38,247 nt of DNA from positions 1 to 38,247 of the forward strand of contig CAMART010000009.1 in assembly GCA_945860705.1 (NCBI GenBank), in the 5' to 3' direction. Below are positions 1-38,247 of this stretch, one piece after another. Numbering within the stretch: position 1 is the stretch's first letter; each line of letters starts with the position of its first letter. A program made the translations under genes and the position numbers. The notes under the pieces are model-generated. The model was not told the origin of the DNA and made no database searches. It worked only from the letters and a program-made list of their open reading frames with translations. The DNA comes from Chitinophaga pinensis. Lineage in GTDB: Bacteria; Bacteroidota; Bacteroidia; Chitinophagales; CAMDFR01.

Positions 1-140
1 TAGATGAGTTCAATTTTAGATTTAACAATAGAGGTGGAGAACTACGAAAAAACATTTTCAATCACCTACTGACCCATTGTATTTACGCAAAACCATCTAC
101 TTATTCAATGTTAATCAATAAATGCGACTTAAGTGGTTAA
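1..140 (+). CDS. C-terminal fragment of ISXO2/IS1595-like transposase (cut by window edge)
   Basis: An open frame runs from the window edge to a TAA at 138-140 and gives 45 residues that begin DEFNFRFNNRGG and end KCDLSG. The D-E-F-x-F-R-F-N signature followed by a short helix (IFNHLL) resembles the C-terminus of DDE transposases of the IS1595 group (ISXO2-like domain), where a YxDEFxFRFN segment is typical. Only the tail is visible, so I cannot say whether the element is intact, and I saw no clear terminal inverted repeat in the next 80 bases. The assignment rests on one short motif recalled from the family. Confidence 0.55.
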   Translation, partial: DEFNFRFNNRGGELRKNIFNHLLTHCIYAKPSTYSMLINKCDLSG

Positions 141-227
141 TCCAATAAAATAATAATATAAGCTAATTTTGTGGCATAATTTGTGCTCTTTGAATCATAC
201 ATAAATTATTAATCCAAAATACATATC

Positions 228-1382
228 ATGAAAATTTTAAAAATTACAATCGCATTGCTGTTTATCCTTTCTTCTGTATTTGCACAAGATAAATACATCA
301 TCAAAGAAGTAAAACAAACGATGAGCAAAGGCTCTCAAACAGGCTTACAAGTTACACTTCCTAATACTACTACTAAAGATGTAGAAGAGGCAATCAGAGA
401 AGTAATGAAACCATACAAAACTAAAATCGATTATACTGACAAAACAAAAGCAGAACTAATGGCAGATGATGCTACTATATCTACTTTAAGTGACAATACG
501 GTTGATGTCCATTTTCAAATGCTAGCTAGCGGTACTTCAGTAGTACTCACAAATTACTTCAATTTAGGTGGGATTTTTGTAAGCACAACTACTACTCCAG
601 ATAAATACAAACAAGCTGAAGCTATTACAAATAAAATAATAGGTAAAGTAGCAGCAAATGGAATGGCTGCAGAGATCGAAAATGCTACTAAAAACGTAAG
701 CTCACTAGAAGGAAACTTAAAAGACCTACAATCTGAAAAAGAGAAATTAAATTCAGGTATCGAAAAAAGTAAAAAAGAAATCAGTGATGACGAAACAGCT
801 ATCAAAACTAATGAAACTACATTAGCTACCAATAAAACAACTTTAGATACTAAAAATACTGAATTTACAAAAGAAAAGGAAGCTATCGCTCAACTAAACC
901 CTGCAGCTATTCAAGAGCAAATAAAAGTAATAGATGGCGATATGAAAAAAATGCAAGCAGACAATGAAAAAGCAACTAAAGAGATAGCTAGCAAACAAGC
1001 ACAAATAGATAAATTGAAAGCAGAAATAGATGCAATCAATGCTACAGTAAAGACTAACGAATCTACTATAGTTACTAAAAAAACAGAATTGGATAAACTA
1101 AACACTACTCTTGCAAGCAATAATGTAGATGAAAGACAAAAGAAATTAAAAGAAATGGAAGCTGAGGTAAAAAGAGTGCAAGGCGAAGGCGAAAAAATAG
1201 TAAAAGACTCTGAATCTAAAAAAGCGAATATCGAAAAAAACAAAACTAATATCATTACATCTGAGACTAATATCAAAACAAATGCAACTAGTATAGCTAC
1301 AAAACAAGCAGAAATAGAGAAAGCAAAAAAAGACTTGGAGGCATTGAAAAATATACAAAAAATGTATGTAGATATGAAGTAA
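228..1382 (+). CDS. Secreted coiled-coil protein, first of a tandem paralogous pair
   Basis: 384 residues, family not recognised. A signal peptide (about residues 1-19, ending SSVFAQ) implies export. Residues about 20-140 form a globular N-terminal domain shared with the next gene; shared marks include IKEV-QTM-KG, ELxADDxxI and YNLGGI/FNLGGI followed by TPDKY. From about residue 145 to the end the protein is Lys/Glu/Asn/Thr-rich with heptad character, predicting a long coiled coil. No lipobox, T9SS tail or OmpA domain is visible. The next gene has the same length and layout and starts 43 bases after this stop, so the pair is probably one transcript ended by the hairpin at 2604-2631. A structural or envelope-spacer role is possible but not shown. 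Confidence 0.85.
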   Translation: MKILKITIALLFILSSVFAQDKYIIKEVKQTMSKGSQTGLQVTLPNTTTKDVEEAIREVMKPYKTKIDYTDKTKAELMADDATISTLSDNTVDVHFQMLASGTSVVLTNYFNLGGIFVSTTTTPDKYKQAEAITNKIIGKVAANGMAAEIENATKNVSSLEGNLKDLQSEKEKLNSGIEKSKKEISDDETAIKTNETTLATNKTTLDTKNTEFTKEKEAIAQLNPAAIQEQIKVIDGDMKKMQADNEKATKEIASKQAQIDKLKAEIDAINATVKTNESTIVTKKTELDKLNTTLASNNVDERQKKLKEMEAEVKRVQGEGEKIVKDSESKKANIEKNKTNIITSETNIKTNATSIATKQAEIEKAKKDLEALKNIQKMYVDMK

Positions 1383-1425
1383 TTTTTAAATAAAAATTTA
1401 ATAATAAACCAATAAATTATATATA

Positions 1426-2580
1426 ATGAACTCAATTTTAAAATCAATAGTACTACTGCTTATTACTACGAGTACACTTTTTGCTCAAGAAACAATAGTG
1501 ATAAAAGAAGTGACACAGACAATGACTAAAGGCGATAATCCTGGACTTCAAAGTACATTTAAAAGCACTACTACCAAAGATATAGAAGCAGCTATTAAAT
1601 CATTTTTGTCTACTTATAAAGCAAATATTGTAGCCTCTGAAACAAATAAAAGTGAACTAATAGCAGATGATGTGATGATACCAAGCATCAGTGATAATAC
1701 TATAGATATTCATTATCAAATGCTTCAAGCAGGCACTGATGTGGTGCTTACAACTTATTACAACCTTGGAGGTATCTGGGCTAGCAGTACTAAAACTCCA
1801 GATAAGTATACCAAAGTATATGACCTTAGTAATAAGCTTGCTGGTAAAATCATGGCAATGTCTATGCAAAAATCTATAGACGATGCAGGAAATAAAGTTA
1901 AAGGTCTTGAGTCTGAATTGAAAGGTCTTGAGTCTGATAAAACTAAATTGGCAAATGAAATCGAGTCAGCAAAAAAAACAATTGCTAATTCAGAAAAAGC
2001 TATAGCAGAAAATACTTCAGACCTTACAAATCTTAAAAAAGCAGAAACTGAAAAAGTAACAGATATAGAAAAAGAAAAAGCAGCTCTAGCACAATTCAAT
2101 TTGACAGGACTTCAATCTCAAGTTAAAATATTAGAAAAAGAAAAAGCGACTTCTCAAAAATTAGTAGGTAAAAATAATGCTACTATAGCTAAAAATCAAG
2201 CTACTATTTCTAAGCTTATCACTGCCAACGACCAATTAGTTTCACAAAACAAAACGAATGAAGGTGCAGTAGCTAGTAAAACAGCTGAAATAACCAAGAT
2301 TAACGGAACTATCACTACTAATAACCTAGTAGAACGAGAAAAAAATCTTGCAAAACTTCAGAAAGAAGCAGCAAAACTTCAGTCTAGCCAAGAGAAAGTG
2401 ACTACAAATACAACAAAAACATCAGGTAATATAGATGAAAGTAAAACATTGATCACCAACAACGAAAAAGCAATAATAGAAAATATCAAAGCGCAAGAAG
2501 CTAAAAAACTAGCTATAACAAAAGCACAAGAAGAGTTGAAAAAACTCGTTGATACTCAAAATTTATATTTAAGTAAATAA
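1426..2580 (+). CDS. Secreted coiled-coil protein, second of a tandem paralogous pair
   Basis: 384 residues, the same length as its upstream neighbour. A signal peptide ends TSTLFAQ (about residues 1-20). The N-terminal domain to about residue 140 matches the first copy closely: IKEVTQTMTKG, ELIADDVMIPSISDNT and YNLGGIWASSTKTPDKY. The remaining 240 or so residues are a predicted coiled coil that has diverged much more than the N-terminal domain. This suggests that the globular part carries the conserved function and the coil is a spacer or oligomerisation rod. Function unknown. The ATG at 1426 follows an A/T-rich leader with no clear Shine-Dalgarno sequence, as is common in Bacteroidota. Confidence 0.85.
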   Translation: MNSILKSIVLLLITTSTLFAQETIVIKEVTQTMTKGDNPGLQSTFKSTTTKDIEAAIKSFLSTYKANIVASETNKSELIADDVMIPSISDNTIDIHYQMLQAGTDVVLTTYYNLGGIWASSTKTPDKYTKVYDLSNKLAGKIMAMSMQKSIDDAGNKVKGLESELKGLESDKTKLANEIESAKKTIANSEKAIAENTSDLTNLKKAETEKVTDIEKEKAALAQFNLTGLQSQVKILEKEKATSQKLVGKNNATIAKNQATISKLITANDQLVSQNKTNEGAVASKTAEITKINGTITTNNLVEREKNLAKLQKEAAKLQSSQEKVTTNTTKTSGNIDESKTLITNNEKAIIENIKAQEAKKLAITKAQEELKKLVDTQNLYLSK

Positions 2581-2603
2581 TAAGTAAATGCATAAAAACA
2601 CCT

Positions 2604-2631
2604 AAAAGCCTAGATTTTTCTAGGCTTTTTT
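2604..2631 (+). terminator. Intrinsic terminator after the coiled-coil gene pair
   Basis: Eleven-base arms AAAAGCCTAGA (2604-2614) and TCTAGGCTTTT (2619-2629) enclose a TTTT loop and run into a T-tract. It lies 24 bases after the stop at 2580 and separates the pair from the metK promoter. Confidence 0.85.
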
Positions 2632-2657
2632 GTTATATAGCTGTAATAATTGAATTC

Positions 2658-2688
2658 TTGTATACAGAAAAATATATTAGTACCTTTG
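2658..2688 (+). promoter_or_regulatory. metK promoter (TTG-N20-TACCTTTG)
   Basis: TACCTTTG at 2681-2688 fits the Bacteroidota -7 consensus TAnnTTTG, with TTG at 2658-2660 spaced 20 bases upstream. The resulting leader to the ATG at 2727 would be about 35 bases, too short for a SAM riboswitch. Confidence 0.65.
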
Positions 2689-2726
2689 CATCTCAATTTT
2701 TAAACACTATAAAAAGTTAAAATTCA

Positions 2727-3980
2727 ATGCCATATTTATTTACATCCGAATCAGTTTCAGAAGGACACCCAGATAAAGTATCTGATCAAATATCTGATGC
2801 ACTTATCGACAATTTTTTAGCATTTGATCCATCATCAAAAGTAGCTTGTGAAACTTTAGTAACTACAGGTCTTGTAGTACTTGCAGGTGAAGTAAAATCA
2901 AAAACATATTTAGATGTACAAGTGATAGCTAGAGATGTAATCAAAAAAATTGGCTATACAAAAGGCGAATATATGTTTGATGCGCACTCATGTGCTGTAC
3001 TTTCGGCTATACACGAGCAGTCTCCAGATATCAACCAAGGTGTAGAGAAAAAAGACAAAAAGAAACAAGGTGCTGGTGACCAAGGGATGATGTTTGGTTA
3101 TGCAACTAACGAAACAGCAAACTATATGCCTTTAGCATTAGATATAGCACATGCGATACTTATAGAGTTAGCAGCTATGCGTAGAGAGATGAAAGAGATT
3201 AAATACCTTCGTCCTGATGCAAAAAGCCAAGTAACACTAGAATATGATGACAATAACAATCCAATAAGAATCGATGCTATAGTAGTAAGTACTCAACACG
3301 ATGATTTTGATACAGAGCCTAAGATGTTGGCAAAAATCAGAAAAGATATCATCGATTTATTGATACCTAGAGTGATGAAAAAATACCCTATGTACAAACA
3401 CTTCTTTAATAATAAAATCAAGTATCATATCAATCCTACAGGTAAGTTTGTGATTGGAGGTCCACACGGTGATACAGGTCTTACAGGTAGAAAAATAATC
3501 GTAGATACATATGGTGGTAAAGGTGCTCACGGTGGTGGCGCATTCTCTGGTAAAGACCCAAGTAAAGTAGATAGAAGTGCTGCATATGCTACACGTCACA
3601 TAGCTAAAAACCTAGTAGCTGCAGGATTGTGCAAAGAAGTATTGGTGCAAGTATCTTATGCTATCGGAGTTGCTGAGCCTATGGGTATATTTATAGATAC
3701 ATATGGCACTGCTAATGTAAAAATGACTGATGGAGAAATAGCTAAAAAAGTATCTCAAATATTTGATATGACACCATATAGCATCGAAACTAGATTGAAA
3801 TTAAGAAATCCTATCTATAGCGAAACAGCTTCTTATGGTCATATGGGTAGAAAAAATGAAACAGTGACTAAAACATTTACATCTCCAGATGGCAAAACTA
3901 TCAAGAAAACAGTGGAGCTTTTCACATGGGAAAAATTAGACTATGTTGCTAAAGTAAAAACTGCATTCAAGTTGAAATAA
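2727..3980 (+). CDS. metK: S-adenosylmethionine synthase
   Basis: Makes S-adenosylmethionine from methionine and ATP in the cytosol, the methyl donor for the methyltransferases encoded further along. 417 residues, slightly longer than the usual 380-400. All signatures are present: [16 protein letters not shown] near the N-terminus, [15 protein letters not shown] around residue 117, [13 protein letters not shown] and the glycine-rich [15 protein letters not shown] loop in the central part, and [15 protein letters not shown] after it. The start matches the family N-terminus ([17 protein letters not shown]). It is monocistronic, with its own promoter at 2658-2688. Confidence 0.98.
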
Positions 3981-4066
3981 TATTTTCTATATACTATATA
4001 AAAAAGTCCGAAAATTATTTCAGGACGTTACAAATAACTAATTTTAATTTAAATTATAAATATTAG

Positions 4067-5068
4067 ATGATGAAAAAATTACTATTAGGTTTGTTTCTAT
4101 TTTTTTCTTTTGTAGTAAATGCACAGCATACTTTTTCAATAGTTGCAGTTGATTCTATAACAGGAGAAATAGGAAGTGCTGGTGCTACTTGTGGAGATAG
4201 CATCATTTGGCCTGGCACGCCAGGTGCAAAATTGATAAGTGATGTGATACCAGGTATAGGTGCTATACATACTCAATCATATTACCTTGAAGCAAATCAG
4301 ATTAATGCAAATAGCAGAATGATATTGGGTGATACACCTCAAGATATTATCAATTGGTTAGTAGCTAATGATGCAGATTTCAATTCCACAATTAGACAAT
4401 ATGGTGTTGTAGATTATAATGCTGGACATCCTAGAGCAGCTGCTTTTACAGGTTCAAATTGCTTTGATTATAAAAATCATATTGCTGTTTCTAATTATTC
4501 TATACAAGGGAATATATTATTAGGTCAAGAAATATTAGATTCTATGGAATCTAGATTTATCAATACTGAAGGCTGTTTAGTAGAAAAACTAATGGCAGCT
4601 TTGCAAGGGGCAAATGTAGTAGGTGCAGATACAAGATGTTCACCTTATGGTACTAGTTCATTATCAGCATTTTTAAGACTTGCAAAACCAACAGATATTG
4701 CAAATAATTTATTCATAGATTTGAATGTAGCAGCTACTGCTACTGGAGTTGAACCAATAGACGTACTACAAACCAGATATAATACTTGGAAGAGTATAAA
4801 TAACTATAATTGTAATTCAAGTCTTAATACAAATGATTTAATATTTGAAAAAAAAATAACATTATATCCAAATCCATGTAATAATATTTTACATATTCAA
4901 TTATTTGAGCAATCTAATAATGACATAAAAATAGTTGATTTGTACGGACGAATAATTTATGCAACTAAAGAAAATAATATTATTTCAATAAATACAGAGA
5001 AATTTGAAAGTGGTACTTACATAATTAAATATGGCGCTACACAAAAAAAGTTTTTTATTGTACATTAA
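4067..5068 (+). CDS. Secreted DUF1028 protein with T9SS type A C-terminal tail
   Basis: 333 residues. The signal peptide ends VVNAQ (about residues 1-20), directly followed by HTFSIVAVDSITGEIGSAGA, the opening of the DUF1028 domain, an Ntn-hydrolase-like fold of unconfirmed activity. The domain runs to about residue 245 (YNTWKSIN). After a short linker, residues about 262-333 form a secretion tail: LYPNPCNNILHI, a central DLYGR turn, then SGTYIIKYG and a final KKFFIVH. This is the classic type A T9SS sorting domain, so the enzyme is predicted to be released from or anchored on the cell surface. A second in-frame ATG lies one codon after the first, so the start is uncertain by one residue. The substrate is unknown. 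Confidence 0.85.
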   Translation: MMKKLLLGLFLFFSFVVNAQHTFSIVAVDSITGEIGSAGATCGDSIIWPGTPGAKLISDVIPGIGAIHTQSYYLEANQINANSRMILGDTPQDIINWLVANDADFNSTIRQYGVVDYNAGHPRAAAFTGSNCFDYKNHIAVSNYSIQGNILLGQEILDSMESRFINTEGCLVEKLMAALQGANVVGADTRCSPYGTSSLSAFLRLAKPTDIANNLFIDLNVAATATGVEPIDVLQTRYNTWKSINNYNCNSSLNTNDLIFEKKITLYPNPCNNILHIQLFEQSNNDIKIVDLYGRIIYATKENNIISINTEKFESGTYIIKYGATQKKFFIVH

Positions 5069-5320
5069 TTAAAAATTATTGCATCTTACATGGCTGGTGG
5101 CACACCAGATATATTAAAACTCACCCTCGTTTATCGAAGTGAAAAAGCATGCTATAAAATAGCGCTTGTATCGATATATATAAAACAATTTATTTTGGTA
5201 TTTATCATTTGCTAGGAGCTAAAACAATAAAAGTCACTCACGCATATTGCTTGACTGGTCAAATCGCTTGAGCCGATCGACAGATTGAAAGATTTGGGAA
5301 TAGATGAGCATATAAACTAA
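5069..5320. other. Gene-free stretch with a possible gene relic
   Basis: With the following terminator this is the only stretch of about 300 bases with no credible gene. It contains a small hairpin (CTGGTG 5094-5099 and CACCAG 5103-5108). The segment from about 5215 to 5320 looks less AT-biased than its surroundings. One frame near the end reads SLEPIDRLKDLGIDEHIN before a TAA, with in-frame stops not far upstream, and a neighbouring frame reads KVTHAYCLTGQIA. This could be a decayed, frameshifted gene end, but I recognise no family. Confidence 0.3.
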
Positions 5321-5352
5321 AAAAGCGAAGCACATATTTGTACTTCGCTTTT
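5321..5352 (-). terminator. Intrinsic terminator of the DUF4397 gene
   Basis: AAAAGCGAAG (5321-5330) pairs with CTTCGCTTTT (5343-5352). Read on the minus strand the stem is followed by TTTTTTAG. It lies 21 bases after the minus-strand stop at 5374 and could also stop plus-strand transcription arriving from the DUF1028 gene. Confidence 0.8.
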
Positions 5353-5373
5353 GTTATAACAAAAAATCTAATT

Positions 5374-6051
5374 TTAGTTATTTACTATGATTTGAGCACC
5401 TAGAGCTTCTGAGCCTGTTCCACCCAAAAATCCTTTAGCAAATACGGTGTATATTTTACCTGCTTCAAGCGTGATACCTGGCAAAGGTAATGCTACTGTA
5501 GTTGTACCAGCTACTCTTACCTCTAAGTTATATGTACCTGCATCAAGTGGAGTGAATGCTGTTGCATCTTTAAACGATTTGTTGCCAAATACTACTGCAC
5601 CACCTGTAACAGCTACATCTACCGCTGGAGCATTTGGAGATAAGTGTATAAATCTTACATGAGCTTTGCCAGATGCAGGAGCTGTAAGGTCATCAGCTAC
5701 TACCACTGCACTTATTTTTGATACAGAATCTACTGCAAATACTGAGTAGTTTTTGTTTTCGTCTATTGTTAAATCTGCGTTGATTACTGTAGTAGTAGTA
5801 CCAGCTACATTTACTTTAAAGTTTCTCATACCTGTTTCTACGCTTAGGTATGCAGTGCTGTTAGGAAATGTTAAATCTGCAGTATTTACTTTGGTATTAT
5901 CTACCAATAAATCTACTCCTGGAGCATTTGGTGAAGCATGTGTTACCATCACTTTTCCATAAGTTTTGTCTTTTTCTTTGTCACAAGATGTAGTAAATAC
6001 ACTCATAAGTACCACTGCTATCGCAGATAAAATCAAAATGTTTCTTTTCAT
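5374..6051 (-). CDS. DUF4397 lipoprotein with two tandem domains
   Basis: 225 residues. The N-terminus has a hydrophobic signal and a probable lipobox ending in Cys23 (FTTSC), followed by the charged stretch DKEKDK. That pattern fits a Bacteroidota lipoprotein export signal and predicts a surface-exposed lipoprotein. Two DUF4397-like repeats follow. The first begins VMVTHASPNAPGVDLLVD (about residues 33-120) and the second VRFIHLSPNAPAVDVAV (about 130-215). Each has the hallmark H-x-SPNAPxVD motif and a later YxVFA motif. The domain is a beta-sandwich of unknown function common in anchored proteins of this phylum. It is transcribed alone and ends at the hairpin at 5321-5352. Confidence 0.88.
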   Translation of the reverse strand: MKRNILILSAIAVVLMSVFTTSCDKEKDKTYGKVMVTHASPNAPGVDLLVDNTKVNTADLTFPNSTAYLSVETGMRNFKVNVAGTTTTVINADLTIDENKNYSVFAVDSVSKISAVVVADDLTAPASGKAHVRFIHLSPNAPAVDVAVTGGAVVFGNKSFKDATAFTPLDAGTYNLEVRVAGTTTVALPLPGITLEAGKIYTVFAKGFLGGTGSEALGAQIIVNN

Positions 6052-6288
6052 TTTTTTTATTATTTTTATTGTTAAGAATACACCTATAACTTTTTAAAAT
6101 GAAATATTGTTTAATCAAAAATTGAATTTAGTGTACATTTTTTGTGATTTTAACATAACTCGTTGATTAATAGAAAAGTTAAATTTACATTTATTTTTTT
6201 GAGTGGAATTGGTGTGTTAAGGTGTGATTTAAATAATATGTTGGTTATCAATACCTATGTTTCAAACAAAAATAGTATGTTATAATTT

Positions 6289-6999
6289 TTATTGCCCGCC
6301 TTTTGCTTTATATCTTTTATATCGTTCGTAAGCAGCTGTGATATAAGCTGCTAAATCATAATCGCTCACCGTTTTGATGTATTCATCATTGAGTCCCATA
6401 AAATCTATAAAATCCTCGAGCTGTTCATCAGGCATATCTAGTATTTCATAGCTGATATAGTTTCTGAGTAGTTCTTTTAAGAAAGCATTTCTTCTATCGT
6501 TATTTTCTAGTTTCTCTACCTCACGTTTTTGTTTTTCCGTTTTACTAAACATCTCATATAGTGCAGTAAAAGGACTTTCTAGTGCATTTACATTTTTATA
6601 TGTATTGGTGTTTTTTTCTCCCAATGCTTCTTTTTGTTTTTGCAGTTCTTTGATAGATTTTACATCAAATACAGTTACTTCTTTTAAAGTCTGAATATTC
6701 TTTTTCAAATAAATATTTAGTGCAAAAGTATCACTAGTTATTGATGAATCTTTTAAGCATATTTTCTGTAAAAAATAACCAATAGAGGAAACTAAAATAG
6801 TATCAGATTTATCTATCATCATCTGAAAAGTTCCATCCGGATTGGCCATCATACCCGTATTTTTTGTTTTGTTTGCTATTACTGGAAATATTACAGCAGA
6901 TTTAGTTTCATCCATTACTTTCCCTTTCAGCACTATTTTGTTTTGTGCATGTATTAAAGTGAATGATATCAAAAAGAAGTATAAAAGAAGTTGTTTCAA
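6289..6999 (-). CDS. CarboxypepD_reg-like domain protein, exported
   Basis: 236 residues. A signal peptide ends TLIHAQ (about residues 1-19). A carboxypeptidase-regulatory-like beta-sandwich spans about residues 20-110 (VLKGKVMDETKSAVIFPVI, NPDGTFQMMIDKSD, LVSSIGY, then LKEVTVFD), the same fold found at the N-terminus of TonB-dependent receptors, but no plug or barrel follows. The rest is a charged, mostly helical domain rich in Lys, Glu and Tyr, ending RYKRYKAKGGQ. The start is a TTG at 6997-6999 that directly follows the waaA stop codon in the same frame. No ATG fits the signal peptide, so translation is probably coupled to waaA. Function unknown. Confidence 0.8.
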   Translation of the reverse strand: MKQLLLYFFLISFTLIHAQNKIVLKGKVMDETKSAVIFPVIANKTKNTGMMANPDGTFQMMIDKSDTILVSSIGYFLQKICLKDSSITSDTFALNIYLKKNIQTLKEVTVFDVKSIKELQKQKEALGEKNTNTYKNVNALESPFTALYEMFSKTEKQKREVEKLENNDRRNAFLKELLRNYISYEILDMPDEQLEDFIDFMGLNDEYIKTVSDYDLAAYITAAYERYKRYKAKGGQ

Positions 7000-8241
7000 T
7001 TAAATAGTAGATTTTATTTGCTCATAAATTATTTCTGTACCACCTATGTTTTCGGTTATATATTGTTTTGCGGTAGCACATTTTTGAGTATACATAGTTT
7101 TATCATTTTCCATTGCAGTTATATAGTCTTCTATTTCTTTACTAGTATACACTATGCTGGCCACATTTCTCTCAAGTAGTATACTACATTCATATTGTTT
7201 TTTATGATGAGGTCCAAACATCACTGGTTTTTCATAAACAACAGCTTCAAGCACATTATGGACACTTACTCCAAAACCTCCTCCTACATAAGTATATTTT
7301 CCATGCTTGTAAAGTGACGCCAACATACCCATATTGTCTATGATTAATACAGATTCAAAAATACTTTCTTTATTTTCTATTAAAGAATATCTAATGTTAG
7401 GAATTGTTAATTTAGTTTCTATATAGCTGAGTGTATTTTCATTGATTTGATGTGGAGCTATGATATAGGCATACTCTGGATGATTATTTATAAAAGGGAA
7501 TAAAATATCTATATCAGCCTGCCAAGTACTACCAGCTACTAGTATGCAGTTTTTATTTACTAAAAAATTCTCAATATTTTTATTTTGTGTATTTGAATGA
7601 GCAATACTTTGAACTCTGTCCATTCGAGTATCTGGACATAGAATCGTTTCTTTTATTCCTATTTCTTCAAGCAACTTTTTACTGCTATCATTGATTATAA
7701 ATATTTTTGTGAAATAGTTTAGACAGTTTTTAAAAATATCTCCATACCACTTGAAGAAAACCTGCTCATCTCTAAAAGATGCAGATATCAAATATACGGG
7801 GAAGTTTTTTTGATGAATATATTTTAATGTGTTGATCCAAAACTCATACCTTACCCATATGACACAAGATGGATTCAGTTGGTCTATAAATAGTTTTATA
7901 TCGGTACCAGTATCATAGGGCAGATACATTACCATATCTGCTAAATCATAGTTTTTTCTAATTTCGTAACCAGAGGGAGAATAAAAAGTAACCACAATTT
8001 TTTTAGTTGAATTTGTATTTTTTATTTTTTCAATCATAGGTCTGGCTTGTTCAAACTCACCAAGCGATGAAGCATGTATCCAAATACACCCAGACATTTT
8101 TTGTAAGGAATTATTTTTTATTAATGCTTTTGTTGCATTCCTTCCATCTTTCCACTGTTGAGCTTTTTTATTAAACAATGAAGCAATAGAAATGAGTATA
8201 TGATATATCCTAAGAAAAAAATGGTAGATAAAAATTTGCAT
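7000..8241 (-). CDS. waaA: 3-deoxy-D-manno-octulosonic acid (Kdo) transferase
   Basis: A GT30-family glycosyltransferase that adds Kdo to lipid A precursor at the inner leaflet of the cytoplasmic membrane. 413 residues, normal length. An N-terminal hydrophobic segment (about residues 1-20) is the usual membrane anchor. WIHASSLGEFEQARP is the N-terminal signature with the catalytic-region Glu. WVRYEFWINTL and the VYLISASFR segment follow, and the C-terminal nucleotide-sugar half has TYVGGGFGVSVHNVLEA and PVMFGPHHKK. It lies between an outer-membrane barrel gene (6-base gap) and the CarboxypepD_reg-like gene (no gap), so the three form an envelope operon read from the promoter at 9011-9040. Confidence 0.95.
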   Translation of the reverse strand: MQIFIYHFFLRIYHILISIASLFNKKAQQWKDGRNATKALIKNNSLQKMSGCIWIHASSLGEFEQARPMIEKIKNTNSTKKIVVTFYSPSGYEIRKNYDLADMVMYLPYDTGTDIKLFIDQLNPSCVIWVRYEFWINTLKYIHQKNFPVYLISASFRDEQVFFKWYGDIFKNCLNYFTKIFIINDSSKKLLEEIGIKETILCPDTRMDRVQSIAHSNTQNKNIENFLVNKNCILVAGSTWQADIDILFPFINNHPEYAYIIAPHQINENTLSYIETKLTIPNIRYSLIENKESIFESVLIIDNMGMLASLYKHGKYTYVGGGFGVSVHNVLEAVVYEKPVMFGPHHKKQYECSILLERNVASIVYTSKEIEDYITAMENDKTMYTQKCATAKQYITENIGGTEIIYEQIKSTI

Positions 8242-8247
8242 ATGAAA

Positions 8248-9006
8248 TTAATTATAGTAGAATTGTTCTACTTTTTCTTTTCTATAAGCAGGGATGATCC
8301 AACCTACTTTTATGGCCGCCATTCCATCTATTCTACTTTTCTTATCAGGAGCGTTTATATCAAATTGCCAAGGTCTATATCCTTTTGTAAATCCTTCATG
8401 AAATTCTATACCTACATAAAAATTGATATATTTTTTAGGGTCTAAATACATGTATCCAATAAACTGACTAAGATAAAATCCACCAGTAAGTCTATCATAG
8501 CCTTTACGATATGTTTTATCTAGTTGGGGCATTTGTTTCACATTTGAATTGATAGTGATTTTATGTTGCATGTATCCCAATCCAAGTTTAAATAATAAGC
8601 CACTATTAGGATTTGGTTTTTTGAAAGATACCAATCTACCAAACTCCAATCCGGTTTTCCATCCTCTTTCATAAAGTAATACATCTACAGGTACACCATC
8701 AGTATTGATGATAAAACCATCACTTGTTCTTATAGCAGCTATCACATCCCCTTTTACTTTATTGCCAAATAAAAAACCACCACTAACTCCTATTGTCCAA
8801 TTTTTTAGTTTATAATCAAAACCGGCACCAACCATATTACTAAAACCAAACCTAGAGGCCATATTTGCAAAAGGCATTTGAGCTTGATAATTTAAGTGAA
8901 TAAGCAATGCATTTGCTTTATCCTTTCGCAAATTCATTTGAGAGAATAATTGAATTGGCAAAAGCGCAATAATTAATATTAGTATTGATAAAATGATACG
9001 TTTCAT
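8248..9006 (-). CDS. Outer-membrane beta-barrel-like protein, first gene of the waaA operon
   Basis: 252 residues, family not recognised. A signal peptide runs to about residue 22 (LPIQLFSQ). The rest alternates polar and aromatic residues in short strands (AGFDYKLKNWTIGVSGGFLFG, LLFKLGLGYMQHKI, FIGYMYLD, FYVGIEFHEGF), typical of a small outer-membrane barrel. The ATG at 9004-9006 lies exactly four bases after a TACTTTTG promoter element, so the mRNA is probably leaderless. It may serve lipopolysaccharide or envelope assembly, judging only from its link to waaA. Confidence 0.75.
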   Translation of the reverse strand: MKRIILSILILIIALLPIQLFSQMNLRKDKANALLIHLNYQAQMPFANMASRFGFSNMVGAGFDYKLKNWTIGVSGGFLFGNKVKGDVIAAIRTSDGFIINTDGVPVDVLLYERGWKTGLEFGRLVSFKKPNPNSGLLFKLGLGYMQHKITINSNVKQMPQLDKTYRKGYDRLTGGFYLSQFIGYMYLDPKKYINFYVGIEFHEGFTKGYRPWQFDINAPDKKSRIDGMAAIKVGWIIPAYRKEKVEQFYYN

Positions 9007-9010
9007 ATAA

Positions 9011-9040
9011 CAAAAGTACTAAATAATGATAGCTTTCAAA
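9011..9040 (-). promoter_or_regulatory. Promoter of the barrel-waaA operon (TTTG-N18-TACTTTTG)
   Basis: On the minus strand TACTTTTG (9018 to 9011) is preceded by TTTG (9040 to 9037) with 18 bases between them. Four bases separate it from the ATG. It is back to back with the promoter of the methyltransferase at 9148. Confidence 0.65.
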
Positions 9041-9135
9041 TATAGATATGTCATACAATTGTTAAAAAATAATTTTTAGATGTTATATATAGTCATGTTA
9101 GGTATATTTTACAACTTACTTATCTCATTCATTCG

Positions 9136-9143
9136 TACTTTTG
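9136..9143 (+). promoter_or_regulatory. -7 element TACTTTTG of the rlmI-like gene
   Basis: Matches TAnnTTTG and lies four bases before the ATG at 9148, predicting a leaderless transcript. No clear -33 TTTG was seen. Confidence 0.55.
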
Positions 9144-9147
9144 CAGT

Positions 9148-10341
9148 ATGAGTATAGTTACAATAGACAACTTATATTTAAAAAAAGGGAAAGAAAAATC
9201 TTTAAATAGATTGCATCCTTGGGTTTTTTCAGGTGCACTTCAATCAGTACCTAGTACATGTAAAGAAGGTGATATGGTAAAATTATTTGATTCAGAAAAT
9301 AATTTTATTGCATTCGGACATTATCAAAACAGCTCATTGGCTATTAGAATATTTACATTTATAGAAGAAGAAATCAATCAAGATTTTTGGCAAAAAAGAA
9401 TTGCACAAGCAATTAATATTAGAAAAAAAATTGGTTTAATAAATAATGAACATACCAATTGTTTTCGATTGGTGCATGGAGAAGGGGATGACTTACCTGG
9501 ATTAATAATCGATTTTTATAATGGTATAGCTGTGATACAATGCCATAGTGTAGGTATGTATCTGATAAAAGAAATTATTGCTCAGGTTCTAAAAAATGAA
9601 TTAGGGGATAGTTTAATAGCAGTATATAATAAAAGCGAGGGCACATTACCATTCAAAGGAGGTGTAGAAGCCAAAAATGAATTTTTGTATGGCTCACAAA
9701 CTCAAATAGATGTAATAGAAAATGATGTGAAATTTTCTATCGATATAGTAGAAGGACAAAAGACAGGCTTTTTTATAGATCAAAGAGAGAACAGAGAGCT
9801 TCTTGCAAAATATAGTAAAGATAAAAAAGTATTGAATACGTTTTGTTATTCTGGTGGTTTTTCTATTTATGCAAATAAGGCTGGTGCTTCATTGGTACAT
9901 AGTGTAGATAGTTCTGCTAAAGCTATTGCACTTACAGAAAATAATTATAAGCTCAATTTTTCAGAAAAAATAAATCATGAATCTTATACCGAAGATGTAA
10001 TGAGTTATTTGAATAATATGACAGAAACCTATGATGTAATAGTACTAGATCCTCCTGCATATGCAAAACATAATAGTGCACTCGATAATGCACTGAAAGG
10101 CTACACTAGATTGAATAGAAAGGCTATGGAAAAAATTGCAAGCGGTGGTATATTATTTACTTTTTCTTGCTCGCAAGTAGTGACTAAAGAAGATTTTAAA
10201 AGAGCGATATTCACAGCGTCACTTCAAAGTGGCAGAAATGTAAAAATACTTCATCAACTTCATCAACCTGCCGACCATCCTATTTCTATTTTTCACCCAG
10301 AAGGAGAGTATTTAAAAGGACTGGTTTTGTATGTGGAGTAG
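9148..10341 (+). CDS. rlmI: Class I SAM-dependent rRNA methyltransferase (RlmI/YccW-like)
   Basis: 397 residues, typical for the RlmI family, whose E. coli member makes m5C1962 in 23S rRNA. An N-terminal PUA domain covers about residues 1-80 (RLHPWVFSGALQS, GHYQNSSLAIRI). The EEHE-like middle domain contains RLVHGEGDDLPGLIIDFY, and GQKTGFFIDQRENR precedes the Rossmann fold. SAM-binding motif I is VLNTFCYSGGFSIYA, motif IV is VIVLDPPAYAK, and FSCSQVV carries the candidate catalytic cysteine. The exact target base is inferred from family membership. The gene stands alone, divergent from the barrel-waaA operon, and its stop overlaps the start of a repeat tract at 10341. Confidence 0.88.
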   Translation: MSIVTIDNLYLKKGKEKSLNRLHPWVFSGALQSVPSTCKEGDMVKLFDSENNFIAFGHYQNSSLAIRIFTFIEEEINQDFWQKRIAQAINIRKKIGLINNEHTNCFRLVHGEGDDLPGLIIDFYNGIAVIQCHSVGMYLIKEIIAQVLKNELGDSLIAVYNKSEGTLPFKGGVEAKNEFLYGSQTQIDVIENDVKFSIDIVEGQKTGFFIDQRENRELLAKYSKDKKVLNTFCYSGGFSIYANKAGASLVHSVDSSAKAIALTENNYKLNFSEKINHESYTEDVMSYLNNMTETYDVIVLDPPAYAKHNSALDNALKGYTRLNRKAMEKIASGGILFTFSCSQVVTKEDFKRAIFTASLQSGRNVKILHQLHQPADHPISIFHPEGEYLKGLVLYVE

Positions 10342-10375
10342 AGCCAAGATTATAGAACCAAGAGCCAAGATTATT
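10341..10375 (+). repeat. Left degenerate repeat of the four-helix-bundle insert
   Basis: Purine-rich tract with the unit (G)AGCCAAGATTAT / AGAACCAAG, beginning at the last base of the rlmI stop codon. Bases 10346-10369 match the reverse complement of 10958-10981 at about 21 of 24 positions, so it is inverted relative to the tract downstream of the small gene. Confidence 0.65.
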
Positions 10376-10437
10376 AAATAAAGTAATAGTGAAATTATAA
10401 ATGATTCTAAATTAATAAATAAAAATCCATATTTATT

Positions 10438-10797
10438 ATGCATAATTATAAGAATATATTGTCATGGCAAAAGTCAATGATTTTAGTAAAAGAAATTTAT
10501 TTGACTATTGAAAAATTGCCTGATGATGAAAAATATGGGTTGATTTCTCAAATTAAAAGAAGTGCTATATCTATACCATCAAATATTGCTGAAGGAAGTG
10601 GGAGAAGTTCTAAAAAAGATTTTAAAAGATTCTTAGAAATTGCTTTATCTTCATCTTTTGAATTAGAAAATCAATTGCTATTATGTATAGAGCTCAACTA
10701 TTTTAAATTGACAGATGTAAATTCATTAATGATTAATTTAACAGAAATTCAAAAACTAATATTTGGATTAATAAACTCAATGAAAAATGAATTATAG
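10438..10797 (+). CDS. Four-helix-bundle protein (23S rRNA IVS / S23-like family)
   Basis: 119 residues, normal for the TIGR02436 / S23 family. Diagnostic segments are present: SWQKSMILVKEIY in helix 1, LPDDEKYGLISQIKRSAISIPSNIAEGSGR across helices 1-2 (given here as two adjoining blocks of the family signature), KDFKRFLEIALSSSFELENQL in helix 3, and a C-terminal helix ending LINSMKNEL. Some relatives are encoded inside 23S rRNA intervening sequences, and diversity-generating retroelement Avd proteins share the fold. No rRNA gene or reverse transcriptase is present here. The molecular role is unknown. The gene is bracketed by inverted degenerate repeats (10341-10375 and 10831-10985). Confidence 0.9.
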   Translation: MHNYKNILSWQKSMILVKEIYLTIEKLPDDEKYGLISQIKRSAISIPSNIAEGSGRSSKKDFKRFLEIALSSSFELENQLLLCIELNYFKLTDVNSLMINLTEIQKLIFGLINSMKNEL

Positions 10798-10830
10798 CAT
10801 GAATAATATTATTGTTTTTGATAATGATAT

Positions 10831-10985
10831 TTTGGCTCTAGGCTCTTTTCATTTAGTTCTTAGTTCTAGGCTACGTGTTTCTAGCTATTTGTTTTTTGGT
10901 TCTAAATACTTGTTTCTTACTACTAGTTGCTTGTTTCTTGTTTCAAAATACTTGGTTCTTGACTCTTGGTTCTTATTTCTTTTCC
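10831..10985 (+). repeat. Right degenerate repeat tract of the four-helix-bundle insert
   Basis: About 155 bases of imperfect tandem units of the form (C/T)TTGGTTCTT, TTAGTTCT, TTGTTTCTTG and CTTGACTCTTGG, strongly pyrimidine- and T-biased on this strand and poor in A. It ends just before the rlmB leader. An open frame of 68 codons across it is a low-complexity by-product of the repeat, not a gene. Confidence 0.75.
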
Positions 10986-11005
10986 CACACTAATAAAATA
11001 AAAAA

Positions 11006-11776
11006 ATGAAAGATAAAGACGTAAAAATAATATATGGTAGACAGCCAATTTTAGAAGCTTTGAAAGCAGATGTAAAGTTTGATAAACTCATAGTGTCTCA
11101 AGATGCTAAAGGTGAGGTAATCACTGAAATAAAAAAATTAGCCTCTGAAAATAACATGTATATTCAAGTAGTTCAAGAAAGTACTATCATGAATATACTT
11201 TCTAAATACAAAATCAATAAAGCAGTCAATCATCAAAGTATTATTGGTTTCACAGCGCTTATTGAGTATCAAAAACTAGAAGATATTTTGCCTCATATCT
11301 ATGAAAAAGGAGAGACGCCACTTATAGTAATTCTTGATGGAGTCACTGATGTAGGAAATTTTGGTGCAATAGTACGAAGTGCACTTTGTATGGGTGCTCA
11401 TGCTGTGGTTACTTCATTTAGCAATAGCGCACAAATCAACCAAATAGCTATGAAAGCAAGTGCAGGAGCACTCAATAAAATTCCAATTTGTAAAGAGTTT
11501 TCATTGCGCAGAGCTGTCGAGTTTTTAAAATATAATGGACTTCAAATACTGGCTACTCATGTAGAAAATGGGGTATATATCAGCAATGCAAAATTTACTG
11601 ACCCATGTGCTATCATTATTGGTTCAGAAGACCATGGAGTATCTGCAGAACTTTTAGAAAAATGTCATCACAAAATCCATATTCCGATGACAGCCAATTT
11701 TGATTCGCTCAATGTATCCGTTAGTGCGGGTATAGTATTATACGAAGCTATGAAACAAAGAAAAGGATTGAAATAA
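11006..11776 (+). CDS. rlmB: 23S rRNA (guanosine-2'-O)-methyltransferase, SpoU family
   Basis: SPOUT-class enzyme that in E. coli methylates G2251 in the peptidyl-transferase P loop. 256 residues, normal length. The N-terminal substrate-binding domain has YGRQPILEALKA. The knotted catalytic domain shows motif 1 (LDGVTDVGNFGAIVRSA), motif 2 (IIGSEDHGVSAELLEKC) and motif 3 (IPMTANFDSLNVSVSAGIVL). It follows the pyrimidine repeat tract, and its ATG is preceded only by an A-rich leader. The next gene starts 44 bases after the stop with its own promoter element. Confidence 0.94.
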   Translation: MKDKDVKIIYGRQPILEALKADVKFDKLIVSQDAKGEVITEIKKLASENNMYIQVVQESTIMNILSKYKINKAVNHQSIIGFTALIEYQKLEDILPHIYEKGETPLIVILDGVTDVGNFGAIVRSALCMGAHAVVTSFSNSAQINQIAMKASAGALNKIPICKEFSLRRAVEFLKYNGLQILATHVENGVYISNAKFTDPCAIIIGSEDHGVSAELLEKCHHKIHIPMTANFDSLNVSVSAGIVLYEAMKQRKGLK

Positions 11777-11808
11777 ATCTTCATATTCATTTTCTCTAAA
11801 ATATCTCC

Positions 11809-11816
11809 TAACTTTG
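11809..11816 (+). promoter_or_regulatory. -7 element TAACTTTG of the aminotransferase gene
   Basis: Fits TAnnTTTG and lies four bases upstream of the ATG at 11821, predicting a leaderless mRNA. Confidence 0.55.
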
Positions 11817-11820
11817 TGCC

Positions 11821-13020
11821 ATGCCAAAAATAAGTAATAGAGGAAATAAAATGCCGGCTTCTCCCATCAGAAAGCTCGTGCCATACGCTGAAGCAGCTAA
11901 AAAAAGAGGCACTAAGGTATATCATCTAAATATTGGTCAGCCCGATATTAAGACACCAGAAGTGGCTATCAATGCAGTAAAAAATGCAGATTTGAAAATA
12001 CTTGAATATAGTCACAGTGCAGGTAATGAGAGTTATAGAAAAAAACTAGCAGCCTATTACACCAAACATGGTATCGCTGTAACTCAAGATGAATTGATGA
12101 TCACTGTTGGTGGGTCTGAAGCTATTCAGTTTGCGCTATGTTCTTGTATGGATGCAGGTGACGAAGTTATTATTCCAGAGCCTTTTTATGCCAACTATAA
12201 TGGATTTGCCACTGCAGGCGATATAGTTGTAAAACCAATTACTACAAAAATAGAAAACTCTTTTGCTTTGCCTCCAATAGAGGAATTTGAAAAATTGATT
12301 ACTTCAAAAACAAAAGCAATCATTATTTGTAATCCGAATAATCCAACTGGATATCTCTATACTAATGAAGAGCTCGAACAATTGAGGAAAATTGTTTTGA
12401 AATATGATTTGTATCTTTTTGCAGATGAGGTATATAGAGAGTTTTGCTATGATGGTAAAAAACATACATCTATATTAAACCTAGAAGGTCTAGAACAAAA
12501 TGCGGTAGTTGTAGATAGTATTTCAAAAAGATTTAGTGCATGTGGTGCTCGTATCGGATGCATGATTACTAGAAATAAAGATTTGATTAATACTGCTATG
12601 AAATTTGCCCAAGCTAGACTGAGCCCTCCATCTTTGGGGCAGATAGCTGGCGAAGCGGCTCTAGATACTGATGAAAATTATTTTAAAGAAGTGTATAATG
12701 AATATATTTCTCGTAGAAATAATATAGTAGAAAAATTGAATCAAATACCTGGTGTACTCTGTCCAAACCCAGGCGGTGCTTTTTACGCAATGGTAAGACT
12801 CCCAGTAAAAGATTCGGATCATTTTTGTCAATGGTTGCTCGAAGAATTTGAGCATAACCACAAAACGGTGATGCTGGCTCCAGGAAGTGGATTTTATAAT
12901 ACTCCAGGATTAGGCAAAAATGAGGCTAGAGTTGCTTATGTGCTCAATAATCAAGATATAGATGAGGCAGTAAATTGCCTAAAATTTGCTTTAGAAGCAT
13001 ATAAAAAGATAGAAAAATAG
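11821..13020 (+). CDS. PLP-dependent class I/II aminotransferase (aspartate aminotransferase-like)
   Basis: 399 residues, fold type I. Visible marks are YHLNIGQPDIKTP near the N-terminus, GGSEAIQFALCS (PLP phosphate region), NPNNPTGYLYT (cofactor contact), FADEVYREFCYDG (PLP pyridine Asp) and the Schiff-base lysine at about K236 in SISKRFSACGARIG. The C-terminal Arg that binds the substrate carboxylate is in ARVAYVLN. The group includes aspartate, aromatic and alanine aminotransferases, and the sequence alone does not settle the donor. It appears to be transcribed on its own from the element at 11809. Confidence 0.92.
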   Translation: MPKISNRGNKMPASPIRKLVPYAEAAKKRGTKVYHLNIGQPDIKTPEVAINAVKNADLKILEYSHSAGNESYRKKLAAYYTKHGIAVTQDELMITVGGSEAIQFALCSCMDAGDEVIIPEPFYANYNGFATAGDIVVKPITTKIENSFALPPIEEFEKLITSKTKAIIICNPNNPTGYLYTNEELEQLRKIVLKYDLYLFADEVYREFCYDGKKHTSILNLEGLEQNAVVVDSISKRFSACGARIGCMITRNKDLINTAMKFAQARLSPPSLGQIAGEAALDTDENYFKEVYNEYISRRNNIVEKLNQIPGVLCPNPGGAFYAMVRLPVKDSDHFCQWLLEEFEHNHKTVMLAPGSGFYNTPGLGKNEARVAYVLNNQDIDEAVNCLKFALEAYKKIEK

Positions 13021-13030
13021 TATTTTGCTA

Positions 13031-13059
13031 TTGATTTTTATATAAAAGTCGTATCTTTG
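13031..13059 (+). promoter_or_regulatory. rpmE2 promoter (TTG-N18-TATCTTTG)
   Basis: TTG at 13031-13033 and TATCTTTG at 13052-13059 with 18 bases between. This leaves a leader of about 55 bases before the ATG at 13117. Confidence 0.65.
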
Positions 13060-13078
13060 CCATCCGATTTTAAAAACA

Positions 13079-13096
13079 GTACGGCCAAATCCGTAC
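13079..13096 (+). promoter_or_regulatory. Hairpin in the rpmE2 leader
   Basis: GTACGG (13079-13084) pairs with CCGTAC (13091-13096) across the loop CCAAAT, about 20 bases before the ATG and inside the predicted 5' UTR. It is among the most GC-rich stretches locally. Ribosomal proteins often bind their own leaders, so an autoregulatory role is possible but unproven. Confidence 0.4.
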
Positions 13097-13116
13097 ATTA
13101 AACATAAAAAAATATA

Positions 13117-13362
13117 ATGAAAAAAGACATTCATCCAACTAGTTACAGAACTGTAGTATTTAGAGATATATCTAATGATACTATGTGGTTAGGTAAATCT
13201 TGTGCTAATAGCAAAGAAAACATCGAGTTTGAAGGAGCTGAATATCCAGTAATCAAAGTGGAGATTTCTAGTACTTCTCATCCATTCTTCACAGGTAAAC
13301 ACAAATTTGTAGATACTGCAGGTAGAATCGAGAAATTTGCTAAGAGATACGCAAAAAAATAA
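13117..13362 (+). CDS. rpmE2: 50S ribosomal protein L31, type B
   Basis: 81 residues, a component of the central protuberance of the large subunit. The sequence starts [17 protein letters not shown] and contains [20 protein letters not shown], the hallmark of the L31 type B form. The paired CxxC zinc ligands of type A L31 are absent, and only one Cys (about residue 29) is present, so this is the zinc-independent form. It has its own promoter, a hairpin-bearing leader and a strong terminator, so it is monocistronic. Confidence 0.97.
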
Positions 13363-13390
13363 TTTTTTGTTCAAGTTAATAATAGTATAA

Positions 13391-13421
13391 AGGTTGTTAG
13401 AATTTCTAACAACCTTTTTTT
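13391..13421 (+). terminator. Intrinsic terminator of rpmE2
   Basis: Twelve-base perfect arms AGGTTGTTAGAA (13391-13402) and TTCTAACAACCT (13404-13415), run straight into a T-tract. It lies 28 bases after the rpmE2 stop. Confidence 0.9.
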
Positions 13422-13466
13422 ATGATTTTTTTTATATCTTAGTGTCACACCAATTCACCATTTTTT

Positions 13467-15911
13467 ATGAAAAAATATTTTTTCATTAGTCTTGTTATAT
13501 TGTTTCATTCGTTATCTTTTTCCCAAAATCTTACTCAAACTATACGCGGTACTATAGTAGATAAAGAAACTCAATTGCCTATTGAGTTTTCTACAGTACT
13601 CATTTATAAAGATTCTACGTTGCTCAAATCTGCATCAAGTGATGCACAAGGTCAGTTTGTATGTAAAGGAATACCTGTAGGAAGAGTAAAACTCATGGCT
13701 TCTTTTGTAGGATATAAGAAAATGGTGATGCAAAATATTATAGTGAGTTCATCAAAAGAAATAATATTACAAATAGAATTGGAGTCATCAGTTCTCAATG
13801 AAATAAATGTAAGTGCCAATAAAAAACATGAATCTATCAATGAAATGGCTTTGATTAGTTCACATGTATTCACAGTGGAAGAAACTCAAAGGTATGCAGG
13901 AAGTAGAGGAGATCCTGCTCGTATGGCTACCAATTTTGCTGGTGTAAACGGTACCGATGATTCTAGAAATGATATAGTGATTCGTGGTAATTCACCCTTT
14001 GGTGTTTTATATAGATTAGAAAATGTAAATATTCCAAACCCAACTCACTTTGCAGTAGCAGGAAGTACAGGAGGCCCTGTAGGTATGCTATGCAATAGAA
14101 TGCTTGCCAATAGCGATTTTATGACTGGAGCTTTTGCAGCTGAGTATGGCAATGCCAATGCAGGTGTTTTTGATTTGAGATATAAAAATGGAAATGATAA
14201 AAATTATGAAGGTACTTTTCAGTTTGGAGCATTGGGTGCTGAAGCATATTTAGAAGGTCCTATAAGTAAGAAAAATAAATCATCTTTTGTATTTAATTAT
14301 AGATATGCAACTCTTCAAATGCTTGTGGCTATGGGAATAGATATTGGTACCAAAGAGATTCCAAAATATCAAGATTTTCAATTTAAGCTTAATTTTCCTC
14401 AGAAAAAAGGAGGGTCTATAAGTATTTTTGGATTAGGTGGTTTAGCAAATGTAAACCTAAATACGAGTAAACAAAAAACACCTACTGAAAGAGAAATATA
14501 TAGTACAAAAGATCAGGATGAGCAGTTTAGAACAAGAATGGGTGTAGTAGGGCTGAGTTATACAAGGCCTGTCAATGAGAAAACTTTCGCTAAAATGACT
14601 TTTGCTGTGAGTACACAATATCTACAAAATCAATTTCAGCGAGTAGTGCGACACATAGATTCTAGCATCAATGAATATGTAGTAGATAGTATGTATGACA
14701 AGATGTATTATCGGTTTCAAGAAACTAAAATCACTGGTTCGTTTTTCAGAAATACAAAAGTAAATAGCAATATGAGTATCAGATATGGACTAATTACAGA
14801 TGCATATTTGTTTACGTTTATAGATAGTAATTTTAATGAAAATACAAATACATGGACCAAAAGATATCAAACAAAAAATGCGCTGCATTATTTATTTCAG
14901 CCATATTTACAAACAAAAATTAATATGAGTTCGCGTTTGAGTATGACGGCGGGCATTCATATTCAGTGGTTTACGCTCAATAATTCTTGGTCATTGGAGC
15001 CAAGAGCTAGTTTTAAATATCAAATAAGATCTAATCAGAATTTCACTATTGGATTTGGTATTCATAGTCAAATGCAACCGACATATATTTATTTTCAACA
15101 GAAGAAAATAGAAAATAAAGACAAATATTATTTGCCAAACAAAAACTTAGATTTTACTAGAGCATTGCACACAGTAGTAGGCTATGATATTACATTTAAA
15201 AAAGATGTACGCATAAAAGTGGAAGCCTATTATCAAAAACTAGATAATATACCTATTGATACTAATGCGAGTTCTTATAGTGTAATCAATGAAGGTTCTA
15301 GTTTTGATAGATTTTTTCCAAATAAATTAGTGAATAGAGGCTCTGCTAGAAACTATGGAATAGAGCTTACGGTCGAAAAGTTTTTTACTCACAATTGGTT
15401 TATCATGTTTAGTGGTTCATTGTTTGATTCAAAATATAGAGGTAGTGATGGAGTGCTGAGAAATACAAGTTTCAATAGCAAGTATGTAATGAATTTACTG
15501 GGAACAAAAGAGTTTCATTGGGGAAAGAAAAGAAAAAACATGGTAAGTATTGGTGGTAAAATTACCTATGGAGGAGGAAGAGTATATTCTCCATATGATG
15601 CTACTGCATCATTACTCAATGATGAATTAACAATCATAGATGCAGAGAGAAACACTAAAATATTTCCAGATTATTTTAGATTTGATATGAAACTAAATTA
15701 TGTATTGAATACGAAAAAAAATATCACACATGAGATAGGTATAGATTTAGTAAATCTTACAGGACAAAAAAATGTTTTACGTCTTACCTATACAGGTGGT
15801 GTAGATCCAGTTAGACAAGTTAACCAGCTAGGCTTCTTGCCTTTGTTCTATTACAAATTAGATTTTTCTTTTGCAAAAAAAGAACCAACTTCTATTACAC
15901 CTATTTTTTAA
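13467..15911 (+). CDS. TonB-dependent outer-membrane receptor with CarboxypepD_reg-like domain
   Basis: 814 residues. The signal peptide ends HSLSFSQ (about 1-19). A carboxypeptidase-regulatory-like domain spans about 25-110 (IRGTIVDKETQLPIEFSTV, SSDAQGQFVCKGIPVG, LMASFVGYKK). The plug domain covers about 115-240 (NEINVSANKK, GDPARMATNFAGV, RNDIVIRGNSP). A 22-strand barrel should fill the rest, ending in an aromatic residue (TPIF). No SusD partner or TonB-box substrate clue lies nearby, so the ligand (siderophore, peptide or glycan) is unknown. xerD begins 6 bases downstream and may be co-transcribed by chance. Confidence 0.92.
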   Translation: MKKYFFISLVILFHSLSFSQNLTQTIRGTIVDKETQLPIEFSTVLIYKDSTLLKSASSDAQGQFVCKGIPVGRVKLMASFVGYKKMVMQNIIVSSSKEIILQIELESSVLNEINVSANKKHESINEMALISSHVFTVEETQRYAGSRGDPARMATNFAGVNGTDDSRNDIVIRGNSPFGVLYRLENVNIPNPTHFAVAGSTGGPVGMLCNRMLANSDFMTGAFAAEYGNANAGVFDLRYKNGNDKNYEGTFQFGALGAEAYLEGPISKKNKSSFVFNYRYATLQMLVAMGIDIGTKEIPKYQDFQFKLNFPQKKGGSISIFGLGGLANVNLNTSKQKTPTEREIYSTKDQDEQFRTRMGVVGLSYTRPVNEKTFAKMTFAVSTQYLQNQFQRVVRHIDSSINEYVVDSMYDKMYYRFQETKITGSFFRNTKVNSNMSIRYGLITDAYLFTFIDSNFNENTNTWTKRYQTKNALHYLFQPYLQTKINMSSRLSMTAGIHIQWFTLNNSWSLEPRASFKYQIRSNQNFTIGFGIHSQMQPTYIYFQQKKIENKDKYYLPNKNLDFTRALHTVVGYDITFKKDVRIKVEAYYQKLDNIPIDTNASSYSVINEGSSFDRFFPNKLVNRGSARNYGIELTVEKFFTHNWFIMFSGSLFDSKYRGSDGVLRNTSFNSKYVMNLLGTKEFHWGKKRKNMVSIGGKITYGGGRVYSPYDATASLLNDELTIIDAERNTKIFPDYFRFDMKLNYVLNTKKNITHEIGIDLVNLTGQKNVLRLTYTGGVDPVRQVNQLGFLPLFYYKLDFSFAKKEPTSITPIF

Positions 15912-15917
15912 TAGAGT

Positions 15918-16823
15918 ATGATGTGGAAACCATATATTTTAGGATACAAAAGTTATCTGCAATTAGAGAAATCGCTATCTGGCAATAGTATAGATGCATA
16001 TCTTCATGATGTAGAAAAACTGACTCAATTTTTATCGATAAAAAAAATAGAGAAATCTCCAAGAAATATTACGAGAGAAGATATAGAAGAATTTTTATCT
16101 TGGTTGTATGATTTAGGAATCAATGAGTTTTCGCAAGCCAGAATATTGAGTGGATTAAAATCATTTTTTAAATATTTATTATTGGAAGATGAGATTTCTA
16201 AAAGCCCAGTAGAGTTAGTAATGGGGCCAAAACTAAAACGTAAATTACCTGATACACTTTCATTTGAAGAAATACAAATATTGTTAGAATCTATTGATTT
16301 ATCTACACCAGAAGGGATGCGCAATAGAGCTATCATAGAAGTACTCTATAGTTGTGGACTTAGAGTAAGCGAATGTGTAGAATTGATGATTAGTAATTTG
16401 CATCTTGATGTAGAGTTTATAAGAGTGATAGGCAAAGGAAATAAAGAGCGACTAGTTCCAATAGGAAGTGATGCTATCAAGTATATTCATATGTATAAAG
16501 ATGAAATTCGTATTCATCAAAAAATAAAAAAACAAGATGAAGATATTTTGTTTTTAAATAAACGAGGCAGTAAGCTCAGTAGAGTGATGATTTTTTTGAT
16601 GATAAAAAAATACGCTAGAGAAGCAGGTATTCAAAAAAGTATTAGTCCACATACATTTCGACATTCTTTTGCAACACACTTATTAGAAGGTGGAGCAGAC
16701 TTGCGAGCTATCCAAGAAATGCTGGGTCACGAGAGCATTACTACTACCGAAATATATACGCATTTAGATAGAGATTTTCTACGAAGTACTATCATGCAAT
16801 ATCATCCAAGATATAAAAAATAA
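15918..16823 (+). CDS. xerD: Site-specific tyrosine recombinase XerD
   Basis: 301 residues, normal for XerC/D, which resolve chromosome dimers at dif with FtsK. A SAM-like N-terminal DNA-binding domain covers about 1-90. All catalytic residues are visible: R149 (CGLRVSE), K173 (GKGNKER), H245 and R248 (SPHTFRHSFATHLLEGGADL), H271 (LGHESITTT) and nucleophile Y280 (EIYTH). The C-terminal tail DRDFLRSTIMQYHPRYKK is XerD-like. The gene starts with two consecutive ATG codons. It is followed within 50 bases by the left palindrome of ATPase cassette A. It is a housekeeping gene in type and probably not part of that cassette. Confidence 0.92.
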   Translation: MMWKPYILGYKSYLQLEKSLSGNSIDAYLHDVEKLTQFLSIKKIEKSPRNITREDIEEFLSWLYDLGINEFSQARILSGLKSFFKYLLLEDEISKSPVELVMGPKLKRKLPDTLSFEEIQILLESIDLSTPEGMRNRAIIEVLYSCGLRVSECVELMISNLHLDVEFIRVIGKGNKERLVPIGSDAIKYIHMYKDEIRIHQKIKKQDEDILFLNKRGSKLSRVMIFLMIKKYAREAGIQKSISPHTFRHSFATHLLEGGADLRAIQEMLGHESITTTEIYTHLDRDFLRSTIMQYHPRYKK

Positions 16824-16871
16824 AAAATACTATATTTTTTATATTATTGAAAATCAAAATATTAAAATAAA

Positions 16872-16916
16872 ATATTTGGACAAATTCGGAATCTAATTCC
16901 GAATTTGTCCAAATAT
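16872..16916. repeat. Left terminal palindrome of ATPase cassette A
   Basis: Perfect 21-base arms: 16872-16892 contains GGACAAATTCGGAAT, and 16896-16916 is its exact reverse complement. The centre is CTA (16893-16895). The core is repeated after the ATPase gene at 18087-18125 with the centre reversed to TAG. The palindrome lies just upstream of the -7 element at 16920, so it overlaps where the -33 box should be and could act as an operator. Confidence 0.95.
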
Positions 16917-16919
16917 ACT

Positions 16920-16927
16920 TATCTTTG
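16920..16927 (+). promoter_or_regulatory. -7 element TATCTTTG of cassette A ATPase
   Basis: Fits TAnnTTTG, lies four bases before the ATG at 16932, and begins four bases after the left palindrome. A leaderless, palindrome-controlled transcript is predicted. Confidence 0.55.
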
Positions 16928-16931
16928 TTTT

Positions 16932-18086
16932 ATGATAGAAAGAACTGCAATAAAACGTCTTAAAAAACTTGCAAGTACATTTAGAAGTGTAGCTGTGATA
17001 GGTCCACGTCAGAGTGGAAAGACTACATTGTGTAAAACTGTCTTTCCAAATAAACCTTACATATCTCTTGAAAATCCAGATATACTAGAAAGTATTAAAA
17101 TAGATCCAAGAGCATTTTTATTGCAATATAAAAATGGTGCTATCATAGATGAAATACAAAAAGCTCCTTTTCTGTTTTCATATCTTCAACAAGTACTAGA
17201 CGAAACAAATAAAAGAGGTTTGTATATACTTACTGGGTCAAATAATTTTTTATTGCAAGAAAACATAACACAAAGTTTAGCCGGTAGAATAGCTTATTTA
17301 CAGTTATTGCCGTTTAGTATGGAAGAATTGAAATCTACTAAATATTATAAAGCTACATATACATCGATTATGTTTAGAGGTTTTTATCCTGAACTTCTTA
17401 CAAAAAAAATAAAACCTATAGACTGGTATACAAATTATATACAGACTTATGTTGAGCGAGATGTTAGACAACTAAAAAATATAAATAATTATAATTTATT
17501 TTATAAATTTTTAAGATTGTGTGCAGGCAGAGTTGGTTCGGTGCTGAACCTTAGTTCTATTGCTAATGATTGTGGTATCGATTCTAAAACTGCAAATAGT
17601 TGGATTGCCATTTTACAAAGTAGCTTTATCATATATCTCTTAAAACCATATTATAATAATTATAATAAACGACTCATTAAATCTCATAAACTATATTTTT
17701 ATGATACTGGATTGGCATGTTCTCTTCTTGGATTAGAAAAAGATAAACAACTTGATAATTTTATTTATAGAGGACAGTTATTTGAAAATCTTGTAATAAT
17801 GGAATATCTCAAAAATAGACTTAATAATGGATTGCAAGATAATTTGTATTTCTGGCAAGATAAAACAGGAAATGAAGTTGATTTGTTGTTGGATGGAGCT
17901 AATGAAATTACAGCATTTGAAATAAAATCTAGTACCACTATAAATAATGATTTTTTTAAGGGATTGACGTATTATGCAAATATAGAACAGAAGAAAACTA
18001 ATCTTAATTTGATATATGGAGGATTACAAATATTCCCCAAAAGGAACAATATTTCTATTGCTTCATGGACTAATCTAAAATTGTGA
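16932..18086 (+). CDS. AAA-type ATPase with DUF4143 and PDDEXK-like C-terminus (cassette A)
   Basis: 384 residues from the ATG at 16932. An in-frame TTG at 16905 lies inside the palindrome and upstream of the promoter element, so it is rejected as the start. The AAA_14 domain covers about 1-140: Walker A GPRQSGKTT (24-32), Walker B GAIIDEIQKAP (about 69-79), sensor LTGSNNF, and the arginine-bearing SLAGRIAYLQL. DUF4143 follows, with the signature YIQTYVERDVRQLK (about 169-182) and a winged-helix-like segment (SSIANDCGIDSKTANSWI). The C-terminus has a PDDEXK-like core: D317 in GNEVDLLLD, then E330-x-K332 in FEIKSS. Such proteins are abundant in Bacteroidota and archaea, but their biological role is unsettled. 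It is bracketed by matching palindromes at 16872 and 18087. Confidence 0.93.
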   Translation: MIERTAIKRLKKLASTFRSVAVIGPRQSGKTTLCKTVFPNKPYISLENPDILESIKIDPRAFLLQYKNGAIIDEIQKAPFLFSYLQQVLDETNKRGLYILTGSNNFLLQENITQSLAGRIAYLQLLPFSMEELKSTKYYKATYTSIMFRGFYPELLTKKIKPIDWYTNYIQTYVERDVRQLKNINNYNLFYKFLRLCAGRVGSVLNLSSIANDCGIDSKTANSWIAILQSSFIIYLLKPYYNNYNKRLIKSHKLYFYDTGLACSLLGLEKDKQLDNFIYRGQLFENLVIMEYLKNRLNNGLQDNLYFWQDKTGNEVDLLLDGANEITAFEIKSSTTINNDFFKGLTYYANIEQKKTNLNLIYGGLQIFPKRNNISIASWTNLKL

Positions 18087-18125
18087 TCTGGACAAATTCG
18101 GAATTAGATTCCGAATTTGTCTAGA
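18087..18125. repeat. Right terminal palindrome of ATPase cassette A
   Basis: Arms 18087-18104 and 18108-18125, 18 bases each with one G-T mismatch, around the centre TAG. The core GGACAAATTCGGAAT is the same as on the left side, and the centre is the reverse complement of the left CTA, so the whole unit is inverted. It starts right after the ATPase stop codon. It could also work as a bidirectional terminator between the convergent genes. Confidence 0.95.
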
Positions 18126-18127
18126 TT

Positions 18128-18991
18128 TTATTCTCTATTTATCTCATTTACAACACGAAACAAATCTCCTTTATCATACCAATCTACTGTTAAAAAATTT
18201 GGATATTTACCAGTAGTGTTTTTACAAATAGTTATATGATTCATTAGTCCATCATATTGATTGGTGTATTTATTTACTTTTTTTCTTTGAAGTGGATTAT
18301 AAAGGAAATGATTCATGATAAATATATTTTTAGTAGTATCTCCTCGTATTACTTTTCCTTTATAGTCAGTAATGTTATGATTGTTATAGTCGTTTTCAAA
18401 ACAATAATTATTTTGATGAAGATACCAATCACTATACCCACTGCAGTGACTAAAAACAACACAACGCTGGTTGCTTCTAATCATTTGATCTAAAGTCGGC
18501 CAGCCTATAGAATCATTGTGGTGATACAAAAATTTATAAATAGCATGTTTTTCAAATATACTAGCTACTTTTTTTGAGTCGCTTACATCACAATCAAAGA
18601 TAATAGTCACAATTTCTTCAGTGTTGTCAGCTAAAAAGTCATTAAAATAATCAAGAATATTTTCAAGTGGTTCATGACCTAAGACAGCTTGTTCATGAAA
18701 CACAAGTACTTTGTTACCTTTTATTGGAACTATTTTATCATGGTCATGAATATCTATCATAAAACCTCGTATGCCATCAGCTAGTTGTTTCGGTATATCA
18801 TATCGTTGATTTGGATAAATATATTGTTTGGGTCCTATCAAATAATTAAATGAATTATGTGTAGTAGGAAAACATACCTCATTATATTTTTTGTACTGGA
18901 TATTAAAAGAAGTATAGAAATTTTTATCCTGACAAAAAATAAGTTTTATACTAATTAAATAGAAAAATATTGTGAATAGTATTTTTTTCAT
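18128..18991 (-). CDS. Exported PI-PLC X-domain phosphodiesterase-like protein
   Basis: 287 residues from the ATG at 18989-18991. A longer frame to 19018 would overlap the preceding gene and spoil the signal peptide, so the MKKILF start is preferred. A signal peptide runs to about residue 20 (LIFCQ). The PI-PLC X fold is shown by FPTTHNSF (first catalytic-type His), GIRGFMIDIHDHD (metal or substrate loop) and KVLVFHEQAVLG (second His), with WPTLDQMIRSNQRCVVFS later. No Y domain is present, as in bacterial enzymes. Candidate substrates are phosphatidylinositol or other glycerophosphodiesters, but this subgroup is poorly characterised. It starts 5 bases after the POT transporter stop and is probably co-transcribed with it. 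Confidence 0.85.
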   Translation of the reverse strand: MKKILFTIFFYLISIKLIFCQDKNFYTSFNIQYKKYNEVCFPTTHNSFNYLIGPKQYIYPNQRYDIPKQLADGIRGFMIDIHDHDKIVPIKGNKVLVFHEQAVLGHEPLENILDYFNDFLADNTEEIVTIIFDCDVSDSKKVASIFEKHAIYKFLYHHNDSIGWPTLDQMIRSNQRCVVFSHCSGYSDWYLHQNNYCFENDYNNHNITDYKGKVIRGDTTKNIFIMNHFLYNPLQRKKVNKYTNQYDGLMNHITICKNTTGKYPNFLTVDWYDKGDLFRVVNEINRE

Positions 18992-18996
18992 AGTAG

Positions 18997-20472
18997 CTAT
19001 TTCACATCTCCCATCCACTTTTTGATTATTGGTGAAAATACTGAAAATATAATTCCAACTACTACTGTAAAGTATGTAATTTTAATAAATACTCCAGAAT
19101 ATATTTTGAGAGATTCAATTGCTGAAATAGTAGATTCTCCATCTAAAGTAGGTATTGCCATTTTTGAGCCAATAATACCTGCGAAATATTGACCAAGACC
19201 TGATGCTAAAAACCATACGCCCATAACATAGCCAACGATTTTTAATGGAGATAATTTGGTGACCATAGACAAGCCAATAGGTGATAGACATAGCTCACCA
19301 GTAGATAAAAATAAATATCCTAGTGCAAAATATCCAAGCGATACCATACCGGTATCTGCAGCAGCTTGTCCGCCCAAAACAAAAATATAAAAACCTAATG
19401 CTAGTTGTAATAATCCTAATCCAAATTTTAAAGGAGTAGATGGTTCTAGATTTCTTTTATTGAGTTCTTTCCATAAAAATGTAAATACCAATCCAAATAT
19501 TACAATAAATGCTGGATTGATAAAATTATTTACTGCAGTGGAGGGAAGCTTTATGCCAAGTACATTCATATCTACATTTCGTAGCGCATATAAATTTAAA
19601 GCACCACCACCTTGCTCATAAAAAGACCAGAAAAATATAGAACTAATAATCATGATTGTAGCTGCTAATAATTTTAATCCAGCCTCCTTGCCTATACTAG
19701 TCATCATATAAATCAAATATCCTAAAGCTATAATTGAAAGACTAGACATGATAGCATCCATAGCTTCGTTATGCTTAATAAGCATTACAAAAACCGGTAT
19801 ACATACTAGACTTAGTAAGTAAATTAAATATTCATTTTTGATTATTCCAAATGTATTTTTATTATTAAATTCTTCATTAGTCTCCAGACCCACTTCGCCC
19901 AAAATACTTTGAAAATAAATAAATATTCCCAGTCCTAATATCATAAAAATACCTGCTAAACCAAAGCCTAAATGCCAACTTATCTGCTGTCCTACCACCC
20001 CACATATTAATCCACCAAGAGCTGCACCAATGTTTATGCCCATATAAAAAATAGTAAATCCAGCATCTCTATTAGTATCTCCATCTTTATAAAGTTTTCC
20101 TACCATACTAGAAATATTTGGTTTGAAAAAACCATTTCCTACAATAATACAACCTAGCCCAATATAAAAACTCAATTCTGATGGAATAGCAAGTATAAAA
20201 TGACCCAATACCATTACTATTCCACCCCAAATCACAGCTTTTCGATATCCTAAGTACTTATCTGCTAGCATTCCCCCCACCATAGGAAGTGCATATACTA
20301 ATGCTAAGTAAGAACCTAATATTAAATTTGCTTTTTTGTCCTCATACTTAAATTGTGTAACCATAAATACCATCAACAATGCTTTCATGCCATAGAACGA
20401 AAAACGCTCCCACATTTCAGCAAAAAATAATAAATAAAGTGCTTTTGGATGTTTCGAATTTGTTAATTCCAT
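18997..20472 (-). CDS. Proton-dependent oligopeptide transporter (POT/PTR2 family)
   Basis: Inner-membrane major-facilitator symporter that takes up di- and tripeptides with protons. 491 residues, about 14 hydrophobic segments. The family motif ExxERFxYYG appears as EMWERFSFYG (about 19-28) in helix 1. GGMLADKYLGYRKAV and FYMGINIGAALGGLICG match the PTR2 signatures, and SFYEQGGGALNLYA lies in the second half. LSPIGLSMVTKLSP is also typical. A -7-like element TAAGTTTG (20497 to 20490, minus strand) lies 17 bases before the ATG. The PI-PLC gene follows within 5 bases. Confidence 0.95.
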   Translation of the reverse strand: MELTNSKHPKALYLLFFAEMWERFSFYGMKALLMVFMVTQFKYEDKKANLILGSYLALVYALPMVGGMLADKYLGYRKAVIWGGIVMVLGHFILAIPSELSFYIGLGCIIVGNGFFKPNISSMVGKLYKDGDTNRDAGFTIFYMGINIGAALGGLICGVVGQQISWHLGFGLAGIFMILGLGIFIYFQSILGEVGLETNEEFNNKNTFGIIKNEYLIYLLSLVCIPVFVMLIKHNEAMDAIMSSLSIIALGYLIYMMTSIGKEAGLKLLAATIMIISSIFFWSFYEQGGGALNLYALRNVDMNVLGIKLPSTAVNNFINPAFIVIFGLVFTFLWKELNKRNLEPSTPLKFGLGLLQLALGFYIFVLGGQAAADTGMVSLGYFALGYLFLSTGELCLSPIGLSMVTKLSPLKIVGYVMGVWFLASGLGQYFAGIIGSKMAIPTLDGESTISAIESLKIYSGVFIKITYFTVVVGIIFSVFSPIIKKWMGDVK

Positions 20473-20489
20473 ATTGTTTATTTGTATCC

Positions 20490-20497
20490 CAAACTTA
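20490..20497 (-). promoter_or_regulatory. Possible -7 element TAAGTTTG of the POT transporter gene
   Basis: Matches TAnnTTTG on the minus strand, 17 bases upstream of the ATG. No well-spaced -33 TTTG was found, so this is weaker than the metK or rpmE2 promoters. Confidence 0.4.
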
Positions 20498-20652
20498 GTG
20501 TTTTTTACTCAATATCTCATTTTTCTGTTTTTCTTACATTTTTATGACAATTTTTAACAACTAAAAGACTATTTTTTTCGTTAACTTTATGTATTGATTT
20601 ATCAAACATTTATGTTTTTTATCAATCATAGTATATTTAATATTTAAAGCCA

Positions 20653-23600
20653 TTGAAGAAATATATATTAATATCGTTAGTCTTATTCACTAGCAGTCTT
20701 TTCTCTCAAAGAAATACTGCTCATATAGATTTGCCTACAGAAAGCAAATTGCTTTTTATAGAAAATAAAAATCAATGGGATGAATCTGTAAGATACAAAG
20801 CTAAACTTACTCCTGGATTTATTGACTTCAAAAAGAATCAATTTCATTTTGTGTTTTTCAATGAAGATATACACGAAATGATGCATGATAGAAAAAATAG
20901 TTCTGTAAAAAATACAATAAGTGGTCATGTATTTAATATCAATTTTATAGATGCCAACCCAAATGTTGAATTCAGTTCAGATAAAAATCAAGCCTATTAT
21001 CACAATTATTTTCTAGGTAATGACGAAAGTAAATGGGCAGGCAATGTTTCTTTATTTGAAAATATTACCTATCATGAATTATATAATGGGATACATATGC
21101 TGATAAAAAGTGAAAACCAAAATATGGTATATGATTATATTGTAAAACCACATGCAGATATTACACAAATAAAAGTACAATATGAAGGAGTAGAAAATCT
21201 ACAAATAAAAAATGGTGATTTAGTATATAAAACTACCTCATGTGAAGCACGAGAACTAAAACCTATAGCCTATCAAATCATCAATAATGAAAAAATTAAT
21301 GTTGCTTGTAGATATGTATTAGAAAACAATATAGTTACTTATGAATTTCCAAAAGGATATAATCAAGACTATGAATTAATAATCGATCCTACACTTGTAT
21401 TTTCGAGCTTTACGGGTTCTACAGCAGACAATTTTGGATATACAGCCACTTATGATAATGATGGTAATTTATATGCAGGAGGCAGTGTGTTTGCAAATAG
21501 AAGTGCTGGAGATATAAGTGGTCCATTAGGTACATATCCTACTGTGGGCCCTTTTCAAAGTACTTTTCAAGGAGGATTAATAGATATTGCTATTTCTAAA
21601 TTTAATCCTACAGGTACAGCATTAGTTTATTCTACATATCTTGGAGGCAATGGTGATGACCAACCTCATAGTATGTTTGTAAGTGATAATGCTGAGCTTT
21701 ATGTTTTTGGCTCAAGTAGTTCAACTAATTATCCTACAGTGGGAGGTTCGTATGATGTTACTAGTAATGGTGATTTTGATATAGTCGTTACTAAATTTTC
21801 ACCTATTGGTAATTCGTTAATAGCCTCAACATACATAGGAGGTAGTAATGACGACGGTTCTATTCCAGTATCAGGAGGAATAAATAAATTAGTTTATAAT
21901 TATGCTGATGAATTTAGAGGAGAAATAATATTAGATAGTTTAGGTTTTGTTTATGTAGCATCCTATACAAATTCTACCAATTTTCCAGTCACTCCAGGAG
22001 CAATACAAACTGCAAATGGTGGTTTGCAAGATGGTTGCGTTATAAAATTAAGTAACAATCTAAGTGCACTATTATTTTCTACTTACATAGGAGGAAATAA
22101 TGATGATGCTTGCTTTTCACTAAAGCTAGATAGAAGTAGAAATATATTTATCACAGGTGGAACAAAGAGCACAAATTTAAGAATGATAACCGGTGGTGCT
22201 GATATCACTCACAATGGAGATGTAGATGGTTATATATATAAAATTAATAATACTGGAACAACATTATCAGCATCTACTTTTTTAGGTACGAGTAATTATG
22301 ATCAATCTTATTTTATAGAGCTAGATAGATTTGATAATATATATGTTTGTGGTCAATCACTAGGATCTTACCCAGTGGTTGGAACTGTATACTCTAATGC
22401 TAATGGTAAACAATTCCTACATAAATTAAATAATAATTTAACTACAACAGCTTTTTCTACAGTATTCGGAGCAGGTGGCATTATTAATATTTCACCTACC
22501 GCATTTTTGGTAGATAGATGTGACAATATTTATATTAGTGGATGGGGTGGAAATACGAATGATGGATATGTAGGAGGTAATACTAGAGGACTGCCATTAG
22601 TAGGTGGGCCTTATCAATCTACCACAGATGGTAGTGATTTTTATTTTATTGTATTTGAAAGAAATGCAGTAGGCCTTTTATATTCAACTTATTTTGGAAG
22701 TGGTTCTGGTATAGGTGAACATGTAGATGGAGGCACTAGTAGGTTTGATAGAGAAGGAGTAATATACGAGGCAGTATGTGCAGGTTGTGGTAGAAGTTCT
22801 TTGTTTCCTACTACTACAGGTGCATGGTCTAGAACCAATAATAGTTTTAATTGTAATTTAGCAGCATTAAAATTTGAGATGAACCTAGCAGGTACTAATG
22901 TAGAAGTGACTGCTTCACCAAGAGCTACTGGATGTGTGCCACTTACTGTTAATTTTACGAGTATTCGTACAAGTGTAAGAACTGTTCGATGGCATTTTGG
23001 AGATGGCACCACATCTACTTTATTTAATCCCACACATACATTCACTGATACTGGTACTTTCAATGTGATGCTAATCGGCACAGATAGCACAAGTTGCAAT
23101 ATTGTAGATACAGCCTATGTTACAGTAGTTGTAGATGACGATAGTATTAATGCTAATTTTTTCCCATCATTAGCTGTCAATTGTACAACTAGAACAGTTT
23201 TTGCATACTCAAAAAATTATCCGACTACTACTTATAGATGGATGAGTAGCGATGGTTTTTCATCAACAAACGATACATTTATTCATACCTATGCTAGTCC
23301 CGGTACTTATACACTTACTCTAAGAGTCGACGATCCTTTTAGTTGCAATCTTACTCAATCAGTTACAAGAACCATAGTCATAGAGCCATTCGTCAATTTA
23401 AATTTAAATTTGAGTGATACCGCTGGTTGTTTTCCATTGACGATTACATTTAATAACTCTACAAGTTCTCCTTCAGCATATTTATGGGATTTTGATGATG
23501 GTACAACTAGTACTATAAAAAGCCCCACACATACATTTAGTTCTGGTGGTGTATATGATGTAGTAGTTTATTTTTTAGATACCAATACTTGCAATAATGT

Positions 23601-25149
23601 AGATACTGCACGAATGACTATAACAGTATATAATGATACTGTTACCCCATTATATAATATTGATAGAATTTTTTATGGCTGTGATTCTGTAGGCGCAAAT
23701 GTTCAATCATTTAATACTACTGCAAATAGTGTAAGATGGGATTTTGGCGATGGTACATTTAGCAATAGTTTAAATGATTTTCATGTCTATAGAGATTCTG
23801 GTGTATATCAGATTTTATACGTAGTAGTAGATAGCACCAAAAGATGTAGAATGATAGATACTGTAAACGAATATGTTTCATTAGATCCATTAGATGCAAT
23901 TTTTTCAATATCTGATACCAATGCGTGTGTGCCAGCTACAATTATTTTTACAGATGAAAGTCCTTATTTTCTAGCAACTAATTATTGGACTTTTGGTGAT
24001 GGAACTGGAGATACTGGTCGTGTAGTTTCTCATACATACAATACAGTAGATACTTGGAGTATTATGCATATTATTATTGATTCGTCTGTTTGCAATTTTG
24101 CAGATACAAGTTATGCTACTTTTATGACCAGAAACGATTCGTCTGTTGCATCATTTAATTCTACAATATTAAGCGAATGCGATTCTAATCTTACAATCAA
24201 TTTTACAAATACTAGTGTTAATGCTTTAAAATTTGAATGGGATTTTGGCGATGGTACTACAAGTAATTTAGCTAGTCCATCACATACATGGAATATACCC
24301 GGCATCTATACAGTACGAATGATATCTATAGATTCTACTCGTTGTCATCCAAGAGATACTGCATACGCTACATTCAGACTCAAACCAAATTCTATTGCAA
24401 ATTTTGATATGCTTCCTACAGCTTGCTCTGGCGTGGCAGTTCAAATGGATAATTTGAGTAATCCTAATGCACAATTTACTTGGTACTTTGGTGATGAAGA
24501 TACCTCATTTCAATTTGAGCCAAATCATATTTTTAATAATGCAGGTAATTATATTGTTACACTTATTATAAGAGATACAGGTACTTGTGATGTATATGAT
24601 ACTTTATCAAAACCTATAGAAATATTAGCATTTCCTATTGCAGATTTTATAATGGATAGAGATTCATTTTATTATTTAGATAATATTCAGTTTACTAATC
24701 AATCACAAAATTTTACAGATGTGATTTGGTATTTTGGAAATGGAGATACTAGTATATTAGAAAATCCATTATATACATATGCTCAAATCCATGAACAAAC
24801 TCCATGTATAGTAGCATATATAGAAGGTACAAGTTGCGCAGATACTTTTTGTAGAGATATTTATATCAATTTTGAACCAAGAATAGGTGTGCCAAATGCA
24901 TTTACTCCAAACGGTGATGGTATCAATGATATAGTGAGAGTAGAAGGTAAAGGATTTATTGAATTTCAATTTATGATATTTAATAGATGGGGCGAAAAAG
25001 TATTTGAATCTAGAGATCAGAATATAGGATGGGATGGTATATATAAAGGACAATTGCAAGAAATGGAAGCCTATGCTTATACAGTTAAAGTTAGGTTTTT
25101 AGATAATACGAGAAAAACACTTACAGGAAATATTACTTTACTAAAGTAA
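20653..25149 (+). CDS. Giant secreted SBBP/PKD-repeat protein with T9SS type B tail
   Basis: 1498 residues. The start is a TTG at 20653 (MKKYILIS...), and no ATG fits the signal peptide, which ends SSLFSQ. Residues about 30-250 form the domain often found at the head of SBBP proteins (LFIENKNQWDESVRYKAK). Residues about 255-745 carry at least six SBBP-type beta-propeller motifs (STYLGGNGDD, STYIGGSNDD, STYIGGNNDD, STFLGTSNYD, STVFGAGG, STYFGSGSG). About 750-1400 hold eight PKD domains with W-x-FGDGTTS / HTF-type cores, some degenerate (YFGDEDTS, YFGNGDTS). The C-terminus is a type B CHU_C sorting domain (NAFTPNGDGIND, IFNRWGEKVFES, WDGIYKGQ, ending TGNITLLK). It is predicted to be exported by T9SS and held at the surface by the PorP/SprF protein encoded next. 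Likely an adhesin or matrix protein. Confidence 0.95.
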   Translation: MKKYILISLVLFTSSLFSQRNTAHIDLPTESKLLFIENKNQWDESVRYKAKLTPGFIDFKKNQFHFVFFNEDIHEMMHDRKNSSVKNTISGHVFNINFIDANPNVEFSSDKNQAYYHNYFLGNDESKWAGNVSLFENITYHELYNGIHMLIKSENQNMVYDYIVKPHADITQIKVQYEGVENLQIKNGDLVYKTTSCEARELKPIAYQIINNEKINVACRYVLENNIVTYEFPKGYNQDYELIIDPTLVFSSFTGSTADNFGYTATYDNDGNLYAGGSVFANRSAGDISGPLGTYPTVGPFQSTFQGGLIDIAISKFNPTGTALVYSTYLGGNGDDQPHSMFVSDNAELYVFGSSSSTNYPTVGGSYDVTSNGDFDIVVTKFSPIGNSLIASTYIGGSNDDGSIPVSGGINKLVYNYADEFRGEIILDSLGFVYVASYTNSTNFPVTPGAIQTANGGLQDGCVIKLSNNLSALLFSTYIGGNNDDACFSLKLDRSRNIFITGGTKSTNLRMITGGADITHNGDVDGYIYKINNTGTTLSASTFLGTSNYDQSYFIELDRFDNIYVCGQSLGSYPVVGTVYSNANGKQFLHKLNNNLTTTAFSTVFGAGGIINISPTAFLVDRCDNIYISGWGGNTNDGYVGGNTRGLPLVGGPYQSTTDGSDFYFIVFERNAVGLLYSTYFGSGSGIGEHVDGGTSRFDREGVIYEAVCAGCGRSSLFPTTTGAWSRTNNSFNCNLAALKFEMNLAGTNVEVTASPRATGCVPLTVNFTSIRTSVRTVRWHFGDGTTSTLFNPTHTFTDTGTFNVMLIGTDSTSCNIVDTAYVTVVVDDDSINANFFPSLAVNCTTRTVFAYSKNYPTTTYRWMSSDGFSSTNDTFIHTYASPGTYTLTLRVDDPFSCNLTQSVTRTIVIEPFVNLNLNLSDTAGCFPLTITFNNSTSSPSAYLWDFDDGTTSTIKSPTHTFSSGGVYDVVVYFLDTNTCNNVDTARMTITVYNDTVTPLYNIDRIFYGCDSVGANVQSFNTTANSVRWDFGDGTFSNSLNDFHVYRDSGVYQILYVVVDSTKRCRMIDTVNEYVSLDPLDAIFSISDTNACVPATIIFTDESPYFLATNYWTFGDGTGDTGRVVSHTYNTVDTWSIMHIIIDSSVCNFADTSYATFMTRNDSSVASFNSTILSECDSNLTINFTNTSVNALKFEWDFGDGTTSNLASPSHTWNIPGIYTVRMISIDSTRCHPRDTAYATFRLKPNSIANFDMLPTACSGVAVQMDNLSNPNAQFTWYFGDEDTSFQFEPNHIFNNAGNYIVTLIIRDTGTCDVYDTLSKPIEILAFPIADFIMDRDSFYYLDNIQFTNQSQNFTDVIWYFGNGDTSILENPLYTYAQIHEQTPCIVAYIEGTSCADTFCRDIYINFEPRIGVPNAFTPNGDGINDIVRVEGKGFIEFQFMIFNRWGEKVFESRDQNIGWDGIYKGQLQEMEAYAYTVKVRFLDNTRKTLTGNITLLK

Positions 25150-25159
25150 CAGAATTATT

Positions 25160-26206
25160 GTGAAAAAAAATCAAACATATTTATTTATACTATTTGCATT
25201 TATATTTTGTGCAAGTACAATAGATAGCTATGCACAAGATCAGCATTTTTCTCAATTTTATACTCAACCTATGACCACCAATCCCGCAAATACAGGGTAT
25301 TTTGATGGTAATTATAGAGTTGGTGGAATTTATAGAGCTCAATGGCCTTTTGCTGCAAATGGTCAATTTGTTACGTATAATAATTTCAGTGCCTATGCAG
25401 ATTTTTCCTTTCTAGATGGATATTTAGGTAAAGTAGATTTTATGGGTGCAGGTATATATGCATGGAATGATGAAGCTGGAGATGGAAATCTGAGAACTAC
25501 AAAGATAAATGCAACAGTGGCATACCACAAAGGATTTGATAAGAAAGGGAAGTATATGTTGTCTGGAGGCTTTGGATTTACTATGGTACAAAGAGCAGTA
25601 GATTTTAAAAATTTTTATTTTAATAATCAATGGAATGATCGTTTTTTTGACAGGTCAATTCCTAATTTAGAACAATATGCAAACCAAAGTAGATGGTATT
25701 ATGATTTGAGTGCTGGACTCAATATGCATATAGGTTTTGGTACTAAGTATGTGTTGACGATAGGTGGTGCATTATATCATATCAATAGACCAAAAGATAG
25801 CTTTAGAGAGGCTAATAATAGAATAGGAATAAGACCGATATTTAATGCATCATTTAACGGTAAACTCAGTAATCAATTGGTTTTAAATGCACAATTTATT
25901 TTTAATTATCAGAAAGAAGCAATAGAAACAAGCATAGGTGCATTGCTTGGTTATTCGGGCGATAACTATAGAAGTAAAATCAGAAACACTTTCTACGTAG
26001 GAGCATATTATAGAATCAGAGACGCAATGATACCTACTGTAGGATACCAAGTAAATAATACCCGACTCTTAGTTAGTTATGATTTCACACTTTCAAAACT
26101 TACATATTACAATAAAGGAGTTGGAGGATTTGAAGTATCTTTGGTGCACACAGGAAAATTTAAATCAAAAAATATTGTTAAAAAAATCTATTGTCCAAAA
26201 TTTTAA
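25160..26206 (+). CDS. PorP/SprF-family type IX secretion-linked outer-membrane protein
   Basis: 348 residues from a GTG at 25160, 10 bases after the giant gene. The signal peptide ends DSYAQ (about residue 25). The family opening follows: DQHFSQFYTQPMTTNPANTG, then YRVGGIYRAQWP. Repeated amphipathic strands predict a barrel. PorP/SprF-like proteins are characteristically encoded immediately after type B CTD substrates and are thought to help secrete or anchor their partner. The gene order here fits that rule. The next barrel gene starts one base after this stop, so the three form one operon. Confidence 0.93.
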   Translation: MKKNQTYLFILFAFIFCASTIDSYAQDQHFSQFYTQPMTTNPANTGYFDGNYRVGGIYRAQWPFAANGQFVTYNNFSAYADFSFLDGYLGKVDFMGAGIYAWNDEAGDGNLRTTKINATVAYHKGFDKKGKYMLSGGFGFTMVQRAVDFKNFYFNNQWNDRFFDRSIPNLEQYANQSRWYYDLSAGLNMHIGFGTKYVLTIGGALYHINRPKDSFREANNRIGIRPIFNASFNGKLSNQLVLNAQFIFNYQKEAIETSIGALLGYSGDNYRSKIRNTFYVGAYYRIRDAMIPTVGYQVNNTRLLVSYDFTLSKLTYYNKGVGGFEVSLVHTGKFKSKNIVKKIYCPKF

Positions 26207-26207
26207 T

Positions 26208-26825
26208 ATGAAAAATTTACATATTGTTTTAGTTGTATTATTGATGGTTGTATCACTTAATATCATTGCACAAGATGATGATAAACCGTTTGCAGGAAAT
26301 AATGAAAAAACATTAGATAATAAACCAGAAGTAGTAAATAAAAAAGGTTTTGATAAAAGTAAATTGAGAATAGGACCAAATATAAATTTTGGATATAATG
26401 GTAGAACTTTGCTTGTTGGACTTTCGCCAGTAGTAGGTTATAGAGCTGTAAAATATTTTGAACCAGGTATTGGTTTTACATATCAACTTCAAGATGCAGC
26501 TAATTTTCCAAGCAATCCTGGTTTTACTTCGCATACTATAGGTGGTCAAATCTATGTAAAAATCTACCCATGGAAAGAATTATTTATATATGGTGAAGCA
26601 CAAGCATTTAATTTTAGGGCTCGATACAAATCCTTAGTAAGAGGTGCGAAAAATCCTTATGAAAGTGTTACATATGGAAATGTATTAGTAGGGCTAGGAT
26701 ATAATATTCGTGTAGGTGAAAATTCTTTTATGAGCCTTGGACTTACTGTCAATCTTATACCAAATGCACTGTACAATTTCCGTAGGCAACCATTGCCACT
26801 ATTAGGATTTAATTTCGGTTTGTAG
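26208..26825 (+). CDS. Small outer-membrane beta-barrel protein, third gene of the T9SS surface operon
   Basis: 205 residues from the ATG at 26208, one base after the PorP/SprF stop. A longer frame beginning at 26079 overlaps the previous gene and hides the signal peptide, so it is rejected. The signal peptide ends SLNIIAQ (about residue 22). An acidic linker (DDDKPFAGN) is followed by barrel strands: LRIGPNINFGYNGRTLLVGLSPVVGYR, given here as adjoining blocks, then EPGIGFTYQL, GGQIYVKIYPWKELFIYGEAQ, and a terminal GFNFGL. Function unknown; an accessory to the PorP/SprF-linked surface system is inferred from position. Confidence 0.8.
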   Translation: MKNLHIVLVVLLMVVSLNIIAQDDDKPFAGNNEKTLDNKPEVVNKKGFDKSKLRIGPNINFGYNGRTLLVGLSPVVGYRAVKYFEPGIGFTYQLQDAANFPSNPGFTSHTIGGQIYVKIYPWKELFIYGEAQAFNFRARYKSLVRGAKNPYESVTYGNVLVGLGYNIRVGENSFMSLGLTVNLIPNALYNFRRQPLPLLGFNFGL

Positions 26826-26875
26826 TTTTTTTTTAAAAAAAATATAGAAGAGACTTTTTACTCTGAAAAAATATT

Positions 26876-26912
26876 ATTATGTTTGTGAAACATTATGTAT
26901 GTAAAACATAAT
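26876..26912. repeat. Left imperfect palindrome of ATPase cassette B
   Basis: A 37-base unit whose arms pair at 14 of 18 positions around a central T. It agrees with the perfect downstream palindrome (28306-28342) at 31 of 37 bases, with the shared ends ATTATGT and ACATAAT. It contains TATGTTTG (26878-26885), itself a match to TAnnTTTG, so it may double as promoter or operator. Confidence 0.8.
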
Positions 26913-26926
26913 GTATGTAAAACATA
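26895..26926 (+). repeat. 16-bp perfect tandem duplication in the cassette B leader
   Basis: ATGTATGTAAAACATA occurs twice in direct succession (26895-26910 and 26911-26926), ending six bases before the ATG. The duplication doubles the right half of the left palindrome and creates a second 37-base frame (26892-26928), which also matches the downstream copy at 31 of 37 bases. Confidence 0.9.
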
Positions 26927-26932
26927 ATAATT

Positions 26933-28306
26933 ATGAAAAGTATAGAATTTTTAGATAGAATAAAAGAAACAAAGCGAATAAAACAATCATTACAGCTCAA
27001 ACAGCCTGTGTTTATAGTGTTGTATGGTAGAAGAAGATGTGGTAAATCTACACTGATGCGTCATATCATGGGCAAAGATGATATCTATTATCAAGCAGAC
27101 CAGCAAGAAGAAATATATCAACGAGATGCTTTTGCTAGAGAAATTGCGTATAAGTTTCCATCATTTGATAAGGTAGTATATCCTAGTTGGGAGTCTTTCT
27201 TTTTTGGATTGAATATGCGTATGAAAAAAAATAGTACTTTATTTATAGATGAATTTCCATTTTTAGTAAGAAGTAGTCCAGCTTTGCCGAGTATTGTACA
27301 AAAGTTGATAGATTCAAAATCGCTTACTTACAATATAGTTATTTGTGGTTCATCACAGCAAATGATGCAGGGGCTTGTATTGTCTAGTGATGAGCCTCTA
27401 TATGGTAGAGCAGATGAGATCATCAGAATCACACCTATGAAAATACATTGGCTACAAAAATCTATGAATACCACTGCTATCAATACGGTAGAAGAGTATG
27501 CTTTGTGGGGAGGTGTGCCAAGATATTGGGAGATGAGAAAAAAATACAAAACTTTAGAAGAAGCTATGAAAATGTTGCTTCTGGATACTAGTAGTATTTT
27601 ATATGAAGAACCTATGCGCTTATTTTTAGATGATATGCGCAGTGCTGTACAAGCATATACTATTATGTCTATCATAGGAGGAGGAGTGCATCGTTCATCA
27701 GAAATAGCTGCACGACTAGAAAAGCCTGCTACATTCATATCTAGACCATTGGCTAATTTGATACAAATGGATTATTTAAAAAAAGAAATCCCTTTTGGAG
27801 AGAACGAAAAGAATAGCAAAAAATCATTATATAAAATCAAAGATCCATACTTAAGTTTTTATTTTAGATATATAGTAAATAATAAATCTAGAATAGAAGC
27901 AGATAAATCTCAAGAAGTATATACAGATATTAAAAAGACTATATCTATATATCTAGGTGATGTATGGGAGAGTTTATCAAGAGATTTTGTGACACACTCC
28001 AATATACAAAACATAAAATGGGATACTGCCAAAAGATGGTGGGGAAAAGGCATAGATCACAAAGAAATGGAAATTGATATTTTGGCAGATTCTATTGATA
28101 AGAAATATATATTGATAGGAGAGTGTAAATGGTCAGATAAAGCAGATATCCAATTGTTATCTAATCAATTAGATTATAAGATAAAAAATCTATCTTTTGC
28201 AAAAAACAAAAAGATAGTAAAAGTGCTTTTTCTAAAGAATAGCTCTTACAAATCAAAAGATATAAATATTATTCATCCAGATATTTTGATAAAAACTATG
28301 CATTAA
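26933..28306 (+). CDS. Archaeal-type ATPase with DUF234/PDDEXK-like C-terminus (cassette B)
   Basis: 457 residues. The ATPase_2 domain covers about 1-220: Walker A YGRRRCGKST (31-40), Walker B STLFIDEFPFL (about 101-111), sensor IVICGSSQQMM and the following GRADEI arginine. A winged-helix segment (about 250-290: GVHRSSEIAARLEKPATFIS) precedes the DUF234 domain. That domain holds a PDDEXK-like core: D382 in EMEIDILAD and E397-x-K399 in IGECKWSD. The lineage is related to, but distinct from, the cassette A protein (ATPase_2/DUF234 against AAA_14/DUF4143). The ATG lies four bases after the duplicated palindrome half, and the TAA overlaps the downstream palindrome by one base. Function is unsettled for the family. 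Confidence 0.93.
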   Translation: MKSIEFLDRIKETKRIKQSLQLKQPVFIVLYGRRRCGKSTLMRHIMGKDDIYYQADQQEEIYQRDAFAREIAYKFPSFDKVVYPSWESFFFGLNMRMKKNSTLFIDEFPFLVRSSPALPSIVQKLIDSKSLTYNIVICGSSQQMMQGLVLSSDEPLYGRADEIIRITPMKIHWLQKSMNTTAINTVEEYALWGGVPRYWEMRKKYKTLEEAMKMLLLDTSSILYEEPMRLFLDDMRSAVQAYTIMSIIGGGVHRSSEIAARLEKPATFISRPLANLIQMDYLKKEIPFGENEKNSKKSLYKIKDPYLSFYFRYIVNNKSRIEADKSQEVYTDIKKTISIYLGDVWESLSRDFVTHSNIQNIKWDTAKRWWGKGIDHKEMEIDILADSIDKKYILIGECKWSDKADIQLLSNQLDYKIKNLSFAKNKKIVKVLFLKNSSYKSKDINIIHPDILIKTMH

Positions 28307-28342
28307 TTATGTATGACAAACATTATGTTTGTCATACATAAT
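28306..28342. repeat. Right perfect palindrome of ATPase cassette B
   Basis: A 37-base perfect palindrome: ATTATGTATGACAAACAT (28306-28323), a central T, then its exact reverse complement (28325-28342). The first base is the last base of the ATPase stop codon. It has no GC-rich stem and no clean T-tract, so it is a poor intrinsic terminator. Confidence 0.95.
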
Positions 28343-28427
28343 ATTTTATTTTAACCATATATTCATTTTTACATAATATCACAAAAAATATATTTTTGTA
28401 TCTTTACTTCATAAATACTACTTATAA

Positions 28428-29831
28428 ATGATACAAAAATTAAAATTTGGAACCGATGGCTGGCGAGCAATTATTGCAGATGATTATACAGTAGACAATG
28501 TAGCTAGAGTTGCAAAAGCAACAGCGCTTTGGTTGAAAAAGAATACCGATAAACATGAAATCACTTTAGGATACGATTGTAGATTTGGAGGAATGCTATT
28601 TAGTGAAACAGTAATCAAGGTTGTAACTCAAGAAGGTATAAAAGTATTTTTTGATAAAAATTTTGTTTCTACGCCTATGATTTCTCTTGCTGCATTTAAT
28701 CTAAAATGCCCACTAGGAATTATCATCACTGCTAGTCATAATCCACCAAGTTATAATGGATTTAAACTAAAAGCACACTATGGAGGACCTGCAACACCTG
28801 CTGTGATACAAGCCGTTGAAGATATGATACCAGATGAATGTATTGTACCAAATATATCACTTGATGAAATAGAAAAAAACGGATTATTGATATATCAAGA
28901 TTTTGAAGAAATGTATTATCAGCATGTGCTCAAAGGATTTGATATGACGATGATCAATAATTCAGGAATAAAAATAGCCTATGATGCTATGTACGGTGCT
29001 GGACAAAGAGTATTTAAAAGATTAGTACCTGGTGCAAGACATTTACACTGTGAGTATAATCCATCTTTTTATGGACAAGCACCAGAACCTATACATAAAA
29101 ATTTATTGGAGTTATCGAATCTGATCAAACAATCTGGCGATATAGCTTTGGGTATAGCAAATGATGGTGACGCAGATAGAATAGGTTTATACGATAATAA
29201 AGGAAATTTTATTGATGCACATCATATATTATTATTGCTAATTCATGTATTATATAAATACAAAGGATTGAGAGGTAAAGTTGTGGTGGCATTTTCAGCT
29301 TCACCAAAAATTAAAAAGATGTGTGCAGCATATGGAATTGATGTAGAAATCACTAAAATAGGGTTTAAATATATCAGTGAAATAATGATAACTAGTGATG
29401 TACTAGTAGGAGGTGAAGAGAGTGGAGGAATAGCGGTGAAAGGACATATACCAGAAAGAGATGGTATTTGGGATGCCTTAGTGATACTGGAGTATATGGC
29501 TCAAAGTGGTAAAACTATTGAAGATTTGATAAAAGAAGTATATGATGTAGTTGGAGCATTTTCATACAATAGAAATGACTTACATCTCACAGAAGAGGTG
29601 AAAAATAAAATAGTTTCAAATTGTACTAATGGAGTTTATAAAAATTTCGGATCATATACGATTGAAAATATAGAAAACATAGATGGGTATAAGTATTATT
29701 TGCCAAACGAATGCAATGTGATGATACGTGCATCAGGCACTGAACCAGTATTGCGTGTATACGCTGAAGCACCTACTATGGATGAAGTAAATAAAATACT
29801 TGAAGAAACTAAACAAACTTTATTAGCATAA
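28428..29831 (+). CDS. Phosphoglucomutase/phosphomannomutase family enzyme
   Basis: Alpha-D-phosphohexomutase that moves phosphate between C1 and C6 of a hexose phosphate. 467 residues, normal length. KFGTDGWRAIIADD opens domain 1. The phosphoserine is S103 in TASHNPPSYNG, the metal-binding loop is NDGDADRIGLYD (D246, D248, D250), the sugar-specificity loop is GGEESGGIAVKGHIPERDG, and the phosphate-binding loop RASGTEPVLRVY lies near residue 434. Whether it acts on glucose, mannose or glucosamine phosphate is not decided by these motifs. A TATCTTTA element at 28399-28406 may be its -7 box. The DUF2279 gene follows after 6 bases. Confidence 0.93.
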   Translation: MIQKLKFGTDGWRAIIADDYTVDNVARVAKATALWLKKNTDKHEITLGYDCRFGGMLFSETVIKVVTQEGIKVFFDKNFVSTPMISLAAFNLKCPLGIIITASHNPPSYNGFKLKAHYGGPATPAVIQAVEDMIPDECIVPNISLDEIEKNGLLIYQDFEEMYYQHVLKGFDMTMINNSGIKIAYDAMYGAGQRVFKRLVPGARHLHCEYNPSFYGQAPEPIHKNLLELSNLIKQSGDIALGIANDGDADRIGLYDNKGNFIDAHHILLLLIHVLYKYKGLRGKVVVAFSASPKIKKMCAAYGIDVEITKIGFKYISEIMITSDVLVGGEESGGIAVKGHIPERDGIWDALVILEYMAQSGKTIEDLIKEVYDVVGAFSYNRNDLHLTEEVKNKIVSNCTNGVYKNFGSYTIENIENIDGYKYYLPNECNVMIRASGTEPVLRVYAEAPTMDEVNKILEETKQTLLA

Positions 29832-29837
29832 TATAAT

Positions 29838-30848
29838 ATGAAGTATAATTTTATAAAAAAATATCTTACGATTATACTTCTATTTTTAGTTAGTATTCAG
29901 ATTTTATCTGCACAAGATTCTATACCACCCTTTACAAAAAAAATTACTTTTTTAGAACCTTCACCAACTTATAATAAGAAAAGATTTGCGACTGCATTAA
30001 CCGGTCAGTTAGGGCTATGTACTGGTGCATTAGTTGGGCTAAATTATGCTTGGTATGTAGGCTATCCTCGAAGTAGATTCCATTTTTTCAATGATATGGG
30101 AGAATGGCAACAGCAAGATAAAATAGGTCATATGCTCGGTGGTTATTTTCAAAGTAGTTGGAGTTATAATGTATACAAGTGGAGTGGAGTAAAACACAAT
30201 CGTGCAGCATGGGCTGGAGCACTCACAGGTTGGGGATTTCAGACTACTATAGAAATATTAGATGGTTTTTCACAAAAATGGGGAGCAAGTACTGGAGATG
30301 TTTTATTTAATAGTTTAGGTGCTGGTTGGTTTCTTTGGCAAGAGATGCTTTGGAAAGAACAACGTATACTTCTAAAAATATCTACTCATCAAGTCAATTA
30401 TCCAAAAGGACAATTAGCTGAGAGAGCAAAAGAATTATATGGTTCGCAGATATACGAAACTTTTCTAAAAGACTATAACTCTATGACTTTTTGGATGAGT
30501 GTAAACTTGGCCTCATTTAATAAAAAACAAAAACATGCACGCTGGTTAAATCTAGCAGTAGGATATGGAGCAGGAGGAATGTATGGCGGATTTGACAATA
30601 CTTGGAAAGACTCTCAAGGTAATATTATTAATAGAAATGATGTACAAAGATATAGAAGGTTTGTGATCTCTATAGATGCAGACTTTACTAAAATACCTAC
30701 AAGAACTAGAACCGGAAGAGTTTTATTAGGTTTATTAAATACTATAAAACTTCCAGCACCAGCATTAGAATTTAATACGTTAGGTCAAGTAGTATTCCAC
30801 CCATTATATTTTTTAAATTGGGAAGTACCTTTGTATATTAAAAAGTAA
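29838..30848 (+). CDS. Exported DUF2279 family protein
   Basis: 336 residues. A signal peptide ends QILSAQ (about residue 25). The DUF2279 (YfiM-like) domain covers about 55-200 and includes GLNYAWY, WQQQDKIGHMLGGYFQSSW and WAGALTGWGFQTTIEILDG, with DVLFNSLGAGWF later. This small membrane-associated fold with conserved His and Asp residues has no assigned function. The C-terminal third (WLNLAVGYGAGGMYGGFD, FVISIDADF) looks like beta-strands of an envelope protein. It is translated close after the phosphohexomutase and faces convergent hutH, two bases away. Confidence 0.85.
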   Translation: MKYNFIKKYLTIILLFLVSIQILSAQDSIPPFTKKITFLEPSPTYNKKRFATALTGQLGLCTGALVGLNYAWYVGYPRSRFHFFNDMGEWQQQDKIGHMLGGYFQSSWSYNVYKWSGVKHNRAAWAGALTGWGFQTTIEILDGFSQKWGASTGDVLFNSLGAGWFLWQEMLWKEQRILLKISTHQVNYPKGQLAERAKELYGSQIYETFLKDYNSMTFWMSVNLASFNKKQKHARWLNLAVGYGAGGMYGGFDNTWKDSQGNIINRNDVQRYRRFVISIDADFTKIPTRTRTGRVLLGLLNTIKLPAPALEFNTLGQVVFHPLYFLNWEVPLYIKK

Positions 30849-30850
30849 GA

Positions 30851-32317
30851 TTAATTATTCCTAATAAACTCAATACTCTTCATGATATCTTCATGTAAGA
30901 ATCGATCACTTGTATTGAAGCTTACAGTTTTTCTATAATCACTTACAATTTTTTCTATCTGTTTACTACTTTTGAGAGGTCTTCTAAACTCTAGTGCTTG
31001 TGTGGCATTGAGCAATTCTATAGCCAATATTTTTTCTAAATTATTCAATACTTTTAAGCATTTTGTTGCTGCATTTGCTCCCATACTTACGTGGTCTTCC
31101 TGACCATTGCTCGATGGAATAGAATCTATTGAAGCAGGAGTGCAAAGCTGTTTATTTTGGCTTACTATAGATGCGGCAGTGTATTGAGGTATCATCATGC
31201 CACTATTGAGTCCAGCTTCTTTTGCTAAAAAAGGTGGAAGATTTCGCTGTCCACTGATGAGTAAATAAGTTCTTCTTTCAGAAATATTACCTAGTTCTGC
31301 TAAGCCTAATGATAAATAATCAAGTGCTAATGCTAATGCTTGTCCATGAAAATTACCACCGCTGATGATGATATCTTCATCTGGAAAAACATTTGGATTA
31401 TCTGTCACTGAATTGATTTCTGTTTCGAAAACTTGTGTAACATGTGCAATCACATCTTTGCTCGCACCATGTACTTGAGGTATACATCTAAATGAATAGG
31501 GATCTTGTACAGCCGTTTTATGTTGTTTAAATATTTCACTATCATTCAGAATAGATAAAATATTTTTAGCAGTATTTATCTGACCAGCATGAGGTCTTAC
31601 TTTATGTATCAATTCGTGGAAGGGTTCCATCCGAGCATCAAATGCATCTATAGAAATACAAGCAATCAAATCTACCCACTTAGATAATTGTTGCGCTTTG
31701 TTTAAGATATATACTCCATATGCACTCATAAATTGTGTGCCATTGAGTAATGCTAGTCCTTCTTTGCTTTGTAACTTTATTGGTGTGAAATTTATTTCAC
31801 TAGCATCTACTACTTCATTTTCTATTTGCACTTTCCCTATTCCTACAAGAGGCAAACATAGATGCGCCAATGGTGATAAATCTCCACTTGCACCTAGTGA
31901 ACCTTGCTCGTATACTATAGGTAAAATATTTTCATTATAAAAATGTATCAAGCCTTCTACCGTTTTTATATCTACTGCACTATGCCCATACGAAAGAGAT
32001 TGTATTTTGAGAAGCAACATGATTTTTACTATCTCACTAGGTACTATATCGCCAGTACCACATGCATGACTAACCAATAAATTATATTGTAATTGTTCTA
32101 GTTGTTCGTTATTTATTTTTACATTGCAGAGTGAGCCAAACCCAGTATTGATACCATATATAGGTTGTTCACTTTTTTGAATAGCGGTGTCTAAATATTT
32201 TCTACAAGCATTAATTTTATCTTTTGCATCAGTAGATAAATTAATGGATTCACCGTTTGCAATAATTTTTGCAATATCTTCTATACTTATTTTATGGGAG
32301 GATATACTATGTGCCAT
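30851..32317 (-). CDS. hutH: Histidine ammonia-lyase
   Basis: Deaminates histidine to urocanate without added cofactor. 488 residues, slightly shorter than the usual 500-510. The self-forming MIO group comes from A143-S144-G145 in GSLGASGDLSPLAHL. Other family marks are GINTGFG, NLLVSHACGTG (the Ser-His pair expected for histidine rather than the His or Phe of tyrosine/phenylalanine lyases), VQDPYSFRCIPQVHG and GGNFHGQALALALD. It starts 3 bases after the hisS stop, so the two genes are almost certainly one transcript. No hutU, hutI or hutG is in the window. Confidence 0.93.
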   Translation of the reverse strand: MAHSISSHKISIEDIAKIIANGESINLSTDAKDKINACRKYLDTAIQKSEQPIYGINTGFGSLCNVKINNEQLEQLQYNLLVSHACGTGDIVPSEIVKIMLLLKIQSLSYGHSAVDIKTVEGLIHFYNENILPIVYEQGSLGASGDLSPLAHLCLPLVGIGKVQIENEVVDASEINFTPIKLQSKEGLALLNGTQFMSAYGVYILNKAQQLSKWVDLIACISIDAFDARMEPFHELIHKVRPHAGQINTAKNILSILNDSEIFKQHKTAVQDPYSFRCIPQVHGASKDVIAHVTQVFETEINSVTDNPNVFPDEDIIISGGNFHGQALALALDYLSLGLAELGNISERRTYLLISGQRNLPPFLAKEAGLNSGMMIPQYTAASIVSQNKQLCTPASIDSIPSSNGQEDHVSMGANAATKCLKVLNNLEKILAIELLNATQALEFRRPLKSSKQIEKIVSDYRKTVSFNTSDRFLHEDIMKSIEFIRNN

Positions 32318-32320
32318 TAT

Positions 32321-33658
32321 TTATTTTAGATTCTCTATTATTTCTGTTAATGAAAGTTTTTGTTCTTCTCTGCTTTCTATATTTTTTATTCTGTAAATAT
32401 TATTGGTGATTTCGTCTTCACCTATTTCCATGATGTACTCGATGTTTTTTGCAATAGCATAAGGCATCTGTTTTTGTTTTTTTACATTACCTGTGAAAAA
32501 CTCACATGCTATTTTTGCTTCTCGCATTTTTAAAACAATATCATAACAAGTATCTATCAATTTTTCATCGCGAGCTACTACCAATACTTTTACTCCTTTA
32601 TTGATTTTGCTAGAAAATAAATTCAATTCTTGCATCACATCATATATTCTTTCTACACCAAAAGAAATACCTATACCACTCATGTTTTGTCCACCAAACA
32701 TCTCCGTAAGATTGTCATATCTTCCTCCGCCGGATATACTGCCCATTTGAACATCGTTTGCTGTTACTTCCCATATCGTTCCTGTATAATAACTCAAGCC
32801 TCGAGCAAGTGTAGCATCAAATATTAGATTATCAGATTTTATTTTATTAAAAATAAATTGTAGTTCTTCAATACCCTTTTTCCCTACTTCAATTTCATTA
32901 AATAAAGGAATTAAATCAGTAATTGATTTTGCAGAAAGTACTTGAGTGATTTTAGTAATTTGTTCATCACTAAGTTCATTATTTTTCAATTCTAATATCA
33001 CCCCATCCATTCCTACTTTATCTAGTTTGTCTATAGCTATAGTGATAGATGATAAATTATCTTTTGCATCTGCATATATAGATAGTGCTTCTAGAATTTT
33101 TCTATTATTTATTTTTATAGTTACATTTATTCCTAGTGCTTTATATACATCAATTAAAATCTGAGTAAGTTCCACATCATTGATGAGTGAGTCTGCACTG
33201 ATAATATCTGCATCAAATTGATAAAATTCTTGGTAACGTCCACGTTGAGGTCTATCTGCACGCCATACAGGAGCTACATGATAACGCTTAAAAGGAAAAA
33301 CTAAATCTCCTTGGTGCTGTACCACATATCTTGCCAAAGGAACTGTGAGATCATAACGAAGACCTTTTTCACTGATTTCTTTTAGAAGTTTATTCGAATT
33401 TTTTTCTTGATAAATTTCATCACTCACTTTAGACAGAAAATCACCATTATTCAAAATTTTAAATAATAATCGATCACCTTCTTCACCATATTTTCCTTTA
33501 AGTGTTTCTAGTCTTTCAAAAGCAGGAGTTTCTATTTCACTAAAACCATAATGCTCCAATACATTTCTAATCGTATTAAAAATATATTTTCGTTGCATCA
33601 CTTCGTTTGGTAAAAAATCACGAGTGCCTTTTGGTAAGGATGGTTTTACTTTTGACAT
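32321..33658 (-). CDS. hisS: Histidyl-tRNA synthetase
   Basis: Class II synthetase that charges tRNA-His in the cytosol. 445 residues, within family range. The N-terminus is KPSLPKGTRDFLPNE. Motif 1 lies in the following helix and strand (HYGFSEIETPAFE). Motif 2 is VWRADRPQRGRYQEFYQFD, and LARGLSYYTGTIWEV and SISGGGRYDNLTEMFGG are the HisA histidine-binding motifs. The C-terminal anticodon-binding domain begins near VKVLVVARDEK. A TACCTTTG element lies 19 bases upstream of the ATG. hutH follows in the same operon. Confidence 0.97.
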   Translation of the reverse strand: MSKVKPSLPKGTRDFLPNEVMQRKYIFNTIRNVLEHYGFSEIETPAFERLETLKGKYGEEGDRLLFKILNNGDFLSKVSDEIYQEKNSNKLLKEISEKGLRYDLTVPLARYVVQHQGDLVFPFKRYHVAPVWRADRPQRGRYQEFYQFDADIISADSLINDVELTQILIDVYKALGINVTIKINNRKILEALSIYADAKDNLSSITIAIDKLDKVGMDGVILELKNNELSDEQITKITQVLSAKSITDLIPLFNEIEVGKKGIEELQFIFNKIKSDNLIFDATLARGLSYYTGTIWEVTANDVQMGSISGGGRYDNLTEMFGGQNMSGIGISFGVERIYDVMQELNLFSSKINKGVKVLVVARDEKLIDTCYDIVLKMREAKIACEFFTGNVKKQKQMPYAIAKNIEYIMEIGEDEITNNIYRIKNIESREEQKLSLTEIIENLK

Positions 33659-33677
33659 AATAATAAAAATCTATTTG

Positions 33678-33685
33678 CAAAGGTA
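33678..33685 (-). promoter_or_regulatory. -7 element TACCTTTG of the hisS-hutH operon
   Basis: Minus-strand TACCTTTG, identical to the metK -7 box, 19 bases before the hisS ATG. No clear -33 TTTG was found. Confidence 0.55.
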
Positions 33686-33720
33686 AGAAATAGCATTTAT
33701 AAATAGAATCTAAAGATTTT

Positions 33721-35310
33721 TTAAAACGCAAAGTAATAATTTCCCAATTTATCTTTGTATAGATAGTTTACAGTTCTTGGCCAGAGAGGTTTGCCCATTT
33801 GATCGCTCCATGTTTTTAATTTGTTTTCAAGATCAGTAGCTATTTTTGGATTTTGAGCATATACATTATTACTTTCATCTATTGATTCTGTAAGGTCATA
33901 AAGCAATTTTGTTTTGTCAATATCATTTATGATTAATTTCCAATTATTAAATCTTATTGCGCTATTTTCAGCACTTCTCCAATGCAAAGAGCGTTCGGTA
34001 ATTTTAGTAGTATAATGCATTAAATCTATACCATCATATACTCTATCTGTAGGTAAATAAATATTTGCTGCTTTACAAACTGTAGTAAAAATATCTAATG
34101 ATATTACTGGATTACTTACAGTGCCAGATTCAACTTTCCCTTTCCATTGCATCATAAAAGGTACCTTTAATCCACCTTCAAAATTTGTCAATTTCCCTCC
34201 CCTGTATGGTTTATTATCAGTAGTTCCATTATAGTAAGCACCACCATTATCGCTCAAGAAAAATACTATTGTATTTTCACTCAGTCCTGTACTATCTAGA
34301 TATTTTGTAAGTCTTCCTATTTGGTCATCTAGATTTTTGATCATAGCTAAATAAGTACGTTTTATTGGGTCTTCTATATGTTCAAATTGATTGTAATAGT
34401 AAGTTGTGGCTTGAAGTGGAACATGTGGTGCATTATATGTCAAGTAAATAAAAAATGGATGAGTACTATCTTGTGTACTCATATAATTGATTGCTTCATC
34501 TGTTAGTTTATCAGTGAGGTATCCAGTTTCTTCTACTCGAGTGCAACAATTTTTAGTTATGGCACAGTTGCCAGTTCTTCCTTTGGCAGTTTTCCATTGG
34601 TGCGCATCCATAAACTGATGTGGAATTTTATAATTCACTATGTTTTTATCTTTTGGGTCTGCATATAATGTATATGCTTCACTAAAACCATATTGATATT
34701 CAAACCCACGATTGCAGGGCTTTGCAAAATCCATTGCACCCAAGTGCCATTTGCCAATGATTGCAGTATGATAAAAATTCTTTTGTAATATTTCTGCTAA
34801 AGTGATTTCTGATGGTGGCAGACCTTGTCTCATTCTATCTTCATCGGTAGGTACATCTTTATTTAATACAGGAGTAAGTGGACGCATATTTTTTTTCAGA
34901 CCAAAACCCCAATATTGCAATTTGTTTTTTACATATTGTTCGCACATTTGAAGCTCATGCCCAAATCTTTGTTGGTATCTACCAGTAATTAATCCAGCTC
35001 TTGAAGGCGAACAAACAGGAGAGGAGATATACCCTTCAGTGAAAGTAATTCCATTCTTGCCAATAGCATCAATATTAGGTGTTTCAATCAGTTTGCTACC
35101 ATATAAAGAAATGTCAGTTTGACCTAAATCATCAGCTAATATTATAATGATATTAGGTTGTTTTGCAGAATTTGTATCTTTAATAACAGCAGTTAAATAA
35201 TTTTTTTTACCTTCTGTTAAATGTTCATCCCAATAGATTTTCCAAGGACTTTCTTGAGCAAAAATTTGAAGAGAGAAAAATAGAAATAGTAAAAGTTTAA
35301 TTTGCTTCAT
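33721..35310 (-). CDS. Exported type I sulfatase (arylsulfatase family)
   Basis: 529 residues. The signal peptide ends SLQIFAQ (about residue 19). The catalytic motif C-x-P-S-R is at C100 (PVCSPSRAGLITGRY), whose Cys must be converted to formylglycine. Calcium ligands come from NIIIILADDLGQTD (D60, D61) and FFLSDNGGAYYNG further on, and GKWHLGAMD is the second family signature. Substrates are typically sulfated polysaccharides or other sulfate esters. No maturation enzyme, glycoside hydrolase or SusC/D pair is nearby, so the substrate is open. Its start overlaps the end of the phosphatase gene by 14 bases, indicating translational coupling. Confidence 0.93.
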   Translation of the reverse strand: MKQIKLLLFLFFSLQIFAQESPWKIYWDEHLTEGKKNYLTAVIKDTNSAKQPNIIIILADDLGQTDISLYGSKLIETPNIDAIGKNGITFTEGYISSPVCSPSRAGLITGRYQQRFGHELQMCEQYVKNKLQYWGFGLKKNMRPLTPVLNKDVPTDEDRMRQGLPPSEITLAEILQKNFYHTAIIGKWHLGAMDFAKPCNRGFEYQYGFSEAYTLYADPKDKNIVNYKIPHQFMDAHQWKTAKGRTGNCAITKNCCTRVEETGYLTDKLTDEAINYMSTQDSTHPFFIYLTYNAPHVPLQATTYYYNQFEHIEDPIKRTYLAMIKNLDDQIGRLTKYLDSTGLSENTIVFFLSDNGGAYYNGTTDNKPYRGGKLTNFEGGLKVPFMMQWKGKVESGTVSNPVISLDIFTTVCKAANIYLPTDRVYDGIDLMHYTTKITERSLHWRSAENSAIRFNNWKLIINDIDKTKLLYDLTESIDESNNVYAQNPKIATDLENKLKTWSDQMGKPLWPRTVNYLYKDKLGNYYFAF

Positions 35311-35767
35311 GCTCTTTTGTTAAATTGATAATAATTTGCTCACACGCTTTATCGAGCATTTGATATACTTCTTCAAACCCACTATCATTGTAATATGGAT
35401 CGGGTACTATTTTATTTTCATTGGGGTATGATTCATTTAATATCATTCTTATTTTAGCAAGTTCCTCTTTGCTTTGAGCCAATTTTTTGATATCTTGAAG
35501 ATTGCTTGCATCCATTGCATATAGAATATCAAAATTTTCTAGATCGTATCCATTTAGTTTTCGTGCTTGTTGTTTTGATATATCAATTCCATATTTTTTG
35601 GCTATAGATATACTTCTTTTATCAGGTTTTTCGCCACTATGCCAGCCACCAGTCCCAGCACTATCCACTTTCCAATCTAGGTTTCGTTCTTTTAGTTTAT
35701 GTTCTAGAATACCTTGTGCCAAAGGAGATCTACAGATATTGCCAAGACATACCATCAATATTTTCAT
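35297..35767 (-). CDS. Low-molecular-weight protein-tyrosine phosphatase
   Basis: 156 residues, normal for the family. The P-loop is VCLGNICRSP (about residues 6-15) with the nucleophilic first Cys and the Arg two before the end. The general-acid Asp lies in VPDPYYND near residue 122. The middle of the fold (VDSAGTGGWHSGEKPDKRS) is also characteristic. It is cytosolic. Some relatives control exopolysaccharide export kinases and others act in stress responses. Here the only linked gene is the sulfatase, overlapping by 14 bases. No tyrosine kinase is visible. Confidence 0.95.
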   Translation of the reverse strand: MKILMVCLGNICRSPLAQGILEHKLKERNLDWKVDSAGTGGWHSGEKPDKRSISIAKKYGIDISKQQARKLNGYDLENFDILYAMDASNLQDIKKLAQSKEELAKIRMILNESYPNENKIVPDPYYNDSGFEEVYQMLDKACEQIIINLTKEHEAN

Positions 35768-35840
35768 AATAAATATTTTGAGAGTAAACTTAGTGAAATA
35801 ATATTTATACTAAATATAAAATAAATGAAATTTACTAAAA

Positions 35841-35877
35841 TAGAAAAGGGTTTTTGCGAAGCAAAAACCCTTTTCTA
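35841..35877 (-). terminator. Intrinsic terminator of the large SprB-repeat gene
   Basis: Perfect 17-base arms (35841-35857 and 35861-35877) around the loop GAA, containing GGGTTTTTGC and GCAAAAACCC. It lies 21 bases after the minus-strand stop at 35899, and the minus-strand side continues into ATTTTAG. It is single-copy in the window, so it is read as a terminator and not as a cassette end. Confidence 0.85.
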
Positions 35878-35898
35878 AAGTTTGAGATATTAAAAATA

Positions 35899-38247
35899 TT
35901 ATCTTAATAAAGTTATTGTACCATTATACGTTTCTGTTATGGTTCTGAGTGGATCCAAAGGATCTGGAACTTCTACAGTAATATAGTATACATAGTTTCC
36001 TATCGGTTGTGGAGCTCCTAAGAAGTTACCATCCCAGCCTGGTGCTAATATTCCAGAGTAAACTGAATTGCCCCATCTATTAAAAATTATCATATTAGTA
36101 ATTGTACTTCCTACAGGTAGTAAAGGATAGTACATATCATTTAATCCATCACCATTTGGTGTAAATGCACTTGGAAATGCTATATCTATTGATCTTGGAC
36201 TTACATTTACAATCACATCACCCGAATCTACACAACCTATACTATCTGTAATAGTGACACTATAAGTAGTAGTTGTAGATGGTGATACAAAAGTTCTATT
36301 GATAGTAACACCATTGCTCCAGTTGTAGCTATAACCAGGTACTACTGTAAGAAGCACTGTATCGCCTACATATATATTTCTATCATCACCAAGTTCTACT
36401 TTAGGTAAATCTTGTACTCCTATAAATATAGTATAAATACTATCACATCCATATATATTTGTAAGTGTTGTACTAACTGTAGTGTCATCTAGAGGACTAT
36501 AGCCTACTATAGATTGTCCTTTACAAATTACAAAACTATCTACTACACTTGACCTACCTCTTACTGTAAGATTTAGACGAACAGTACTATCGCAACCTAC
36601 TGAGTTTGTAAGGGTATCATAGGTAGTACCAGCACTAGTATGAGAGGTAGTTCCTATTATAACAGATTGTCCAAAACAAATAGTAGTATCTATTACTGAA
36701 GCGGAAGGAATTTTTATTAATAAATTGGTAGTAATAAAACTATCACATCCATTTATATTTACTAACGTATCATAATATGTACCAGTTGTAGAGTATGTGT
36801 TTGTTCCTACATTAATACTTTCACCAGTACATAGTTGACTATTGATAACATTTGATGAAGGGTTATTTACTATAAGATTAATAGTAAGTACACTATCGCA
36901 CCCAGTTATTGATGCAGTAGTATCATAATAAATACCAGAGCTTGTATATGAGCGACCTAATACACTAAATGTATCCCCTAAACATATTCTAGGATTAATA
37001 GTAGCGAATACTCTACTGCCTACTACAAGATCTATAGTATGTATAGAATCACAACTATTAATATTGCTAAATGTATCTGCATATGAACCAGCCGTACCTA
37101 TTGCTATACCATTGATAATAACAAAATCACCAGCACATATATTTACAGTAGCTCTTGATGAGTCTATAGTACCTTCCATTACAGTATCACAGAGTGTTGC
37201 CATACATCCGTTAGTATCAGTTACCATTGTGCAATAGACTCCATCGGTTAAACCTAGAATATCTTCTGTCATGCTTCCATTTGACCACATATATCTATAA
37301 GGCATAGTTCCACCCATTGTGCTTATTTGTATTGCACCATTAGAACCACCATAACACGTTACATCAGTAATATTATCTAGCATTACCATTAGCATAGGAG
37401 GTTCTGTTATAGTGTAAGTATTTACGGAAGTACATCCTCCACCATCACTTACAGTTACAGTATAAGTACCTGCTACAAGTCCAGATCTATCTTCTGATAT
37501 AGATCCATCATTCCAAATATATGATATAGGAGGTGAAGTAGAAGTAGCGGTGATATCAATTGCACCATTTGTTTCTCCAAAACAATTTACATTTGTAGTA
37601 GTTGCACTCATAGATAGGCTTCCTGAGCTATAGTATAATAAGTCGTTAAAATCGTATAAAGTAGAAGAAACTGTACAAAGACTAGTTCCACTTCCAGTAC
37701 CAGTAGAGTCATAAACAATCAACTCTACATGAAATAAATGTGAATCTGGTGGGAAAGAAATACTACGCATAAAGTCTGCTCTTAGTGTAGGGAAAGGAGA
37801 ATAGTATGGAACTGCAGAATCTACAAGTGTTCCATTTTCAAAAAGATGTACAATCATTCTTCTAAATGGATTGGTAGTATCTGTAGGAGTATATCTCCAT
37901 GCTTCATTCGTAGTAGAGAATGTAACTGCATTTCTACCTGGAGCTGCATATGCTACTGTTCTATCAAAATTTTGAATACCCACTATACCTCTTCCAGCAC
38001 TAGTGCTAGAACATCCATTATGGTTTTGTATTTGTACTTCTACGATATTCGTACTTTCATTTAAAACTATTTGATAGTTCGCATATGTACCAGCACATGT
38101 ACTACTATAGTATGCAATTCCTTCAAAACTTACTATAAATTGTCTACAAGGTGCAACACCAATAGTTGTATATTGTATTCTCCTAGTACTTGATCCAAAT
38201 CTAGGGTCAATATCATTGTATACTCCCATGATAGATGCTCTAGGATA
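35899..38247 (-). CDS. Large SprB-repeat surface protein with T9SS type B tail (N-terminus outside window)
   Basis: The frame is open through the window edge. The ATG at 38227-38229 is internal, since the residues before it (YPRASI) continue the same domain, so at least 782 residues are present and the true start lies beyond. Order visible: an N-terminal domain common in type B substrates (MGVYNDIDPRFG, CRQFIVSFEGIAYY, VEVQIQNHNGC), two SprB repeats (VNCFGETNGAIDITATS with WNDGS; VTCYGGSNGAIQISTMGG with WSNGS), five repeats of about 50 residues ending in GCDS-x4-NL-x-V, an Ig-like segment (YSYNWSNG, TTTYSVTITDSIGC), and a CHU_C sorting domain (SAFTPNGDGLND, IFNRWGNSVYSG, WDGNFLG, NGTITLLR). 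Predicted surface adhesin or gliding-associated protein. Confidence 0.93.
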   Translation of the reverse strand, partial: YPRASIMGVYNDIDPRFGSSTRRIQYTTIGVAPCRQFIVSFEGIAYYSSTCAGTYANYQIVLNESTNIVEVQIQNHNGCSSTSAGRGIVGIQNFDRTVAYAAPGRNAVTFSTTNEAWRYTPTDTTNPFRRMIVHLFENGTLVDSAVPYYSPFPTLRADFMRSISFPPDSHLFHVELIVYDSTGTGSGTSLCTVSSTLYDFNDLLYYSSGSLSMSATTTNVNCFGETNGAIDITATSTSPPISYIWNDGSISEDRSGLVAGTYTVTVSDGGGCTSVNTYTITEPPMLMVMLDNITDVTCYGGSNGAIQISTMGGTMPYRYMWSNGSMTEDILGLTDGVYCTMVTDTNGCMATLCDTVMEGTIDSSRATVNICAGDFVIINGIAIGTAGSYADTFSNINSCDSIHTIDLVVGSRVFATINPRICLGDTFSVLGRSYTSSGIYYDTTASITGCDSVLTINLIVNNPSSNVINSQLCTGESINVGTNTYSTTGTYYDTLVNINGCDSFITTNLLIKIPSASVIDTTICFGQSVIIGTTSHTSAGTTYDTLTNSVGCDSTVRLNLTVRGRSSVVDSFVICKGQSIVGYSPLDDTTVSTTLTNIYGCDSIYTIFIGVQDLPKVELGDDRNIYVGDTVLLTVVPGYSYNWSNGVTINRTFVSPSTTTTYSVTITDSIGCVDSGDVIVNVSPRSIDIAFPSAFTPNGDGLNDMYYPLLPVGSTITNMIIFNRWGNSVYSGILAPGWDGNFLGAPQPIGNYVYYITVEVPDPLDPLRTITETYNGTITLLR

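Follow-up and report, generated by a model that had tools for sequence, protein, structure and literature searches.

What is the function of the long palindromes that lie tightly against both ends of two single, unlike ATPase genes of Chitinophaga pinensis? A sequence-only reading of the window, by which we mean the whole 38,247-nt stretch of DNA that was analysed, had drawn attention to these genes, here termed A and B, and had claimed that their palindromes match within each gene and not between the two, that protein and DNA specificity co-evolve, and that the two-sided plan could be a general class of selfish or regulatory single-gene elements. A and B do have long palindromes at either end, and the two palindromes of each gene match one another but not those of the other gene. 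The palindromes are tight to the genes as had been described, but the gap distances that had been quoted (0 and 15 bases for A, -1 and 20 bases for B) are slightly off.

Two ATPase genes with matching palindromes at both ends

Gene A (16932..18086, + strand) encodes an AAA_14 ATPase (Pfam, E 1.6e-48) with a winged helix-turn-helix (wHTH)/DUF4143 region (E 1.4e-25) and a PDDEXK nuclease domain, and it scores as a member of the PADLOC profile PDC-S01 (E 2.4e-98). In an alignment of 46 relatives, the Walker A motif GPRQSGKTT (16995..17030, +) is invariant or near-invariant, and E285, D317, E330 and K332 of the PDDEXK domain (17769..17966, +) are invariant. The conserved start codon is the ATG at 16932, and there is a TTG in frame at 16905. 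The 5' palindrome (16872-16916, no strand assigned) has perfect arms of 21 nt, a loop of 3 nt and its dyad centre at 16894, and it ends 15 nt upstream of the conserved ATG. Between them, 1 nt before the ATG, lies the putative Bacteroidota -7 promoter box TATCTTTG (TAnnTTTG; 16923..16930, +). The 5' palindrome is the predicted place where protein A binds to its own promoter. The 3' palindrome (18086-18126, no strand assigned), with arms of 19 nt and one mismatch, shares one base, the last one, with the stop codon and pairs with the 5' copy (match score 33.5); the asymmetric centre reads CTA in the 5' copy and TAG, i.e. inverted, in the 3' copy. The AlphaFold model of A has a mean pLDDT of 93, and a PDB sequence search found no solved structure related to A or B. 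The window as a whole gave no match in Rfam or tRNA searches.

Gene B (26933..28306, +) encodes an ATPase_2 domain (E 1.5e-18) and a DUF234 domain (E 4.7e-19) with a PDDEXK-like C-terminus, has the conserved residues E346, D382, E397 and K399 in its alignment, and scores as a member of PADLOC PDC-S27 (E 8.5e-41). Its 5' palindrome (26873-26931, no strand assigned) is composite, with 26-nt arms of 85% complementarity and units that repeat every 16 bp, and ends 1 nt upstream of the ATG at 26933. The 3' palindrome (28306-28342, no strand assigned) has perfect arms of 18 nt, again shares the last base of the stop codon, and pairs with the 5' composite at a score of 26, as compared to at most 14.5 with other loci. 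Of 13 DUF234-type relatives, 10 show a 5' near-palindrome whose score is attained by only 14% of control genes. The sequence of these near-palindromes differs from locus to locus, and the relative that is 49% identical to B has a near-palindrome related to that of B. Matched 3' copies occur in two of the 13 relatives (L183 and L187) and in B itself, with own-match scores of 26-42 for the three loci and at most 14.5 to other loci. The DUF4143 and DUF234 families, which are unlike each other, therefore do share a common anatomy; the residue code described below was worked out for DUF4143 only.

A general promoter palindrome and a minority two-sided form

The relatives of A comprised 80 from named genomes across many phyla and further loci of the same order, and neighbours of these loci served as control genes. 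A 5' inverted repeat with a score of at least 11 was found in 43 of 104 unselected DUF4143 relatives and in 20 of 549 control genes, and at a score of at least 15 the counts were 21 of 104 and 3 of 549; with the DUF234 counts given above, gene-specific palindromes are thus far commoner in both families than at control genes. If more mismatches are allowed, most of the DUF4143 relatives displayed have a near-palindrome that ends between a few and some 25 nt upstream of the start codon. Many DUF4143 relatives have no strong dyad. A 3' copy of the gene's own 5' flank was present in 10 of 102 unselected relatives (controls: 4 of 541). Among the 73 loci with a detectable 5' palindrome, which include loci that were chosen for a palindrome, 19 have their own 3' copy, and the split is clean, as these 19 score 18-42 and all others at most 9. 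As far as the hosts are named, all matched 3' copies of DUF4143 genes are in Bacteroidota. A general surplus of any 3' palindromes was also considered and rejected, since 3' hairpins at strict score occur in 5 of 78 relatives and in 14 of 430 controls; the surplus at the 3' end of DUF4143 genes is restricted to the matched copies.

With this 5' surplus over controls and the few matched 3' copies, it is so that the promoter palindrome is a general feature of DUF4143 relatives, and that the two-sided form is found in a minority of about 10% of the unselected ones. The expected match of left and right ends holds wherever both copies exist, but most loci do not have both, and what is general is a single promoter palindrome rather than the two-sided plan that had been envisaged.

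A dyad at the promoter that co-varies with the protein

When the DUF4143 palindromes were aligned by their centre alone, they fell into one register, with 70 of 75 centred on a base. The arms of the dyad are about 19 bp long, the whole dyad measures about 39 bp, and its consensus resembles TGGACAAATTNNNAATYnRATTNNNAATTTGTCCA. Variation is found at positions 3-19, where a change in one arm is compensated in the other, and the most variable positions, 5-8 and 14-17, are about one helical turn apart; as the loci were picked for symmetry, the pairing itself is biased, but this bias does not extend to the fixed register or to the range of pair types. The -7 box TAnnTTTG occurs at most 30 nt from the start codon in 33 of the 75 palindrome loci, as compared to 2.5% of control ORFs, and in other phyla the right arm can contain a TTGAC -35-like element that is followed by a -10-like box. 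With such boxes placed between palindrome and start codon, the palindrome tends to overlie the core promoter, and transcription would then be expected to begin at or after the palindrome. Such a location favours an operator and speaks against an RNA hairpin in the case of the 5' palindrome.

If the palindrome is an operator for the adjoining protein, which residues would read it? A background-corrected mutual-information scan of protein columns against palindrome positions was carried out without prior on 73 loci (about 62 effective). Out of about 7,000 pairs, those that ranked first to sixth were residue 217 with base 5, 218 with base 7, 219 with bases 5 and 6, 312 with base 16, and 311 with base 15. 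The real data contain six pairs at z of at least 9, whereas none of 200 permutations contained any; in permutations restricted to protein clusters, the mean maximum was 6.2, and z = 10.5 was reached once in 200. In gene A, codons 217-219 (DSK; 17580..17588, +) and codons 311-312 (KT; 17862..17867, +) are the co-varying positions that predict dyad bases 5-7 and 15-16, respectively. According to the AlphaFold model, the recognition helix of the wHTH comprises residues 218-230, with 217-219 at its start, and 311-312 lie in the hairpin between the PDDEXK strands 305-310 and 315-321, near D317. Several pairings are chemically sensible: at residue 312, N goes with A, K with G, D or E with C, and V or I with T; in the helix, D217 and K219 accompany GG, while at residue 218 H goes with G, Q with C and V with T.

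These pairs have predictive power. When relatives of more than 50% identity were left out, 279 of 352 bases (79%) were predicted correctly, as compared to a mean of 41% and a maximum of 48% after permutation, with the cut at 50% meaning that distant common ancestry below this identity stays in the cross-validation. At offsets 5, 6, 7 and 15, the named residue outperforms all others among the 381 protein columns, and at offset 16 residues 312 and 123 tie. With 14 further loci as a first hold-out, 39 of 59 bases were correct (66%; permuted maximum 59%), and the residue-218 rule failed there in other subfamilies (2 of 11). A second, independent set consisted of viral-labelled contigs, one phage-labelled contig and plasmids of named bacteria; its eight loci with a clear dyad gave 31 of 35 correct bases, and only one in 2000 permutations was as good. 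It is thus strongly supported that the specificity of the palindrome co-evolves with the DUF4143 protein, as had been supposed from the window, and this holds down to individual residue-base pairs. The co-variation and its predictive success make it most likely that the protein reads its own palindrome, and that it does so with both domains. The simplest reading of the co-variation would assign the inner block of the dyad to the HTH and the outer block to the PDDEXK domain. If this is true, the nuclease domain shares in sequence recognition with the helix-turn-helix.

A probable self-recognising ATPase-nuclease and its alternatives

We consider it probable that each palindrome is the DNA site recognised by the adjoining protein, and our working model is a self-recognising, autoregulated ATPase-nuclease. 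The palindromes, their matching, their place at the promoter and the residue-base co-variation were computed directly. From these we infer a direct binding of the protein to the palindrome and, at a further remove, repression, looping and a control of the nuclease. In DUF4143/PDC-S01 proteins, the recognition helix of the wHTH would read bases 5-7 on either side of the dyad centre, and the PDDEXK hairpin would read bases 15-16. An autoregulator is expected to have a dyad operator at its own promoter with a specificity that is matched to the protein, and this is what position and co-variation indicate here. As the site is on the core promoter, the bound protein would block its own promoter, and negative autoregulation is thus the simplest working model. 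ATP or an inducing signal, such as phage or DNA damage, might then alter binding or unleash the nuclease. Autorepression leaves the 3' copy of some genes unexplained. In the minority with a second matched site after the stop codon, this site may serve as second anchor of a loop, or, alternatively, the two sites may define a bounded unit that can be lost via recombination between the copies.

What alternatives exist for such an autoregulated system? The palindromes could delimit a single-gene element that is mobile or homing. Its nuclease would cut its own sites, the gene would exit or enter between two palindromes, and one palindrome would remain as scar or target. We regard this as rather improbable; it is compatible with a protein that binds the palindrome and differs from the working model in the purpose of that binding. 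Matched palindromes at both gene ends and the invariant PDDEXK residues would fit such an element, and so would several comparisons of orthologous sites. The xerD-PLC interval of G003 that is orthologous to the site of A contains no ATPase and one palindrome with A's sequence. At the aspS site in another family, G209, G505 and G520 have a palindrome-ATPase-palindrome arrangement with proteins of 84-85% identity, and the 5' and 3' copies agree inside each genome and differ across genomes (e.g. ACAAATTCGG in G209 and ACAAATACGG in G505), whereas G523 has only the palindrome core and no ATPase. Three other members of the genus (G001-G003) lack B at the corresponding site. G301 and G534 have near-identical neighbourhoods, but G534 contains an entire second ATPase gene, together with the palindrome belonging to it, that G301 lacks. 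The two also differ by a segment of about 100 bp that contains the 3' palindrome of the first ATPase, and in the same neighbourhood G241 has another DUF4143 subfamily, whose palindrome is likewise different. A perfect solitary palindrome was found in G483. Empty sites in close relatives, as would be expected for transposable or homing elements, thus exist at B (G001-G003), at A (G003) and in G301, and these comparisons of related genomes establish that single genes are gained and lost together with their operator as units.

Such gain and loss does not require mobility, as the scars can be accounted for by recombination between two 40-bp repeats. Most relatives have the promoter copy alone, and the same ATPase is kept at the same site in related genomes (aspS; DUF5329), which both argue against a mobile element. 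Neither target duplications nor near-identical copies at different sites or at several sites per genome were seen, in a comparison with diverged flanks and thin sampling. The inverted centre asymmetry of the palindromes in A and G030 was considered as a sign of terminal inverted repeats, and this was rejected because the copies in G301 and G458 have the same orientation. The selfish element that the sequence-only reading had suggested is hence not demonstrated: related genomes share some loci at a common site, and there was no sign of target duplication, multi-copy spread or transposition chemistry. A more far-reaching version would be that of self-addressed nuclease genes, in which the protein reads its own palindromes with HTH and nuclease domain, cuts when activated, and excises or re-homes its own gene, with the single palindromes being scars. 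We regard this version as doubtful; if it were true, the gene would be a single-gene mobile or self-destruct module that is addressed by a residue-to-base code.

The palindromes could also function as RNA hairpins, i.e. as a leader attenuator at the 5' end and as a stabiliser or terminator at the 3' end. In their position immediately after the stop codon, the 3' copies could form a fold in the mRNA. For the 5' copy, an RNA hairpin is unlikely because in many loci the promoter boxes lie between palindrome and ATG, which would leave the palindrome untranscribed. As, moreover, bases 5-7 and 15-16 track residues in the DNA-binding parts of the protein, and as the palindromes of A and B match no Rfam family, we hold this explanation to be very unlikely.

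A's palindrome pattern was also scanned in 395 class-level genomes. It matched in nine of them, with no match of a reversed control pattern. In four of the nine (G000, G209, G301, G458), palindrome pairs lie 1.21-1.24 kb apart around a DUF4143 ATPase, in three the palindrome is the 5' copy of a DUF4143 gene, and in two it is solitary. The pattern is absent from the viral contigs, which encode only six relatives of A, and nothing thus points to a target site in phages. That the palindromes are host-wide REP-like repeats or sites of an unrelated host factor, and lie beside the genes by chance, might be suggested by the solitary copies in G003, G523, G483 and, imperfect, G273, but it is hardly credible, and a dispersed repeat was rejected, as A's palindrome is found within the genus only at A (5' and 3') and at the one site in G003, adjoins a DUF4143 gene in seven of the nine matching genomes, and has bases that track the residues of the adjoining ATPase across phyla.

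Comparison with known systems

The REP/RAYT systems, in which REP palindromes surround an HUH transposase (related ground is covered in PMC6006769 and PMC3733652), resemble A and B in that a single gene lies between palindromes in inverted orientation. The main differences are that A and B are ATPase-PDDEXK proteins, in which Pfam finds the ATPase and DUF4143 or DUF234 domains only and no HUH (Y1) transposase, and that A's palindrome is not dispersed, being confined in the genus to A and one orthologous site. Structurally, the best Foldseek match of the A model is PABY2304 of Pyrococcus abyssi (PDB 2qen; E 6.6e-6, TM about 0.45-0.49), a STAND-like Walker ATPase with only 16% identity to A.

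Individually specific autorepressors are known from the C proteins of restriction-modification systems and from toxin-antitoxin operators. RepA of repABC replicons is another example (PMC4492784). The likeness to the DUF4143 genes is the palindromic operator at the own promoter and the existence of paralogues of differing specificity. The difference is that the predicted reader of the A type is a single ATPase-nuclease that would use its wHTH together with its nuclease domain and has no partner gene, and that some ATPase-nuclease genes have a second matched site at the 3' end.

Closest to A and B are the single-gene defence candidates PDC-S01 and PDC-S27, whose profiles they match (E 2e-98 and 8.5e-41, respectively). 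These are described as very abundant, not validated fusions of ATPase domains to members of the PD-(D/E)XK superfamily, the same fusion as in A and B, and PDC-S01 alone accounts for 29,494 bacterial and 9,986 archaeal systems, i.e. about 40,000 copies, without validated function (PMC12988326). As anti-phage defence genes, A and B are thus candidates only. A description of palindromes with DUF4143 or DUF234 ATPases was not found in the open-access full-text literature, and the sequence-only reading likewise knew of no established one. The passages of PMC12988326 that were consulted mention neither a cognate DNA site nor regulation for PDC-S01 and PDC-S27; the palindrome, the copies that match it and the residue code thus come in addition to what is described there. 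The gene-specific site and the five-position residue-to-base code make DNA binding, regulation and nuclease activity of DUF4143 proteins directly testable, and they provide the first testable DNA target for this widespread family of defence candidates.

Palindrome architecture and co-variation

The palindromes of gene B, the ATPase_2/DUF234 gene, are compound, with units spaced at 16 bp, three of them on the left (window 26873-26931) and two on the right (28306-28342). In two DUF234 relatives (L178 and L189), the inverted repeat is likewise present twice in each. The 3' flanks of L050 and L067 carry compound copies, in which several overlapping palindromes are made from the gene's own 5' palindrome.

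In the mutual-information scan over DUF4143 loci, residues 36 and 297 of protein A co-vary with palindrome base 1, counted from the dyad centre (z about 6-7.7), and these two additional signals are unaccounted for by the model.

Other settings

On an Emticicia oligotrophica plasmid (L196), a DUF4143 gene (3995-5161) with a near-palindrome at its start codon lies within an arabinose gene cluster, flanked by ribulose-phosphate epimerase and araA and on the opposite strand. In genome G534, a second DUF4143 ATPase of a different subfamily (L252, 8832-10031), whose putative operators are tandem palindromes, adjoins rpsU and is missing in genome G301 despite a near-identical neighbourhood.

A lone perfect A-type palindrome occurs in L260 (genome G483, 4575-4607), where an ATPase remnant is absent and an ORF resembling a tyrosine recombinase lies ~130 nt downstream. 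The strong intergenic inverted repeat with 17-nt arms at window 35841-35877, which has no adjoining ATPase, looks like an ordinary terminator.

Upstream of the ATPase in L330 and L333, one a contig labelled as viral and the other a Ruminococcus plasmid, short direct repeats of the pattern ACTTTGAA.TnCAnTA, with ACTTTGAATTACAGTA, take the place of the palindrome, and they are possibly another type of operator.
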